Positions 1-64,000 of a DNA stretch of 64,000 nt are shown here, piece after piece. The stretch is taken from assembly GCF_000949865.1 (NCBI RefSeq), contig NZ_JWJH01000004.1, positions 62,001 to 126,000 on the forward strand, given 5' to 3'. Both the position numbers and the translations under genes were made by a program. Numbering within the stretch: position 1 is the stretch's first letter; each line of letters starts with the position of its first letter. Under the pieces are notes generated by a model. That model was not told the origin of the DNA and did no database searches. It saw only the letters and a program-made list of their open reading frames with translations. This DNA is from Rhizobium nepotum 39/7. Lineage in GTDB: Bacteria > Pseudomonadota > Alphaproteobacteria > Rhizobiales > Rhizobiaceae.

Positions 1-321
1 GGCACAGCGCATATGTATGCGACCGATCCGCTGGCACGCCTGTTCGCCCGCGACGCCATCCGCCGTGGCCACGATCAGGCGGTGAGCGAAGATTTGCGGG
101 TCTTCTTTTATCTGCCCTTTTCGCACGCCGAGAACATTGAGGATCAGGAGCGCGCCTGCACTCTCAACCGGCCGCTTGGCGGGCTTTACCTCCACCACGC
201 CGAACAGCATCGCGACATTGTTGCGCGTTTCGGCCGCTTTCCGCATCGCAACGGCATATTGCTGCGTGAAACGACGGCGGAAGAACGGCAATATCTGGAT
301 GAGGGCGGTTTTACCGGCTGA
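1..321 (+). CDS. DUF924 family protein, 3' part
   Basis: The gene enters from the left edge, so the true start is outside the window; 106 residues are visible. The order 'ATDPLA', 'YLPFSHAE', 'HHAEQHRDIVARFGRFPHRN' is typical of the C-terminal half of DUF924 proteins, a tetratricopeptide-like family of about 180-200 residues with no established biochemical role. The frame is open from base 1 and ends at a TGA at 319-321. A hairpin with a T run follows directly. It converges on dnaJ. The family call is from motif memory, and the function is unknown. Confidence 0.75.
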   Translation, partial: GTAHMYATDPLARLFARDAIRRGHDQAVSEDLRVFFYLPFSHAENIEDQERACTLNRPLGGLYLHHAEQHRDIVARFGRFPHRNGILLRETTAEERQYLDEGGFTG

Positions 322-335
322 CCTGGAAACAGAAA

Positions 336-367
336 CGCCGCCTGTCCCGAAAGACGGCGGCGTTTTT
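336..367 (+). terminator. Rho-independent terminator of the DUF924 gene
   Basis: CGCCGCC at 336-342 pairs with GGCGGCG at 356-362, followed by TTTTT at 363-367. It sits 15 bases after the DUF924 stop, between convergent genes. The minus strand has only a weak T run, so it mainly serves the plus strand. Confidence 0.7.
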
Positions 368-388
368 CACGATGTGAAACGACGATGA

Positions 389-1522
389 TCAGCCGTCGAA
401 GAATTCCTTCATCCGGGCAAAGAAACCGGTCGATTCCGGATTATTCTCCTGGGAAGAGAGCTGTTCGAACTCCTGCAACAGCTCGCGCTGGCGCTTGCTG
501 AGCTTCTGCGGCGTCTCGATCTGGATCTGGATGTAGAGATCGCCAGTCTGCGCCGAACGCAGCACCGGCATGCCCTTGCTCTTCAGACGGAACTGCTTGC
601 CGGGCTGGGTGCCTTCCGGAACGGTGACGCGCGACTTCGTGCCGTCGAGCGTCGTGACGTCGAAAGTGCCGCCAAGTGCTGCCGTCGTCATGGAGATCGG
701 CACGGTGCAATAAAGATCGGCGCCATCGCGCTGGAAGAACTCATGCGGACGCACGGACAGGAAGATGTAGAGATCGCCTGCCGGGCCGCCACGCATACCG
801 GCTTCGCCTTCGCCCTGCAGGCGAATGCGGGTGCCATCCTCGATGCCCGAGGGGATGTTGACCGAAAGCGAACGCTCTTCCGTCACGCGGCCCTGGCCAT
901 GGCACTTGCCACAGGGATCGGAAATCGTCTGTCCGCGCCCGTGGCAGGTGGGGCAGGTGCGCTCCACCGAGAAGAAGCCCTGTGCTGCGCGCACGCGGCC
1001 GGAACCCTGACAGGTGCCGCAGGTCTTGGGCTGCGTGCCGGGTTTTGCGCCCGAACCGGAACAAACGTCGCAGGTGATCGAGGTCGGAACCCTGATCTGC
1101 GCCGTCTTGCCGGCGAAGGCTTCTTCCAGCGTGATTTCCATATTGTAGCGAAGGTCGGCCCCGCGCTCACGCCCGCCGGAAGAGCGGCGTGCGCGTCCTC
1201 CACCCATCATCTCGCCGAAGATGTCCTCGAATATATCCGAGAAACCGCCATTGGCGAAACCGCCGCCGCCCATGCCGCCGCCGCCCATGCCGCCATTTTC
1301 AAACGCAGCGTGGCCGAAACGGTCATAGGCCGCGCGTTTTTGCGGGTCCTTCAGCGTTTCGTAGGCTTCGTTGATTTCCTTGAACTTCCGTTCGGAATCG
1401 GCATCATCAGGGTTTTTGTCCGGATGGAATTTCATCGCGAGTTTGCGGAAGGCGCCCTTCAGCTCTTTTTCGTCCGCAGTCCTGCTGACGCCAAGGGTTT
1501 CGTAAAAGTCTGCTTTCGCCAT
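389..1522 (-). CDS. dnaJ: Chaperone protein DnaJ (Hsp40)
   Basis: A cytoplasmic co-chaperone that delivers unfolded clients to DnaK and stimulates its ATPase. It is 377 residues, the usual type I length. In order: an N-terminal J domain with the HPD motif at residues 33-35; a Gly/Phe-rich linker with GGMGGGG-type repeats around residues 75-100; a cysteine-rich zinc domain with four CxxCxGxG units ([32 protein letters not shown]); then the two C-terminal beta domains. It lies 90 bases downstream of dnaK on the same strand, and co-transcription from the dnaK heat-shock promoter is likely. Start ATG at 1522. Confidence 0.98.
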
Positions 1523-1612
1523 TAAGATAACAAGCCTCGCAAATGGATTTCCGGCTGCACGTCGGCAGCCGGATGTCTTGCATATATCGACAGGAGACGG
1601 GAAGCCACGCGA

Positions 1613-3517
<1,905 letters not shown>

Positions 3518-3613
3518 GCTCTTCTCTCCTTGAAGCGAGATGTCGGAACCCCGTGAGGCATTCCATTGACAACTCCTTGACTTGGATTTGCAGTATTCGC
3601 TGCAGTTCTGCGG

Positions 3614-3645
3614 CGTATATAAGGAGCGATTTTTCCTGCTGCAAG
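3614..3645 (-). promoter_or_regulatory. RpoH (sigma-32) heat-shock promoter of dnaKJ
   Basis: Read on the minus strand: CTTG at 3645-3642, exactly 18 bases, then CTTATATACG at 3623-3614. This fits the alphaproteobacterial heat-shock consensus CTTG-N18-CYTATNTNNG at every specified base. It lies about 100 bases before the dnaK ATG. Confidence 0.8.
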
Positions 3646-3803
3646 GCGCAAGAGAGGGTGAAGCGCAGCAAAAAAGCGGATGAAACCCTTGTCTGTGCAG
3701 AAGCATAGCCACCAACGCTCGCGCGAGCGGAAAAACGCGACTTTGACGGCACGTTTCGCGGGCAATGGCAAAGATTGGTTGTATCGGTGAGGATGAGGTG
3801 AAA

Positions 3804-3893
3804 TGGCGGACAGGGTGGGATTCGAACCCACGGTACGCTTTCACGCACACACGCGTTCCAGGCGTGCGCCTTAAACCACTCGGCCACCTGTCC
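3804..3893 (-). tRNA. tRNA-Ser (anticodon GGA)
   Basis: Read on the minus strand, the acceptor stem GGACAGG (3893-3887) pairs with CCTGTCC, followed by discriminator G and an encoded CCA (3806-3804). The anticodon loop is CTGGAAC, giving anticodon GGA for serine codons UCC/UCU. A long variable arm, as in class II tRNAs, precedes the T loop GGTTCGAATCC. Total length 90 bases with CCA. An open frame running through it is not a gene. Confidence 0.96.
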
Positions 3894-4113
3894 TTTTTTC
3901 AAATCTGCATGTTTTGAAGAATGCAAATCACTGGAACGGCGCGATATATACCGATGAATTCGCAGGGATCAACACGAATCTGACAGTTTTTTGAATTGTC
4001 GGCAATTTCCTGCGTTCCAATGCGATTGCAAACCGGTTTTCCCACCTTTATCGATGCAATATATGTTTCAGAATGTGGCCGTCGAAGCGATGGGCCTTAA
4101 CCGAGGTGTCCTG

Positions 4114-4431
4114 ATGAAAGCTTTTTTGCGGTTTTTGAGCTTTCTTCTCCTCATTGCGGCGGTTTTCCTCGGCGTGCTCGATTCGATCCGCTCGGTTTCC
4201 ACATCCTCGGTCAACATCACCGGCATCCTGTCCGTCTGGAACTATCTTCTTCCTGCCTCGCGCACCATGGTGGAAGCGGCCATGGCTCACTATATTCACC
4301 CTGAAGCGTGGCGCTTCATTGAAAATGCCCTGTCGGGACTGCCCGCATTTGCTTTTTTCCTCGCGCTGTCCCTGCTTTGCTGGATGGCCGGTTACAGGAA
4401 GCGCAAAATGATGAGGCGCTCACCAGTCTGA
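4114..4431 (+). CDS. Small membrane protein of unknown function
   Basis: 105 residues with two hydrophobic stretches: one near residues 5-22 (FLSFLLLIAAVFLGVL) and one near 78-95 (LPAFAFFLALSLLCWMAG), then a basic tail RKRKMMRR. I do not recognise a named family. Two membrane spans with a loop of about 55 residues between them are the simplest reading. The ATG at 4114 is preferred over upstream in-frame starts because GAGG (4103-4106) sits seven bases before it and the first hydrophobic segment begins at once. The next gene, msrA, starts 64 bases downstream on the same strand. Confidence 0.75.
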   Translation: MKAFLRFLSFLLLIAAVFLGVLDSIRSVSTSSVNITGILSVWNYLLPASRTMVEAAMAHYIHPEAWRFIENALSGLPAFAFFLALSLLCWMAGYRKRKMMRRSPV

Positions 4432-4495
4432 CGGGGAACGGCGCCCGCAGATGTGAAACATGACAAGCGGCGGAACTGGCCGCACGGAGGACCGA

Positions 4496-5146
4496 ATGTT
4501 CCTGTTCGATACGCTTTCAAAAAAGACGACGATGCCGACCGAAGAAACGGCCTTGCCCGGCCGTGAAGAGGCGCTCGCGGTGCCGGAAACCCATTTCGTG
4601 AATGGCCGGCCCTTGAAAGGGCCTTATCCGGATGGTTTCGAAACCATCTATCTTGGCATGGGCTGCTTCTGGGGCGCGGAACGGCTGTTCTGGAAAACGC
4701 CGGGCGTGTGGGTGACGGCGGTGGGTTATGCCGGCGGCTTCACCCGCAACCCCACCTATCACGAGACGACGACCGGCCAAACCGGTCATGCCGAAGTGGT
4801 CAAGGTCGTCTACGATCCGGCTGTGATCTCGCTGTCGGGCCTGCTTAAAATATTCTTCGAGGAGCATGATCCGACTCAAGGGATGCGGCAGGGAAACGAC
4901 GTCGGCACGACCTATCGTTCCGCTATTTATGCCAATACCGAAGGCCAGTTGCATCAGGCGCAGAAGGCGCACGACGCCTTTCAAAAGGCTTTGGACGAGG
5001 CGGGCCATGGCCGCGCCATCACCACCGAAATCGGACCGCTTGAAACGTTTTATTACGCCGAAGACTATCACCAGCAATATCTTGCCAAGAACCCAGGTGG
5101 CTACTGCGGCCTCAGGGGAACGGGCGTAAGCTGCAATATCGACTAG
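4496..5146 (+). CDS. msrA: Peptide methionine sulfoxide reductase MsrA
   Basis: It reduces the S-epimer of methionine sulfoxide in proteins and free methionine using thioredoxin. The nucleophile motif GCFWGAE lies near residue 58, and the family signatures [14 protein letters not shown] and [21 protein letters not shown] follow. A C-terminal cysteine pair ([11 protein letters not shown]) can act as resolving cysteines. It is 216 residues. The ATG at 4496 is chosen because GGAGG (4486-4490) sits five bases upstream; an in-frame ATG twelve codons earlier lacks such a site. Confidence 0.95.
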
Positions 5147-5158
5147 ATTTTTTGCAGG

Positions 5159-5214
5159 TTGACCCGGCGGAAAGACCAAAAAAGCGCCAGAATAAAGTTT
5201 TTCCACCGGGTCAA
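5159..5214. repeat. 15-bp imperfect inverted repeat before the nucleoside ABC operon
   Basis: TTGACCCGGCGGAAA (5159-5173) pairs with TTTCCACCGGGTCAA (5200-5214) with one mismatch and a 26-base loop. No T run follows on either strand, so a simple terminator for msrA is not supported. It lies about 150 bases before the binding-protein start. Confidence 0.6.
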
Positions 5215-5359
5215 AAAAACCGGATGAATTTTTCATTGAGCCATGCAAGGATATGCGCCAAGCACAGCCGGGGAAACGGCTGGCGGTTCCGCAGACAATC
5301 CCGGTCAACGGGTTGCGGGAGGACCCTTAAAATATCAATTGCAACAACAGGGCTGCACA

Positions 5360-6352
5360 ATGAAAAAATCCCTTCTGACACTTTTTGCGCTTGCCGCGAT
5401 GTCGGCTTCCGCGCTTGCCGCCGATATCAAGCCAGCGCTGGTCTATGGCACGGGCGGCAAGTTCGACAAGTCGTTCAACGAAGCCGCTGCGACTGGCGCT
5501 GAAAAGTTCAAGGCAGAAACGGGCATCGAGTTCCGCGATTTTGAACCGACGAGCGACACGCAGGGCGAGCAGGCCATCCGCAACTTCGCGAGCAAGGGCT
5601 TCAACCCGGTCGTTGCCGTATCCTTCGCCTGGACCTCGGCCATGGAAAAGGTTGCTGCCGAATTCCCGGACACCAAGTTCGTCATCGTCGATTCCGTCGT
5701 AGAGCTGCCGAATGTCCGCTCCGTCGTCTACAAGGAGCACGAAGGCTCTTATCTCGTCGGTCTTCTGGCAGGCATGGCCTCCAAGACCGGCAAGGTCGGC
5801 TTCATCGGCGGCATGGATATTCCGCTGATCCGCAAATTCGCCTGCGGTTATGCGCAGGGCGCCAAGGCGGCCAACGACAAGATCGAAGTTTTCCAGAACA
5901 TGACCGGTACCACGGGTGCTGCCTGGAACGATCCGGTGCGCGGCGGTGAACTTACCAAGAACCAGATCGACCAGGGCGCCGACGTGATCTACGCGGCAGC
6001 CGGTGCGACCGGTATTGGCGTGTTGCAGACCGCTGCCGACAACAAGAAGTTCTCGATCGGCGTGGATTCCAACCAGAACCACCTGCATCCCGGCTCTGTT
6101 CTGACCTCGATGGTCAAGCGCGTCGATCTGGCTGTCTACAACGCCTACAAGGATGCCAAGGATGACAAGTTCACCCCCGGCGTCGTTGCACTTGGTGTCA
6201 AGGAAGACGGCGTTGCTTACGCGCTTGACGACAACAACAAGGCTCTGATCACGCCCGAGATGACTGCCGCCGTGGATAAGGCCAAGGCCGACATCATTGC
6301 CGGCACCGTCAAGGTTCACGACTACATGGCGGATAATTCCTGCCCGAAATGA
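5360..6352 (+). CDS. BMP-family nucleoside-type ABC transporter, periplasmic binding protein
   Basis: 330 residues with a Sec signal peptide (MKKSLLTLFALAAMSASALA) and then the Bmp/Med fold seen in PnrA and other purine nucleoside receptors. Visible motifs are YGTGGKFDKSFNEAA near the mature N terminus, FIGGMDIPLIRKFACGYAQGA, and GVDSNQNHLHPGSVLTSMVKRVD. The ATPase, two permeases and nucleoside-cleaving enzymes follow on the same strand, which supports nucleosides as the ligand. That is an inference from family and context. The ATG at 5360 begins the signal peptide; only a weak ribosome site is visible. Confidence 0.9.
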   Translation: MKKSLLTLFALAAMSASALAADIKPALVYGTGGKFDKSFNEAAATGAEKFKAETGIEFRDFEPTSDTQGEQAIRNFASKGFNPVVAVSFAWTSAMEKVAAEFPDTKFVIVDSVVELPNVRSVVYKEHEGSYLVGLLAGMASKTGKVGFIGGMDIPLIRKFACGYAQGAKAANDKIEVFQNMTGTTGAAWNDPVRGGELTKNQIDQGADVIYAAAGATGIGVLQTAADNKKFSIGVDSNQNHLHPGSVLTSMVKRVDLAVYNAYKDAKDDKFTPGVVALGVKEDGVAYALDDNNKALITPEMTAAVDKAKADIIAGTVKVHDYMADNSCPK

Positions 6353-6429
6353 TATGATATGTGTCGGGGGCGCGTGGTGATTTTTCACCTTGCGCCCTTT
6401 TCATATCCAGCCTTCGGAGAGGTTTCGGT

Positions 6430-7941
6430 TTGAGTATGGACCCTGCAATCGAACTCGTGGGCATCGATAAGAAATTCGGTGCCGTTCACGCTAACAAGAA
6501 TATCAATCTGACCGTTGCCAAGGGTACGATCCACGGCATCATCGGGGAAAACGGCGCGGGGAAATCGACCCTGATGTCGATCCTCTACGGTTTTTACCAG
6601 GCCGATGCTGGCGAAATCCGGGTGAATGGCGCGCCGATCACGATCCGCGACAGTCAGGCCGCGATCAATTCAGGCATAGGCATGGTGCATCAGCATTTCA
6701 TGCTGGTGGAAAATTTCACCGTGCTGGAAAACGTCATGCTGGGCGCGGAAGGTGGCGCATCGCTTGCGAAGGGCCGGGCTTCGGCACGCAGGGAGTTGCA
6801 GCGTCTCGAGGACGATTACGGGCTGGAAGTCGATCCGGATGCGGTGATCGAGGAATTGCCGGTCGGCCTGCAACAGCGCGTCGAAATCCTGAAAGCCATG
6901 TATCGCGGCGCCGAAATCCTCATTCTCGACGAGCCGACGGGTGTTCTCACGCCTGCGGAGGCCGATCACCTTTTCAAGATCCTCGGCGTCCTGCGCGAGC
7001 AGGGCAAGACCGTCATCCTCATCACCCACAAGCTGCGCGAGATCATGGCGATCACGGACTCCGTCTCGGTCATGCGCCGCGGCGAAATGGTGGCGACCCG
7101 CAAAACCTCCGAAACCAGCGTCGAGGAACTGGCCGAACTGATGGTCGGCCGTCGTGTGCTGCTCAGGGTGGAAAAGGGCGAGACGACGCCGGGCGAGGTT
7201 CTTCTTTCCGTCCGCAATCTCACCGTCAAGGACAGCCGTGGTGTCACCATGGTGGATGATGTGTCGCTCGATGTCCGCGCCGGTGAAATCGTCGGCATCG
7301 CCGGTGTGGCGGGCAATGGCCAGTCCGAACTTCTGGAAGCGATCGCGGGCATCCGCAAGCCCCATTCGGGCGAGATATGGGTGGCCGGGCAGAAGGTGGA
7401 TCGCCCGGATCCGGCGATTTTGCGCGAACTCGGCCTCGCACATATCCCGGAGGACCGCCACCATATGGGCCTGGTGCTGAAATTCGAGGAATATGAAAAT
7501 TCCATCCTCGGCTATCACCACGACGAGCGTTACGGCAAGGGACCTTTCCTAAACCCCGACGCCATCCGCAGGGGTGCGGTCGAAATGATCGAGAAATACG
7601 ATATCCGTCCGCCGAACCCGCAGTTGAAGACCGCCAATTTTTCCGGCGGCAACCAGCAGAAGATCGTCGTCGCCCGCGAAATCGAGCGTGACCCGAAGAT
7701 GCTGATCATCGGCCAGCCCACCCGTGGCGTGGATATCGGCGCCATCGAATTCATCCATCGCCGCATCATTGAAATGCGCGATGCCGGCAAGGCGATTTTG
7801 CTGGTTTCGGTCGAGCTCGATGAAATCCGTTCCCTTTCGGACCGGATCATGGTCATGTTCTCCGGGCGTGTCGTTGGAGAAAAAACGGCGGAAGCCGAAG
7901 AACAGACGCTGGGCCTGATGATGGCCGGCATCGCCGCATGA
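6430..7941 (+). CDS. ABC transporter ATPase (two cassettes), nucleoside-type
   Basis: 503 residues with two ATP-binding cassettes in tandem, as in sugar and nucleoside importers. Cassette 1 has Walker A GENGAGKST and Walker B ILILDEPTGVLTP. Cassette 2 has a degenerate Walker A (GVAGNGQSE), signature FSGGNQQK, and Walker B MLIIGQPTRGVD, in which the usual catalytic Glu is Gln. Cassette 1's signature is also poor (ELPVGLQQR), so the sites are asymmetric, as usual for this family. The TTG at 6430 is preferred because GGAGAGG lies seven bases upstream; ATG at 6436 is the alternative. Second gene of the nucleoside uptake operon. Confidence 0.92.
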   Translation: MSMDPAIELVGIDKKFGAVHANKNINLTVAKGTIHGIIGENGAGKSTLMSILYGFYQADAGEIRVNGAPITIRDSQAAINSGIGMVHQHFMLVENFTVLENVMLGAEGGASLAKGRASARRELQRLEDDYGLEVDPDAVIEELPVGLQQRVEILKAMYRGAEILILDEPTGVLTPAEADHLFKILGVLREQGKTVILITHKLREIMAITDSVSVMRRGEMVATRKTSETSVEELAELMVGRRVLLRVEKGETTPGEVLLSVRNLTVKDSRGVTMVDDVSLDVRAGEIVGIAGVAGNGQSELLEAIAGIRKPHSGEIWVAGQKVDRPDPAILRELGLAHIPEDRHHMGLVLKFEEYENSILGYHHDERYGKGPFLNPDAIRRGAVEMIEKYDIRPPNPQLKTANFSGGNQQKIVVAREIERDPKMLIIGQPTRGVDIGAIEFIHRRIIEMRDAGKAILLVSVELDEIRSLSDRIMVMFSGRVVGEKTAEAEEQTLGLMMAGIAA

Positions 7942-7948
7942 GGCATGA

Positions 7949-9052
7949 ATGAGTACCGCTTCCGTACCCCTACCAAACTGGATCAGCTACGGCCTGTTGC
8001 CGCTGTTGAACGTCATCACCGCATTTCTGATTTCCGGCCTTGTCGTCTGGTCGATCGGTGAAAACCCGCTGGCGGCGCTTCGTCTGCTGATCGAAGGTGC
8101 GCTCGGCCGTGGCGATGCCATCGGCTTCACGCTGTTTTACACGACGAGCTTCATCTTCACCGGCCTCTCCGTCGCGGTCGCCTTCCATGCCGGTTTGTTC
8201 AACATCGGTTCCGAGGGGCAGGCCTATATTGGCGGGCTGGGTGCGGCGCTGGTGGCGCTGGCGCTCGACCGTTATGTGCCCTGGTATGTGACGATGCCTT
8301 TTGCCGTTATCGGCGCTGCGGTTTTCGGCGCGGCCTGGGCCTTCATTCCGGCCTGGCTGCAGGCAAAACGTGGCAGCCACGTCGTCATCACCACCATCAT
8401 GTTCAACTTCATTGCAGCGGCCCTGATGGTCTATCTGCTGGTGAACGTGTTGATCGTGCCGGGCAAGATGGCGCCGGAAACGCGCACTTTCCTGCCAGGC
8501 GGGCAATTGCCGAAGCTCGACTGGCTGATGGCGCTGTTTGGCCTCAAGCTCGGGCCGGCGCCGTTCAATGTGTCCTTCCTCATCGCGCTGGTGATGTGTT
8601 TTCTCGTCTGGGTGCTGATCTGGCGCACCAAGCTCGGTTATGAGATGCGCACGCTCGGCGTCAGCCCTTCCGCCGCCATCTATGCCGGCATTCCCTATGC
8701 GCGCACCGTCATCATCGCCATGCTCATTTCCGGCGGCTTGGCTGGCATGATGGCGCTGAACCCGGTCATGGGTGCTTCCGCCCGCCTGCAGGTGGAATTC
8801 GTCGGCGGTGCGGGTTTCGTCGGCATCGCCGTGTCGCTGATGGGGCGAAGTCACCCGCTCGGCATTTTGTTTTCGGCGCTGCTGTTCGGCATCCTCTATC
8901 AGGGCGGTGCGGATCTCTCTTTTGAGATGCCAAACATTACCCGCGAGATGATCGTGGTGATCCAGGGTCTGGTGATCCTGTTCGCCGGTGCGCTCGAATA
9001 TATGTACCGGCCGACGATCGTCCGCATCTACCAGCGTTTGGCAAAGGGGTGA
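7949..9052 (+). CDS. ABC transporter permease 1, nucleoside-type
   Basis: 367 residues, a polytopic inner-membrane permease of the BPD_transp_2 (RbsC/NupP-like) type. It has about ten hydrophobic segments, and the family motif FNIGSEGQAYIGGLGAA is near residue 85. GGLAGMMALNPVMG near residue 270 and the stretch around HPLGILFSALLFGILYQGG are typical. It starts seven bases after the ATPase stop and ends six bases before the second permease. It probably forms a heterodimeric channel with that permease. Confidence 0.92.
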   Translation: MSTASVPLPNWISYGLLPLLNVITAFLISGLVVWSIGENPLAALRLLIEGALGRGDAIGFTLFYTTSFIFTGLSVAVAFHAGLFNIGSEGQAYIGGLGAALVALALDRYVPWYVTMPFAVIGAAVFGAAWAFIPAWLQAKRGSHVVITTIMFNFIAAALMVYLLVNVLIVPGKMAPETRTFLPGGQLPKLDWLMALFGLKLGPAPFNVSFLIALVMCFLVWVLIWRTKLGYEMRTLGVSPSAAIYAGIPYARTVIIAMLISGGLAGMMALNPVMGASARLQVEFVGGAGFVGIAVSLMGRSHPLGILFSALLFGILYQGGADLSFEMPNITREMIVVIQGLVILFAGALEYMYRPTIVRIYQRLAKG

Positions 9053-9058
9053 GCTGAT

Positions 9059-10030
9059 ATGGATTTTTTCGATATGCTGGTCAGCATTCTCGGCTCGACC
9101 GTCCGTCTCACCATCCCGCTTCTGTTCACGGCGCTTGCCGGACTGTTTTCCGAACGCGCGGGCGTGTTCGATATCGGGCTTGAAGGCAAGATGCTGGCGG
9201 CGGCCTTCGCCTCCGCCTGTGTCGCCTATTTGACCGCAAACCCCTGGGCAGGTCTGCTTGCGGGCATTGCCGTCTCCATCCTGTTCTCGCTGATCCATGG
9301 CTTTGCCGTCATCACCAATCGCGGTAACCAGATCGTGTCGGGCGTGGCGCTCAACTTCATCGCCGCCGGTCTGACGGTGGTTCTGGGGCAGGCCTGGTTC
9401 GGGCAGGGCGGCCGCACGCCGCAATTGCCGGGCGAGGGCCGTTTCGCACCGATCATCCTGCCCGGCGCGGATGCGATGCGTGAGGTGCCTTTCATCGGCC
9501 CACTCTATGCCAATGTCATTTCCGGCAACAATATCCTCACCTATCTCGCCTTTCTGGCGGTGCCGCTGTCCTGGTGGGTGCTTTACCGCACTCGTTTCGG
9601 CCTGCGCCTGCGCGCTGTCGGTGAAAATCCGGGCGCTGTCGATACCGCAGGCATTTCGGTGACATGGATGCGCTACCGGGCCGTCATCGTCGCCGGTTTC
9701 CTTTGCGGTTTCTCCGGCGCCTATCTTGCCGTTGCGCAATCGGCGGCCTTCATCGCCAACATGTCGGCTGGCAAGGGTTACATAGCGCTGGCTGCGCTGA
9801 TCTTCGCGAAATGGAAACCGGTGCCGGTCATGTTCGCCTGCCTGCTGTTCGGTTTTCTGGATGCCTTCGCCAATTTCATGCAGGGCAAATCAGTGCCTGG
9901 AATCGGCGAGGTGCCGGTGCAGATTTTCCAGGCCATGCCCTATATTCTGACCTGCATCCTGCTTGCCGGTTTCATCGGCGTCGCCAAGCCGCCCAAGGCC
10001 GGTGGCGTTGCCTATGCGAAGGAGCGTTAA
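9059..10030 (+). CDS. ABC transporter permease 2, nucleoside-type
   Basis: 323 residues and highly hydrophobic, of the same family as the preceding gene. The motif FDIGLEGKMLAAAF is near residue 41, LNFIAAGLTVVLGQAW near residue 97, and GYIALAALIFAKWKPV is the conserved cytoplasmic loop. It completes the transporter: one binding protein, one double ATPase, two permeases. The cytidine deaminase start lies five bases after its stop, so the uptake and salvage genes are one transcription unit. Confidence 0.92.
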   Translation: MDFFDMLVSILGSTVRLTIPLLFTALAGLFSERAGVFDIGLEGKMLAAAFASACVAYLTANPWAGLLAGIAVSILFSLIHGFAVITNRGNQIVSGVALNFIAAGLTVVLGQAWFGQGGRTPQLPGEGRFAPIILPGADAMREVPFIGPLYANVISGNNILTYLAFLAVPLSWWVLYRTRFGLRLRAVGENPGAVDTAGISVTWMRYRAVIVAGFLCGFSGAYLAVAQSAAFIANMSAGKGYIALAALIFAKWKPVPVMFACLLFGFLDAFANFMQGKSVPGIGEVPVQIFQAMPYILTCILLAGFIGVAKPPKAGGVAYAKER

Positions 10031-10034
10031 ATCC

Positions 10035-10439
10035 ATGTTCCGTGACCAGATGTCCCATCAGTTGTTCGAGGCGGCGGTTGAGGCCATGGCCTTCGCCCAT
10101 GCGCCCTATTCGAAATTTCCGGTCGGTGCGGCGATCCGCGCCGAAGACGGGAAAATCTACAAGGGCGCCAATATCGAAAATATCTCCTTCCCGCAGGGCT
10201 GGTGCGCGGAGCCTTCCGCCATCAGCGCCATGATCATGGGCGGAGCAAAGAAGATCAGCGAAATCGCCGTCATCGCCGAAAAGCTGGCGCTATGCCCGCC
10301 CTGCGGCGGCTGCCGGCAGAAGATCGTCGAATTCGCCTCGCCGGATACGAAAATCTATCTCTGCGACGAAACCGGCGTCCAGAAGGTCATGACCATGGAA
10401 GAACTCCTGCCCGCCAGCTTCAAGACCGAGCTGCTTTGA
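10035..10439 (+). CDS. cdd: Cytidine deaminase
   Basis: Deaminates cytidine and deoxycytidine to uridine and deoxyuridine. It is 134 residues, the homotetrameric short type. Zinc ligands and the catalytic Glu are visible as WCAEPSAI near residue 56 and CPPCGGCRQ near residue 90; the substrate motif YSKFPVGAAI is near residue 25. The first ligand is Cys (WCAE) rather than His, as in other short enzymes. Its TGA overlaps the punA ATG by one base. The ATG at 10035 is used; an ATG five codons later is possible. Confidence 0.94.
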   Translation: MFRDQMSHQLFEAAVEAMAFAHAPYSKFPVGAAIRAEDGKIYKGANIENISFPQGWCAEPSAISAMIMGGAKKISEIAVIAEKLALCPPCGGCRQKIVEFASPDTKIYLCDETGVQKVMTMEELLPASFKTELL

Positions 10440-11239
10440 TGACAGATACCCTGATCGATATTCTGGTGGAGCGCCTGAACGGTCTGATGCCGCGCATCGC
10501 CATCGTTCTGGGGTCTGGTCTGGGATCGCTGGTGGACGAGGTCAGCGATCCGATCCGCGTACCCTATGCCGAGCTTCCCGGTTTCCCTGCAAGCGGCGTT
10601 TCCGGCCATGCGGGCGAACTGGTGGCCGGTTATCTCGGCGGTGAGCCGGTGATGATGCTCTCTGGCCGGGTGCATTATTACGAAAAGGGCGATCCGGCCG
10701 CCATGCGCGCGGTCATCGGAGCACTCGCTGGTCTCGGCGTGCAGTCGCTCATTCTCACCAACTCGGCAGGCTCGGTCAGGCAGGACATACCGCCCGGTTC
10801 GGTCATGCAGATCACCGATCACATCAATTACTCCGGCATGAACCCGCTGATCGGCGAGGAAAGCGACCGCCGCTTCGTCGGCATGACCACGGCTTACGAT
10901 CCGGACTTGATGCTTGCCATGCGCAATGCCGCAATCCGTGCGACAGTACCTTTGTTCGGCGGTGTCTATATGTGGTTTTCCGGCCCAAGCTTTGAAACGC
11001 CGGCGGAAATCCGCATGGCGCGGCTCCTTGGCGCGGATGCCGTTGGCATGTCCACCGTGCCGGAAGTCATCCTTGCCCGCTTTTTCGGGATGCGTGTTGC
11101 CGCCGCATCGGTTATTACCAATTACGGTGCCGGCATGACCGGTGCGGAACTGAGCCATGAGGAAACCAAGGACATGGCTCCGGTGGGTGGCAAAAGGCTT
11201 GCCGCTATCTTGAAGGAAATGATTGCAGGAGGAGCGTGA
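10439..11239 (+). CDS. punA: Purine nucleoside phosphorylase (trimeric class)
   Basis: Phosphorolysis of purine (deoxy)ribonucleosides to base and (deoxy)ribose 1-phosphate. It is 266 residues. Family motifs in order: VLGSGLG near residue 23 (phosphate site), GHAGELV, SGRVHYYE, LILTNSAGS near 105, GPSFETPAE near 182, and ADAVGMSTVPEVILAR near 202. The ATG shares one base with the cdd stop (TGATG), which suggests coupled translation. Its product feeds deoB, encoded further along the window on the other strand. Confidence 0.94.
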   Translation: MTDTLIDILVERLNGLMPRIAIVLGSGLGSLVDEVSDPIRVPYAELPGFPASGVSGHAGELVAGYLGGEPVMMLSGRVHYYEKGDPAAMRAVIGALAGLGVQSLILTNSAGSVRQDIPPGSVMQITDHINYSGMNPLIGEESDRRFVGMTTAYDPDLMLAMRNAAIRATVPLFGGVYMWFSGPSFETPAEIRMARLLGADAVGMSTVPEVILARFFGMRVAAASVITNYGAGMTGAELSHEETKDMAPVGGKRLAAILKEMIAGGA

Positions 11240-11241
11240 CC

Positions 11242-12015
11242 ATGGAACTCCAGCGTCCGCGCGAAGCGGCTGCCTTCACATTGTCCTTGCTGGACCTGAC
11301 CAACCTCAACGAAGACTGCACTCCGCAACAGATTGCCGCCCTGTGCCAACGGGCGCATACCGAATTTGGCAATACGGCTGCGATCTGCATATGGCCGCGT
11401 TTCGTGGCGCAGGCGCGGGCTGCGTTCGGCAAAGACCACACGATCCGCATCGCAACCGTCGTCAACTTTCCCTCTGGTGATCTGGATGTCGCGACCGTGG
11501 TTGCGGAAACAGAAGTGGCGATCCGCGACGGTGCCGATGAAATCGATCTGGTTATTCCCTATCGCAAATTCATAGCTGGCGATGAAACAGCGGTGTCCGA
11601 GATGGTGGCCGCCGTGCGCAGGGTCTGCGTAGCGCCTGTGCTGCTTAAGGTCATTCTTGAAACCGGTGAGCTGAAGGACAAGGCTTTTATTCGCCGCGCC
11701 TCCGAACTCGCCATTGCCGAAGGGGCCGATTTTATCAAGACCTCGACAGGCAAGGTTGCGATCAACGCCACCCTGGAGGCGGCCGACATCATGTTGCAGG
11801 CGATCCGCGACAGCAGGCAGAAGGTGGGTTTCAAGCCCGCCGGCGGCATCGGTACGGTGGAAGACGCTACGCTTTACCTGCGGCTGGCGGAAACCATCAT
11901 GGCCCCCGACTGGGCCATGCCATCGACCTTTCGTTTTGGCGCTTCGGGCGTTCTCGATGACATCCTGAACGTGCTGGCCGGTGGCGAACCGGCCAAGATT
12001 GCCAGCGGGTATTGA
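11242..12015 (+). CDS. deoC: Deoxyribose-phosphate aldolase
   Basis: Cleaves 2-deoxyribose 5-phosphate to glyceraldehyde 3-phosphate and acetaldehyde. It is 257 residues, the longer (E. coli-like) class I aldolase. The Schiff-base lysine is in DFIKTSTGK and the second catalytic lysine in KPAGGIGT; VLLKVILETGEL is also characteristic. The ATG at 11242 is preferred because AGGAGG (11227-11232) lies nine bases upstream; a GTG at 11236 would be too close. It starts two bases after the punA stop. Confidence 0.95.
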   Translation: MELQRPREAAAFTLSLLDLTNLNEDCTPQQIAALCQRAHTEFGNTAAICIWPRFVAQARAAFGKDHTIRIATVVNFPSGDLDVATVVAETEVAIRDGADEIDLVIPYRKFIAGDETAVSEMVAAVRRVCVAPVLLKVILETGELKDKAFIRRASELAIAEGADFIKTSTGKVAINATLEAADIMLQAIRDSRQKVGFKPAGGIGTVEDATLYLRLAETIMAPDWAMPSTFRFGASGVLDDILNVLAGGEPAKIASGY

Positions 12016-13328
12016 GCTTGATCCCGCAGGAAATCATCCGCCGCAAACGCGATGGTCTGTCTCTTGAGCGGCAGGAGATTGCCGCCTTTATCGATGCGCT
12101 CTCGAAGGACGGCATATCGGAAGGGCAGGCCGCCGCTTTTGCCATGGCGGTGTTTTTCCGCGGTATGGACCGTGACGAGATGGTGGCGCTGACGCTTGCC
12201 ATGCGCGACAGCGGCGATGTTTTGTCCTGGAGCGATATCGGCGGCCCCGTGGCAGACAAACATTCGACCGGCGGTGTCGGTGACAATGTTTCCCTGATGC
12301 TTGCCCCCATCGTCGCCGCGTGCGGTCTCGCCGTGCCGATGATTTCCGGCAGGGGCCTTGGCCATACCGGCGGCACGCTCGACAAACTGGAAGCGATCCC
12401 CGGCTACAATGTGATGCCGGACGAGACCTTGTTTCGACAAACCGTCAAGACGGTCGGCTGCGCCATCATCGGCCAGACGGGCGATCTCGCCCCCGCCGAC
12501 AAACGCCTTTATGCCATTCGCGACGTGACCGCGACGGTGGATTCCATACCGCTGATCACCGCCTCGATCCTGTCGAAGAAGCTTGCAGCCGGGCTGCAGA
12601 CACTGGTTCTGGATGTAAAGGTTGGCAACGGCGCTTTCATGCAGAGTGTGGAGGATGCCCGCAATCTGGCCCGCGCGCTGGTCGATGTGGCAAATGGTGC
12701 AGGCTTGCCGACGACGGCTCTGATAACCGACATGAACCAGCCGCTTGGCGATGCTGCCGGCAATGCGGTCGAAATCGTCGATTGCCTGGATTTTCTGGCT
12801 GGCCGCAAGGCGGGGACCCGTCTTGAAAAGGTCGTCCTGTCGTTTGCGGCGGAAATGCTGGTGCAGGCCGGTAGCGCCGCCATTCTGGATGAAGGCGAGG
12901 TTCTGGCTGTCGCCGCTCTTTCCTCCGGCCGGGCCATGGAAGTCTTTGCGAAAATGGTGGCATCGCTTGGCGGGCCTTCGGATTTCGTTGAACGCCCATT
13001 CCATTACCTGCCATCCGCACCGGTCATTCTTCCGGTTCCGGCAGAGCGCAGCGGCTGGCTTACCTCCTGCGCAACGCGGGATTTCGGCATGGTCGTCGTC
13101 GAGCTAGGCGGCGGCAGAAGAAAGCCGTCCGACAGGATCGATCCTTCCGTCGGCATCTCGGACATTCTACCGCTCGGCACGAAAGTGGAAAAGGGCGAAC
13201 CTATCGCCAGCGTCCATGCGACTTCGAAGGAAGAAGCGGAACGTGCCGTCAAAAGGATTGCGGCCTGTTACGGGATTGCTGACGCTGCAACAGAGACCAG
13301 CCCTGTGGTCCTTGAGCGGATCACCTGA
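12012..13328 (+). CDS. deoA: Thymidine phosphorylase
   Basis: Converts thymidine or deoxyuridine plus phosphate to base and deoxyribose 1-phosphate. It is 438 residues, the normal length. The phosphate/glycosyl-transferase motif KHSTGGVGDNVSLMLAP lies near residue 80, followed by SGRGLGHTGGTLDKLE; the C-terminal PYNP domain contains DPSVGISDILPLGTKVEKGEP. The start is a TTG at 12012 that overlaps the deoC stop by four bases (TTGA), again a coupled arrangement; a second TTG two codons on is possible. The 3' end overlaps the convergent protease gene by eight bases. Confidence 0.94.
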   Translation: MSLIPQEIIRRKRDGLSLERQEIAAFIDALSKDGISEGQAAAFAMAVFFRGMDRDEMVALTLAMRDSGDVLSWSDIGGPVADKHSTGGVGDNVSLMLAPIVAACGLAVPMISGRGLGHTGGTLDKLEAIPGYNVMPDETLFRQTVKTVGCAIIGQTGDLAPADKRLYAIRDVTATVDSIPLITASILSKKLAAGLQTLVLDVKVGNGAFMQSVEDARNLARALVDVANGAGLPTTALITDMNQPLGDAAGNAVEIVDCLDFLAGRKAGTRLEKVVLSFAAEMLVQAGSAAILDEGEVLAVAALSSGRAMEVFAKMVASLGGPSDFVERPFHYLPSAPVILPVPAERSGWLTSCATRDFGMVVVELGGGRRKPSDRIDPSVGISDILPLGTKVEKGEPIASVHATSKEEAERAVKRIAACYGIADAATETSPVVLERIT

Positions 13329-13842
13329 CCAGCCGCATCTCGCCGCCCGATACCTTGAAAGACGACAATTGCTTCAGGAAGCTCATGCCGATCAGCATGT
13401 TGCTCAGCGCATTGTCCTTCAGCACCATGGCATCGACATTCTGAACGCGGATCGCGCCGATTTCTACCCGGTCGAGCTTCACATAGGCCGCCATGGTCTG
13501 GCCGTTGGCAGTCGAGATTGCATATTTGTAGTCGAGGCTGTTGACGCCGAAACCGAGCCGCCGGGCGATTGTCTCGTTGATGGCAACCATGGATGCGCCG
13601 GTATCGACAAGCCCGTCGAAAGGTTTGCCGTTGATGCGGAAGGCGGCGTTGAAGTGGCCGCGTGCGTCCGCTTTCAAATTGACGCCACCCAGCGAAACGG
13701 GTTCCGGTTTGGCTGCTTCTGGTTTCACCTGGGATTTTTCAGCCTCAGTAGCCGGGCCTGGCTGAAACCTTTCCACCAGCGCCGGAATTTGCGTGGCGCC
13801 GACCGAAAGACCGATAAGCAGAAAAATCGTGCGCGCCAGCAA
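13321..13842 (-). CDS. Retropepsin-like aspartic protease, membrane-anchored (TIGR02281-type)
   Basis: 173 residues. An N-terminal hydrophobic segment (ARTIFLLIGLSVGA) suggests a signal anchor, followed by a Pro/Glu/Lys-rich linker and a single retroviral-type protease domain. The active-site motif LVDTGASMVAINE lies near residue 80, and NMLIGMSFLKQL near the C terminus is the second conserved element. Such single-domain proteins must dimerise; substrates are not known. I place the start at TTG 13842 because AGGAG lies seven bases upstream; an upstream in-frame TTG at 13890 has no such site. It overlaps the end of convergent deoA. Confidence 0.8.
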   Translation of the reverse strand: MLARTIFLLIGLSVGATQIPALVERFQPGPATEAEKSQVKPEAAKPEPVSLGGVNLKADARGHFNAAFRINGKPFDGLVDTGASMVAINETIARRLGFGVNSLDYKYAISTANGQTMAAYVKLDRVEIGAIRVQNVDAMVLKDNALSNMLIGMSFLKQLSSFKVSGGEMRLVR

Positions 13843-13906
13843 GTTGTCGCTCCTGAAAAAGGCAGAGTTATCCGCGCAGAATAGACGCAAAACATGCTGA
13901 AATCTT

Positions 13907-13948
13907 AAAAGAAAAAGCCATTCGCCACGTTCAATACGGCGAATGGCT
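13907..13948 (-). terminator. Terminator of upp
   Basis: On the minus strand AGCCATTCGCC pairs perfectly with GGCGAATGGCT (arms 13948-13938 and 13926-13916, loop of 11), followed by a run of T. It lies 28 bases after the upp stop. Confidence 0.85.
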
Positions 13949-13975
13949 CAAACGGTTAAGCGATGATGAACGGTG

Positions 13976-14605
13976 TTATTTGGTGCCGTACATACGGTCA
14001 CCGGCATCGCCGAGGCCGGGAACGATATAACCCTTTTCGTTCAGGTGGCTGTCGATTGCGGCGGTGTAGATCGGCACATCGGGATGCGCTTCACGGAAGT
14101 TCTTGATGCCCTCGGGTGCGGCCAGCAGACACAGGAAGCGGATGTTCTTCGCACCACGTTCCTTCAGCTTTTCCACAGCGGCAATGGAGGAATTGCCGGT
14201 CGCCAGCATCGGATCGACAACGATGATAAGGCGCGCGTCGAGACTTTCGGGAGCCTTGAAGTAATATTCGACGGCTTCCAGCGTATCGTGATCGCGATAG
14301 ACGCCGATATGGGCAACGCGTGCCGAAGGCACGAGCTCGAGCATGCCTTCCAGCAGGCCGTTGCCGGCGCGCAGGATGGAGGCGAAAACCAGCTTCTTGC
14401 CCTCCAGCACGGGCGCCTCGATGGTTTCGAGCGGCGTATCGATGGTTTCCATCGTCATTTCAAGGTCGCGCGTCACTTCATAGCAGAGCAGCGTCGAGAT
14501 TTCCCTCAGCAGGCGGCGGAAGCCGGCCGTGGAAGTTTCCTTCTTGCGCATGATGGTAAGTTTGTGCCGCACCAGCGGATGTTCGATGACTGTGACGCCG
14601 TCCAT
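13976..14605 (-). CDS. upp: Uracil phosphoribosyltransferase
   Basis: Makes UMP from uracil and PRPP. It is 209 residues. The N-terminal [18 protein letters not shown] and the PRPP loop [11 protein letters not shown] near residue 130 are diagnostic, and the uracil-binding C-terminal segment [17 protein letters not shown] is intact. It recovers uracil released by nucleoside phosphorolysis by neighbouring enzymes. The gene has its own terminator and is separated from add by 96 bases, so it may be transcribed with add/deoB or alone. Confidence 0.96.
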
Positions 14606-14701
14606 GAAACTGGCCTTCCTTTTTATCCTGTGCCCCTGTAATTCACCGAAAGTGCGCTTTTCGCAAGCCTTCTTCGCGGTTTTACCCCGCGAACCGCCGT
14701 G

Positions 14702-15679
14702 TCAGGCACAATCGAGTTTTGCGAGCAGCCGGTCGCGTGTTTCCTCGTCCACGAAGGCGCATTCGAGCGCAGTCCGGGTCATGCGATTGATCTCGGTATC
14801 GCTGAAACCGAATGCGTCTGATGCAAGTGCGTATTCCCGCGCAAGCGAGGTGAAGAAAAATGGCGGATCGTCGGAACTGACGCAGACGCGCACCCCGGCG
14901 TCGCGCAACGCCTTGAGCGGATGGCTGCCGAAATCGGGATAAACGCTGAGGGCAATGTTTGATCCGGGGCAGACCTCCAGAACCGTTCCCGTCTCAACCA
15001 GTCGGGCGACGAGCGCGGCGTCTTCGATGGCGCGCACTCCATGCCCGATGCGGGCCGGCTTGACGAGATCGAGCGCGTCGGCAACGCTTTCAGGCCCGCA
15101 AACCTCACCCGCATGGATGGTCAGTCCGAGGCCGGCATCGCGGGCGATGTCGAAGGCGCGCGCATAATCGGCAACACGACCCATGCGCTCCTCGCCCGCC
15201 ATATTGAAGCCGGTCACCAGCGGATGCCGGGCGCGCGCCGCATATTCGGCCGCCGCGATTACCCTTTCAGGGCCGAAATGCCGCTCACCCGTGACGATGA
15301 TGCGGGCCTCGATGCCGGTCTTTTCTTTTGCGATCCTGATGCCTTCGGCGATACCGGCGAGATAGGCGTCAGCACCTAGCCCGATGCGGTCGCCATGGTC
15401 GGGCGAGATGATCAGTTCGCTGTAGATCGTGTTGGCCTCGGCAAGTTCGGTCAGATAGGTTTCGGTCAGAACCGCATAATCCTCATCCGTCTTGAACACC
15501 TGCGCCACCGCATCGTAGCACTGGATGAATTGCGCGAAATCCGACCAGACATATTGGCCGTCGCGCAGGAAGCCACTGGTATCTATGCCGTATTTCTCCG
15601 CCTGTTTTGCGACAAGCGCGGGCGCTGCTGCCCCTTCGAGGTGGCAGTGAATTTCCGCTTTCAGCAAATGCGATGTCAA
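14702..15679 (-). CDS. add: Adenosine deaminase
   Basis: Deaminates adenosine and deoxyadenosine. It is 325 residues. Zinc and catalytic motifs: [11 protein letters not shown] near residue 8, TIHAGE near 190, HGVRAIED near 214 and SSDDPPFF near 273. The start is TTG at 15679: AGGAG lies six bases upstream, and this TTG overlaps the deoB TGA by four bases (TTGA), the same coupling as at deoC-deoA. No in-frame ATG fits. Confidence 0.93.
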
Positions 15680-16896
15680 ATGAAGCTCCTGCCGTGTGAA
15701 CCGGCTTCGATGCCAAGATGGTGGGCGATGCTTTCGCCTATATCGGCGTAGCTTGAACGGACGCCGATATCGCGGGAACGGATACCCGGCCCGAATGCCA
15801 TGATAGGCACCCTTTCCCGTGTATGGTCCGTACCCCGCCATGTGGGATCGCAACCATGGTCGGCGGTGAGAATGGCGATGTCGCCCGGCGCCATCTTGCG
15901 ATGGATTTCGGGAATGCGCGCATCGAAGGCCTCAAGGGCCGCCGCATAACCGGCAACGTCGCGGCGGTGGCCATAAAGCATGTCGAAATCGACAAAATTG
16001 GTGAAGACGAGATCGCCGTTTTCGGCTTCATCGATGGCTTGCAGCGTCGCATCCATCAAGGCGGCGTTGCCATTTGCCTTGATGACGCGCGAGACACCCT
16101 GATGGGCGTAGATATCGCCGATCTTGCCGATCGCATGCACTTTCCGGCCCGCTTCTACGAGGCGGTCGAGCAATGTCGGTTCGGGTGGAGGAACGGAGAA
16201 GTCGCGGCGGTTGCCAGTGCGTTCGAAGGTCGCGACCGTCTCGCCGATGAAGGGTCGGGCGATGACGCGGCCGATATTGAGCGGATCGAGCAGTTTGCGC
16301 ACCGTCTCGCAAAGCGCGATGAGCCGCTGCAACCCGAAATGCGTCTCGTGAGCGGCGATCTGGAATACGGAATCGGAAGAGGTGTAGCAGATCGGCTTGC
16401 CGGTCCTGATGTGCTCTTCGCCAAGCTGCGCGATGATCTCGGTGCCGGAAGCATGGCAATTGCCAAGAATGCCTGGAATATTGGCTTGTTCGCAAATGGC
16501 CTCCACCAGTTCAGGCGAAAAGGCGTCACCCTCCGTCGGGAAATATCCCCAGTCGAAGCTGACGGGCGTGCCCGCGATCTCCCAATGGCCGGAGGGCGTA
16601 TCCTTACCCTTGGATATTTCGCTGGCGGAACCGTGCAGGCCGAAAATACGCTCCGGCCGCTCCATGCCGGCGGGAATATCGCCGCTTGACTGGCTGGCAA
16701 TCTCGATCAGGCCAAGCGAACACATGTTCGGCAGCTTCAGGGGACCGGACCGAAGTCCGGCTTTGTCGGCGGCGCCTGCTGCGCAAAATTCGGCGATGTG
16801 GCCGAGGGTGTTGGCACCGAGGTCGCCGTAACGCTCCGCGTCAGGCGCACCGCCGACGCCGAAGGAATCCAGAACGAGAAGAAATGCTCTTGCCAT
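15676..16896 (-). CDS. deoB: Phosphopentomutase
   Basis: Interconverts (deoxy)ribose 1-phosphate and 5-phosphate, linking the phosphorylases punA and deoA to the aldolase deoC. It is 406 residues. Metal-site motifs of the alkaline-phosphatase superfamily are present: [13 protein letters not shown] at the N terminus, [19 protein letters not shown] near residue 345, and [10 protein letters not shown] near residue 97, which holds the phosphothreonine region. It is transcribed ahead of add and overlaps it. Confidence 0.96.
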
Positions 16897-17009
16897 AACT
16901 CACCGAAACAAAATGCGCCGACGGGCAATGTCAGGCCAAGCTATCGTTATAGATCAGCAAAACGTGAAGAAGGAAGTGATTTTATGAACCATCCGGTAAA
17001 ACCGGCTGC

Positions 17010-17780
17010 TCACTCCGCGTCCCGTTTCGATTTCGGTGCGTTGAGATTGCGCAGGACATACCAGCCAGCCGCAACCACCATGGCCGCCAGAATGTACCAT
17101 GTGATGGCATAGGACAGGTGGTTGTTGGGGAAGGTGAGCATGGTTTTGCCGCCAACCGGCAGGCCGCCCGGATTGGGCGTGGCATCGGCATCGACGTAAA
17201 AAGGCGCCACGTTGGAAAGGCCGGAGGCCTGCGATATCTGGGGGATGTTGCGGGAGTACCAGCGGCCATTTGCGGGATCGTTGGTTCGAAGGAAAAGCCC
17301 GCCGGTTTCCGGCGCACGCATCAGCCCGACGATCTCAACTTGCCCGGTTGGTTCGCCTTCCCGGCGCGATGACGGATCACGTTTGTCGGAGGGGACGAAG
17401 CCACGGTTGACGATGACGTTCGAGCCGTCGTCGCGCGCAAGCGGCGTCATCACCCAATAGCCGGGGCCGAGATCGCTGACCGTATAGACCTGGATTTCCT
17501 TGTTGTTGAGGAAGGTGCCGGAGAGTTTCACGCGGCGATATTCGTATTCCGCCGGATCGGCAAGCGTCGGCCATCCGGCCGCCGCCGGTGCATCGACGGG
17601 GGTTGCATGGGCGCGGGCTTCGACGCGTTCGATCAGACCGAGCTTCCAGGAAAGACGTTGGACCTGCCATGTTCCGAGCGCCAGCAGAAAGCCCGTCAGC
17701 ACGACGGTCAGAAACAGGACGACGATTGCGGCAGGGCGAATGCGCCGGTTGCGCGGGGGTGTTTTCGACAGATCGGTCAT
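17010..17780 (-). CDS. SURF1 family protein (oxidase assembly)
   Basis: 256 residues with an N-terminal span (AAIVVLFLTVVLTGFLLALGTWQVQRL) and a C-terminal span (YAITWYILAAMVVAAGWYVL), the standard two-helix SURF1 layout with a periplasmic domain between. GTWQVQRLSWK, VNRGFVP and PNNHLSYAITW are family motifs. SURF1 proteins aid heme-copper oxidase assembly. It lies 171 bases downstream of cyoD on the same strand, behind a terminator-like hairpin, so it needs read-through or its own promoter. Placement next to cyoABCD supports a role with the quinol oxidase, but I infer this. Confidence 0.92.
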   Translation of the reverse strand: MTDLSKTPPRNRRIRPAAIVVLFLTVVLTGFLLALGTWQVQRLSWKLGLIERVEARAHATPVDAPAAAGWPTLADPAEYEYRRVKLSGTFLNNKEIQVYTVSDLGPGYWVMTPLARDDGSNVIVNRGFVPSDKRDPSSRREGEPTGQVEIVGLMRAPETGGLFLRTNDPANGRWYSRNIPQISQASGLSNVAPFYVDADATPNPGGLPVGGKTMLTFPNNHLSYAITWYILAAMVVAAGWYVLRNLNAPKSKRDAE

Positions 17781-17857
17781 GGTTCACAGTCCTTGCAAGG
17801 CCATGCGGCTTGCTGCAGCAGCATTGTTGGCTGCCGGCACGCGGCGTCTTCCAGCAA

Positions 17858-17894
17858 ATAACCCCATAAATCGCGCCACGATTCATGGGGTTAT
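17858..17894. repeat. Long imperfect hairpin between cyoD and the SURF1 gene
   Basis: ATAACCCCAT (17858-17867) pairs with ATGGGGTTAT (17885-17894), and inside this AATCG pairs with CGATT around a five-base loop CGCCA, so the stem is 15 pairs with one mismatch. No T run follows on either strand. Confidence 0.6.
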
Positions 17895-17904
17895 GTGTTG
17901 GCGC

Positions 17905-17936
17905 AAAAAGCGGCCCGCCGGAGGTCCGGCAGGCCG
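17905..17936 (-). terminator. Terminator after cyoD
   Basis: On the minus strand CGGCCTGCCGG pairs with CCGGCGGGCCG (one mismatch, loop ACCT), followed by CTTTTT. It lies 15 bases beyond the cyoD stop and would separate the cyo operon from the SURF1 gene. Confidence 0.7.
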
Positions 17937-17951
17937 TTGATTTATGGCTGC

Positions 17952-18347
17952 TCAAGGCAGGTTTTTTACATCCTCGATGTGCAGCGGCATCATGTTCTTG
18001 TTCATGTTGTACATGACCCAAAGCGAACCGGAGAGCGTGATCAGCAGCACCACGACGGTGAAGATCAGCGCCATGAAGGTCCAGCCGCCTTCCGACTTGG
18101 TGTCCATGTGCAGGAAGTAGATCATGTGCACGAAGATCTGGATGACGCCGAGACCCATGATTGCGATGACCAGCAGGGTCTTGTTTTCAAGAACGTCGCC
18201 CATGACCAGCCAGAAGGGGATCGCCGTCAGGATGACCGACAGGACGAAGCCGATCATGTAGCTTTTGAACGTGCCGTGGCTGGCGCCATCATGGTGATGA
18301 TGGTCGTCGCCATGCGCGTCTTGGTGTGCGTGTGCTTCGGAACTCAT
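17952..18347 (-). CDS. cyoD: Cytochrome o ubiquinol oxidase subunit IV
   Basis: 131 residues with three membrane spans after a His-rich N terminus (HDDHHHH-like stretch, residues 5-20). GTFKSYMIGFVLSVILTAIPF and LGVIQIFVHMIYFLHMD are typical of CyoD, an accessory subunit that stabilises the CuB site. The ATG at 18347 shares one base with the cyoC TGA (TGATG), so I use it rather than the TTG one codon earlier. The last gene of cyoABCD. Confidence 0.95.
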   Translation of the reverse strand: MSSEAHAHQDAHGDDHHHHDGASHGTFKSYMIGFVLSVILTAIPFWLVMGDVLENKTLLVIAIMGLGVIQIFVHMIYFLHMDTKSEGGWTFMALIFTVVVLLITLSGSLWVMYNMNKNMMPLHIEDVKNLP

Positions 18348-18973
18348 CAAAGAACTCCCATGAGATAAACGAAGGAGAAGACGCCGATCCAGATGACGTC
18401 AAGGAAGTGCCAGAACATCGACAGGCACATCAGGCGACGCTTATTGGCGGCGATCAGGCCATGCTTTCCAACCTGGAACATCAACGTGACGAGCCAGATG
18501 GTGCCGAAGGTGACGTGCAGACCGTGCGTGCCAACCAGCGCGAAGAAGGCGGAAAGGAACGCCGAACGTTGCGGGCCGGCGCCTTCCTCGATCAGGTGAT
18601 GGAACTCGTAAAGTTCGACGGCGAGGAAGGCGAGGCCGAAGAGGCCGGTAATTCCAAGCCACACCAGCGTGGACTTCACCTTCTGCTTTTCCATTTCCAG
18701 CATGGCAAAGCCATAGGTGATGGAGGAGAAAAGCAGGAACGCAGTGTTGATCGCCACCAGCTTGAGATCGAACAGGTCCGCACCCGAGGGGCCGGCCGCA
18801 TAGTTGCGGCCGACAACGGCATAGGTGGCAAACAGCGTTGCGAAGATGAGGCAGTCGCTCATCAGATAAAGCCAGAAGCCCAGCGAGGTGCCGTTCTCCG
18901 GGTGATGATCTTCCTTCAGGTAGAAGACCGGTGTTTCCGCGCCGGCGGCGCTTTGTGCAGGTGTATGAGCCAT
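18347..18973 (-). CDS. cyoC: Cytochrome o ubiquinol oxidase subunit III
   Basis: 208 residues with five spans. LGFWLYLMSDCLIFATLFATYAV near the N terminus and VGTHGLHVTFGTIWL near residue 145 are the standard CyoC/COX3 motifs. The ATG at 18973 is chosen because it starts just five bases after the cyoB stop and leads into a normal-length subunit; the open frame upstream runs inside cyoB. Confidence 0.96.
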   Translation of the reverse strand: MAHTPAQSAAGAETPVFYLKEDHHPENGTSLGFWLYLMSDCLIFATLFATYAVVGRNYAAGPSGADLFDLKLVAINTAFLLFSSITYGFAMLEMEKQKVKSTLVWLGITGLFGLAFLAVELYEFHHLIEEGAGPQRSAFLSAFFALVGTHGLHVTFGTIWLVTLMFQVGKHGLIAANKRRLMCLSMFWHFLDVIWIGVFSFVYLMGVL

Positions 18974-18978
18974 GTTCG

Positions 18979-20982
18979 TTACGCCTGTTCCGCAAGCAGC
19001 TTCGTACGTTCCGTCTCCACTGTCGAAACATCGGAAGCCGGAATGTAGTAATCGCGGTTGTAGTTGAAGGTATGGGCGATCGAGACCGCGATGATGGCGA
19101 TCATGGACAGAGCCGCAAGCCACCAGATGTGCCACACCAACGCAAAGCCGAGCACCACGCTGATGGCGCTGATGATGACGCCCGCACCGGTGTTCTTCGG
19201 CATATGGATCGGGATGAAGCCTTCCTTGGGACGCACGTAGCCGCGCTTCTTCATATCCGCCCACGCATCGACGTCATGCACAACCGGCGTGAAAGCGAAG
19301 TTGTAGGCCGGCGGCGGAGATGAGGTGGACCATTCCAGCGTACGGCCATGGTAGGGATCGCCGGTCACGTCACGAAGCTGATCGCGCTTCAGGAAGCTGA
19401 CGATGAGCTGGATGACGAAGGAGGCGATGCCGAGCGCGATCAGGAAGGCGCCGAAGGCTGCGATCAGGAACCAGATCTGCAGCGAATTGTCCTCGAACTG
19501 GCTGATACGGCGGGTCACGCCCATCAGGCCGAGAATGTAGAGCGGCATGAAGGCGAAATAGAAGCCGATGAACCAGAACCAGAAGGACAGCTTGCCCCAG
19601 AACGGGTCGAGGCGGTAGCCGAAGGCTTTCGGGAACCAGTAGACGATACCCGCAAGCACACCGAACACCACGCCACCGATGATGGTGTTGTGGAAGTGGG
19701 CGATCAGGAACAGCGAGTTGTGGAGCACGAAATCCGCCGGCGGAACGGCGAGAAGAACGCCGGTCATGCCACCGATGACGAAGGTGATCATGAAGCCGAT
19801 CGTCCACAGCATCGGAACGTCGAACTTGATGCGGCCCTTATACATGGTGAAGAGCCAGTTGAAGATCTTCGCACCCGTCGGGATCGAGATGATCATCGTG
19901 GTGATACCGAAGAAAGCGTTGACGCTTGCGCCGGAACCCATGGTGAAGAAGTGATGCAGCCACACGATATAGGCAAGGATGGTGATCACGCCTGTCGCGT
20001 AGACCATCGAGGCATAACCGAAGAGGCGCTTGTTGGAGAAGGTCGAGACGATTTCCGAGAAGACGCCGAAGGCCGGCAGCACCAGAATGTAAACTTCGGG
20101 ATGACCCCAGATCCAGATGAGGTTGACATACATCATCGGATTGCCGCCGAGATCGTTGGTGAAGAAATTGGTGCCAACGTAACGGTCAAGGGTCAGAAGG
20201 GCGAGCGTGCCGGTCAGGATCGGGAACGAGGCCACGATCAGGATGTTCGAACACAGCGATGTCCAGACGAAGATCGGCAGGCGCATCATGGTCATGCCGG
20301 GCGCGCGCATCTTGATGATCGTCACGATCAGGTTGATGCCCGAAAGCGTCGTTCCCACACCGGCGATCTGCAGACCCCAGATGTAGTAATCGACGCCGAC
20401 ACCCGGACTGCCGTCAATGCCGGAAAGCGGCGGATAGGCGAGCCAGCCGGTCTGCGCATATTCACCGATGAACAGCGAGATCATGGTGATGATGGCGCCG
20501 GCCGTGGTCATCCAGAAGGAGAAGTTGTTGAGGAAGGGGAACGAAACGTCGCGGGCGCCGATCTGCAGCGGTACGACGAAGTTCATCAGACCGGTGATCA
20601 TCGGCATGGCCATGAAGAAGATCATGATGACGCCATGGGCCGTGAAAATCTGGTCGTAATGGTGCGGCGGAAGATAACCTTCCGATCCGCCGGAGGCGAT
20701 CGCCTGCTGGACGCGCATCATGACGGCGTCGGCGAAACCGCGCAGCAGCATGATCAGCGCCAGAATGATGTACATGATACCGATCTTCTTGTGATCGATG
20801 CTCGTGAACCATTCCTTCCACAGATAACCCCACAGGCGGAAATAGGTGAGGGCGCCGATAACGGCGATCCCGCCCAGAGCCACAGCCGCAAAGGTGGCGA
20901 CAAGAATGGGCTCGTGAAGCGGGATGGACTCCCATGTCAGCTTCCCGAACAGGAACGACGTTTGATCGGAATTGACGATCAT
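18979..20982 (-). CDS. cyoB: Cytochrome o ubiquinol oxidase subunit I
   Basis: The catalytic subunit: quinol oxidation, O2 reduction and proton pumping. It is 667 residues with about 15 spans. Heme and copper ligands are visible in [14 protein letters not shown] near residue 106, [16 protein letters not shown] near 284 (His-Tyr crosslink and CuB), [10 protein letters not shown] near 333, and [11 protein letters not shown] near 419. The D- and K-channel regions look intact. The start is ATG 20982 (preceded by AAGAGG); a TTG seven codons upstream is less likely. Confidence 0.97.
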
Positions 20983-21054
20983 TTTTAGCCTCTTGCGATT
21001 CAAGAACGTGGGTCGGCGCGGACAGGCCGCGCCGCAGAAAGCCGGGACGTATCG

Positions 21055-22134
21055 TCAGCCAGCGACTTGTTTCGTCTCCGGCAGCGCCGCAGGTTCGAAA
21101 GTCTGTCCTTCGATCGCAGCCGGAGTGGATTGGGGTCCGCTGGCAACACCGTAAGGTGAAAGCGGTGTACAGACGACGGAGTTCAGCGCTTTGGCGATGT
21201 CGATGCCTTCCTTGCCGCCGCCGCCCTTGGCGTCGATATGCATCATGTCGCGCATGCAGAGCTTGTTGGGCTCGACGCAGCGGTTGAGGATCGCGTCGTA
21301 AAGCTGCGGATCGACGGAGGCGAAATATTGCACCGGCTCACGCTCCGAAGGCTTGGCGAAGTCGAGATATTCCTGACGGCCGAAGCCCTTGCCGCCATCC
21401 TTGATCTTCGCAACCCACTGATCGAAGCCCTGCTGGCTGAGGCCATGGAACTTGAAACGCATGTGCGAGAAACCGGGGCCGGAGAAGTTGGCCGAGAAGC
21501 CGTCATAAACGCCTTCCTTGTTGATGACGGCGTGCAGCTTGGTCTGCATGCCGCCCATGGCATAGATCTGGCCGGCGAGTGCGGGAACAAAGAAGGAGTT
21601 CATCGCGGTCGTGCCGGTGATCTTGAAGTTGATCGGAACATCGACCGGAGCGGCGAATTCGTTGACGCTGCCGATGCCGAGTTCGGGATAGAAGAACAGC
21701 CACTTCCAGTCCATGGCCACCACCTCGACCGTGAGCGGCTTGATATCGGCGGTAACCTGGCGGTTCTCGTCGATACGCTCCAGCGGGCGATAGGGATCAA
21801 GCCGGTGGGTGGAAATCCAGGTCACCGTGCCGAGCATCAGGATGATGGCGACCGGGGCCGACCAGATCACCATTTCAAGGCGCGTGGAGTGATGCCACTC
21901 GGGATCGTAATCCTCGGCTTTCGCCGATTCGCGATACTTCCAGGCGAAGAACAGCGTCAGGGCGATGACCGGGACGATGATCAGCAGCATCAGAACCGTG
22001 GACGTGATGATAAGGTCGCGCTGCTGGATGGCAACGTCACCCGAAGGATTCATGACAACGAGGTCGCAACCGCTGAGCAGCAGCAGCGACGAGATTGCCA
22101 GAAGGGCGGATGGAATTTTTTTGATCGTGCGCAC
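21055..22134 (-). CDS. cyoA: Cytochrome o ubiquinol oxidase subunit II (lipoprotein)
   Basis: 359 residues. The lipobox LLLLSGC puts the lipidated cysteine at residue 23; two spans follow, then a periplasmic cupredoxin-like domain without the CuA ligands, as usual for quinol oxidases. The motifs MDWKWLFFYPE and MNSFFVPALAGQIYAMGGMQ are typical. The C terminus runs about 30 residues beyond the E. coli type, with Pro/Ala-rich sequence. It starts with GTG at 22134 and is the first gene of cyoABCD. The promoter is presumably in the 298 bases upstream, shared with the divergent MFS gene. Confidence 0.95.
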   Translation of the reverse strand: MRTIKKIPSALLAISSLLLLSGCDLVVMNPSGDVAIQQRDLIITSTVLMLLIIVPVIALTLFFAWKYRESAKAEDYDPEWHHSTRLEMVIWSAPVAIILMLGTVTWISTHRLDPYRPLERIDENRQVTADIKPLTVEVVAMDWKWLFFYPELGIGSVNEFAAPVDVPINFKITGTTAMNSFFVPALAGQIYAMGGMQTKLHAVINKEGVYDGFSANFSGPGFSHMRFKFHGLSQQGFDQWVAKIKDGGKGFGRQEYLDFAKPSEREPVQYFASVDPQLYDAILNRCVEPNKLCMRDMMHIDAKGGGGKEGIDIAKALNSVVCTPLSPYGVASGPQSTPAAIEGQTFEPAALPETKQVAG

Positions 22135-22432
22135 GTTCTTTGAACTCGTACAGTTTGGATTATGCCGCGATTAATTGCCGAACATCATTTTTGAAATGAG
22201 GTATATTGTCGCGGTGCAGCGAAACCTTCGCGATGCACCATGGGCTGGCAGAGCTGCGTTTGAAAGCGAAGCGGCTGCATTATCGCATAGCGCGCTTCCG
22301 GGGCAAGCCTTTCTTATCAAACTTCAATTGACGTTACGTAGGGTGCGTGTGACAATCCGCCGCATAGTAACGCAACGGAAGAGGAGCCCGCGCGTTACAG
22401 GAATGGTTCGTCCATGACGCAGGAGGGATATT

Positions 22433-23761
22433 ATGAGTTACACTGATGCTGCCCCATCTTTTGGGCAGGCGCCGGAAGCGAACGGGCATGGGGCCGATCC
22501 GGTCAAGGTTGATCCCGATCGCATTACCATTGCGGTCATTCTTGCGAGAATGACGGAGTTTTTCGACTTTTTCATTTACGCCATCGCCTCCGCGCTCGTT
22601 TTTCCGCACGTCTTCTTTTCCTTTGTGGACCCGCTGACGGCCACGCTTTATTCCTTTGCTGTCTTTTCGCTGGCCTTCATCGCAAGGCCGATCGGCTCGC
22701 TGATCTTCCTCCAGATCGACCGCAAGTTCGGCCGCGCCGTCAAGTTGATGGCGGCGCTGTTCACGCTCTGCGGGTCCACGATGGCGATCAGCTTTCTTCC
22801 CTCCTATGCGGAAGTCGGCATGCTTGCCCCCTGTCTTCTGGCGGTGTTCCGCATTGGCCAGGGTCTCGGTCTTGGCGGCGCCTGGGATGGTCTCGTCTCG
22901 CTGCTCGCCATGAATGCACCGCCGAAGCAGCGCGGCTGGTACGCCATGATGCCGCAAATCGGTGCGGCCATGGGTTTTGGTCTCGCCAGCGCCTTCTTCA
23001 TCGTCTTCGTAACGCAGCTTTCCAACGCGGAATTCCTCGCCTGGGGCTGGCGTTTCCCCTTCTTCGTTGCATTGGCGCTCAATGTTCTGGCGCTCTTTGC
23101 CCGCCTGCGCATGATCGTCACACCGGAATTCCAGTCCATGCTGGCGCAGCATGAGCTGGAGCCTCGGCCAATGTTCAAGATGCTGCGCTCGCAGTTTCCG
23201 GTGGTGGTAACGGGCGCATTCGTGCCGCTGGCCAGCTTCGCGCTCTTCCATCTCGTCACGGTTTTCCCGCTGAGCTGGGTTTCGCTTAATACCACCCAGC
23301 GTGTTTCGGACTTTCTGTTCGTGCAATTCGTCAGCGCCATCATCGCCGGCGGCATGATCGTGGTGTCCGGCATTCTGGCTGACAAGATCGGTCGTCGGAA
23401 GCTTCTGGCTGTCGCGGCGGTGATGATCGGTCTTTTCAGCCTCGTTGCGCCGGTTCTCCTGAGTTCGGGCGATATTGGCCGCTATCTCTTCGTGCTCATC
23501 GGCTTCTCGTTGCTTGGCCTCTCCTTCGGTCAGGCGGGCGGTGCGCTTGCTTCCCGCTTCAGCCGTGAATACCGCTATACCGGCGCATCCATCACTTCGG
23601 ATATTTCCTGGCTGATCGGCGCCGGTTTCGCGCCGCTCGTGGTACTCGGATTTTCGTCCAAATTCGGACTGTTCGCGGTCGGAATTTACCTGATGTCCGG
23701 TGCTGTGTGTACGCTGGTCGCGCTCTGGTTCAGTCGCACGCTGGAAATGCCTTCGGACTGA
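22433..23761 (+). CDS. Major facilitator superfamily transporter, metabolite:H+ symporter type
   Basis: 442 residues with about 12 spans. The N-terminal sequence MTEFFDFFIYAIASALVFPHVFF and the loop FIARPIGSLIFLQIDRKFGR match the MHS (ShiA/ProP-like) group, whose substrates are organic acids or osmolytes; here the substrate is unknown. GGMIVVSGILADKIGRRK near residue 300 is the second MFS loop motif. A strong AGGAGGG (22421-22427) precedes the ATG by five bases. It is divergent from cyoA and ends at a terminator. Confidence 0.88.
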   Translation: MSYTDAAPSFGQAPEANGHGADPVKVDPDRITIAVILARMTEFFDFFIYAIASALVFPHVFFSFVDPLTATLYSFAVFSLAFIARPIGSLIFLQIDRKFGRAVKLMAALFTLCGSTMAISFLPSYAEVGMLAPCLLAVFRIGQGLGLGGAWDGLVSLLAMNAPPKQRGWYAMMPQIGAAMGFGLASAFFIVFVTQLSNAEFLAWGWRFPFFVALALNVLALFARLRMIVTPEFQSMLAQHELEPRPMFKMLRSQFPVVVTGAFVPLASFALFHLVTVFPLSWVSLNTTQRVSDFLFVQFVSAIIAGGMIVVSGILADKIGRRKLLAVAAVMIGLFSLVAPVLLSSGDIGRYLFVLIGFSLLGLSFGQAGGALASRFSREYRYTGASITSDISWLIGAGFAPLVVLGFSSKFGLFAVGIYLMSGAVCTLVALWFSRTLEMPSD

Positions 23762-24167
23762 ACAGGGCAATTTAAATATCTCTGCAGCCATTGCGCCGCG
23801 GAATCCTGTCGGATTTCGCGGCGTTTTTGTTTTTTTATTGCGTGAGGCCGATTTTAATCTTGACTCGGTCGTTCATGAAATATTATGTAAGCAATACTGA
23901 CATAATTCAGTGTGTCTCATTGCCGGAAATACTGGCCATCAGGGAAAGCGATGCGAACGACGACGATCATTATTTGCGAAATAGCGGCCAATGCCGCCAC
24001 GCCGTTTGACGGCCGCAAAACAACCGTTCGCGCCATTAAACGCCGATAAGCAGAAAAAGAGGAGCAGCTAGGTCGCCTGCGGCTCCGCCCGCAGAGTGCC
24101 GGCTGACGCGCCGGGTTTCGGGAAAGAGGGCGATGCCGCGCGAAATGCGCAACGAGAGGAGAGAACC
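23762..24167. other. 406-base intergenic region between the MFS and glutamate-synthase-like genes
   Basis: It holds a plus-strand terminator (23795-23838) and, beyond it, a candidate promoter: TTGACT at 23860 followed by an AT-rich element TATTATGT at 23881-23888 with a 15-17 base spacer. Short open frames here have no ribosome site or conserved-looking sequence. I see no RNA gene. Confidence 0.4.
23795..23838 (+). terminator. Terminator of the MFS transporter gene
   Basis: GCCGCGGAATCC (23795-23806) pairs with GGATTTCGCGGC (23811-23822; one G-T wobble), loop TGTC, followed by a long T-rich tract from 23824. Confidence 0.9.
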
Positions 24168-27100
24168 TTGAGCGTGACGGAGCAAAAATTCGGCCTTTAC
24201 GATGCGGCTTTTGAAAAAAGCAGCTGTGGCGTCGGTTTCATCACCCGCAAGGACGGGGTGCAAACCCATGATGTGCTGAAGCGCGGGCACGAGGCGCTCT
24301 GTGCCGTGCCGCATCGCGGCGGCATGTCGGCCGAAGGTGTGGGCGACGGTGCCGGCGTGTCCCTCGACCTGTCGCTCTCTTTTTTCCGGAAGCTGACGGG
24401 CAACGATTCCCTGCAGCCCGGCCGCTTTGGCGTCGGCAATTTTTTCCTGCCGCAGAACCCGGCTTTTCATGATCAGGCGATCGGCATCATCGGCAGCGCT
24501 CTGGAAGAACAGGGCTTCGCAATCCTGCTGGTCCGCGACGTGCCGGTGAATGACGCAGCCATCCGCGCTGCCGCCATTTCCTATCAATTGCCGATCCGGC
24601 AATGGGTCTTTTCGGCACCGGTGGAATGCGCAACTCTTGCCGAATTCGACTGGCGCATTCACAAGGCGCTTCTCGCCATCGAAGCGCTCGCCTACACCGC
24701 GCCGGAACTTGCCGGTTTTTATCCGCTGTCGCTCAGTGCCCGCACGCAGGTTCTGAAGGGTCGTCTGAACTCCCATGAGGTCATGCCCTATTTCTGCGAC
24801 CTCATCGATCCGCGCCATGAAGTGCATACGATGTATTTCCACACGCGGTTCTCCACCAATACCGATCCGCATCCCTCCATGGCGCAGCCTTTCCGGCTGA
24901 TGGCGCATAATGGCGAACTCAACACCGACAAGAAGAACCGGCTGTCGGAAGCGGCTGTGGCGCTGGCGAAGAACGCCAGCATCATCCGGCCGAAGGGCCA
25001 GTCGGACAGCTGCCGTCTGGACCAGACATTGCAGGCGCAGGTGATGGAAGACGGTCTCGATCTGGTGACCGCCGTGGTTTCAATGATGCCGCCGGCATGG
25101 GAAAACGACGACACGCTGTCGCCCGGCGTCAAGGCGATGCTGGAATATTTCTCGCTCTACGAAGAGAAGAACGACGGCCCGGCCGCGCTGATCTTCGGCG
25201 ATGGCACCATCATCGGCGCACGTCTCGATCGGCTCGGACTGCGCCCGTTGCGCACCGTCGAGACGGAAGAGTATCTCTGCGTCATGTCCGAGGCGGGGCA
25301 GATCGCCTTTCCGGCAGAAAATGTCATCCGTCGCGGCCGCATCGAAGCTGGCGGCATGCTTTATTACGACCACACTGAGCGCCGCGCCTTTTCCACCGTC
25401 GAGGCGCTGGAGCTTCTGGCCTCGCGCCGGGATTACCCGTCGCTATTATCCGAAGCGCGGGTGATGCTTGCGGATCTGCCGGAAGTGCCGGCGGAAAAGC
25501 ATGGCTCGCCGCTTCGTTACAATGGCGATCTGGAACGGCATCAGCGTTACGTCGCCTATTCGCACAATCAGGAAAGCTTCAAGTTCCTGATGGACCCGAT
25601 GCTGGCCTCTGGTGCGGAAAAAATCTCGGCGATGGGTTATGGCAATGCCATCAACGCCCTTTCCGATCAGGAAGGCGGCGTCGCCAAATATTTCTCGCAA
25701 CGCTTTGCGCAGGTCACCAATCCGCCGCTCGACAGTATTCGCGAGGCCGATGGCATGACGCTGCGTGTGGCGCTGGGCGCAAAACCGAACAGCGGTGCAA
25801 AGGCGGCCCGCCAGATCGTCGTGCGCTCCCCGATCCTGACCCATCTCGACATGCTGCGCATTCGCGAACAGTCCGAGACGCCCGTTCGTCGTTTCGAGAT
25901 GCTTTATACGCCGATCTTTGATGCAGCGGATGCCAACGAAGCAGCCTTGCGGCAGGCGATAGATGGCCTCTGCGATGAGGTCGTGGCTTTCGCGGCCGAG
26001 CAAGGCGGCATTGCCGTCATCACTGACCGGCACGTTTCGGCAGGCCGTGCGGCTCTGCCGATGATCATGGTCGTCTCCGCCATCAACCAGCGGCTGATCG
26101 AGGAAGGTCTGCGGTTGCGCGTTTCCCTGATCGTCGAAAGCGGGCAATTTTCCTCCTCGCATCACATAGCAGCGGGCCTTGGTTTCGGAGCTTCGGCGGT
26201 CTATCCGCTCGGTGTCCAGTTCCGTGCGGAAGAAAAATTCGGTGCCGATGCCGACAAGGCGTTCAAGCGGTTTGCCAAGGCTGCTGAAAAGTCGCTGATG
26301 AAGACCATGGGCAAGGTCGGGCTGTGCACGGCGGAAAGCTATATTGGCGGCGAATTCTTCGAGCCGAACTTCCTCGATACCAACGATCCGGTGCTGAAGC
26401 GTTATTTCCCCAATGTGAAGACCCCGGTCGGCGGCGTCACCTTCGCCGTCATCGCGCAGGCTGTGGCGGACTGGCATCGCAAGGCGCTGTCGGTAAGGGG
26501 TGAAAACGACATTCCGCTGCTCGGTCTTTTCAAGGAGCGCGCTGAAGGTGCCGGTCATTCCTATGGCACGACGGCCGTTCGCGGTTTCGTTGACATGACG
26601 GAGGAAAAGATCGGTTTCGACAAGGGAACCGAAAACGAGGAAGTGCTGCGTCTCTTGCCCCTCAACCGGTTGGAGGATGCTTTCGGTCTCAACGACGCGG
26701 CCTATTATCACAACAGCTTCGATCGGCTGACGCCGGAGGCGATCGACGCATTCGAGGTGACACCGGGTTATCGAGCTTTCGCACGCATGATGTCAGAAGA
26801 AAGGTCGCGCCGCCCCGCCGCCCTGCGCGACGTTCTGGAATTGCCGGCCGATGTGACCTTTGCCAGTTCGGCGGACGAGTTTCACCGGGAAATGGGCCGC
26901 TTTTCCAGGCGTGGCAATAACAGCTTCATGGTGCGGGGGTTATCCTGTGAGAGTGCGGGCGAAGGCGCGTTCCGGCTGCAATTGACTGGTCCACACGGTC
27001 ACGAACTTGCTCGCCTTGCCGCACTCGGCCAGTCGCTGCTTGATCGCTTCGGAGACGATATCGCCGGCCATTGGCTGGAAGGCGGGGCGCTTCTGGTTCA

Positions 27101-29672
27101 GGCGAAGGGCGAGGCATTTGCCTATCTGTCACTGATCCGCACCGCGCCGGAAAGCATTCCGCTCGACGCCGTGCAAAAGGCGAGCGACATCACCAAAACC
27201 CTCGCATCCGGCGCAATGAGCCACGGCGCGCTCGTCGCTGCCGCGCATGAGGCTGTCGCGCACGGGACCAACATGGTCGGCGGCATGTCGAATTCGGGCG
27301 AGGGCGGCGAGCATATTTCCCGTTACGGCACCATTCGCGCTTCGCGTATCAAGCAGTTTGCCTCCGGCCGTTTCGGCGTCTGGGCCGGCTATCTTGCCGA
27401 TCCGATGCTGGAGGAGATCGAGATCAAGATCGGCCAGGGCGCAAAGCCCGGCGAGGGCGGGCAATTGCCGTCTCCCAAGGTGACGGTGGAAATCGCCGCT
27501 GCGCGCGGCGGCACGCCGGGCGTCGAGCTTGTCTCGCCACCGCCGCATCATGATACCTATTCGATCGAGGATCTGGCCCAGCTCATCCACGACGCCAAGG
27601 CGGCGCGCGTGCGCGTCGTCGTCAAGCTTGTTTCTTCCGAAGGCATCGGCACGATCGCGGTCGGCGTCGCCAAGGCGGGCGCAGATGTCATCAACGTCGC
27701 CGGCAATACCGGCGGCACGGGTGCGGCGGCCGTCACCAGCCTCAAATATACCGGCCGCGCGGCGGAAATAGGCATTTCCGAGGTGCATCAGGCGCTTTGC
27801 GCCACGGGCCTTCGCGCCAAGGTGCTGCTGCGTTGCTCCGGCGCGCACCAGACGGCGAGCGACGTGGTGAAATCAGCGCTCCTCGGCGGCGACAGTTTCG
27901 AGTTCGGCACCACAGCGCTGATGATGCTGAAATGCGTCATGGCGAAGAACTGCAACATCAAGTGCCCGGCCGGTCTTACCACCAATCAGGAAGCCTTCAA
28001 CGGCGATCCGCGCGCACTGGCGCAATATCTCATGAATATCGCCCATGAAACGCGCGAGATTCTGGCGTCGCTCGGGCTTGCCTCGCTGCGGCAGGCACGC
28101 GGACGTTCCGATCTTCTTCACCTCCTCGATCATCCGGCGAGCGTCGGTCAGCTTGACCTCCGGGCGATGCTTACCGTGGTCGAAGAGGTGAAGATCGACA
28201 GCCCCGTCTATATGGAAAAGGATTTCGCGCTGGACGACGCCTTCATAGAACTCGTGCGCTCGGCCCTGATCGACAGCAAGCGGGAAAATATTGAGCTTGG
28301 CGGCAACCGTTTCCTCAACAATTGCAACAAGAGCGTTGGCGGGCAACTCGCGGTCGATATCGAACGCATGTTGAACCACGAGCTTTCCGACGAGCAGATG
28401 GATGTGCTTCCAGCCGTGAAGCGTGACAGTCGTGGGCGTCGTTTTCTGGAGGCGGGTTCGGTACGCATCGATACATCCGGTTCGGCCGGGCAGTCTTTCG
28501 GTGCTTTCTGCAATGACGGCATGGTCATGGTCCATACCGGCACCTGCAATGACGGTGTCGGTAAAAGCGCCTGCGGCGGCACCATCGTCGTGCGCTCTCC
28601 GGGCGGCGGCTCGGACGAGGCTGGTGGCAATGTGCTGGTCGGCAATTTCGCGCTGTTCGGCGCCACCGGTGGCCGCACCTTCGTGGAAGGGCAGGCGGGC
28701 GACCGTTTCGCGGTGCGCAACTCCGGTGCGACTGCCGTGGTAGAAGGCGTGGGCGATTTCGCCTGCGAATACATGACCAACGGCGCGGTGCTCAACCTCG
28801 GCAGTTTCGGCAAGGGCTTCGGCAACGGCATGAGCGGCGGTTTCGTTTATCAGTACGATCCCTACGGCGATTTGCCGAAGAAGGTCAGCCACGATTCGAT
28901 CCTGCTCGGTTTGATCACCGGCGAGGACGAACAGGCCGGGATCCACAATCAGGCAGTTCATCAGCTTCTGACCTGGCATGCTGCGGAAACCGGCTCGGCC
29001 AAGGCGGCATGGCTTCTGGAGAACTGGGAGAGCGAACAGCACAATTTTGTCTACGGCATGCCACGCGCCCTGCTGCTCTATCAGGACAGCGACGAAATTC
29101 TGAAGGCCAAGCCCCGCAAGGAGCTTCTGGAAGAATTGGCATCTGCGCTTGCCGCCCATCAGGTGCGGAAGTTCAAGCTTGCCTATCGCGACCGCAAGGC
29201 CGTCTTGAACGGAACGGTGCCGGGTCATAGTGAGACCGATACGGAGGGCATGTACGCGCTCATCAACAATTACACGGTGTTGAGCATGGCGCAGGCCATT
29301 GCCCTGCAACGGTCGCCGCTGGCGTCCGGTCCTTCCGATCCCGCTATCGAAAAAGCCGTGCGCAACCTCATCCTCACGGAAGATTATGCGCTGATGCAGC
29401 GGCTGCTGAAATATGCGCGTGAGGCCCTTTCCAACCATAGCGACGAGCAGCTTGCGGTGATGATCGCCGCCAAGCGTCTCGAGGATTACAAGCAGGCGCT
29501 GGCGCGCCGCAACATCTGGTCGGTGGACAGCCCGGGTACCTATGGCTGGATCATTCAGCAGAACCGCAAAAACATCGAGAGGATCGGCCGTTTGCCGGGC
29601 TTCGAGGAGCTTTTCGCAGCCCGCGCCATTCCAGACCTTGCCGTCGCATCCAGCCAGAACAGGGCAGCATGA
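24168..29672 (+). CDS. Glutamate synthase-like large protein with C-terminal extension
   Basis: 1834 residues. In order: a class II glutamine amidotransferase domain whose nucleophile Cys20 (SSCGVGFIT) needs a 19-residue propeptide removed; a central domain (GDLERHQRYVAYSHNQESF near residue 450); an FMN domain with SNSGEGGEHISRYG near 1035 and SPPPHHDTYSIEDLAQLIHD near 1125; iron-sulfur cysteines C1256, C1262 and C1266; a GXGXG beta-helix near 1437-1565; and about 230 further residues. Canonical GltB is about 1500. The cysteine spacing is C-x5-C-x3-C rather than x5/x4, and GHDGGTGAS-type sequence reads GNTGGTGAA. The TTG at 24168 has GAGGAGAG upstream. It overlaps a diflavin reductase gene, not gltD. 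Ammonia transfer to a 2-oxo acid is the family chemistry; the actual substrate is unproven. Confidence 0.85.
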   Translation: MSVTEQKFGLYDAAFEKSSCGVGFITRKDGVQTHDVLKRGHEALCAVPHRGGMSAEGVGDGAGVSLDLSLSFFRKLTGNDSLQPGRFGVGNFFLPQNPAFHDQAIGIIGSALEEQGFAILLVRDVPVNDAAIRAAAISYQLPIRQWVFSAPVECATLAEFDWRIHKALLAIEALAYTAPELAGFYPLSLSARTQVLKGRLNSHEVMPYFCDLIDPRHEVHTMYFHTRFSTNTDPHPSMAQPFRLMAHNGELNTDKKNRLSEAAVALAKNASIIRPKGQSDSCRLDQTLQAQVMEDGLDLVTAVVSMMPPAWENDDTLSPGVKAMLEYFSLYEEKNDGPAALIFGDGTIIGARLDRLGLRPLRTVETEEYLCVMSEAGQIAFPAENVIRRGRIEAGGMLYYDHTERRAFSTVEALELLASRRDYPSLLSEARVMLADLPEVPAEKHGSPLRYNGDLERHQRYVAYSHNQESFKFLMDPMLASGAEKISAMGYGNAINALSDQEGGVAKYFSQRFAQVTNPPLDSIREADGMTLRVALGAKPNSGAKAARQIVVRSPILTHLDMLRIREQSETPVRRFEMLYTPIFDAADANEAALRQAIDGLCDEVVAFAAEQGGIAVITDRHVSAGRAALPMIMVVSAINQRLIEEGLRLRVSLIVESGQFSSSHHIAAGLGFGASAVYPLGVQFRAEEKFGADADKAFKRFAKAAEKSLMKTMGKVGLCTAESYIGGEFFEPNFLDTNDPVLKRYFPNVKTPVGGVTFAVIAQAVADWHRKALSVRGENDIPLLGLFKERAEGAGHSYGTTAVRGFVDMTEEKIGFDKGTENEEVLRLLPLNRLEDAFGLNDAAYYHNSFDRLTPEAIDAFEVTPGYRAFARMMSEERSRRPAALRDVLELPADVTFASSADEFHREMGRFSRRGNNSFMVRGLSCESAGEGAFRLQLTGPHGHELARLAALGQSLLDRFGDDIAGHWLEGGALLVQAKGEAFAYLSLIRTAPESIPLDAVQKASDITKTLASGAMSHGALVAAAHEAVAHGTNMVGGMSNSGEGGEHISRYGTIRASRIKQFASGRFGVWAGYLADPMLEEIEIKIGQGAKPGEGGQLPSPKVTVEIAAARGGTPGVELVSPPPHHDTYSIEDLAQLIHDAKAARVRVVVKLVSSEGIGTIAVGVAKAGADVINVAGNTGGTGAAAVTSLKYTGRAAEIGISEVHQALCATGLRAKVLLRCSGAHQTASDVVKSALLGGDSFEFGTTALMMLKCVMAKNCNIKCPAGLTTNQEAFNGDPRALAQYLMNIAHETREILASLGLASLRQARGRSDLLHLLDHPASVGQLDLRAMLTVVEEVKIDSPVYMEKDFALDDAFIELVRSALIDSKRENIELGGNRFLNNCNKSVGGQLAVDIERMLNHELSDEQMDVLPAVKRDSRGRRFLEAGSVRIDTSGSAGQSFGAFCNDGMVMVHTGTCNDGVGKSACGGTIVVRSPGGGSDEAGGNVLVGNFALFGATGGRTFVEGQAGDRFAVRNSGATAVVEGVGDFACEYMTNGAVLNLGSFGKGFGNGMSGGFVYQYDPYGDLPKKVSHDSILLGLITGEDEQAGIHNQAVHQLLTWHAAETGSAKAAWLLENWESEQHNFVYGMPRALLLYQDSDEILKAKPRKELLEELASALAAHQVRKFKLAYRDRKAVLNGTVPGHSETDTEGMYALINNYTVLSMAQAIALQRSPLASGPSDPAIEKAVRNLILTEDYALMQRLLKYAREALSNHSDEQLAVMIAAKRLEDYKQALARRNIWSVDSPGTYGWIIQQNRKNIERIGRLPGFEELFAARAIPDLAVASSQNRAA

Positions 29673-31435
29673 TGAAGATACCTTACATTCCGCAGGATGC
29701 GCCCTTCAATGGCGATCAGCGCGCCTGGCTTTCCGGCTTTCTGGCCGGACTTCACTCCCGCACCGCCATGGGCATGGAAACATCGGTTGCCGCTGCCGCT
29801 CCGAGGGCGGCGGCCAGCGTGCTGAACATCCTCGTCGGCACCCAGACCGGCAATGCGGAGGCCTTGGCGATGGATATTGCCGACGCTGCCCGTGCGCAGG
29901 GCATGCAGCCGGTGGTGACGGCGCTGGACGATGTCTCGATGGACAGTCTCGGCGGCATGAAGCGGGTCATTGTCGTCACTTCGACCTATGGTGAAGGCGA
30001 AATGCCGGATAATGCCGAATTGTTCTGGGAAGCGCTTTCCGCTGATACTGCGCCAAGGCTGGACGATATGAATTTCGCCGTGCTTGCTTTGGGCGATACC
30101 GGCTATGACGGTTTCTGCCAGGCGGGCAAGCTCATCGATACGCGGTTCGAACAACTCGGCGGCAAGCGCATGAAGACGCGTATCGATTGCGATATCGACT
30201 TCGAGGATGCGGCCGCCGCATGGATCGGCGAGACCCTGCCGCTTGCGCTCGCCATCGATGGCGGCACTGCGGCAGTAGCTACGCCTGCAATTGCCGAGTT
30301 GCCGGCGCGGGCAAAACAGGGCTGGGGCCGCAAGAACCCCTATGCCGCGCGAGTGAGTGTCAATCGCCTTCTTTCCGGACCTGCATCGTCGAAGGAAATT
30401 CGTCACTACGAGTTCGATCTCGGCGAAAGCGGCCTCGACTACGAGGCGGGCGATGCTCTGGGTGTCGTTCCCCTCAACGATCCGAAACTGGTCGGTGCGC
30501 TGCTCGAACGCTTCGGAGCAAGCGCGGATAGTGAAGTCGCAGGGTTCGACCGGCCGATTGGCGACGCGCTTCTGAACATGTTCGAGATATCGACGCCCTC
30601 ACGTGAACTGGTCACCGAAATCGGCAGGCGCGCAGGACATGATGAACTCAGCCATATCCTTGCGAATGGAGACAGGGAGCAGCTTGCCGCCTTTCTCTGG
30701 GGCAAGGATATTCTTGACCTGCTCGATCTCGGCGGCAAGCCCCTATTCGACCTTGCCGAATTCGTGACGTTCCTGAAACCGTTGCAGCACCGGGCCTATT
30801 CCATCTCCTCCAGCCCCCTGGTTGCGGAAAACAGCGTGCATCTGACAATCGCCAGCGTGCGTTATCGCGCCGAGGGGCGGGAGCGTGGCGGAGTGTGCTC
30901 CACCTACCTCGCGGACCGTGTGGAGGCCGGTCGGAATGCCGGAATTTTTGTCTCGCCCAACAAGGCGTTTCGCGTGCCGCAGGACAATGACGCGCCAATG
31001 ATCATGGTTGGGCCGGGCACCGGTATCGCGCCCTTCCGGGCGTTTTTGCAGGAACGGCAGGCAAGAGGCGCGAAGGGCAAGAACTGGCTGTTCTTCGGCG
31101 ACCAGCACCGGCAGGCGGATTTCATCTACGAAAACGAGCTTGGCGATATGAGCCGCGATGGTGTGTTGACCCGTCTCGATCTCGCTTTTTCACGGGACCA
31201 GGCGGAGAAGATCTATGTCCAGACCCGCATGCGGCAAAACGGCAAGGCGCTCTATCAATGGCTCGAAGAGGGCGGCCATTTCTACGTCTGCGGCGATGCC
31301 ACCCGCATGGCGAAGGATGTCGATGAGGCTCTGCACCGGATCATTGTCGATGAGGCCGGTATCACTGCGGAAGCGGCAAGCGACTATGTGAACCGGTTGA
31401 AGCGGGAAAAACGCTATCTGCGCGATGTTTATTAG
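29669..31435 (+). CDS. Diflavin reductase, CysJ/CPR-like (flavodoxin + FAD/NADPH domains)
   Basis: 588 residues. After about 50 N-terminal residues come a flavodoxin domain with VGTQTGNAEA near residue 52 and TSTYGEGEMPDN near 105, an FAD-binding domain with RAYSISSSP near 376 and GGVCSTYLADR, and an NADPH-binding domain with GPGTGIAPFRAFLQER near 448 and YVCGDATRMAKDV, ending in an aromatic residue (DVY). This is the layout of sulfite reductase alpha and P450 reductase. No cysI or cysteine-pathway gene is nearby. The ATG at 29669 overlaps the upstream stop (ATGATG), so it probably supplies electrons to that glutamate-synthase-like protein. An adjacent ATG at 29672 is equally possible. Confidence 0.88.
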   Translation: MMKIPYIPQDAPFNGDQRAWLSGFLAGLHSRTAMGMETSVAAAAPRAAASVLNILVGTQTGNAEALAMDIADAARAQGMQPVVTALDDVSMDSLGGMKRVIVVTSTYGEGEMPDNAELFWEALSADTAPRLDDMNFAVLALGDTGYDGFCQAGKLIDTRFEQLGGKRMKTRIDCDIDFEDAAAAWIGETLPLALAIDGGTAAVATPAIAELPARAKQGWGRKNPYAARVSVNRLLSGPASSKEIRHYEFDLGESGLDYEAGDALGVVPLNDPKLVGALLERFGASADSEVAGFDRPIGDALLNMFEISTPSRELVTEIGRRAGHDELSHILANGDREQLAAFLWGKDILDLLDLGGKPLFDLAEFVTFLKPLQHRAYSISSSPLVAENSVHLTIASVRYRAEGRERGGVCSTYLADRVEAGRNAGIFVSPNKAFRVPQDNDAPMIMVGPGTGIAPFRAFLQERQARGAKGKNWLFFGDQHRQADFIYENELGDMSRDGVLTRLDLAFSRDQAEKIYVQTRMRQNGKALYQWLEEGGHFYVCGDATRMAKDVDEALHRIIVDEAGITAEAASDYVNRLKREKRYLRDVY

Positions 31436-31453
31436 AGCAACGTCCGATGTGGC

Positions 31454-32047
31454 TCAGCAATTGGAGCAGGTGATCTCCGCGTCGCGCTGCTTGAAGAAAT
31501 AATCTCGCCCGATTGTAATCGACTTCACGCCTGACGAGGCGATGTCGGGCATGAACATCAGCAATTCATGCGGAATGGAAAGCTCGACGTGGACGAGGAA
31601 AGTGTCCGCTACGAGCAGCCGGCTTGGAGCCGCTGCAGGCGATCCCACAGCATAGGGCCTCTCGTTTTTCTCGTCCCAGGACCAGGCAATTTTCGCCTGT
31701 TTCTGCTTGTCGATCGTTATGCCGCTGATTTTCAGCTTTAGTTCTTTCGTGCTGTAAGGCGCGAAGACAGCTTCCGAGACACGCAGCGTGCTTTGGAGAT
31801 AGGCCTTGTCAACCGAAGCCGTTTTCGAGATCAGGTCGTTGACCGTTGCGGCGGCAATGCTTGCCCGTTTGTAGGTGTTGTAGCCGATGGTGAACTCGAA
31901 GGACGTCAGATAAAGCGCGAGCAATATCGGAAAAATGATCGCGAATTCGACCGCGCCCACGCCACGGCGATCTTTTGCGAAGCGCGTGACGAGCGCGACG
32001 AAACGAAGTCGGCCGTTCGTGACGGCGGACACCAGCCCTGCCATCAT
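31454..32047 (-). CDS. TadE/TadG-like pilus assembly protein (downstream copy)
   Basis: 197 residues. The N-terminal basic stretch KDRRGVGAVEFAIIFPILLALYLTSFEFTIGYNTYKRAS is the TadE-like segment: one membrane span preceded by G-x-x-A-V-E-F, with an extracytoplasmic domain after it. Such pseudopilin-like proteins belong to tight-adherence (Flp) pilus systems. The ATG at 32047 overlaps the stop of the upstream paralogous gene by four bases. It ends only 18 bases from the convergent diflavin reductase gene. No other tad/cpa gene is in the window. Confidence 0.85.
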   Translation of the reverse strand: MMAGLVSAVTNGRLRFVALVTRFAKDRRGVGAVEFAIIFPILLALYLTSFEFTIGYNTYKRASIAAATVNDLISKTASVDKAYLQSTLRVSEAVFAPYSTKELKLKISGITIDKQKQAKIAWSWDEKNERPYAVGSPAAAPSRLLVADTFLVHVELSIPHELLMFMPDIASSGVKSITIGRDYFFKQRDAEITCSNC

Positions 32048-32640
32048 GAGCCTCCGCTTGAGATGTATTTTTCGTTCATATAGGCATCTGTCGCGACGAT
32101 GAGGAAATGCGAAGGCATTGATCCGTCGGCCGGACGTATTTTTGTGAGATACGGCCGGATGATATCGGCGACCACGCCCCAGCGATAATAGACGCGCAGC
32201 ATATTGATCGTTTCCGGCCCGCCCGGCTTGAAGCCGAATTGCGCTGTATCGAGATCGTAATATTCACCATAGGCTTTCAAGGGGATGGTGGTCGGAATAT
32301 CCTTGAAGGCGGTGAAGGAGCGCAGATCGATATATAGTTTCTGTTCGGTTTTGATCTCGTCCGCCGAGCAGGTGATCATCACCGAAACTTCATCGCAGAA
32401 GCTCTTGCGAAAATCCTCTTTCGTAATCGAGCTGCTGATCTGCCCGGTGCGCAGGCGGCGCGCCATGGTGTCGGTGGCATTGACGACCACCTGTTCCGCC
32501 ATCATGGCGATGAAGGTCTCGATGATCGCGAAAACGACGAGGAAATAGGGAAAGGCAAGGATCGCGAATTCGATCGCCGCCGTCCCGTCACGCGAGAGCC
32601 CGAATTTTTCCAGCAATGGCTTCAGTTTGGCCAGGCGCAT
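32044..32640 (-). CDS. TadE-like pilus assembly protein (upstream copy)
   Basis: 198 residues with the TadE-like signature LSRDGTAAIEFAILAFPYFLVVFAIIETFIAMMAEQ near residue 16, a single N-terminal span and a cell-surface domain. It is of the same length and layout as its downstream neighbour, which overlaps its stop codon, so the pair likely arose by duplication and is translated together. Promoter signals would lie in 32641-32780; I see none I can assert. Confidence 0.85.
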   Translation of the reverse strand: MRLAKLKPLLEKFGLSRDGTAAIEFAILAFPYFLVVFAIIETFIAMMAEQVVVNATDTMARRLRTGQISSSITKEDFRKSFCDEVSVMITCSADEIKTEQKLYIDLRSFTAFKDIPTTIPLKAYGEYYDLDTAQFGFKPGGPETINMLRVYYRWGVVADIIRPYLTKIRPADGSMPSHFLIVATDAYMNEKYISSGGS

Positions 32641-32780
32641 ATGGCAGTGTCGATCTTTAGAATATGCGGCAAGCGCAACCGGTGAATTTGTTGCGGACCA
32701 TAACCAGCCGGTGTTTAAATTCAGTTACCCCGACGCGTTATACTTTAGCGGTTCGCAAAAATGACACAGGCTATAAATGC

Positions 32781-32809
32781 AAAAAGCCCGGCATATTGCC
32801 GGGTTTTTT
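32781..32809 (-). terminator. Terminator of the fabB-fabI genes (bidirectional form)
   Basis: CCCGGCA (32787-32793) pairs with TGCCGGG (32797-32803), flanked by AAAAA and TTTTTT, so it can act on both strands. It lies 21 bases past the fabI stop, which is the only gene reading into it. Confidence 0.9.
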
Positions 32810-32829
32810 ACTAATCGGAAAACTATAGC

Positions 32830-33636
32830 TTATTCCGCATCCGCCTTTGAGAGAACCTCAAGGGTGGGCGTGGAGGTGATGTTGAAGCCGCAATCCACAT
32901 AATGGCACTCGCCGGTGACGCCGCGCGACATGTTGGACAACAGGTAAAGCGCCGATCCGCCGATATCGTCGATATCCGCCGTCCGCCGCAGCGGTGCGTT
33001 TTTCTGGTTCCAGGCATAAATTGCACGTGCATCGGAAATGCCGGCGCCCGCCAATGTGCGAACCGGACCGGCCGAGATGGCGTTGACGCGAATATCGCGC
33101 GGGCCGTAATCGGCGGCGAGATAACGCACGGACGCCTCGAGAGCAGCCTTGGCGACGCCCATGACGTTGTAGTTAGGAATGACCCGCTGCGAACCGTTAT
33201 AGGTCAGCGTCAGCATGGATCCGCCATTCGTCATCAGTTCCGCGGCACGTTTGGCAATTTCCGTGAAGGAGAAACAGGAGATGACCATGGTGCGGCTGAA
33301 ATTCTCGCGGGTCGTATCGCCGTAGAGACCCTTCAGCTCGTTCTTGTCGGAAAAGCCGATGGCGTGCACGACGAAATCCAGCGAGCCCCATTTTTCGCGG
33401 ATCGTCGCGAAAAGCGCGTCGACCGAGGCGATGTCCTCGACGTCGCAAGGCACGATGAAGTCGGACCCCAGTTCGGCGGCCAGCGGCTTTACGCGCTTGC
33501 CGAGCGCCTCTCCCTGGTAGGTGAAGGCGAGTTCCGCGCCCTGCGCCGCCAGCGCCTTGGAGATACCCCAGGCGATCGAGTGATTGTTTGCGACGCCCAT
33601 GATGAGGCCGCGTTTACCCTGCATGATGCCGTTCAT
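32830..33636 (-). CDS. fabI: Enoyl-[acyl-carrier-protein] reductase (NADH)
   Basis: Catalyses the last step of the fatty-acid elongation cycle and is the target of triclosan-type inhibitors. It is 268 residues, a divergent short-chain dehydrogenase. It has the FabI-specific GLIMGVANNHSIAWGI at the N terminus and the catalytic Y-x6-K in YNVMGVAKAALE near residue 155. The ATG at 33636 gives the normal start; a TTG two codons upstream is possible. It follows fabB by six bases and is probably in one operon with fabA and fabB. Confidence 0.96.
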   Translation of the reverse strand: MNGIMQGKRGLIMGVANNHSIAWGISKALAAQGAELAFTYQGEALGKRVKPLAAELGSDFIVPCDVEDIASVDALFATIREKWGSLDFVVHAIGFSDKNELKGLYGDTTRENFSRTMVISCFSFTEIAKRAAELMTNGGSMLTLTYNGSQRVIPNYNVMGVAKAALEASVRYLAADYGPRDIRVNAISAGPVRTLAGAGISDARAIYAWNQKNAPLRRTADIDDIGGSALYLLSNMSRGVTGECHYVDCGFNITSTPTLEVLSKADAE

Positions 33637-33642
33637 GGGCAA

Positions 33643-34866
33643 TTATCCGTTATGACGCTGGAAGACCAGCGTGGCGTTGGTGCCGCCGAAGCCGAAGGAA
33701 TTGGAAAGGATGGTGTCGATCTTGGCGTTGTCGATGCGTTTACGAACGATCGGAACGCCCGCAAATTCCGGATCAAGTTCGGAAATATGCGCGCTTTCGC
33801 CGATGAAACGTTCCTGCATCATCAGCAGGCCGTAGATCGATTCCTGAACGCCTGCAGCGCCCAGCGAGTGACCGGTAAGGGACTTTGTCGACTGGATATG
33901 CGGGATTTTGTCGCCGAAGACTTCCCGGATCGCGCCGATTTCCTTGCTGTCGCCAACCGGCGTCGAGGTGCCGTGGGTATTGATGTAGTCGATATCGCCC
34001 TTGACGGTGGCAAGAGCCTGACGCATGCAGCGGATCGCGCCCTCGCCCGAAGGTGCCACCATGTCGTAACCGTCTGAGGTCGCGCCATAACCGACAATCT
34101 CGGCGTAAATCTTGGCTCCACGCGCCTTTGCGTGTTCCAGCTCTTCGAGAACCAGTACGCCCGCGCCGCCGGCGATCACGAAACCGTCGCGGTTGACGTC
34201 ATAGGCGCGGGAAGCAAGGTTTGGCGTGTCGTTATATTTGGACGACATCGCGCCCATGGCGTCGAAGAGGTTGGACATGGACCAGTCGAGGTCTTCATGG
34301 CCACCTGCGAACATCACGTCCTGCTTGCCCCACTGGATCATCTCGGCGGCGTTGCCGATGCAATGCGCCGACGTGGAGCAGGCGGAAGAGATCGAATAGT
34401 TGACGCCGTGGATCTTGAACCAGGTCGCGAGTGTGGCCGAAGCGGTCGAGGACATGGCCTTCGGCACGGCGAAGGGGCCGATGCGCTTCGGGCTGTTGTT
34501 CTTCAGCGTGATATCGGCGGCTTCAACGATGGTGCGGGTGGAAGGACCGCCCGAACCCATGATGATGCCGGTGCGCTCATTGCCGCTGATGACGCTTTCC
34601 TCAAGGCCGGAATCGGCAATCGCCTGCTTCATCGCGACATGGTTCCATGCGCCGCCCTGCGACAGGAAGCGCATGGCGCGGCGGTCGACCAGCTCCGTCG
34701 GGTCGAGAGACGGCTTGCCCCAGACCTGGCATTTGAAGCCGTGTTCGGCAAAATCCGGCGAAAATGAAATGCCGGATTTGGCATCGCGCAACGATGCGGT
34801 GACTTCGGCGGCATCACCGCCGATGGAAGAAACAATGCCGAGGCCGGTGACAACAACTCGTCTCAT
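33643..34866 (-). CDS. fabB: 3-oxoacyl-[acyl-carrier-protein] synthase I
   Basis: Condensing enzyme needed for unsaturated fatty-acid elongation. It is 407 residues with thiolase fold. The Cys-His-His triad is visible in [14 protein letters not shown] near residue 160, [11 protein letters not shown] near 295 and [12 protein letters not shown] near 330. Pairing with fabA is the classic anaerobic unsaturated fatty-acid pathway arrangement, which supports FabB rather than FabF. Between fabA (75 bases upstream) and fabI. Confidence 0.95.
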
Positions 34867-34941
34867 GAAAGGGACCTTTTCTTAAGATTTCGGCTGGACG
34901 ACCGAAGCCGCCCGGCGTTTTCCAGGACTATTCCGTCTGCT

Positions 34942-35457
34942 TCAGGCGGTCTTTTCCTTCGACAGCCCTACACGAAGGTCCGTCGCTTGATAAATGGTTT
35001 CTCCGTCCGCCTTCAGCCATCCGTCGGCGGTTCCCAGAACGAGACGACCGCGCATCACGCGCTTGAAGTCTATGCCGTACTGGAGGAGTTTCGTCTCCGG
35101 GCGAACCATGCCCTTGAATTTGACTTCGCCGGTGGAGAGCGCCATGCCGCGGCCTTCTTCACCCAGCCAGCCGAGGAAGAAGCCGGTCAGCTGCCACATG
35201 CCGTCAAGGCCGAGGCAGCCCGGCATGATCGGGTTGCCCTGGAAATGGCAGGGGAAATACCAGTCATCGGGGCTGACATCGTATTCGGCGCGGATGAAAC
35301 CCTTGTCGAACGCGCCGCCGGTTTCGGATATTTCGGTGATGCGGTGGACCATGAGCATGGGGGGCAATGGAAGCTGGGCATTTCCCGGGCCGAACAATTC
35401 GCCGCGACCGCAGGAAAGGATCTCTTCGTAATTGTAACTTGATTGCCTCGTTGCCAT
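34942..35457 (-). CDS. fabA: 3-hydroxydecanoyl-[acyl-carrier-protein] dehydratase/isomerase
   Basis: Introduces the cis double bond at C10, the branch point for unsaturated fatty acids. It is 171 residues, matching the E. coli enzyme. The catalytic His and Asp lie in [20 protein letters not shown] near residues 71-87. The ATG at 35457 begins MATRQSSY; a GTG 14 codons upstream has no ribosome site. First gene of fabA-fabB-fabI and divergent from irr, an arrangement common in Rhizobiales. Confidence 0.96.
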
Positions 35458-35773
35458 ACCGCTTTCACTTCCCCAAACACTGGTGTTGATTGACTTCACT
35501 AGAGCAAGTTAGGTTTAAAATGAAGCGCTGCAAGGGCAGAGGCCGCTCTGCCCCCATTCTTTGTCTTCGAACCTTCCTTACAGAAGTCATTACCTCAATA
35601 TGCCGTCCGCATACAGGAACCATCCGGCAGGAACCAGAGGAAATTTGCAAGAATGGCCGGTTTGCCGCCATTTGCGACACTCGGTGGCGCTGAAACTATT
35701 GAAAGCATTCCCCGCAAAAGATATATGCTATTGCAATTGGTGGGTTTCTCCCCTGTGTTTGGAATGGGATTGC
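35458..35773. other. 316-base divergent promoter region of fabA and irr
   Basis: It contains a perfect 8-bp hairpin, GGGCAGAG (35534-35541) and CTCTGCCC (35546-35553), in the probable fabA leader on the minus strand, and a sigma-70-like promoter toward irr (35699-35727). I looked for an iron-responsive TGA-N9-TCA (RirA) element and found none clear. Confidence 0.45.
35699..35727 (+). promoter_or_regulatory. Candidate sigma-70 promoter of irr
   Basis: TTGAAA at 35699-35704, 17-base spacer, TATATG at 35722-35727, 46 bases before the irr ATG. Sequence match only. Confidence 0.4.
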
Positions 35774-36193
35774 ATGGCATTTGACGCCACATTGGATATT
35801 GGAACGAGGCTGCGGCGCTCCGGCTTGCGCCCCACGCGCCAGCGCGTGGCTTTGGGCGATCTTCTTTTCGCAAAGGGCGACCGCCACCTGACGGTTGAGG
35901 AACTGCATGACGAGGCGGTCACCGCCGGCGTGCCGGTTTCTCTCGCCACGGTCTACAATACCCTGCATCAGTTCACCGAAGCCGGCCTGATCCGCGTTCT
36001 CGCCGTGGAAGGTGCCCGCACCTATTTCGACACCAACGTGTCCGATCACCATCACTTCTTCGTAGAGGGCGAGAACGAGGTTCTCGACATTCCCGTCAAC
36101 AATCTCCAGATCGGCAATTTGCCCGCAGCGCCCGAAGGCATGGAAATCGCCCATGTGGACGTGGTCATCCGTCTTCGCCGCAAGCGCAGCTGA
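35774..36193 (+). CDS. irr: Iron response regulator Irr (Fur family)
   Basis: 139 residues. Irr senses iron status through heme and in alphaproteobacteria represses heme-synthesis and iron-using genes under iron limitation. The winged-helix region contains LRPTRQRVALGDLLF and VSLATVYNTLHQFTEAGLIRV; the metal/heme site contains the triple histidine H92-H94 (SDHHHFF). The N-terminal heme regulatory motif with Cys-Pro known from Bradyrhizobium is absent, as in other Rhizobiaceae. The start is ATG 35774; there is no strong ribosome site. A terminator follows. Confidence 0.94.
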   Translation: MAFDATLDIGTRLRRSGLRPTRQRVALGDLLFAKGDRHLTVEELHDEAVTAGVPVSLATVYNTLHQFTEAGLIRVLAVEGARTYFDTNVSDHHHFFVEGENEVLDIPVNNLQIGNLPAAPEGMEIAHVDVVIRLRRKRS

Positions 36194-36220
36194 GGCTCTG
36201 GCGGGGTAACCTAGACAAAT

Positions 36221-36249
36221 ATGGCGCCTGTGGGCGCCATTTCTGTTTC
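36221..36249 (+). terminator. Terminator of irr
   Basis: ATGGCGCC (36221-36228), loop TGTG, GGCGCCAT (36233-36240), then TTCTGTTT. It lies 27 bases after the irr stop, between convergent genes. Confidence 0.8.
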
Positions 36250-36265
36250 AGGCCGTCTTTGTGTC

Positions 36266-36904
36266 CTATTTCAATATATCTTCCGGCCGTCTGCCGGGTT
36301 TGGTTTTGTAGGGCGGGAAAGTCCATCCGAAAATCAGCGCCCCTGACCGGACGCCGAAAGCTGTGAGGGCGCCGACGCCTGACGCGACATAAAGCGGTGC
36401 GCCGAGGAAATAAGCGCCGGTGAAGATGGAGGCCCCCAATAGCGCGCAGGTGATGTAGATTTCCGGGCGCAGGAGCACGGACGGTTCTCCTGCGACAACG
36501 TCGCGCAGCACGCCACCGAACGTTGCAGTGAGAACACCCGTGACGATGGCCACGGTTGCGGAGCCGCTGGCGGCCAGGCCCTTGGCCGCTCCCATGACGC
36601 AATAGGCGGAGAGGCCAACGGCATCGAGCCAGATCAGCACCCGATATCGGGATTCGAACAGATGCGCGGTGAAGAAGAGCAGAACCGCAACCGATACGCA
36701 GACGAGAATATAGGTCGGGTTCACCACCCAGAACACCGGCGTCCTGCCCAGCACGAGATCGCGCACCGTGCCGCCGCCGATCCCGGTCGCGGCTGCGAAA
36801 AACAGGAAGCCGATGAGGTCGAGCTGCTTGCGCGAAGCCGCCAATGCGCCGGTTGCGGCAAACACGGCGACGCCCGCATAATCGAGAAAACCCAGCAGTG
36901 TCAT
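36266..36904 (-). CDS. TRIC-type (UPF0126/YicG-like) membrane channel protein
   Basis: 212 residues with about seven hydrophobic segments in two related halves. Each half has the GGGxxRD motif: GIGGGTVRDLVLGRTPVFWV near residue 43 and TFGGVLRDVVAGEPSVLL near 128. This repeat identifies the UPF0126/TRIC family of trimeric monovalent cation channels; some bacterial members have been linked to other solutes, so I give no substrate. The ATG at 36904 has a typical membrane N terminus. No operon partner on its strand. Confidence 0.88.
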   Translation of the reverse strand: MTLLGFLDYAGVAVFAATGALAASRKQLDLIGFLFFAAATGIGGGTVRDLVLGRTPVFWVVNPTYILVCVSVAVLLFFTAHLFESRYRVLIWLDAVGLSAYCVMGAAKGLAASGSATVAIVTGVLTATFGGVLRDVVAGEPSVLLRPEIYITCALLGASIFTGAYFLGAPLYVASGVGALTAFGVRSGALIFGWTFPPYKTKPGRRPEDILK

Positions 36905-37026
36905 GAAAAAGGTCCCCCCGGAAGTTTGGATGAGCGCGCGTCAGTGTCGCGCAAGCACGGAACTCTAGGCTGGCCGCCCGGATGATCGCAACATCCATAA
37001 ACGAAACGGATGCAAAGGAAAATGCC

Positions 37027-37500
37027 GTGCGAATCGCTATCGTTGCCGCTCTTCAGGTGCTGGTATTGTTGTTGTTTCCGGCGGCGCTCTCGGCGCAGCA
37101 GCAGCTGGTGAGCGATCCCGAGATCTATGAAAAGGATCATTTTCGCAACGAGTGCAAAGTAGCTACCTTCGGCGATGATTTCGTCACCAGGCTGGATATC
37201 AACAATGACGGCCTGATGGACGCCGTCGTCAATCACGGTGTGCTGGACTGCGATGGCGAAAAAGGCCGCAGCTGCGACGAGGAAGGTTGCCCCTACAATT
37301 TCTACGTCCAGGTAAAAGAGGGCGGATATCTGATGATCGCGACGGCCCGGATTTACGGCTACGATTTCATCAAGCGTTTCGGCAACATGGTCTTCGTGCT
37401 GAAGATGCACCCGCGTTATTGCGAACGCACCGACAAGGAAACCTGCCTGATGACCGTGCGGGTTCGCGGCACGAAATTCGTCACCATATCGCGCAAGTAA
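37027..37500 (+). CDS. Secreted protein of unknown function with an EF-hand-like loop
   Basis: 157 residues. The N-terminal segment IAIVAALQVLVLLLFPAALSAQQ is a signal peptide. The mature protein has DINNDGLMDAVV near residue 57, a D-x-N-x-D-G-x-x-D loop that in other proteins binds calcium, then six or more cysteines that could form disulfides (DCDGEKGRSCDEEGC; YCERTDKETC). No named family is recognised. The GTG at 37027 is preferred because AAGGAA lies about seven bases upstream and the signal peptide starts at once; an ATG 15 codons earlier adds a polar stretch. Confidence 0.75.
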   Translation: MRIAIVAALQVLVLLLFPAALSAQQQLVSDPEIYEKDHFRNECKVATFGDDFVTRLDINNDGLMDAVVNHGVLDCDGEKGRSCDEEGCPYNFYVQVKEGGYLMIATARIYGYDFIKRFGNMVFVLKMHPRYCERTDKETCLMTVRVRGTKFVTISRK

Positions 37501-37527
37501 CGGCGAGGTTTGTGACGGCGCGCTCCG

Positions 37528-38235
37528 TCAGGGCGCGATGCGCCTGATCCGGACCCTTTGATTGTAGCGGTGGCGAAGCGAACGCGGAATGACGAGCGTG
37601 GCTATGGCGACGGCGAAAACCGTTGCTGCGACCACCCATAAGGCATCGGATTGCAGCGTGGCGCCCAAGACAGCGCCGGAGATTGCCCCTGAGATCATGC
37701 CGAGCCATGGCACGATCTGTATGCTCCAGTCGAGACTTCGGTCCCCCAGAAGAAAGCGGCCGATGCCGCGGCCGAAACGGGAGAGAGCACCGGTCACATA
37801 GGTGAGGCCGATCGGCAGGCCCTCTATATGCTCGACGGCGGCGTTGACCATGCCCATGGCAAAAACGACGAGATAAAACTGCGCGAGAACGGCCTCGTTG
37901 CGCAGCAGCGCGGCAATCGCCACCAGCGACCCCACGGCCGCAAGAACCGCAAAGATGCTCCGGTCGAATTTATGCGCGACCACGATGCCCCCGGCGTTGC
38001 CCAGCACGAAGGCGACGATTGCGAAAAGCAATTTTACGGCGTGGGAGTAGATGCCCGCTTGCATCGAGACAGCTGCCCGCGTGGTGTTGCCGGTCATGAA
38101 GGAGACGAAATCTCCGGAGACATAAAGTCCTACCGCATCTGTCATGCCGGCGATGAATGAAATGGCGGCGACAAGCGCAATACCGGTGCCGGTGCGCCTT
38201 GCCCTGATGATGTTGCGACGTCTTTGTCTGGTCAT
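37528..38235 (-). CDS. DUF1275 (YoaK-like) membrane protein
   Basis: 235 residues with six or seven membrane spans after a strongly basic N terminus (TRQRRRNIIRARR). SFIAGMTDAVGLYVSGDFVSFMTGNTTRA near residue 25 is the DUF1275 signature. The function is not established. The gene points away from the ABC operon that starts at 38443; the 207 bases between hold the TCTAGA-centred palindromes. Confidence 0.88.
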   Translation of the reverse strand: MTRQRRRNIIRARRTGTGIALVAAISFIAGMTDAVGLYVSGDFVSFMTGNTTRAAVSMQAGIYSHAVKLLFAIVAFVLGNAGGIVVAHKFDRSIFAVLAAVGSLVAIAALLRNEAVLAQFYLVVFAMGMVNAAVEHIEGLPIGLTYVTGALSRFGRGIGRFLLGDRSLDWSIQIVPWLGMISGAISGAVLGATLQSDALWVVAATVFAVAIATLVIPRSLRHRYNQRVRIRRIAP

Positions 38236-38288
38236 AGAAAAGCTCGATATGGAAAACAGCGGGCCGATGCGCCGCGCCGTGTTATCCT

Positions 38289-38299
38289 ATGTCTAGAAT
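38289..38299. promoter_or_regulatory. Degenerate half-operator ATGTCTAGAAT
   Basis: It shares GTCTAGA with the perfect palindrome 60 bases downstream (38350-38363), with the right arm altered. Possibly a second, weaker site for the same regulator. Confidence 0.35.
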
Positions 38300-38349
38300 G
38301 CCCGACGGCCCATTTGCAAACTTTCCCGAAGCGCTCGAAGCGTTTCTAT

Positions 38350-38363
38350 TTTGTCTAGACAAA
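38350..38363. promoter_or_regulatory. Perfect 14-bp palindrome, candidate GntR/HutC operator
   Basis: TTTGTCTAGACAAA lies about 80 bases before the binding-protein ATG. GntR regulators of the HutC/NagR type bind palindromes of this build (for example the DasR site TGGTCTAGACCA), and a HutC-type gene ends this cluster at 41117. Assignment is inference. Confidence 0.55.
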
Positions 38364-38442
38364 TGTAAAATCCCTGCCTACCATGCCCGAAATAAAGCGA
38401 TAAAAAATATCGCACAAAAATAAATCAAAAGGGGTTCTGATC

Positions 38443-39384
38443 ATGAAGAAAACATGGGTTATTGCCGCAATCGCGACGCTTGTTTCATCCGCTTCCGCCT
38501 ATGCCGAGACGTCGGTAACGATCGGCATGTCCGGCTGGACCGGCTTTGCGCCGCTGACGCTTGCCAAACAGGCAGGCATTTTCGAAAAGAATGGCCTGAA
38601 GGTCGATATCAAGAAAATACCGCAGGCGAGCCGGCATCTGGCCCTTGCTTCCGGTGATATCCAGTGCGCCGCGACCACGGTCGAGACATGGATCGCCTGG
38701 AATGCCAATGGCGTGAAGTCCACCCAGATTTTCCAGATGGACAAGTCGCACGGTGCCGATGGTATCGCGGTGCGCAGTGACGTTGCAAAGGTATCGGACC
38801 TCAAGGGCAAGACGGTCGCCGCTTCCACGCCGGGCACGTCGCCCTATTTCTTTCTGGCCTGGATACTCAAGGAAAACGGCCTGACCCTCAAGGACGTGAA
38901 GGTCGTCAACCTTGAACCGGGACCAGCAGCACAGGCCTTCGTCGCCGGCCAGAATGATGCGGCGATGACCTATGAACCCTATCTGTCCACCGTGCGCGCG
39001 GCACCCGACAAGGGCAAGATCCTCGCCACGACGCTGGATTATCCCGCCGTCATGGATACGTTCGGCTGCACGCCGGATTTCCTGAAGGACAATCCGCAGG
39101 CGGCGAAAGCACTGGCGGACAGCTATTTCCAGGCTCTCGACCTTATCAAGGCCGAGCCTGAGAAGTCCTATGCGACGATGGGCGCGGATGTGAAGCAGGC
39201 GGGCGAAGCATTCGCAGCCTCGGCAAAATTCCTGGAATGGCAGGACAAGGCCGCCAACCTGAAGTTCTTCGAGGGGGAATTCAAGACATTCTCCGAAAAA
39301 TCGGCTGATCTGCTTCTGGAAATCGGCGTGATAAAGTCGAAACCCGATCTTTCGACACTCGCGGATACTTCTTTCATCAAGTAA
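38443..39384 (+). CDS. ABC transporter substrate-binding protein, NMT1/SsuA-like
   Basis: 313 residues: a signal peptide (MKKTWVIAAIATLVSSASAYA) then a type II periplasmic-binding fold of the NMT1/OMP-binding-like group, which serves nitrate, sulfonate, taurine, thiamine-precursor and pyrimidine importers. Visible: GFAPLTLAKQAGIFEKNGLKVDI near residue 35, and DLKGKTVAASTPGTSPYFFLAWIL near 122. The ligand cannot be read from the sequence. A GGGG ribosome site lies before the ATG. First of three transporter genes. Confidence 0.88.
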   Translation: MKKTWVIAAIATLVSSASAYAETSVTIGMSGWTGFAPLTLAKQAGIFEKNGLKVDIKKIPQASRHLALASGDIQCAATTVETWIAWNANGVKSTQIFQMDKSHGADGIAVRSDVAKVSDLKGKTVAASTPGTSPYFFLAWILKENGLTLKDVKVVNLEPGPAAQAFVAGQNDAAMTYEPYLSTVRAAPDKGKILATTLDYPAVMDTFGCTPDFLKDNPQAAKALADSYFQALDLIKAEPEKSYATMGADVKQAGEAFAASAKFLEWQDKAANLKFFEGEFKTFSEKSADLLLEIGVIKSKPDLSTLADTSFIK

Positions 39385-39522
39385 CAGAAGAAAGCTGCTG
39401 TTTTCCTTTCAGGGAATATTGCAGCCAGTGAGAAGTCTTACAGCGTCTGTGCGTCATGGACGATGCACGGCGCTTTGATGGCGCGGCGATAGAGTGCCGC
39501 GCCCGTTTTCCGGACAGGCGAG

Positions 39523-40299
39523 ATGATGCAACCTCTTCAACCCATAAAGAACAGCACCAGGATTTTTCTCGGCATTCTGTTCTTCGTGCTTTTTTTCTCC
39601 ACCTGGGGTTTTGCCACGCTGGGCGGCTTCGTATCGCCCACCTTCCTGGCCGATCCAATCACCATGCTGAAGGACGGCATCTATCTGCTGACCGATCAGG
39701 GTTTTGCCGGCGATATCGGCATGACGATCTGGCGCGTGGTGGGCGGTTTCGTGCTGGCATCGGCCGTCGCCGTGCCTGTCGGCATCGCCATGGGGGCTTA
39801 CAAGCCTATCGAGGCGCTGCTTGAGCCCTTCGTCTCCTTCGCGCGCTATCTGCCGGCTTCCGCCTTCGTGCCGCTGCTCATTCTGTGGGCTGGTATCGGC
39901 GAAATGCAGAAACTGCTGGTGATTTTCATCGGCGCCGTCTTCCAGATTATCCTGATGGTGGCCGTGGCGGTTGCCGGCACAAGACGCGATCTGGTGGAGG
40001 CCGCCTATACACTTGGCGCAAAAGACCGGGGCGTGGTTCGCCGTGTTCTCATTCCCGCCAATGCGCCCGATATTGCGGAAATCCTCCGTCTCGTCCTCGG
40101 CTGGGCCTGGACCTATGTCATCGTTGCGGAACTGATCGGCGCCTCCTCCGGCATCGGCTATATGATCATCAACAGCCAGGCGCTGATGGCAACCGGGCAG
40201 ATCATCTTCGGCATCATCCTCATCGGCGTCATCGGCCTTATTTCGGACTTCGCGTTCAAATCGCTGAACCGGAAGCTTTTCGCCTGGAGGCTTGCCTGA
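39523..40299 (+). CDS. ABC transporter permease, SsuC/TauC-like
   Basis: 258 residues with six spans and the EAA loop EAAYTLGAKDRGVVRRVLIPANAPDI near residue 165, typical of BPD_transp_1 permeases of the sulfonate/nitrate/taurine group. The gap to the binding-protein gene is 138 bases; the ATPase start shares one base with its stop. Two adjacent ATGs (39523, 39526) could serve as start. Confidence 0.9.
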   Translation: MMQPLQPIKNSTRIFLGILFFVLFFSTWGFATLGGFVSPTFLADPITMLKDGIYLLTDQGFAGDIGMTIWRVVGGFVLASAVAVPVGIAMGAYKPIEALLEPFVSFARYLPASAFVPLLILWAGIGEMQKLLVIFIGAVFQIILMVAVAVAGTRRDLVEAAYTLGAKDRGVVRRVLIPANAPDIAEILRLVLGWAWTYVIVAELIGASSGIGYMIINSQALMATGQIIFGIILIGVIGLISDFAFKSLNRKLFAWRLA

Positions 40300-41084
40300 T
40301 GAACGAACTCGTTATCAAGGGCGTCAGCCGAACTTTCCCGGGTGTTCAGGGCGGGCAGCCGACACTGGCCTTGCAACCAACTGATCTGGAAATTCCCCGC
40401 AATGATTTCGTCACCATTCTCGGCCCATCGGGATGCGGAAAATCGACACTGCTGCGCATCATCGCCGGGCTTGATCGCCCGACAACGGGTGAGGTCCTGC
40501 TATCGGGCCGGGCGGTGACGGGACCGGGGGCGGATCGTGGCATGGTGTTCCAGTCCTACACGCTGTTTCCCTGGCTGACGATCCGTGAAAACGTCGCCTT
40601 CGGTCTGCGCGAACGCGGCGTTGTCGAGAAGGAAAAATCGGAGATCGTCGACAGCTATATCGACAAGGTCGGCCTGCGCGGCTTCGAAAACCATTGGCCA
40701 AAACAGCTTTCCGGCGGCATGCAGCAGAGAACGGCCATTGCCCGCGCTTTGGCGAACGGCCCCAAAATCCTGCTGCTCGACGAGCCTTTTGGCGCTCTCG
40801 ACAACCAGACGCGCGGACTGATGCAGGAATTGCTGCTCGGCATCTGGGAGCGCGAGCAGAAGACCGTCATTTTCGTGACGCACGACATCGAGGAGGCGGT
40901 GTTCATGGCGTCGCGTGTCGTGACCATGTCCGCAAGGCCGGGGCGCATCAAGTCGATCACGCCGGTCGACCTGCCGCATCCACGTCACTACACCGTCAAG
41001 GCCAGCCCGGAGTTTTCGCAGCTGCGCGCTAGACTGACGGAGGAAATTCGCAGCGAGGCGATTGCCGCCGCTGCCCATGGATAA
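40299..41084 (+). CDS. ABC transporter ATPase, SsuB/TauB-like
   Basis: 261 residues. Walker A GPSGCGKST near residue 46, Q-loop MVFQSYTLFPWLT, signature LSGGMQQRTAIARAL near 142, Walker B ILLLDEPFGALD, and H-loop FVTHDIEEAVFMA. It clusters with nitrate/sulfonate/taurine importers by overall character. The ATG overlaps the permease stop (TGATG) and has TGGAGG eight bases upstream. Confidence 0.93.
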   Translation: MNELVIKGVSRTFPGVQGGQPTLALQPTDLEIPRNDFVTILGPSGCGKSTLLRIIAGLDRPTTGEVLLSGRAVTGPGADRGMVFQSYTLFPWLTIRENVAFGLRERGVVEKEKSEIVDSYIDKVGLRGFENHWPKQLSGGMQQRTAIARALANGPKILLLDEPFGALDNQTRGLMQELLLGIWEREQKTVIFVTHDIEEAVFMASRVVTMSARPGRIKSITPVDLPHPRHYTVKASPEFSQLRARLTEEIRSEAIAAAAHG

Positions 41085-41116
41085 TTGATCCAAACTGGGA
41101 GGATGGAAGCATCGGG

Positions 41117-41854
41117 ATGGGGAGCACGGGCGTCGATCTTCAGGAAAAATCACTGCACGAGCGCATCCGCAATGATGTCGAGCGCCATATCATGTCGGGC
41201 GAATGGCCGCCGGGGCACCGTATTCCCTTCGAACACGAGATGACCCGGCTATATGGCTGTTCGCGCATGACGGTGAACAAGGCTCTCGGCGAATTGGTGC
41301 AGCGTGGCCTGATTGAAAGACGCCGGCGTCTCGGCACCTTCGTTCGCCAGCCGCATGCGCAATCGGCCGTGCTGGAAATCCATGATATCGAACGGGAGGT
41401 GCAGGCGCTCGGTCTCGTTTACGGCTACCGTCTCGACAAGCGACGCCTGCGCCCCGCGGGTGAAAAAGATGGCGCGGCGATGGCGCTCGCCATTGATGCC
41501 CAGGTTCTGGAACTCACCAGTACGCATTTTGCCGGCGGCGTTCCCTTTTGCCTCGAAGAGCGCATCATAAATGTCACCGCCGTTCCGGAGGCGGAATTCG
41601 CAGATTTTTCACAGGTCGGGCCGGGCACATGGCTGCTGAAAATGGTTCCCTGGAGCGCCGCCGAACATCGCATCAGCGCCGTTGCCGCGGACCGTAAAAA
41701 TGCGGTGGCGCTGGGCATAACGTCCGGTGCGGCATGTCTCGTCATCCATCGCCGCACCTGGCATGGGGCGGATTACATCACCAGTGTCAGGGTCACCTAT
41801 CCCGGTGACCGTCATGCCCTCGTGGCGCAGTTCTCGCCTTCGCAAAACGCTTAA
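41117..41854 (+). CDS. GntR-family transcriptional regulator, HutC subfamily
   Basis: 245 residues. The N-terminal winged helix contains LHERIRNDVERHIMSGEWPPGHRIPFEHEMTRLYGCSRMTVNKAL; the C-terminal UTRA effector domain runs from about residue 95. The sequence resembles histidine-utilisation repressors, but no hut catabolic gene is in the window. It lies 32 bases after the ATPase on the same strand, so it probably represses the transporter operon through the palindrome at 38350, and its ligand may be the transported compound or a product of it. Confidence 0.88.
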   Translation: MGSTGVDLQEKSLHERIRNDVERHIMSGEWPPGHRIPFEHEMTRLYGCSRMTVNKALGELVQRGLIERRRRLGTFVRQPHAQSAVLEIHDIEREVQALGLVYGYRLDKRRLRPAGEKDGAAMALAIDAQVLELTSTHFAGGVPFCLEERIINVTAVPEAEFADFSQVGPGTWLLKMVPWSAAEHRISAVAADRKNAVALGITSGAACLVIHRRTWHGADYITSVRVTYPGDRHALVAQFSPSQNA

Positions 41855-41900
41855 ATGCGCTCCGGCGGTCAATTTTTTGTAAAGAAGAGTTTACGGGTCG

Positions 41901-41931
41901 TCTTTTGACAATATAATAGTTGTCAAAAGAA
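41901..41931. promoter_or_regulatory. Perfect 11-bp-arm palindrome upstream of exbB
   Basis: TCTTTTGACAA (41901-41911), eight-base spacer TATAATAG, TTGTCAAAAGA (41920-41930). No T run follows, so a terminator for the GntR gene is unlikely. It overlaps a TTGACA element and sits about 120 bases before the exbB start, as an operator would. The protein that binds is unknown; it does not fit a TGA-N9-TCA RirA box. Confidence 0.55.
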
Positions 41932-42047
41932 CTCAGGTTTATTATCGGAACGTCAAGCTTTCACGACGGTATCCGTTCATGGCCCCGGTTTTCAGGAACC
42001 GGTCAATCTGCGGATGAGTTCATCGACGGAAATCCGGGATAAAAATT

Positions 42048-43172
42048 ATGTCAGCTGAGACCTCAACTTCTTCCGCGTCCTTCAACAAGGCAAACAAAAC
42101 ACGGCATATCTCACTTGCCATGACGGTCACCTTGCTGGCCGGCTTGAGTGCCGGTGCGGTTTTTGCTCAGTCGGCACCCGAGAACCAGATCCAATCAGCG
42201 CCCGCAACGGAAACGGTTCAGCCCGCACAGCAGCCGGCGACGCCGAACATTCCGGCCGCCCAGCCTGCGCCACCTTCCGCAATAGCACCGGAACAGCCCG
42301 CCCCCGCCGCGCCCGCACAGAACGCCCCGGTCCAGTCCGTGCCTGCCGCAACTAACCCCGCACCGACGAATGGTACGGCCCCTCCGAACGAAGCCTCCAC
42401 CCCTATTGAGCCCGTAAGCGCCGAGCCCGCAAGCGCCGGGCATCGTGCCGACATTCCGCACAATCTGTCCCCCTGGGGCATGTTCATGGCGGCGGACTGG
42501 GTGGTGAAGGGCGTTATGATCGGCCTCGCCTTTGCATCGCTCGTGACCTGGACGGTCTGGGTCGCGAAGTCGATAGAGCTTGCCGGTGCGCGGGTGCGTG
42601 CCGGTGCGACGCTCAAGGTCATTCGCAAGGCAAAATCCTTGAACGAGGCGACCGAGGCAGTTGAAAAGAAGGGCGGACCGGCGGCGCTGATGTTGCGCAT
42701 GGCGACCCACGAAATGCAGCTTTCCGATGCGGTGGTGGAGCACACGGACGGCGGCGGCATCAAGGAACGGGTATCCTCGGCGCTGTCGCGCATTGAAACC
42801 CATGCCGGTCGCCGCATGTCGCGCGGAACGGGCGCTCTGGCGACGATCGGTTCCACCGCTCCGTTCGTCGGCCTCTTCGGCACGGTCTGGGGCATCATGA
42901 ACTCCTTCATCAGCATTTCGGAATCGCAAACCACCAATCTTGCTGTCGTGGCACCCGGCATTGCCGAGGCGCTGCTCGCCACCGCCATCGGCCTCGTCGC
43001 CGCTATTCCGGCCGTTGTGATCTACAACGTCTTCGCTCGCTCGATTACGGGATACCGCCATTTGCTGGCGGACGCTGCTGCAGGTGTGGAGCGTCTTGTC
43101 AGCCGCGACCTGGATTTCCGGCGCATACCACCGGGCAGCAGCAAGCCCGCAGTATCGCTGGTTGGACGGTGA
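42048..43172 (+). CDS. exbB: TonB-system energiser ExbB with Pro/Ala-rich N-terminal extension
   Basis: 374 residues. A signal-like segment (SLAMTVTLLAGLSAGAVFAQ) is followed by about 90 residues rich in Pro, Ala and Gln, then the MotA/TolQ/ExbB domain with three spans: GVMIGLAFASLVTWTVWVAKSIEL, TIGSTAPFVGLFGTVWGIMNSF near 270, and IAEALLATAIGLVAAIPAVVIYNVFAR near 315. With ExbD it forms the inner-membrane proton channel that drives TonB-dependent uptake. The N-terminal extension is typical of rhizobial ExbB. First of exbB-exbD-tonB. Confidence 0.94.
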   Translation: MSAETSTSSASFNKANKTRHISLAMTVTLLAGLSAGAVFAQSAPENQIQSAPATETVQPAQQPATPNIPAAQPAPPSAIAPEQPAPAAPAQNAPVQSVPAATNPAPTNGTAPPNEASTPIEPVSAEPASAGHRADIPHNLSPWGMFMAADWVVKGVMIGLAFASLVTWTVWVAKSIELAGARVRAGATLKVIRKAKSLNEATEAVEKKGGPAALMLRMATHEMQLSDAVVEHTDGGGIKERVSSALSRIETHAGRRMSRGTGALATIGSTAPFVGLFGTVWGIMNSFISISESQTTNLAVVAPGIAEALLATAIGLVAAIPAVVIYNVFARSITGYRHLLADAAAGVERLVSRDLDFRRIPPGSSKPAVSLVGR

Positions 43173-43178
43173 TCGGTC

Positions 43179-43691
43179 ATGGCTGGCGGCATTCGCGAAA
43201 ATAGCGGAGACGAGCTCTCCGAAAACCACGAGATCAACGTCACACCCTTCATCGACGTGATGCTGGTTCTGCTCATCATCTTCATGGTCGCCGCACCTCT
43301 GGCGACCGTGGATGTGAATGTCGATCTTCCGGCATCTACTGCCAAGCCGGCGGAGCGGCCGGAGGAGCCACTTTATCTGACGGTCAAGGACGATCTCTCG
43401 CTCAATCTCGGCAATGACATGGTTGCCCGCGAAGCGCTGGCGGCCGCAATCGACAGGCAGACGGGCGGCAAGAAGGATACGCGTATTTTCCTGCGCGCCG
43501 ACAAGGCCGTCGACTACGGTCACTTCATGGAAATCATGAACCTGCTCAGGGATGCCGGATATCTGAAGATCGCCCTGGTGGGACTGGAAAATGCGGCGGC
43601 GGCATCGCAGCCAGCTGGTTCTGTACAACCCTCTGGCCAACCCGCAGCCCAACCTCTTGGCCAGCCCGCAGCGCCGGGAACGGCGCCATGA
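43179..43691 (+). CDS. exbD: TonB-system energiser ExbD
   Basis: 170 residues. One N-terminal span with the proton-path aspartate in INVTPFIDVMLVLLIIFMVAAPL near residue 25, then a periplasmic domain. The last 30 residues are an Ala/Pro/Gln/Ser tail (ASQPAGSVQPSGQP...), longer than in E. coli ExbD (141). It starts six bases after exbB and its stop overlaps the tonB ATG. Confidence 0.95.
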   Translation: MAGGIRENSGDELSENHEINVTPFIDVMLVLLIIFMVAAPLATVDVNVDLPASTAKPAERPEEPLYLTVKDDLSLNLGNDMVAREALAAAIDRQTGGKKDTRIFLRADKAVDYGHFMEIMNLLRDAGYLKIALVGLENAAAASQPAGSVQPSGQPAAQPLGQPAAPGTAP

Positions 43692-44614
43692 GCGAAAACG
43701 GCTACCCACAGTCCCGACATTCCCGTCTCGGGGAAGTGACGCTGTGGTCCATCGCAGCACTGCTTATGCTGGGCGTTCATGCCGGTTTTGCCTATTATCT
43801 GATGCAGGAACCCGAAGAACTGGAAGCCGGCGGGCCGCCGCCGGCCGCGATCATGATCGAGATGGCGGCGATACCGGAAGCTGTCAACACCGAGGAAACG
43901 ACGCAGGCGCAGGACGTCGAAGATACGCCGGACGTACAGAGCGACAATAACAAGCCTGTGGAAGAAGCCGCACCGGAGGAACCGCCACCGCCTGAACCGG
44001 TTGCGGAAACACCGCCGCCTGAACCCGTGCAACCGCCGGAGCCCCCGGTTGAAGAGATCGTCGAGCCGCAGGAAATCCCCGAACCTGTAGAGCAGATCGA
44101 CCCCGTTCAGCAGCAGATGATGGCTGAACTCGAAAATGTCGAGGTTCCCCTGCCGGTCATGCGGCCACCGCCGCCGCCGGTCGAAAAAAAGGTGGAAAAG
44201 AAAGAGCCTGACGACAAAAAGAAGGTCGAGCGCCAGCGCCCCAAACCGGAGCAGGCTTCGCAACTGCGCGAAACGGCGAAGGCCGAAGCCCAGCAATCGG
44301 ATCGGACGGCGGCAACGCGCAGCAATGCCGGTTTCTTCTCTTCGTCGTCCGCTTCGCCGGCAAAATGGGGATCTCAGGTCCGCTCGCATATCCAGCGGCG
44401 CAAGCCTCGTTCGCTTCGCAGCGATGCGATGACGGCGACGGTGCGGTTCCGGGTCAATGATGCAGGTGCCATCAGCGGGGTCAGCGTGGTGCAGTCCACG
44501 GGCGATTCCTCTATCGACCAGCAGATCGCGGCCTGGATCCAGAGCGCCTCACCTGTGCCTGCGCCGCCGCCGGAGGCAAGCAAGACGATCACGCTGCCGA
44601 TCAGCATCCGCTAG
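43688..44614 (+). CDS. tonB: TonB family energy transducer
   Basis: 308 residues: one N-terminal span (LWSIAALLMLGVHAGFAYYLMQE), a long periplasmic Pro/Glu/Val-rich linker with PEPV/PPP repeats (about residues 90-165), a Lys/Glu-rich stretch, and a C-terminal TonB domain containing SAMTATVRF-like beta strands and VVQSTGDSSIDQQIAAWIQSASPVPAPP. The domain contacts TonB boxes of outer-membrane receptors. Four-base overlap with exbD. No receptor gene is nearby. Confidence 0.93.
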   Translation: MSENGYPQSRHSRLGEVTLWSIAALLMLGVHAGFAYYLMQEPEELEAGGPPPAAIMIEMAAIPEAVNTEETTQAQDVEDTPDVQSDNNKPVEEAAPEEPPPPEPVAETPPPEPVQPPEPPVEEIVEPQEIPEPVEQIDPVQQQMMAELENVEVPLPVMRPPPPPVEKKVEKKEPDDKKKVERQRPKPEQASQLRETAKAEAQQSDRTAATRSNAGFFSSSSASPAKWGSQVRSHIQRRKPRSLRSDAMTATVRFRVNDAGAISGVSVVQSTGDSSIDQQIAAWIQSASPVPAPPPEASKTITLPISIR

Positions 44615-44751
44615 GTTGGCCGCTAGCAAGGTGGCGTCGCGAAGTCTGCCCGATATTCCCTATGCAGTACCGGTTTGCGCCTTAAATAACATTTCGCGAA
44701 TGTTTTCGATGGTGTAGGTCTTGTCGACTTTACAAGCAGAGGCATCCCGGA

Positions 44752-45741
44752 ATGAAATTCTCAATCGCAGAGGCGGAGGATCTCGTATCCTCTATCTTTG
44801 AGCGCAACGGCGTTCTGCCGCAAAATGCCCGTTCGGTGGCGAAGGCGCTCGTCGCATCCGAGGCTGCAGGCCAGGGCGGTCACGGTTTTCGCCGTATCCC
44901 CGTTTATGTCCGCCAGGCGCGGGTCGGAAAGGTCGATGGCATGGCCCGGCCGGTGGCGACGCGCGTCAAGCCGGGTGTCCTGTCGATCGACGCCAATCAC
45001 GGTTATGCCTATCCGGCGATCGATTGCGCCCTGGAAGAGTTGCCCGATATGGCCCGGCAGCAGGGCATTGCGCTTGCGGCGATCCATCGCTCCCATCATG
45101 CGGGCGTCATGGCGCTTACCGTCGAACGTTTTGCGGAAATGGGCCTCGTAGCGCTCATGTTCGCCAATGCACCGGCATCCATGGCGCCCTGGGGCGGCAC
45201 CAAACCGCTCTATGGCACCAATCCGATTGCATTCGCCACCCCTGTTGGCGAGGCCGATCCGCTGGTGATCGATCTGGCTTTGTCCAAGGTCGCGCGCGGA
45301 AAGATCATGGCGGCGCGCCAGAAGGGCGAAACCATTCCGGGCGACTGGGCGCTTGACAGAAATGGCCGGCCGACGACCGATCCTGAAGAAGCCATAGCCG
45401 GAACGATGGTGCCTGCGGGCGAGGCCAAGGGTGCCGCTCTGGCGCTGATGGTGGAGATCATGGCTGCCGCGCTGACCGGCGGAAACTTCGCGTTCGAGGC
45501 CTCTTCCCTTCTGGACGACAAGGGCGCACCACCCTCTCTCGGCCATACGATCATCGCGATAGACCCCGTATCGTCGGGCGGTGCGGCCTTTACCGAGCGG
45601 CTGGCGCTTATTGCCGGAGAGATAGAAAAGCAGGAGAATGTGCGTTTGCCGGGTCGACGCAGCCAGGGCATTCGCCGGCAGGCGCTGGAAAACGGCATTG
45701 TCGTCGAAAGCGATATTCTCGCCGAGATTCAGTCGCTTTGA
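44752..45741 (+). CDS. Malate/L-lactate dehydrogenase (Ldh2) family oxidoreductase
   Basis: 329 residues of the Ldh2/MdhG/YiaK family, NAD(P)H-dependent 2-oxo-acid or imine reductases outside the classical LDH fold. Motifs: GHGFRRIPVYVRQARVG near residue 43, the histidine-rich AIHRSHHAGVMALTVE near 112, and MAPWGGTKPLYGTNPIAFATP near 144. Members act on malate, sulfolactate, 2,3-diketogulonate, ureidoglycolate or cyclic imino acids, and the substrate is not evident here. No catabolic partner gene adjoins it. Confidence 0.88.
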   Translation: MKFSIAEAEDLVSSIFERNGVLPQNARSVAKALVASEAAGQGGHGFRRIPVYVRQARVGKVDGMARPVATRVKPGVLSIDANHGYAYPAIDCALEELPDMARQQGIALAAIHRSHHAGVMALTVERFAEMGLVALMFANAPASMAPWGGTKPLYGTNPIAFATPVGEADPLVIDLALSKVARGKIMAARQKGETIPGDWALDRNGRPTTDPEEAIAGTMVPAGEAKGAALALMVEIMAAALTGGNFAFEASSLLDDKGAPPSLGHTIIAIDPVSSGGAAFTERLALIAGEIEKQENVRLPGRRSQGIRRQALENGIVVESDILAEIQSL

Positions 45742-45751
45742 CGAGTCGAAA

Positions 45752-45781
45752 AATAAAAAACCGGCGGATCGGATCCGCCGG
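45752..45781 (-). terminator. Minus-strand terminator beyond the LuxR-type gene
   Basis: CCGGCGGATC and GATCCGCCGG (45761-45770 and 45772-45781) around a single base form a near-perfect palindrome; on the minus strand it is followed by TTTTTTATTTTT. It stops transcription coming from 45966 toward the dehydrogenase gene. Confidence 0.75.
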
Positions 45782-45857
45782 GTAAACCGTATATGGCCGC
45801 TTTGCATTCGCACCGATAGGTCGGAAATCATTTCCGATCCATCTTTTGGTCCGCCGT

Positions 45858-45884
45858 CCCACCATCGAAATGGTGGGTTTTTTT
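45858..45884 (+). terminator. Plus-strand terminator of the Ldh2-type gene
   Basis: CCCACCAT (45858-45865), loop CGAA, ATGGTGGG (45870-45877), then TTTTTTT. About 117 bases after the gene; together with the minus-strand hairpin it insulates convergent genes. Confidence 0.85.
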
Positions 45885-45965
45885 GACGCGGAAAGCGGCG
45901 CATCCGGTTTTCGGCTTACGGGAAGGGGACGATTTCGCGTAAGCTTTTGGTGCGGGAAAGAAGCG

Positions 45966-46211
45966 CTAAATATCCTGTTCGATCAGTCCACGCAGCAGGG
46001 CGGTGCTGACGGCATTCAGCAGATTGGCTGCGCCCAGCCTTTGGCGTACCCGTTCCAGAGTATCCTTCACGTCCGCTTCGTCCGCGCCGGTTATCAAGGC
46101 GATGTGAGAAGGATGTCGGCCCCGCGCCACCAGCCCCAGATATTGCCGTTCACGATCCGAAAGGACGATTTCACGCGTCTGACGATGTGCATGCGGTGTT
46201 TTTGACGACAT
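45966..46211 (-). CDS. Stand-alone LuxR-type helix-turn-helix protein
   Basis: 81 residues, consisting almost only of a LuxR/GerE DNA-binding domain: LSDRERQYLGLVARGRHPSHIALITGADEADVKDTLERVRQRLGAANLLNAV. No receiver or ligand domain is present, so activity would be set by expression level or by a partner, as in small GerE-type regulators. Promoter elements are not obvious. Single-gene unit with its own terminator on the minus strand. Confidence 0.8.
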   Translation of the reverse strand: MSSKTPHAHRQTREIVLSDRERQYLGLVARGRHPSHIALITGADEADVKDTLERVRQRLGAANLLNAVSTALLRGLIEQDI

Positions 46212-46489
46212 ATTGATGTTCTTTCAGCCTCAAAGCTGCATTGTTATTTACAAAAACCGGGATAGGTTTTGTCCAGAACAATGTAAAAAATTCAAAGCTT
46301 TGGAATGTTTTCCGTCATACCGGAAGCGATACGAGGCGCTCTATTAGGCGATATCCCGTATCAGGAGAATAACATCTCGCGCCAAGTTCCGCGTCTTTAT
46401 TGTTATGTTTCGAGAGATAAGTTGCTTAGCGCCGACATATTCTACAATATTATCTTGGAGTTTCGAAATATTGATGCTGGATATATGCT

Positions 46490-47531
46490 CTATACGGCGG
46501 AATGATGCGCATGTTTCCTGCGAATATCCGTGGGCGTCGCCCCGAACCAGCGGGAAACCGAGCGGGAAAAACGCACCCGGCGTCGAATAGCCGAGCCTGT
46601 AACTGATGTCGGAGACCGGAAGATCGCTTTCCACGAGCAGCTTGAACCCGGCATTTTTGCGAATGACGTCCTTTATCTCGTTGAGATTGGTTCCAAGCTC
46701 GGCAAGCCGCCGTTGAAAACTGCGTTCCGAAAGGTTGAAATAAGGAGCGATCTCGCCCAGCGAAAGCTCCGCATCCGACAGCCGCATCTGCATGTAGCGT
46801 TTCACCTGGTCGATGAAATGCGTGGCGTCCGTCGATGTTTCCGGCCGCAGCATCCGGCATTGCAAATTCATCAGTTCGAACAGGCGCTCATCCGCGTTCG
46901 GATTGACCACATCGAGAAGTGATACCGGCAACCGCATCGTATGGATGGGCTGGGAAAAACTGACGCGCTTGGTCATTCTTTCCTTAAATAACTGAATATT
47001 ATTCGGTTTCTGCCGCTCCAGGCCGATTTCAATCTGATTGATGCGCTCCCCGAGAATATCGCGAAGGCGCTGGATCAGAACGCCAAGCGATAAATCCACA
47101 TATTGATCGCGCTTGGCGATGACAGGCGCAAAGGACCAAGACAGGGTTACCTGTGCGGCATCCGTGACCGTGGTGAAGTTGCTGTTGTTGGTCGCGTAAT
47201 AAACGTGGTCCTGAAGAAATCGCAAAAAAGCCCGAACCGTCGGCGCACTGATCAGGCCATAACCGAAGGCGCCGGATGCGCCGGCGGGAAAGGTGGAAGC
47301 GCATTGCAGGCCGAAGGTATCGTCACCGGAGATCAGCGCGCAGGTCTCGAGCAGGCGGCACAATCTGTCGAGGCTGATGCGCTCCGTCAGGCTGTCGAAT
47401 GTGGCGTGATCGATGTCGAGAGCCTTGCAGATGGGGACAATATCGATGCCGCGCGACCGTGCATAATTGGCGACGCCGGCGGCCAGGCCGGCCACCACAG
47501 TTATCTCGTCGCTGACCCTCTTTTCGGGCAT
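46490..47531 (-). pseudogene. AraC-family regulator with a one-base frameshift in the DNA-binding domain
   Basis: The N-terminal 200 residues match the Arabinose_bd-like (OruR/ArgR-type) domain of AraC regulators, and the C-terminal domain begins QVKRYMQMRLSDAELSLGEIAPYFNLSERSFQRRLAELG. After GYSTPGAF the reading frame as given turns into non-family sequence and runs on to 46344. Removing one base from the A5 run at 46567-46571 restores GAFSRSVSRWFGATPTDIRR and a stop at 46490, giving about 346 residues, the family length. So the gene is frameshifted in the second helix-turn-helix. It may be a real mutation or a sequencing error. Confidence 0.8.
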
Positions 47532-47618
47532 CCCTCGCCTTGGCGTACCATGTTTGGAAATTGTCGCCTGATGCTAAGCTTTGCGAGGCCGTTTGTCGAG
47601 CAGCCGGGCCTGTGGATT

Positions 47619-48233
47619 TTAAACGCGGCCAAGGCAGGCGCTTTGTTCCAGCACCTGCATGATGGTTTTGCCCGCATCCTCCATGGCGCCGCTATTGTCC
47701 ACGGTCGTCACGTCGAAATCCCCGGCGACCGTCAGCGAGCTGCGTTCCAGCCGTCGGAGGATATCCTCACGGCTCTCCCGCCCGCGCTGTTCCAGCCGCT
47801 TCGCCAGCACGTCCGGCCGTGCGACGATGTTTACGACCTTGAGATGGGAAAAGGCGGTGCCGAACTGGGGCAGAGCCGAGCGGGAGCCATTGGCGATAAC
47901 CACGTCTCCCGCATTGAGATGGCGATAGACGGCGGCCGGAATGCCGTATTTCAGCCCGTGTGCGTGCCAGGAGACGGCAAAGGCGCCCTCATCTTCCAGC
48001 CGGTTGAATTCCTGCATGGAAACCGCGTCGTGATTTTCGCCGCCCGCATCACCGCTGCGGGTAATGACCCGGCGGGTGAAATGGAAGCCCGGCCGGCCGG
48101 ATAATTGCGTCGCCGCATAGTCCATCAGCGTGTCCTTGCCGGCCCCGCTCGGGCCGACAATCACGATCATGGTTCCGGGCGTCCTACCCAGCGTCGCACC
48201 GTCATGGCGATTATCCTGTTCGTTGCCGGTCAT
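47619..48233 (-). CDS. phnN: Ribose 1,5-bisphosphate phosphokinase PhnN
   Basis: Phosphorylates ribose 1,5-bisphosphate with ATP to PRPP, the last step of the C-P lyase route. It is 204 residues with a guanylate-kinase-like fold: P-loop IVGPSGAGKDTL near residue 25 and FTRRVITRSGDAGGENHDAVS near 53. Its start overlaps the phnM stop by four bases. An internal ATG at codon 22 would give a shorter form starting next to the P-loop. Confidence 0.93.
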   Translation of the reverse strand: MTGNEQDNRHDGATLGRTPGTMIVIVGPSGAGKDTLMDYAATQLSGRPGFHFTRRVITRSGDAGGENHDAVSMQEFNRLEDEGAFAVSWHAHGLKYGIPAAVYRHLNAGDVVIANGSRSALPQFGTAFSHLKVVNIVARPDVLAKRLEQRGRESREDILRRLERSSLTVAGDFDVTTVDNSGAMEDAGKTIMQVLEQSACLGRV

Positions 48234-49366
48234 GCGACACGTTTGCCCTGACGCCAGACGGAACGGGCAACGGGGACGCCATCTTCGCGGTGAACCCGGA
48301 CCAGATCGGCCCGCAATCCCGTTGCGATGCGACCACGATCATGGAGACCCACCGTTCGTGCCGGCGTGGCGGTGACCATGCGGAGCGCTTCCGGCAGGGT
48401 GATGGCTTCCACCTGGTCGGCAAGCAGGAACGGTGCGTAAAGCAGGCTGAACGGCACGTAGTCGGATGAGAGAACATCCAGCACGCCCAGTTCCGCAAGA
48501 TCGCGGGCGGCGATGTTGCCGGAGTGGGACATGCCGCGAACGATGTTCGGCGCACCCATCAGTACGCTCATGCCGGCGCTGTGCGAGGCTTTTGCGGCCT
48601 CGACGCTGGTGGGGAACTCCGCCAGTTTCACACCATGCCCGATCGCTTCGCCCACATGCGCTTCGGTTGCGTCGTCGTGGCTTGCAACGGTTATGCCGCG
48701 CTCGGCGCAGCGGGCGGCAAGATAGTCCCGGTGCTTTGCGGAAAATTTCGCAGATGCCGTCTGCCGGCGTCTGACGAACTCGGCGAATGCCTCGTCGCTC
48801 AGTCCGCGCTTCTTCTGATAATAGAAGACATACTGATCCATCGACTGGAACTGGCGCTGCCCCGGGGAGTGATCCATCATCGAAATCAGCCGTACGCGCG
48901 GATCGGTTTCGAAGTCCTCGAAATGCTCAAGCACATCTGATGAGGCGACTTCACAGCGCAGATGCAACATGTGGTCCGCCCGCAGGCGGTTTTGATCGGC
49001 AGCGGCTTCGATGGCATCCGCCATTTCCCGCATCTCGCCTTTCTTGAACCCGCCATCTTCATCGGAGCCAAGTCGAAGGCAATCGAAGACGGTGGTGATG
49101 CCTGATGACGCCACCTGTGCATCATGAGCCTGGATGGCCGCGATCTTGTCCCAGAGCACGCCGGGGCGTGGCGAATAGTGCTGTTCCAGATGGTCGGTGT
49201 GCAGTTCCACCAAGCCGGGAATCAGGAAATCGCCTTCGATATCCTCTCCGGTTTTTGATGCGCCTTCGCTGATATCGGCGATCTTGCCGTCACGGATCAG
49301 AACGGATCCCAGAATAATATCGTCTTCCAGAACGATACGGGCATTGGAAAGGGCGTGCTCGGTCAT
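48230..49366 (-). CDS. phnM: Alpha-D-ribose 1-methylphosphonate 5-triphosphate diphosphatase PhnM
   Basis: Removes pyrophosphate from ribose-phosphonate triphosphate made by PhnGHL with PhnI. It is 378 residues of the amidohydrolase superfamily. Metal motifs: PGLVELHTDHLEQHYSPR near residue 50 and ASHDDATEAH near 220; VLSSDYVPFS near 300 holds the catalytic Asp. Four-base overlaps with the genes on both sides. Confidence 0.95.
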   Translation of the reverse strand: MTEHALSNARIVLEDDIILGSVLIRDGKIADISEGASKTGEDIEGDFLIPGLVELHTDHLEQHYSPRPGVLWDKIAAIQAHDAQVASSGITTVFDCLRLGSDEDGGFKKGEMREMADAIEAAADQNRLRADHMLHLRCEVASSDVLEHFEDFETDPRVRLISMMDHSPGQRQFQSMDQYVFYYQKKRGLSDEAFAEFVRRRQTASAKFSAKHRDYLAARCAERGITVASHDDATEAHVGEAIGHGVKLAEFPTSVEAAKASHSAGMSVLMGAPNIVRGMSHSGNIAARDLAELGVLDVLSSDYVPFSLLYAPFLLADQVEAITLPEALRMVTATPARTVGLHDRGRIATGLRADLVRVHREDGVPVARSVWRQGKRVA

Positions 49367-50052
49367 GGGTCAGCATCTTTCTTTGGCTGCTGGCCAAGCG
49401 GGTGCCAGCGATGAACGGTAAAGGGTTCGCCGCGCGTTTTCTCAATGAACAAAGCGAGGCCGGAAATGGTGAGAGGCCGGTCGACGAATTCGGAAAACCG
49501 GGCCGAAAGCACATCGCGGATAGCGGGCGCGTCGTTTTCATCGATACGGCCGGTCAGCGTCATATGAAAGCGAAAGTCGTCCATGACATGCGGATAACCC
49601 CAGAGCGACAGATTTTGCCGCTGGCTTTCCGTCAGGTTTTGCGGCCGCCGCCGGGCAATATCGGTCTCGGACAGCGGCGCGCGAAACCGATCGAAATAAT
49701 CGACGATCTCTGCTGCGAAATCCTGTAGCGGCTGGTAGGTGCGGTCCGGTACGAGCGCGAAAAACGGGCCGAGCGCACCGACGACGATACGCGGAATATC
49801 GAAGGCGGACTGGCCGGCCGCAAACTGCTCGACGGCCGCGACGAGATCCAATTCACTGTATTTTTCGGCAAGCTCGAAGGGGGCTTTGAGGGTAGCGTGG
49901 AAGCCGTAACGGCGTGGCTCTTCCGTCATTTCAGCATAGGCGTCATGGTCGTCATGCTGCGCACCGGAAAACGCATTGCGCCCGAGCCAGCGCGATGCTG
50001 CTTCGGTCAGTGGATGATCTTTAGCCGGAGAAAAATAGATGGCGTAGCGCAC
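49363..50052 (-). CDS. DUF1045 protein of phosphonate operons, 2H phosphoesterase superfamily
   Basis: 229 residues. Two HxT motifs, FHATLKAPF (H52, T54) and FHMTLTGRI (H163, T165), are the paired active-site elements of 2H phosphoesterases, whose known members open cyclic phosphates. This family (TIGR03223-like) recurs in phn operons. No PhnP (the usual cyclic phosphodiesterase) is in the window, and this gene is translationally coupled to phnM and phnN, the steps just before and after PhnP's. I infer, but cannot prove, that it replaces PhnP. The GTG at 50052 giving MRYAIYF is preferred; a GTG at 50061 lies too close to GAAGAG. Confidence 0.85.
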   Translation of the reverse strand: MRYAIYFSPAKDHPLTEAASRWLGRNAFSGAQHDDHDAYAEMTEEPRRYGFHATLKAPFELAEKYSELDLVAAVEQFAAGQSAFDIPRIVVGALGPFFALVPDRTYQPLQDFAAEIVDYFDRFRAPLSETDIARRRPQNLTESQRQNLSLWGYPHVMDDFRFHMTLTGRIDENDAPAIRDVLSARFSEFVDRPLTISGLALFIEKTRGEPFTVHRWHPLGQQPKKDADP

Positions 50053-50141
50053 GACGAGCACTCTTCAGTATCATGGGAAACCAGGATGAAAAGCTATTTG
50101 GCGTGACTCGCCCGCTTCTCGCAAGGTCAGGAGTGCGAGGT

Positions 50142-50170
50142 AATGGTTTTCCGTGACAGAATGATGATGC
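50142..50170 (-). promoter_or_regulatory. Weak PhoB-box-like site upstream of the DUF1045-phnM-phnN operon
   Basis: On the minus strand GCATCAT, CTGTCAC and AACCATT lie exactly 11 bases apart (plus-strand starts 50164, 50153, 50142). Only CTGTCAC fits the half-site fully. It lies about 90 bases before the start codon. Confidence 0.35.
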
Positions 50171-50301
50171 CCGCGCAAAAAAGTGCGCATGAAACACGGC
50201 GCATGTCTCGAATGTGCCGAAGACGCATCCTGACATATCGAATAGATGCATCAGGTTTTGCAAAAAGTTCCAATTTTACGACGGTGCCGAGAAGCGGCAC
50301 A

Positions 50302-50337
50302 GCAAAACCGGGGGCTTTCTCGTGAGAAAGCCCCCGG
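50302..50337 (-). terminator. Terminator of the phnCDE1E2 operon
   Basis: 14-bp perfect arms CCGGGGGCTTTCTC (50308-50321) and GAGAAAGCCCCCGG (50324-50337), followed on the minus strand by TTTTGC. It lies nine bases past the phnE2 stop and separates this operon from phnMN. Confidence 0.85.
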
Positions 50338-50346
50338 CATTGTGAT

Positions 50347-51696
50347 CTAGTGCTGTGTTTTCCCGATCAGACGTGAACGCAGGGCATTCGAGATGTGATC
50401 GAACAGGAATACGATGAAGAGGATGAGCAGGACCATGTAGGCGACCTTGTCCCAGTCGGCGTTCGTGCCCATCGCTTCCAGCAGTTTCAGGCCGATGCCG
50501 CCCGCACCCACCGCGCCGATGATTGTGGCGGATCGGATGTTGCTTTCCCAGAAATAAAGCGACTGGGAAATGAAGACCGGCAGAACCTGTGGCAGCACGC
50601 CGAAACGATTGACGGCTATCGGGGGCGCGCCAACGGATTTAACGCCCTCGCGCTGCTTGTCGTCCACATTCTCCAGCGCCTCGGCATAGACCTTGCCGAG
50701 CGCTCCGGTATCGGTGAAGAAGATCGCAGCTATGCCGGGTATCGGGCCGGGGCCAAAGCTGCGGGTGAAGAACAGCGCCCAGATCAGCATGTCGATCGAG
50801 CGCAGAAAGTCGAACAGGCGCTTCATGCCCCAGTTGGCAGCCCTGTTGGCGGTGATATTGCGTGCGGCGAGAAAGGCGAGCGGCAAGGCGACGAGCGTGC
50901 CGAGCAATGTACCCACGAAGGCCATCACCAGCGTCTGTATCAGCTTGGAAAAAATATCGGCGTGCTGCCAGACACCGTTATCGAGGAAATCATCGACCAT
51001 GTGGCTGATATTGGAGCGTTGGGGATCGAGCCTCTCCCCCCACAGCGCCAGCGCGGCAAGGTCGCCGTAGCCCTTACCCCAGAATTCCGATTTGGTATCG
51101 AACAGGAAATTCGCCCATCCGAGGAAGCGACGCTGCACATAGACCTGGCTGGTACGGATTTCCGCCTGGCCAGCGAAACCATAATGCACGAGAACCTTGT
51201 TGCCGTCCTGCTGGATCTGTTGCGGCAGGACCTCGGGCGCCAGAGCTGCCTCGCCGTCGATGATGACGGGATAGTTCTTGCCGTCAACATAGACATCCAC
51301 CCGCGCCGGCGTCACGTCGAGACGATTTTCGGTTCCTGCATAAACTACGCTGTAACCGCCGTCCGGCAAGGGTTGCAGCCAGTCGATCGGCGCATCGGCG
51401 GGATATTGCATGCGGCTTGACCACTGCGGGTTCACCTTGCCGTCTTCGAAACGAAGGCGTGGCTGGGCGCGCCAGGAATACCAGTCCTGAATATAGCTCG
51501 AAGCCCGATCCCACCGGCCCTGCATGAAAGCGGGACCAACATTGAAGAAGAAAAAGCAGGCGGTGAGATAGACGAGGACAGCGACAATACCGGTCAGAAA
51601 GCCGTATCGCTGCATGAACCCGCGATTGAAAATTGCGGGATGTGCAGCAGTCAGCCTTTCACGGTCAGCGGTGTTGAGAATGAAGCTGGAGGACAT
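50347..51696 (-). CDS. phnE: Phosphonate ABC transporter permease PhnE2 with large periplasmic insertion
   Basis: 449 residues, about 120 more than PhnE1. The C-terminal half is the PhnE permease: LLGTLVALPLAFLAARNITANRA near residue 265 and the EAA-type loop EALENVDDKQREGVKSVGAPPI near 345, then SATIIGAVGAGGIGLKLLEAMG. Between the first span (FLTGIVAVLVYLTACFFFFNVGP) and these lies a soluble stretch of about 170 residues, probably periplasmic. Its start shares one base with the phnE1 stop. Confidence 0.93.
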   Translation of the reverse strand: MSSSFILNTADRERLTAAHPAIFNRGFMQRYGFLTGIVAVLVYLTACFFFFNVGPAFMQGRWDRASSYIQDWYSWRAQPRLRFEDGKVNPQWSSRMQYPADAPIDWLQPLPDGGYSVVYAGTENRLDVTPARVDVYVDGKNYPVIIDGEAALAPEVLPQQIQQDGNKVLVHYGFAGQAEIRTSQVYVQRRFLGWANFLFDTKSEFWGKGYGDLAALALWGERLDPQRSNISHMVDDFLDNGVWQHADIFSKLIQTLVMAFVGTLLGTLVALPLAFLAARNITANRAANWGMKRLFDFLRSIDMLIWALFFTRSFGPGPIPGIAAIFFTDTGALGKVYAEALENVDDKQREGVKSVGAPPIAVNRFGVLPQVLPVFISQSLYFWESNIRSATIIGAVGAGGIGLKLLEAMGTNADWDKVAYMVLLILFIVFLFDHISNALRSRLIGKTQH

Positions 51697-52682
51697 CAGG
51701 CCGCTCCCCGTCCGAATTCGAAGGATTGATGACCGATCAGCCTGCGGCGCAGCCAGCCGGAAAACTGGTCAACGGCGATGATGGTGATCAGCAGCAGGAT
51801 GATGATGGCATAGGTCTTGGATGCGTGGTCGTTACCGATCGAGAGCCGGAAGACCTCGCCGATGCCGCCGCCGCCGACCGCACCGATGATGGTCGAGGCA
51901 CGCACGTTGATTTCGCCGCGCAATAATGCGTAGGAAACGAAATTGGGCAGAACCTGAGGCACGATGGCGAAACGCACCCGCTCCAGCCAGTTGGCGCCGG
52001 CGGCGCGAAGGCCTTCATCCGCCTTCATATCGGCATTTTCCACGACTTCGAAGAACAGCTTGCCCAGTGCCCCGATCGTGTGAACGGAAATCGCGATGAT
52101 CGCAGCGATCGGTCCGATCGATAAAATGGCGGTCAGCAATCCGGCGACGACGATCTCCGGAAAGGCGCGCAGGACTTCCATCACCCGACGCACGACCCAG
52201 CGGACGATCCCCGAACCGACAAGATTGGTGGAAGCGAAGAAGCAGAGCACGAAAGCAAAGCTCGTGCCGATGATCGTCGAGACCAGCGCGATGTTGAGGG
52301 TGATGATCAGCTGGTAAATGAAATGCGGGATGTAAAAGCTGTCGGTGACGTAAACGCGATCCGCGACATAGTTGTATTTCATCGAACCGTTGTCATACGG
52401 CGAGGGCAGGTCGAACATCGCGCGGAAGATTTCAAGCGGGCTGTCCGGCACGAAGGTTTTCAGGAAGTCGAAGAAATACGGCAGGCGCTCGAAGAATTTT
52501 CCCGAATTCGCCTCATTGGCGAAATTCAGCGACGCTGCGAGAATGATCAGAAAGACCACGAGCGAAATGACGGTATAAATCCGCCGTGTCGCAAGCTGCT
52601 GTTGATAATGACGCATGACCGTTCGGGACGATGCGCTCAACCCCTCGGGCTTGAGGTTACCGGGTTGCAGTGTGGTCGCCAT
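51696..52682 (-). CDS. phnE: Phosphonate ABC transporter permease PhnE1
   Basis: 328 residues. Six or so spans; FVLCFFASTNLVG, FEVVENADMKADEGLRAAGANWLERV near residue 218 (EAA loop) and ASTIIGAVGGGGIGEVFRLSIG near 260 are PhnE motifs. Forms the membrane channel with PhnE2. It follows phnD by 71 bases and overlaps phnE2 by one base. Confidence 0.94.
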   Translation of the reverse strand: MATTLQPGNLKPEGLSASSRTVMRHYQQQLATRRIYTVISLVVFLIILAASLNFANEANSGKFFERLPYFFDFLKTFVPDSPLEIFRAMFDLPSPYDNGSMKYNYVADRVYVTDSFYIPHFIYQLIITLNIALVSTIIGTSFAFVLCFFASTNLVGSGIVRWVVRRVMEVLRAFPEIVVAGLLTAILSIGPIAAIIAISVHTIGALGKLFFEVVENADMKADEGLRAAGANWLERVRFAIVPQVLPNFVSYALLRGEINVRASTIIGAVGGGGIGEVFRLSIGNDHASKTYAIIILLLITIIAVDQFSGWLRRRLIGHQSFEFGRGAA

Positions 52683-52753
52683 GCCGCTCTTCCTTTATTG
52701 GCAAAAGCGGCGATGCCGCAAGGCACCGCCGCTTTCGGAATATGATGTCAGGA

Positions 52754-53659
52754 TCAGCCGCCGATAACGGACTTACGGGCGTCGATGATCGTCTGGTAGA
52801 AGGACGGATCGACCTTGACGTAGCCGGTGTTCTTGCCCTGGCTGAAGCCCTGGAAGCAAGCGAGGTCCTTCTTCGGCAGTTCCATGAAGAAGTTCTCGAC
52901 CTTCTGCTTCATGCTGTCGCCGATCTTGTTTGCGACCATGAGCGGACCGTTCGGGATCAGCGGGGACTTCCAGACTTCGACGAGATCGTCCATGTCGAGG
53001 TTGCCCTTCTTGACCATCTGGTAAAGGTTGCCGGCGGTGTAGCCTTCTTCCCATTTGCCTACGCCCGAACCGAACGTCGTGCCGACGTCGAACTTCTTGT
53101 CGAGAACCGCGAGAACGAGGTTCTCATGACCGCCGCCAAAGCCGGTTTCAGCGAAATATTCCTTGACCGGAACGCCGGTTTCTTTCGGGATCGCCACGTT
53201 CGGGACGAGGAAGCCCGAGGTGGAGTCAGGATCGGCAAAACCGATCTTCTTGCCCTTGGCGTCCGCCAGCTTCTTGATGCCGCTGTCCTTGCGGGCAACC
53301 ATGATCGTGTAATAGCCGGTCGAACCGTCGGCGCCGGCAGTGGTGAGGATCGGATCGACAGCCTTCGGATCGGCAAGGGCGATCTTGGCGTAAGAGGAAG
53401 CGCCCATGGAAGCGATGTCGATGGTGCCGCCGAGCAGGCCCTGGATCACGCCGTTATAGTCCGGCGACGGGAAAACCTGAACTTCGGAAACGCCGGTCGC
53501 GGCTTTCAGGCCATCGGCAACGCATTTCGTGTTGCGGATCTGGTCGGCTTCGTTTTCGGAACCGTCGAGACCGATACGCAGGACCTTGACGTCCTGAGCC
53601 ATGGCGGAACCGGCCAGAACGCCAAGGGCGACTGCCGAAAGAAGGATTTTCTTCAACAT
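52754..53659 (-). CDS. phnD: Phosphonate ABC transporter substrate-binding protein PhnD
   Basis: 301 residues: signal peptide MLKKILLSAVALGVLAGSAMAQ, then the PhnD fold. The ligand-site motifs SMGASSYAKIAL near residue 90, ADPDSTSGFLVPNVA near 143 and FGGGHENLVLAVLDKKFDVG near 176 are intact; they bind 2-aminoethylphosphonate in E. coli. ATG at 53659 with AGGAGAAAG upstream. Second gene of phnCDE1E2. Confidence 0.95.
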   Translation of the reverse strand: MLKKILLSAVALGVLAGSAMAQDVKVLRIGLDGSENEADQIRNTKCVADGLKAATGVSEVQVFPSPDYNGVIQGLLGGTIDIASMGASSYAKIALADPKAVDPILTTAGADGSTGYYTIMVARKDSGIKKLADAKGKKIGFADPDSTSGFLVPNVAIPKETGVPVKEYFAETGFGGGHENLVLAVLDKKFDVGTTFGSGVGKWEEGYTAGNLYQMVKKGNLDMDDLVEVWKSPLIPNGPLMVANKIGDSMKQKVENFFMELPKKDLACFQGFSQGKNTGYVKVDPSFYQTIIDARKSVIGG

Positions 53660-53744
53660 GGACTTTCTCCTGTTTCCCGGCGAGCCGGAGTTTGTTGTGA
53701 AGTATCGGCCCTTGACGCGGGCGCAAACGATGCTGAGCGGTTCC

Positions 53745-54605
53745 TCAGAGCCCGGCCAGAGCCAGCGGTTCGGGACCGGCAGATTGCTGTACCGGACGCG
53801 TGGCAAGCTGCGCGCCGGGAATATTGATGCTGGTCGAGGTCATGGTCTCGTCGATGCCGGCCCCGTGCGAATCCGTGCCGTAGATTTCCGTGACGGCCGC
53901 AGCCGTCAGCTCGGCAGGCGTTCCGTCGAAGACGACGCGGCCATGCGACATGCCGATGATGCGTTCGCAGTAATTGCGCGCGGTATCCAGCGTATGCAGA
54001 TTGGTGATGACGGTGATGCCTTCACGCTCATTGATGTCGCGCAGCGCATCCATCACGATCTTTGCGTTCAGCGGATCGAGGGAGGCGATCGGCTCGTCGG
54101 CCAGAACCATCTTCGGAGACTGCATCAGCGCCCGGGCGATGGCGACGCGCTGCTGCTGGCCGCCGGAAAGCGTGCCTGCCGCCTGCATCGCCACATGTTC
54201 GATGCCGAGCCGCTCGAGGGCGGCGATCGCCATCAGACGTTCGTCATTCGTGAAGATGTTGAAGAGGCTGAGTGCCGTCGAACGGTGGTTGAGGCGGCCG
54301 AGCATGACATTGGTGAGCACGTCGAGGCGCGGCACCAGATTGAACTGCTGGAAGATCATGGCGCAATCGCGCTGCCAGTTGCGCAGGGCGGCGCCCTTCA
54401 GCGACGAGACTTCAATGTCGTTGAAATGGATGGAACCCGAGGAAGGGTCAACGAGGCGATTGATCATACGCAGCAGCGTCGATTTCCCTGCGCCCGAACG
54501 TCCGATCACGCCAACCATCTGGCCTTGCGGAATTTTCACATTCACGGCATCGACCGCAGTGTGGTTGCCGAAACGGCGCGTGACCTGCTTCAGGTGAAAG
54601 CTCAT
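53745..54605 (-). CDS. phnC: Phosphonate ABC transporter ATPase PhnC
   Basis: 286 residues. Walker [10 protein letters not shown] near residue 35, Q-loop [17 protein letters not shown], signature [17 protein letters not shown] near 145, Walker [14 protein letters not shown], and H-loop [10 protein letters not shown]. The C-terminal 35 residues are an extra tail. ATG 54605 begins MSFHLKQ; a TTG four codons upstream has no better site. First gene of its operon, preceded by a PhoB-box array. Confidence 0.95.
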
Positions 54606-54652
54606 TTCCCCGTCCAATCTTCTTGTTACGGGGTTCGACCTAACAGCGGAGC

Positions 54653-54692
54653 ATGAAGCGTGAATGTCAGTTTGATGAAGAAAATATTACAG
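54653..54692 (-). promoter_or_regulatory. PhoB box array upstream of phnC
   Basis: On the minus strand four 7-mers, CTGTAAT, TCTTCAT, CTGACAT, GCTTCAT, repeat with exact 11-base period (plus-strand starts 54686, 54675, 54664, 54653). CTGTAAT and CTGACAT differ from the half-site CTGTCAT by one base each; the others keep TCAT. It lies 48-87 bases before the phnC ATG. Confidence 0.65.
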
Positions 54693-54843
54693 AATCCGCA
54701 GACACGGGATCCGTGTGTTCGCCGACAAAACTTTTTGCAGCCGTGCCAATGGGTTGAAACCCACCCGACGCCTCGCAGACGTGGCTGTGCAGACCCCGGA
54801 GCATGGCCCCGGGATCTGCTATTTCTTCCGTGCGGGGTCGTTT

Positions 54844-55461
54844 TTACCCGGCGTATTTCGCCACGAAATCCTCGGCGGCGAGGGTGCGGAAATCATCCAG
54901 CGCACCGCGCAGCCTTGTGTGGTCCCAGTCCCACCATTTGAGATCGTCCATGCGGCTCCCAAGGTCCACCGGGAAACGTTCGCGGATCAGCCGGGCGGGC
55001 ACACCACCGACGATGGTATAGGGTGCGACATCTTTCGATACGACCGCGCCGGCGCCGATCACCGCGCCGTTTCCAACGGTCACGCCGGGCAGGATTGTCG
55101 CGCCATGGCCGATCCATACATCGTGGCCGATCACCACGCGCTTGGCGCGGCGGGCGGCGAAGAAGTCCGTTTCATCCTCGGCGTCGTCCCAATAGCTGCG
55201 GGCACGGTAGGTGAAGTGGTGGAGCGTGGCGCGCGACATCGGATGATTGGTCGCGTTGATGCGGACAGCGGCGGCGATGTTGACGAATTTGCCGATGCTG
55301 GCGCACCAGATGGCGCCATCCTGCATGACATAGGAATAGTCGCCCATCTCCACTTCCTCGATGCGGCACCGTTCCGAAACTTCGGTATAACGGCCGATCG
55401 ATGAATTGGTGACGCGGGCGGTTTCGTGGATGACGGGTTCGAGACCGACCTTGACACTCAT
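54844..55461 (-). CDS. Hexapeptide-repeat acetyltransferase of phosphonate operons
   Basis: 205 residues of left-handed beta-helix acyltransferase type: [25 protein letters not shown] near residue 50 and [45 protein letters not shown] near 118. It belongs to the phn-operon group (TIGR03308-like). It is not homologous to E. coli PhnO (GNAT fold), although a role in acetylating aminoalkylphosphonates or intermediates is possible. Its ATG overlaps the phnL stop by four bases. Confidence 0.88.
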
Positions 55462-56165
55462 GCCGCTGCCTTCCGTGGCGAAAATTTCGAAACGTCCAGA
55501 ATGCGGTCGGCCACGGCTTCCCGCACTTCCTCGTCATGGAAAATGCCGAGCAGCGCGGTGCCCTTCTCTTTTTTCTCGACGATCATGTCGACAACCACGC
55601 GCCGGTTGACGGCGTCCAGCGAGGCGGTCGGCTCATCGAGAAGCAGGATTGCATGGTCGGTAATGAAGCCGCGCGCAATGTTCACGCGCTGCTGTTCACC
55701 GCCGGAAAAGGTGGCTGGTGGAAGCGACCACAATTCCCGTGGCAGGTTGAGTTTCGAAAGCAGAACGGCGGCCTGCTCGCGCGCCTCTTCTGCGGCGACC
55801 TTGCGTGCGAAAAGCGGTTCCGCGACGACGTCGATAGCCGGAACGCGCGGCACCGTGCGAAGAAACTGGCTGACATAACCGATGGTGCGGTGGCGAATAT
55901 CGAGGATGGTGCGCGGCGAAGCGCTGCCCATGTCGATGACCTGACCCTCGTGACGGATGAGGATCTGCCCGCTGTCGATGGCATAATTGCCATAGAGCAT
56001 TTTCAGGATCGAGCTTTTGCCGATGCCGGACGGGCCGCCGAGCACGACACATTCGCCGCCGGAAACGGAAAAACTGACATCGCGGACAACAGGCAGTTCG
56101 ATGCCGTCGCGAAGATGCATGGTGAAGCTTTTGAAGACTTCCGAAACGATAAGAGGCGTCGGCAT
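55458..56165 (-). CDS. phnL: C-P lyase subunit PhnL (ABC-type ATPase)
   Basis: 235 residues. Walker [11 protein letters not shown] near residue 43, signature [14 protein letters not shown] near 160, and Walker [12 protein letters not shown]. PhnL acts with PhnGHI in coupling the phosphonate to ribose, and does not work in transport. The ATG at 56165 (MPTPLIVS) is used; the open frame upstream overlaps phnK. Next gene downstream overlaps by four bases. Confidence 0.95.
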
Positions 56166-56169
56166 GGCA

Positions 56170-56946
56170 TCAAACCTGCAAAATGGAGGAAACAAGCAAT
56201 TGCGTGTAGGGCTCGCGCGGATCGTCCAGCACCCGGTCGGTCAGGCCGTGCTCGATGACGTCGCCGCCCTTCATCACCATCATGCGGTGAGAAAGAAGCC
56301 GCGCGACTGCCAGATCATGGGTGACGACGACGACGGCGAGGCCGAGGTCGTTGACGAGGCCGCGCACGAGATCGAGCAGGCGTGCCTGCACGGAGACATC
56401 GAGGCCGCCGGTCGGTTCATCCATGAAAACGAGACGCGGCGAGGTCACCAGGTTGCGGGCGATCTGCAGACGCTGGCGCATGCCGCCGGAAAAGGCGCGC
56501 GGCTGGTCGTCGATACGGTCGGTGCCGATTTCCACCCGCTCCAGCCACTCGCTGGCCGATTGCCGGATGTTGCCGTAGTGTCGGTTGCCGACGGCCATCA
56601 GGCGCTCGCCGACATTTGCGCCGGCCGAAACCGCCATGCGCAGCCCGTCCGCCGGATTCTGGTGCACGAAACCCCAGTCTGTCCGCATCAGGAAACGCCG
56701 TTCAGCCTCGCCCATATGATAGAGGTCGCGCACCGAGCCGTCGCGCATACGATATTCCACGCTGCCCGCCGTCGGCATCAGCCGGGTGGAAATGCAGTTG
56801 AGAAGCGTGGTCTTGCCGGAGCCGGATTCACCGACGATTGCCAGAACCTCGCCGGGAAAAAGCTCGAAGGAGACGTTGCGGCAACCGGCCCGGTCGCCGT
56901 AATATTTGGAAACGTCCCTGACTTTCAGAAGCGGTGTGTCGCTCAT
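56170..56946 (-). CDS. phnK: C-P lyase subunit PhnK (ABC-type ATPase)
   Basis: 258 residues. Walker A GESGSGKTT near residue 39, signature FSGGMRQRLQIARNL near 148, Walker B LVFMDEPTGGLD. PhnK binds the PhnGHIJ core next to PhnJ and is needed for C-P bond cleavage in vivo. The ATG overlaps the phnJ stop (ATGA). Confidence 0.96.
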   Translation of the reverse strand: MSDTPLLKVRDVSKYYGDRAGCRNVSFELFPGEVLAIVGESGSGKTTLLNCISTRLMPTAGSVEYRMRDGSVRDLYHMGEAERRFLMRTDWGFVHQNPADGLRMAVSAGANVGERLMAVGNRHYGNIRQSASEWLERVEIGTDRIDDQPRAFSGGMRQRLQIARNLVTSPRLVFMDEPTGGLDVSVQARLLDLVRGLVNDLGLAVVVVTHDLAVARLLSHRMMVMKGGDVIEHGLTDRVLDDPREPYTQLLVSSILQV

Positions 56947-57845
56947 TCTGCGGCCTCCTTCACATCCGCCAGCAGGTGGCCCTTGTGGCCATGGGCGCGG
57001 CGGTCCTCACAATGGTCGGTATCGGAGCAGACGAACATCCGCCCGCCCTTGTCGTCCAGCACCACCTCGTCCAGATAGACGTTCTCCCCACCGCACAATG
57101 CACAGGGCTTGTCGAAGCGTTGGATTTCAAAGGGATGGTCTTCGAAATCCAGGCTGACGACATCCGTATAGGGCGGAACGGCGTAAATGCGCTTTTCGCG
57201 CCCGGCGCCGAACAATTGCAGGGCGTCCGACAGGTGCATTTTCGGATTGTCGAATTTCGGGGTCGGCGAGGGGTCCATCACGTAACGTCCGGCAACTTTC
57301 ACCGGATAGGCATAGGTGGTGGAGATGCGGCCGTTGCGGGCGATGTCCTCATAAAGCTTGACGTGCATCAGGCCGTATTCCTCCAGCGCGTGCATGACGC
57401 GGGTTTCGGTCTCGCGCGGCTCGAGGAAACGCAAAGGTTCGGGAATGGGAACCTGATAGACGAGAACCTGCCCCGAATGCAGTTCTTCCTCGGGAATGCG
57501 GTGCCGCGTCTGGATGATGGTCGCGTCCCTGGTGCGGGTGGTAACGGCCACATTCGCCACCTTCTGGAAAAAGGCGCGGATGGAAACGGCATTGGTGGTG
57601 TCGTCGGCCCCCTGGTCGATCACCTTCAGCACATCGTCGGGACCGAGGATGGAGGCCGTCACCTGCACGCCGCCGGTGCCCCAGCCATAGGGCATGGGCA
57701 TTTCACGGGAGGCGAAGGGAACCTGATAACCGGGAATGGCAATCGCCTTCAGGATCGCCCGGCGGATCATCCGCTTGGTCTGTTCGTCCAGATAGGCGAA
57801 GTTGTAGGCAGCCAGCCCGTCGTCGAATGAAACTTCTTCAAGCAT
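56943..57845 (-). CDS. phnJ: C-P lyase subunit PhnJ (radical SAM-type catalytic subunit)
   Basis: Breaks the C-P bond of ribose-1-phosphonate using a 4Fe-4S cluster and S-adenosylmethionine. It is 300 residues. Cysteines C248, C251 and C273 and the following C279 keep the C-x2-C-x21-C-x5-C spacing of the E. coli enzyme (241, 244, 266, 272). GWGTGGVQVTASILGPDDVLKVIDQG near residue 55 is another conserved block. Upstream of it is a 133-base gap with an antisense small ORF, then phnI. Confidence 0.97.
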   Translation of the reverse strand: MLEEVSFDDGLAAYNFAYLDEQTKRMIRRAILKAIAIPGYQVPFASREMPMPYGWGTGGVQVTASILGPDDVLKVIDQGADDTTNAVSIRAFFQKVANVAVTTRTRDATIIQTRHRIPEEELHSGQVLVYQVPIPEPLRFLEPRETETRVMHALEEYGLMHVKLYEDIARNGRISTTYAYPVKVAGRYVMDPSPTPKFDNPKMHLSDALQLFGAGREKRIYAVPPYTDVVSLDFEDHPFEIQRFDKPCALCGGENVYLDEVVLDDKGGRMFVCSDTDHCEDRRAHGHKGHLLADVKEAAE

Positions 57846-57881
57846 TGCGCGTTAACCTTGCGAAAAAAGGAGTACAAGCTC

Positions 57882-57977
57882 ATGGAGATTGGAATTCTTG
57901 CAGCCGTGTTCTTTGCTGTATTTGCAGCATCGACCGTGTTTTGCGCCTATTGGTTTGGCGAGCAGGGCAACCGCTGA
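57882..57977 (+). CDS. Putative 31-residue membrane microprotein antisense to the phn operon
   Basis: 31 codons: MEIGILAAVFFAVFAASTVFCAYW then FGEQGNR, one complete hydrophobic span with a polar tail. AGGAG at about 57868-57872 lies nine bases before the ATG, and the stop falls two bases short of the end of phnI. It sits alone on the plus strand between phnJ and phnI. Expression and function are unknown. Confidence 0.5.
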   Translation: MEIGILAAVFFAVFAASTVFCAYWFGEQGNR

Positions 57978-57978
57978 G

Positions 57979-59088
57979 CTATTCGGCCGCATCGCCCATC
58001 CACTCCGCACCATTGGAGTTGATCGCGTCGAAATCGGCGCGCATCTTCCTCACCAGATCGAGTTCAGCCTGAAAATCCACGTAGTGCGGCAATTTCAGAT
58101 GTTCGACGAAACCCGTCGCCTGCACGTTGTCGGCGTGTGAGATGACGAATTCCTCGTCCTGCGCCGGGGCAACGACATCCTCGCCGAATTCACCGGCGCG
58201 CAACGCACGGTCGACCAGCGACATGGCCATCGCCTTGCGTTCGCTCTGGCCGAACACCAAACCGTAACCGCGGGTGAATTGCGGTGGCGCCTTGGCCGAA
58301 CCCTTGAACTGGTTGACCATCTGGCATTCGGTAACTTGAATATCGCCGAGGGAAACGGAAAAACCGAGTTCCGGCACATCCAACTCCACCTCCACTTCGC
58401 CGATGCGGATTTCGCCGACAAACGGATGCGTGCGGCCGTAACCGCGTTGCGTCGAATAGGCGAGCGCGAGAAGAAAACCCTCGTCACCGCGCGCGAGCGA
58501 TTGCAGGCGCAGGTCACGCGGCATTGGAAACTCCATCGGTTCCCGCGTCAGATCGCCGGCAATATGGTCGTCCGCCATGTCGCCGTCGTTTTCGATCAAC
58601 CCTTCTTCGGCCAGAATATCGGAAACGCGCATGACATATTCGGGCTCCCCTTCACGTCGGGCGGCAGTCTCTACGCTCTCGTCTTCGAGAAGCGAGGGAT
58701 CGAGCAGGCGGTGGGTGTAGTCGAAGGTCGGTCCCAGCAATTGCCCGCCCGGCAGATCCTTGTAGGTCGCGGAAACGCGGCGGTGAACTGTCATCTTGGC
58801 GGTATCCACCGGGACCGAATAGCCGAAACGGGGCAGGGTCGTGCGGTAGGCGCGCAGCAGGAATATGGCTTCGATCATGTCGCCGCGGGACTGCTTGACG
58901 GCAAGGGCGGCAAGCGACTGATCGTAAAGCGAAGCCTCCGCCATCACCCGGTCGACGGCGAGTGAAAGCTGCGAGACGATCTGCGCCACCGTCATGGCGG
59001 GCAGGTCGCGGTCTCCGCGCCGCTTGTCGGCCAGAAGCCGGTGTGCGTTGGCGATGGCGGTTTCGCCGCCTTTGACAGCAACATACAT
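57979..59088 (-). CDS. phnI: C-P lyase subunit PhnI
   Basis: 369 residues. PhnI, with PhnG, H and L, forms ribose-1-phosphonate triphosphate from ATP; alone it is a nucleosidase. Conserved stretches: MYVAVKGGETAIANAHRLL at the start, LDPSLLEDESVETAARREGEPEYVMRVSDIL near residue 150, and LALAYSTQRGYGRTHPFVGEIRIGEVEVE near 208. It starts one base before the phnH stop region and precedes phnJ by 133 bases. Confidence 0.96.
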   Translation of the reverse strand: MYVAVKGGETAIANAHRLLADKRRGDRDLPAMTVAQIVSQLSLAVDRVMAEASLYDQSLAALAVKQSRGDMIEAIFLLRAYRTTLPRFGYSVPVDTAKMTVHRRVSATYKDLPGGQLLGPTFDYTHRLLDPSLLEDESVETAARREGEPEYVMRVSDILAEEGLIENDGDMADDHIAGDLTREPMEFPMPRDLRLQSLARGDEGFLLALAYSTQRGYGRTHPFVGEIRIGEVEVELDVPELGFSVSLGDIQVTECQMVNQFKGSAKAPPQFTRGYGLVFGQSERKAMAMSLVDRALRAGEFGEDVVAPAQDEEFVISHADNVQATGFVEHLKLPHYVDFQAELDLVRKMRADFDAINSNGAEWMGDAAE

Positions 59089-59089
59089 C

Positions 59090-59698
59090 TTATGCCTCCA
59101 CGGGTTGAATGCGCGTCGTGCGCGGCAGGCAAACGAACTTGTCGCCAGCCGTCAGAATGATGTCGATGCCGCGCGGGAAGATGGCGTTGTTCTCCGCCCA
59201 CAGCCTCGGGAACATATCCGGCAGGCCGGAAGGGCTGATGACGTTGATGTGACGGATGCCGGGACCGGACAGAAGCAGTTCGCGTCCGCCGTCGAGATCG
59301 GGCAATTCGATGATGACCGTCGTGGAACGGTCAGGATATTCCTGAGTTCCCTGGGCAAAGAGACCGAAGGAGGCAATTGCGCTTCCGGCCTCGATGACGG
59401 CAAAATGCGCAGCACTCTTTTCTTCCGTCGCAACCGCCCCGGTGTGAAATCCGATCCATCCCGGTACTGCGGTTTTGCGAAGCGCGCCGCTCAGCCAGAC
59501 CGGCGTATCATGGTCGCAAATTGCCAGAAGAACGGCACCGGTCGCGGTGCCAAGCGGCAGCGGTGGGGCAACCGTTGTTTCGATCGTCTGCGGCGTGCCC
59601 GGCCGGGCCATGCCATCCATGAGTTTCTTGAAAATCCGTTGTGAATCGAAGACGGCGTCGGAAAAACCGCCCGTCAATGCTTCGGCCTTGACGCTCAT
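59090..59698 (-). CDS. phnH: C-P lyase subunit PhnH
   Basis: 202 residues. The core-complex scaffold related to PLP enzymes but without the lysine. GGFSDAVFDSQRIFKKLMDGMARPGT at the N terminus and LLSGPGIRHINVISPSGLPDMFPRLWAENNAIFPRGIDIILTAGD near residue 140 are diagnostic. ATG 59698 shares one base with the phnG stop (TGATG). Confidence 0.96.
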   Translation of the reverse strand: MSVKAEALTGGFSDAVFDSQRIFKKLMDGMARPGTPQTIETTVAPPLPLGTATGAVLLAICDHDTPVWLSGALRKTAVPGWIGFHTGAVATEEKSAAHFAVIEAGSAIASFGLFAQGTQEYPDRSTTVIIELPDLDGGRELLLSGPGIRHINVISPSGLPDMFPRLWAENNAIFPRGIDIILTAGDKFVCLPRTTRIQPVEA

Positions 59699-60159
59699 CA
59701 ATCCTCTCCTCGAACCATGGTGAAGAAATCGACCCGGGTTGCGGCGGTTTCTTTGGCTTTTCGGTTCGTCTCTTCGGTCAGCCTTTTTTCGACCGGTGAA
59801 AGAAGCTCGGTCTCGATGAAGTCGCGGGTCGGGCTTTCCTGCCAGAGCGCGTCGAAAACCGCTGCATACCAGGCCTTCTTGCGGCCGGTGCCGAGAACAT
59901 GCGCATGGCCGACGGTGCCGGATGCAAGCTTCACGGTTGCCCGGGTCACGGTCGTTTCGCCCAGATTGAAAGGCGCGCCGCCGCCGCCGATACGGCCCTT
60001 GACCATGACGAGACCCGTTTCAGGTCCGCGCACGTTTTCCGTCTGCGGGCTGGCATCCTGCCGGGTCCAGACCGTCTCAAGTTCCTGAACGGTGGCGCGG
60101 GCAAGAAGTGCTGCCACCCGCTTCCTTTCCGCATGTGAATTCGCCGCTTCGTTATTCAT
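59698..60159 (-). CDS. phnG: C-P lyase subunit PhnG
   Basis: 153 residues, a PhnGHIJ core subunit. RKRVAALLARATVQELETVW near residue 10, GRIGGGGAPFNLGETTVTRATVKL near 50 and GHAHVLGTGRKKAWYAAVFDAL near 80 are family motifs. The ATG at 60159 has GAGG seven bases upstream; the open frame extends 28 codons further but crosses the regulatory region. First gene of the phnGHIJKL operon, divergent from phnF. Confidence 0.95.
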   Translation of the reverse strand: MNNEAANSHAERKRVAALLARATVQELETVWTRQDASPQTENVRGPETGLVMVKGRIGGGGAPFNLGETTVTRATVKLASGTVGHAHVLGTGRKKAWYAAVFDALWQESPTRDFIETELLSPVEKRLTEETNRKAKETAATRVDFFTMVRGED

Positions 60160-60173
60160 CGCTTGACCTCTAA

Positions 60174-60191
60174 TGTCTATTGATATAGACA
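60174..60191. promoter_or_regulatory. PhnF-type operator between phnG and phnF
   Basis: TGTCTAT (60174-60180), spacer TGAT, ATAGACA (60185-60191), a perfect 7-bp-arm palindrome directly upstream of phnG in the leader. GntR/HutC-type PhnF proteins bind TATAGA-containing palindromes, so autoregulation is plausible. Confidence 0.6.
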
Positions 60192-60214
60192 ACCATACAA
60201 TATAAGCTACAATT

Positions 60215-60243
60215 AACGTCGATGAATGACAAGCGTGTGACAT
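60215..60243 (-). promoter_or_regulatory. PhoB box of the phnG operon, overlapping the phnF start
   Basis: On the minus strand ATGTCAC and TTGTCAT are 11 bases apart (plus-strand starts 60237 and 60226) and each differs from the half-site CTGTCAY by one base; a weak third unit CGACGTT follows at 60215. The first unit covers the phnF ATG at 60242. Confidence 0.6.
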
Positions 60244-60979
60244 GAGCCCTTCAGCAGCGATGAAAAGAAAGAACGGTGTGGCGCTGTGGCGGCAGATCGC
60301 CGACAGGATCAGGGCTGAGATCGCGGCGGGCGATCACGACGAAACCGGCATGTTGCCACCGGAAATCACGCTGGCCGAAAAATTCGGCGTCAACCGCCAC
60401 ACGGTCAGAAGCGCCATTGCCACGCTGGCAAGCGAAGGTATCCTCGAGCCGAGGCAGGGGCGCGGCACGATGATTGCGCGCAAGGAACGCCTGAGCTTTC
60501 CGATTTCACTGCGCACGCGGTTCACGGCGGGTATCAGCGATCAGGTGAAGGAAATGCAGGCGCTGCTTCTGTCCCATACCACCGAGCCGGCAAATGCCGA
60601 TCTGGCGGCACGGCTGCAATTGCAGCCGGGCGCACCGCTTGTGCGTCTGGAAACCCTGCGCAAGGCCGACAGCCGGCCGGTTTCCCGCTCGACCACATGG
60701 TTTCCGGCGGACCGTTTTTCAGGGATAGGGGAAGCCTATCAAAAAAGCGGGTCGATCACCGCCGCCTTCGAAATGCTGGGCGTCGCGGATTATGTGCGCA
60801 TCTCCACCGTCATTTCCGCCAGCCACGCGGATACGCAGGATCTGGCCGATCTCGAATTGTCGCCGGGCGCAATCCTGCTCGTCACTCAGGCGCTGAACGC
60901 GGATATGGACGGCATCCCGGTGCAATATGCCATCAGCCGGTTTTCAGCCGATACGGTCGAGTTCACGGTGGAAAATTAA
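60242..60979 (+). CDS. phnF: Phosphonate-operon regulator PhnF (GntR/HutC family)
   Basis: 245 residues. The winged helix contains LWRQIADRIRAEIAAGDHDETGMLPPEITLAEKFGVNRHTVRSAIATLASEGILEPRQGRGT; a UTRA effector domain follows from about residue 95. It is divergent from phnG with 82 bases between the two start codons. ATG at 60242 has no strong ribosome site; ATG at 60260 (MKRKNG) is an alternative and would free the PhoB box from the coding region. Confidence 0.92.
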   Translation: MSPSAAMKRKNGVALWRQIADRIRAEIAAGDHDETGMLPPEITLAEKFGVNRHTVRSAIATLASEGILEPRQGRGTMIARKERLSFPISLRTRFTAGISDQVKEMQALLLSHTTEPANADLAARLQLQPGAPLVRLETLRKADSRPVSRSTTWFPADRFSGIGEAYQKSGSITAAFEMLGVADYVRISTVISASHADTQDLADLELSPGAILLVTQALNADMDGIPVQYAISRFSADTVEFTVEN

Positions 60980-60995
60980 GGAGCAGCCGGAGGTC

Positions 60996-61835
60996 CTATT
61001 CCGTCTGCGAAAGACCGAGCACATCCAGCATCGAATAGAAGCCCGGCTTTTTGTCGAGCGCCCAGACGGCTGCCGCAATCGCGCCGCGTGCGAAGATGGA
61101 GCGGTCACCGGCATAGTGGGAAAGCTCGACGCGCTCACCCTCACCGGCGAAGATCACCGAATGTTCGCCGATCACCGAACCGCCGCGCAGCGTGGCGAAA
61201 CCGATGGTTCCCGTCTCACGCGCACCCGTATGCCCATCGCGCACGCGAACGGAAGAGGTTGTCAGATCGACCTTGCGGCCCGCCGCCGCCGCTTCACCGA
61301 GCAGCAATGCCGTCCCGGAAGGCGCATCCACCTTGTGTTTATGATGCATTTCAAGGATTTCGATATCCCAGTTCTGCGTATCGAGTGCTTGCGCCGCCTG
61401 CTGCGTCAGAACGCTGAGCAGATTGACACCAAGGCTCATATTGCCCGACTTGACGATGCGGGCATGGCGCGAAGCTGCCTTGAATTTCTCCTCGTCTTCC
61501 GGCGTGCAGCCCGTGGTGCCGATGACGTGCACGATGCGGGCCTGTGCGGCGAGGCCGGCGAAAGTGACGCTGGTTGCGGGCGAGGTGAAATCGATCACCC
61601 CTTCGGCATGCAGAAAGGCCTGCAGCGGATCGCTGGTGATTTCGACGCCGATAGGTCCAAGGCCTGAGATCTCGCCGGCATCGCGGCCGACAAAGGCGGA
61701 CTCTTCGCGTGCGACGGCGGCATGCAATGTCACACCAGGCGTCTGGTGAATGAGGCGGATCAATGCCTGTCCCATGCGGCCCGCCGCACCAACCACGACC
61801 AGTTTCATCTCGCTGCCACCCATGCCGTCACTCAC
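60996..61835 (-). CDS. dapB: 4-hydroxy-tetrahydrodipicolinate reductase
   Basis: NAD(P)H-dependent step of lysine and meso-diaminopimelate synthesis. It is 279 residues. Nucleotide loop [13 protein letters not shown] near residue 13, [14 protein letters not shown] near 104, catalytic [16 protein letters not shown] near 160, and [21 protein letters not shown]. The GTG at 61835 is used; an ATG nine codons further (MKLVVVG) is a possible start. It ends 17 bases from phnF, convergently. Confidence 0.94.
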
Positions 61836-61943
61836 TTTTTCATGTCCTGCCGTTCAAGGCAGCCATCCATTACATCGACCTATACGTCGTCGACGTTAAA
61901 GACCGTCCGCCCGCTTCGCAACCCTATCCTGTCCCGGGACCGA

Positions 61944-62966
61944 TCAGGCTCTCCAGCGCCGTCCGTCCAGCGAAAGGCCGAAATCCGAAGGCGTGCGGGC
62001 GTAAGTGGCTAGACCCGAAAGGGCCGCCTGCGGATGGGTGACGACGAAGGTCGGAATGCTGCGCATCAGGGCGCTGTGCGGCGCCTTGTCCTCGAACGCC
62101 GCCCGGAATTCCGGGCTTTTCAGCGCCGGAATGATTTTCTGAGAAATGCCGCCGGCCAGATAGACGCCGCCCTTGGCCATGAAGATCAAGGCAAGGTCGC
62201 CTGCCAGGCGGCCGAGATAGGTGCTGAAAAGCGAAAGCGTTTCCTTCGCCTGCGGGTTCTGGCCCGAAAGCCCATGCGAGGTGATGTCGGCCGGATCGGA
62301 AAAGATAGGTTCGATGCCATCGGCAGCGCAGATGCCCCGGTAAAGATTGACCAGTCCGCGCCCGCACAGGATCTGTTCGCCCGCAACGCGGCCCTCGATG
62401 GTTTCGATATGCGGGAAAACCGCATAGTCGCGCGCACTTCTGGGGCCGATGTCGATATGGCCGCCTTCGCCCGGCACCGGGAACCACATATGGCGGGCAT
62501 AGACCAACCCGGCGACGCCAAGGCCCGTGCCCGGTCCGAGAACCACGCGCGACGCCAGCATGTCCTTCTTGCCGGAGCCGATGGACTCCCGGTTGTCGTC
62601 GTCAAGGGCGGCGATTGCCAAAGCCTGCGCCTCGAAGTCGTTGATGACGATGACGTCCTTCAGGCCAAGTTTGGCCAGCATATCCTTCGGTTTGACGACC
62701 CAGTCGCAATTGGTCAGCGGAATCTCGTCGCCCTCGATGGGACCGGCGATCGCAAGGATGGTCGAGACGGGCTGAAGCGATGTCTTGTCCAGAACCGCCT
62801 GCTGGATGGCGTCGTCGATCGTCTCGTATTCCGCCGTCTTGACACTGGTGAGATGCATGGGTTCGGCGAAGGAATCGAGCAGGATGGAAAAGCGGGCATT
62901 GGTGCCGCCGATGTCGCCAAGAAGGATCGGGAAGGAAAGATATTCGGTATCGGACGTCTTCGGCAT
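61944..62966 (-). CDS. glk: Glucokinase
   Basis: Phosphorylates glucose at C6 with ATP. It is 340 residues. Phosphate-1 loop [12 protein letters not shown] near residue 17, catalytic [11 protein letters not shown] near 108 (Asp base), [13 protein letters not shown] near 140, and GEGGHIDIG near 165. Two in-frame ATGs exist; the one at 62966 (MPKTSD) has GGAACAGG upstream and is preferred over 62978. It is 76 bases after mgsA's stop on the same strand. Confidence 0.93.
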
Positions 62967-63054
62967 TGCCTGTTCCATATTGGTGGGGGCTGGAGCGGGA
63001 TGGCGAAAAATATGTGCGGTTTTCGCCTGAAATCCCGCGTCTTATATTTATGAA

Positions 63055-63438
63055 TTATCCGGCGACGTTGAAGTCCACCAGTTTTTCTGCGGTGGCGCGG
63101 TTGAGCGCCATGGGAATGTCGTAGACCGTGGCAAGCCGGGTCAGCGCCTTCACATCCACATCATGCGGCATCGCCGTCAGCGGGTCCGTGAAGAAGATCA
63201 GCATGTCAACTTCGCCGGTGGCGATCATCGCGCCGATCTGCTGGTCGCCGCCAAGCGGGCCGCTTTTGAGACGAATGACGCTCAGTTCGGGACAGGCTTC
63301 CTGAACGCGACCGCCGGTCGTCCCGGTGGCGACGATTTTAAAGTTCGAAAGCACTTTTTGATGATGACGTGCGAAATCCGCCATATCGTCTTTTTTCTCG
63401 TCGTGAGCGATGAGCGCGATACAGCGTTGTCCTGCCAT
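63055..63438 (-). CDS. mgsA: Methylglyoxal synthase
   Basis: Converts dihydroxyacetone phosphate to methylglyoxal and phosphate, an unregulated bypass of lower glycolysis. It is 127 residues, close to the shortest of the family. [16 protein letters not shown] at the N terminus, [12 protein letters not shown] near residue 37, [41 protein letters not shown] near 59 with the catalytic Asp residues. It lies just upstream of glk, so the two may be co-transcribed. Confidence 0.95.
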
Positions 63439-63539
63439 GTCCCTGCCTGTCTCCGGTAAAGAATTAAATCGATTTGAAGCCTTCTATAACAGCTTGCCGC
63501 CATTTGAAAAGGGAAGCTGTTTAATGCCCCATTTCTGTT

Positions 63540-64000
63540 TCAGTTCAATGTCGGGCGCTGGGTCGGGAGCGGAATATCCGAAGGCGGCTGAATGGCCACC
63601 GGAGCACTTTGAATGATCTGTTCCACGCCTTGCTGCCGCACGGCTTGCGCCGGGGAATATGCCTGAGCAGCAAAACCTTCCGGATTGGCGGATGGGGCGG
63701 CAGCCACGACGGCGCAGGCTGCGGGCAGATCGGAGACCATGACCGGACGGGGTTTCACCGGCTTGGCATTGGGGTCTTTCTTCGGAGGCGCCCATGGTTC
63801 CTTGGTGAACCACCAGGCAAGCGACTTGTCGCAACCGTCGCCTTTGCCGACCTCCGCCTGCGGTTTGCAGTTTGCAGCACCGGGCGGGCATTCCAGCCGG
63901 ATGTGGAAATGTTCGTCGTGACCGTAGATCGGCCTGATCTTGCCCATGAAGGTGCGGTCGCCGGTCCATGTCTGGCAAAGTTTCTGCTTGATCGCCGGGT
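63540..64000 (-). CDS. MepA-type penicillin-insensitive murein endopeptidase, 3' part
   Basis: 152 residues from the right edge (the 5' part is outside). HPAIKQKLC-type sequence, QTWTGDRTFMGKIRPIYGHDEHFHIRLECPPGAANCK holds the C-terminal half of the catalytic LAS metallopeptidase domain, where GHDEHFHIR gives a zinc ligand. A Pro/Ala-rich tail of about 100 residues ends at TLN. It cleaves D-Ala-mDAP cross-links in peptidoglycan. An in-frame internal ATG at 63947 is not the start. Confidence 0.85.
   Translation of the reverse strand, partial: PAIKQKLCQTWTGDRTFMGKIRPIYGHDEHFHIRLECPPGAANCKPQAEVGKGDGCDKSLAWWFTKEPWAPPKKDPNAKPVKPRPVMVSDLPAACAVVAAAPSANPEGFAAQAYSPAQAVRQQGVEQIIQSAPVAIQPPSDIPLPTQRPTLN

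Follow-up and report, generated by a model that had tools for sequence, protein, structure and literature searches.

A predicted 2H-fold protein of the DUF1045 family as the probable substitute for PhnP in a rhizobial C–P lyase pathway

Opening the cyclic phosphate in C–P lyase pathways

The C–P lyase pathway yields 5-phosphoribosyl 1,2-cyclic phosphate, the ring of which is opened by PhnP to give ribose 1,5-bisphosphate, the compound used by PhnN. PhnP is a metal enzyme of the metallo-beta-lactamase (MBL) fold, and another non-homologous enzyme, the PHP-fold cyclic phosphodiesterase PhnPP of Eggerthella, has been proposed for the same step. Enzymes of the 2H kind, by comparison, work without metal. 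The family TIGR03223/DUF1045, which we take to be identical to the phn-linked 2H protein named RcsF in some phn papers, is the subject of the present analysis.

The idea that DUF1045 substitutes for PhnP is not original to this analysis; the literature has carried it as a proposal for years. A 2013 paper that cites work of 2005 describes a 2H protein sometimes called RcsF, in a cluster without phnP, as likely filling the PhnP role (PMC3840354), while a SEED survey counts 54 operons, 27 with PhnP, and places rcsF in the 16 that lack phnP (PMC10574752). A further article refers to a review in which DUF1045 is put forward as a phosphoribosyl cyclic phosphodiesterase (PMC8235418), and in a table on the phosphorus-stress response a DUF1045 protein appears alongside PhnI, J, L, and M (PMC10132767). 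No assay of a DUF1045 protein was found in the open-licence literature, as far as its accessible text goes. The present analysis adds an exclusion count on a larger scale that includes a contrast inside one family, loci at which DUF1045-phnM-phnN stand apart, a fold model with a ribose 1,2-cyclic phosphate enzyme as its second-best match, and a ureide-linked clade with altered motifs.

The DUF1045 gene and its phn cluster

The window, a stretch of 64,000 nucleotides from Rhizobium nepotum 39/7, carries a C–P lyase cluster in the order divergent phnF-like gene, phnG, H, I, J, K, L, hexapeptide transferase gene, phnC, D, E1, E2, DUF1045, phnM, and phnN, all on the minus strand from phnG on (Table 1). 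Ten of the genes (phnC, D, E1, E2, G, H, K, L, M, and N) were named by NCBIfam and phnJ by PF06007; phnI and phnF were named from their position and from tblastn matches between the window's proteins and phn clusters elsewhere. A separate GntR regulator at 41117-41854 of the window matches HutC (TIGR02018, 294.8 bits), not PhnF. The host genome is Agrobacterium-like, and the closest relative among the best 80 of more than 590 matches is a MAG labelled A. tumefaciens, at 89 percent protein identity.

Table 1. Features of the phn cluster in the window, with the evidence for each
Feature	Coordinates	Strand	Evidence
phnN	47619..48233	-	TIGR02322, 258.8 bits; overlaps phnM stop by 4 bases
phnM	48230..49366	-	TIGR02318, 541.8 bits; overlaps DUF1045 stop by 4 bases
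DUF1045 / TIGR03223 2H-fold protein, 229 aa	49363..50052	-	profile, motifs, predicted fold; proposed phosphoribosyl 1,2-cyclic phosphate phosphodiesterase
second HxT motif, codons H163-M164-T165	49558..49566	-	sequence and alignment numbering
first HxT motif, codons H52-A53-T54	49891..49899	-	sequence and alignment numbering
terminator-like hairpin, 14 pairs, between phnE2 and DUF1045	50307..50338	-	hairpin search
phnE2	50347..51696	-	TIGR01097
phnE1	51696..52682	-	TIGR01097
phnD	52754..53656	-	TIGR03431
phnC	53745..54617	-	TIGR02315
phn hexapeptide-repeat transferase	54844..55461	-	TIGR03308, 346.8 bits
phnL	55458..56195	-	TIGR02324
phnK	56170..56946	-	TIGR02323
phnJ (C–P lyase)	56943..57845	-	PF06007, 490.9 bits at window 56994-57809 (G000:C35:118994-119809)
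phnI	57979..59088	-	lies between phnH and phnJ; tblastn matches to phn clusters elsewhere; no NCBIfam match at E<=1e-50
phnH	59090..59701	-	TIGR03292
phnG	59698..60243	-	TIGR03293
phnF-like GntR regulator, divergent	60242..60979	+	position, tblastn matches in other phn clusters

The original prediction had called a DUF1045 gene translationally coupled to phnM and phnN, with both HxT motifs of the 2H family, and each of these points was borne out. The longest open reading frame, counted from the first GTG, spans 50061..49363 (minus strand); a second in-frame GTG at 50052 begins MRYAIYF... and has the purine run GAAGAG 8 bases upstream, and this start, which agrees with the 49363-50052 of the original prediction, is preferred because of that run and the fit to the start of the TIGR03223 profile. 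Stop and start codons overlap by 4 bases at both junctions. The motifs read GFHATL (H52, T54) and FHMTL (H163, T165).

The further claim that DUF1045 lies in place of phnP held in part: the cluster is indeed without phnP, but the gene is not in the distal slot that phnP occupies in E. coli and instead heads DUF1045-phnM-phnN. The strong terminator-like hairpin of 14 pairs separates these three genes from phnE2, and they therefore look like a transcription unit of their own. Pho-box and sigma-70-like sites were rejected as evidence on the regulation of this unit, their counts being at chance level: the Pho-box search of the whole window with up to 3 mismatches gave 3 sites against 3.4 in shuffles, with none before DUF1045, and sigma-70-like sites numbered 5 against 4.2 expected.

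The protein scores 294.3 bits against TIGR03223 (curated cut-off 248.95), its sole NCBIfam match at E<=0.001, and 205.5 bits against PF06299 DUF1045 (cut-off 24.3); weak Pfam matches of the 2H kind just pass (2_5_RNA_ligase2 at 27.8 bits with a cut-off of 27, LigT_PEase at 24.8 bits with a cut-off of 23.3). An AlphaFold2 model built from 55 sequences, for which 54 loci were drawn from the best 80 of more than 590 matches, has a pLDDT of 92.6 and a pTM of 0.87. Compared with solved structures, it is closest to YjcG (2d4g; Z 14.7, 165 residues, 3.3 A), followed by the Arabidopsis Appr>p phosphodiesterase (1jh6; Z 14.1, 167 residues, 3.2 A, 14 percent identity), and it matches E. coli LigT with Z 12.3. 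According to the model, DUF1045 adopts a 2H fold, an assignment that relies on the prediction because a profile of 16 DUF1045 proteins found no meaningful relative among the solved structures (best E 0.18).

In an alignment of 77 DUF1045 copies, H52, T54, K56, P58, R124, G152, H163, and T165 are conserved in 71 to 77 rows, and both HxT/S motifs are retained in 72/72 rows outside the ureide clade described below. The tree and the motif counts omit five pieces at L065 as well as L001, L002, and L047, which repeat the genome's own genes.

Distribution of DUF1045 and PhnP among PhnJ genomes

If DUF1045 replaces PhnP, as originally predicted, the two should be mutually exclusive, and this was found: the 107 genomes with PhnJ divide into 69 with DUF1045 only, 36 with PhnP only, none with both, and 2 with neither, a total that combines an even sample of 398 genomes with two further clades, all of one phylum. 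The even sample, found by profile and not by an HxT pattern, contains 83 genomes with PhnJ, 69 with DUF1045, and 19 with PhnP above cut-off, weak matches having been dropped; 62 of the PhnJ genomes have DUF1045 only, 19 PhnP only, none both, and 2 neither. All 19 PhnP genomes also have PhnJ. Seven DUF1045 genomes are without PhnJ, one of them with phnM and phnN, one with a phnM-like gene, and five with neither; at L033 (G322), phnM, DUF1045, and phnN lie together, with no phnJ found in the genome. G374 and G377 carry PhnJ with neither DUF1045 nor PhnP, and therefore another route must exist there. L035 and L036 hold phn clusters that run from phnF to phnN, and their genomes lack both phnP and DUF1045.

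PhnP matches in the genome sample were listed to E 1e-25. The rows dropped were a PhnJ fragment with stops (G040, 18.9 bits), weak DUF1045 matches in G210, G288, and G371 with a second match in G249 (19 to 38 bits), and PhnP matches of 102 to 108 bits, below cut-off, in G063, G350, and G360, at the sites of relatives of the MBL protein discussed below. The named loci are the best 80 of more than 590 matches to a pattern that itself required the first HxT motif, and for both reasons they were kept out of the evidence on that motif and on prevalence.

Within the window's class, whose size of 135 genomes was inferred from the ordered listing of matches, DUF1045 is present in 58/58 PhnJ-bearing and 6/77 PhnJ-less genomes, and PhnP in 0/58 of the former. 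The phylum-wide exclusion is partly confounded with descent, because the PhnP genomes all lie outside this class; family f43, also outside it, was sampled for that reason. Ten of its 110 genomes have PhnJ, of which 8 have DUF1045, 2 have PhnP, and none has both or neither, each DUF1045 or PhnP gene lying within about 4.5 kb of phnJ (Fisher p 0.02, from a small set that is the sole within-family contrast). A PhnP-dominated order of 148 genomes has 24 with PhnJ, 8 of them already counted; all 16 further ones have PhnP and 0/16 have DUF1045, as judged with a model that gave no positive in the controls for this order and that detects DUF1045 in the 398-genome and f43 samples.

The 2H fold alone does not fix the substrate, because RNA or cyclic nucleotides are the substrates of other 2H enzymes, and the fold and motifs of DUF1045 are common to LigT and other RNA-acting members. 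A general 2H RNA or nucleotide 2',3'-cyclic phosphodiesterase, co-transcribed with phn genes by chance, should however neither track PhnJ, as DUF1045 does in the window's class, nor exclude PhnP, and we consider this explanation very improbable.

The 79 DUF1045 places in the 398 genomes comprise 50 within 20 kb of phnJ, 8 that adjoin both phnM and phnN with phnJ distant or absent (the window's family accounts for 7, L007-L013), 5 that adjoin a phnM-like gene, a phn transferase or phn transporter genes, 5 in a ureide operon, and 11 with no phn or ureide neighbour. Inspection by eye of the neighbours of these last 11 gave no common partner save a similar upstream gene in L014 and L027, both of one genus. 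Five pieces in G194 contig C103 were counted as two places. In the same genome, two DUF1045 genes in extra phn clusters are broken (L065:4375-4810 and 17460-17932), whereas L088, on a different contig, carries an intact third copy. Seen from the other gene, 20 of 89 phnJ places have no DUF1045 or PhnP gene within 20 kb; sorted by hand, 2 belong to the neither-gene genomes, 7 come with a separate DUF1045-phnM-phnN locus, 4 with DUF1045 by other phn-type genes, and 5 with an isolated DUF1045, while 2 are second clusters with another copy elsewhere. Divergent PhnJ proteins, which score 379 to 397 bits where the other complete matches reach 451 to 505, occur in the phn clusters of L063, L065, L040, and L041, loci whose genomes also have a normal PhnJ.

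The idea that DUF1045 is a mere passenger of the phnG-L block was rejected, since it stays with phnM-phnN away from phnJ in the seven genomes of the window's family. Its frequent position next to phnM or a phnM-like paralogue, even with phnJ far off, would also suit a protein that acts at another phn step, for instance as a PhnM partner or on a ribosyl phosphonate intermediate. That reading leaves the interchange of DUF1045 and PhnP unexplained, phnM being present either way (L048 and L049 with PhnP, L050 with DUF1045), and its probability appears minimal. L055:4095-6700 has a second, phnM-like gene beside DUF1045 (34 percent identity) and a closer phnM elsewhere, and similar genes of less than 44 percent identity stand beside DUF1045 in the family f3 loci L067, L069-L071, L074, L080, L081, and L085.

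A true PhnP elsewhere in the genome, which would have undermined the original prediction, was sought in the whole assembly (99.99 percent complete) and rejected: with the cut-off at 272 bits, the best TIGR03307 match reaches 23.6 bits per stretch, and the best candidate, an MBL protein, scores 48 bits over its full length. The reading frame of this protein, the closest PhnP relative in the genome, carries the only two TIGR03307 stretches at E<=0.001 and contains HAHADH, a type of stretch that binds metals; its gene sits behind genes that we take from sequence by eye to be tatD-like and metG-like. It might be supposed that this protein opens the cyclic phosphate and that DUF1045 does another job in the pathway; a multi-purpose housekeeping enzyme could perform the PhnP step, and a side activity of this kind would be compatible with the protein's ubiquity. 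Yet besides falling far below the PhnP cut-off, it occurs at E<=1e-40 in 131/135 genomes of the class, with PhnJ (58/58) or without it (73/77), and thus does not track the phn pathway; it also leaves the exclusion of PhnP by DUF1045 unexplained. We judge this alternative improbable.

Together, genomic evidence (family, linkage, and exclusion) and structural evidence (the predicted fold) support the replacement of PhnP by DUF1045. With a probability of roughly 0.85, DUF1045 does the job of PhnP in this C–P lyase pathway with an unrelated fold, as its phosphoribosyl 1,2-cyclic phosphate phosphodiesterase. What the analysis shows is the family, both motifs, the modelled fold, the linkage to phnM and phnN, and the exclusion of PhnP; a substrate, a regiochemistry, and residue roles are proposed as follows. 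PhnJ would release 5-phosphoribosyl 1,2-cyclic phosphate; in the cleft of DUF1045, H52 and H163 would serve as the acid–base pair while T54 and T165 hold the phosphate, and the ring would be opened at the 2-oxygen to give ribose 1,5-bisphosphate, which PhnN would turn into PRPP. The highly conserved R2, K56, and R124 are, by their conservation, candidates for holding the 5-phosphate.

A ureide-linked paralogue and comparison with known systems

The genome has a second DUF1045 gene (C19:28885-29565; L005 8868-9593) in an allantoin (ureide) operon, between a gene that we presume, without a family search, to be mnmC-like and puuE, uraD, and allA, the last three confirmed by NCBIfam. The same gene order recurs in four other genomes of the 398-genome sample, and in a midpoint-rooted tree the five ureide-linked copies form one clade (100/99) that branches within the rhizobial phn-type copies. 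HxT is altered in 4/5 members of this clade and in 0/72 other rows (Fisher p 4e-6, relatedness ignored): the second motif reads QxS (QMS) in the window's genome, and HxV and HxP occur in three others. Three of the four altered copies are close kin, and the alterations may therefore amount to about two events. Among the best 80 of more than 590 matches are three further ureide-linked copies; in one of these the second motif reads HxM, and in the other two it is intact.

At L165:10001-14586, a phn cluster ending in DUF1045-phnM-phnN is followed directly by puuE-uraD-allA, and as a guess, the ureide-linked copies arose from an arrangement of this kind by loss of phnM and phnN, which left DUF1045 beside puuE. 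The copies may be decaying or in a new role. A speculative and rather unlikely version of the latter is that rhizobia reused the phn phosphodiesterase, a duplicate beside puuE, uraD, and allA having lost one or both HxT motifs in several genomes while keeping the scaffold, and perhaps acting now in purine breakdown as a binding or regulatory protein that lacks catalytic activity. The clade with altered motifs is possibly new; it was not met in literature searches, which were aimed at other questions.

If the assignment of DUF1045 to the PhnP step is true, a 2H enzyme does the work of the E. coli metal enzyme in many phn clusters of the window's class and in some beyond it. A required step in the breakdown of phosphonate, methylphosphonate, and glyphosate would then offer a clear example of non-homologous replacement. 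The family, which Pfam still lists as DUF1045, would gain a function, and those gene surveys in which phnP serves as the sign of a complete pathway would be improved.

Set against the described systems, the window protein is an ordinary member of TIGR03223 (Phn_opern_protn), with 294 against 249 bits, a phn cluster around it, and both HxT motifs; no difference from that family was found. E. coli LigT and B. subtilis YjcG have the same 2H fold (Z 12.3 and 14.7), and we know of no phn linkage for either. LigT binds nucleotides and tRNA (PMC5283653). With the Arabidopsis Appr>p phosphodiesterase, DUF1045 would have in common both the 2H fold and ribose 1,2-cyclic phosphate chemistry, although the substrate of the plant enzyme, the role of which lies in tRNA splicing, has ADP where the phn intermediate has the 5-phosphate. 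The fold of PhnPP differs from the 2H fold predicted here. PhnP of E. coli (TIGR03307) is the counterpart at the proposed step, in what exclusion indicates to be the same pathway slot; DUF1045 differs from it in having no TIGR03307 match at E<=0.001 and in a model of the 2H fold.
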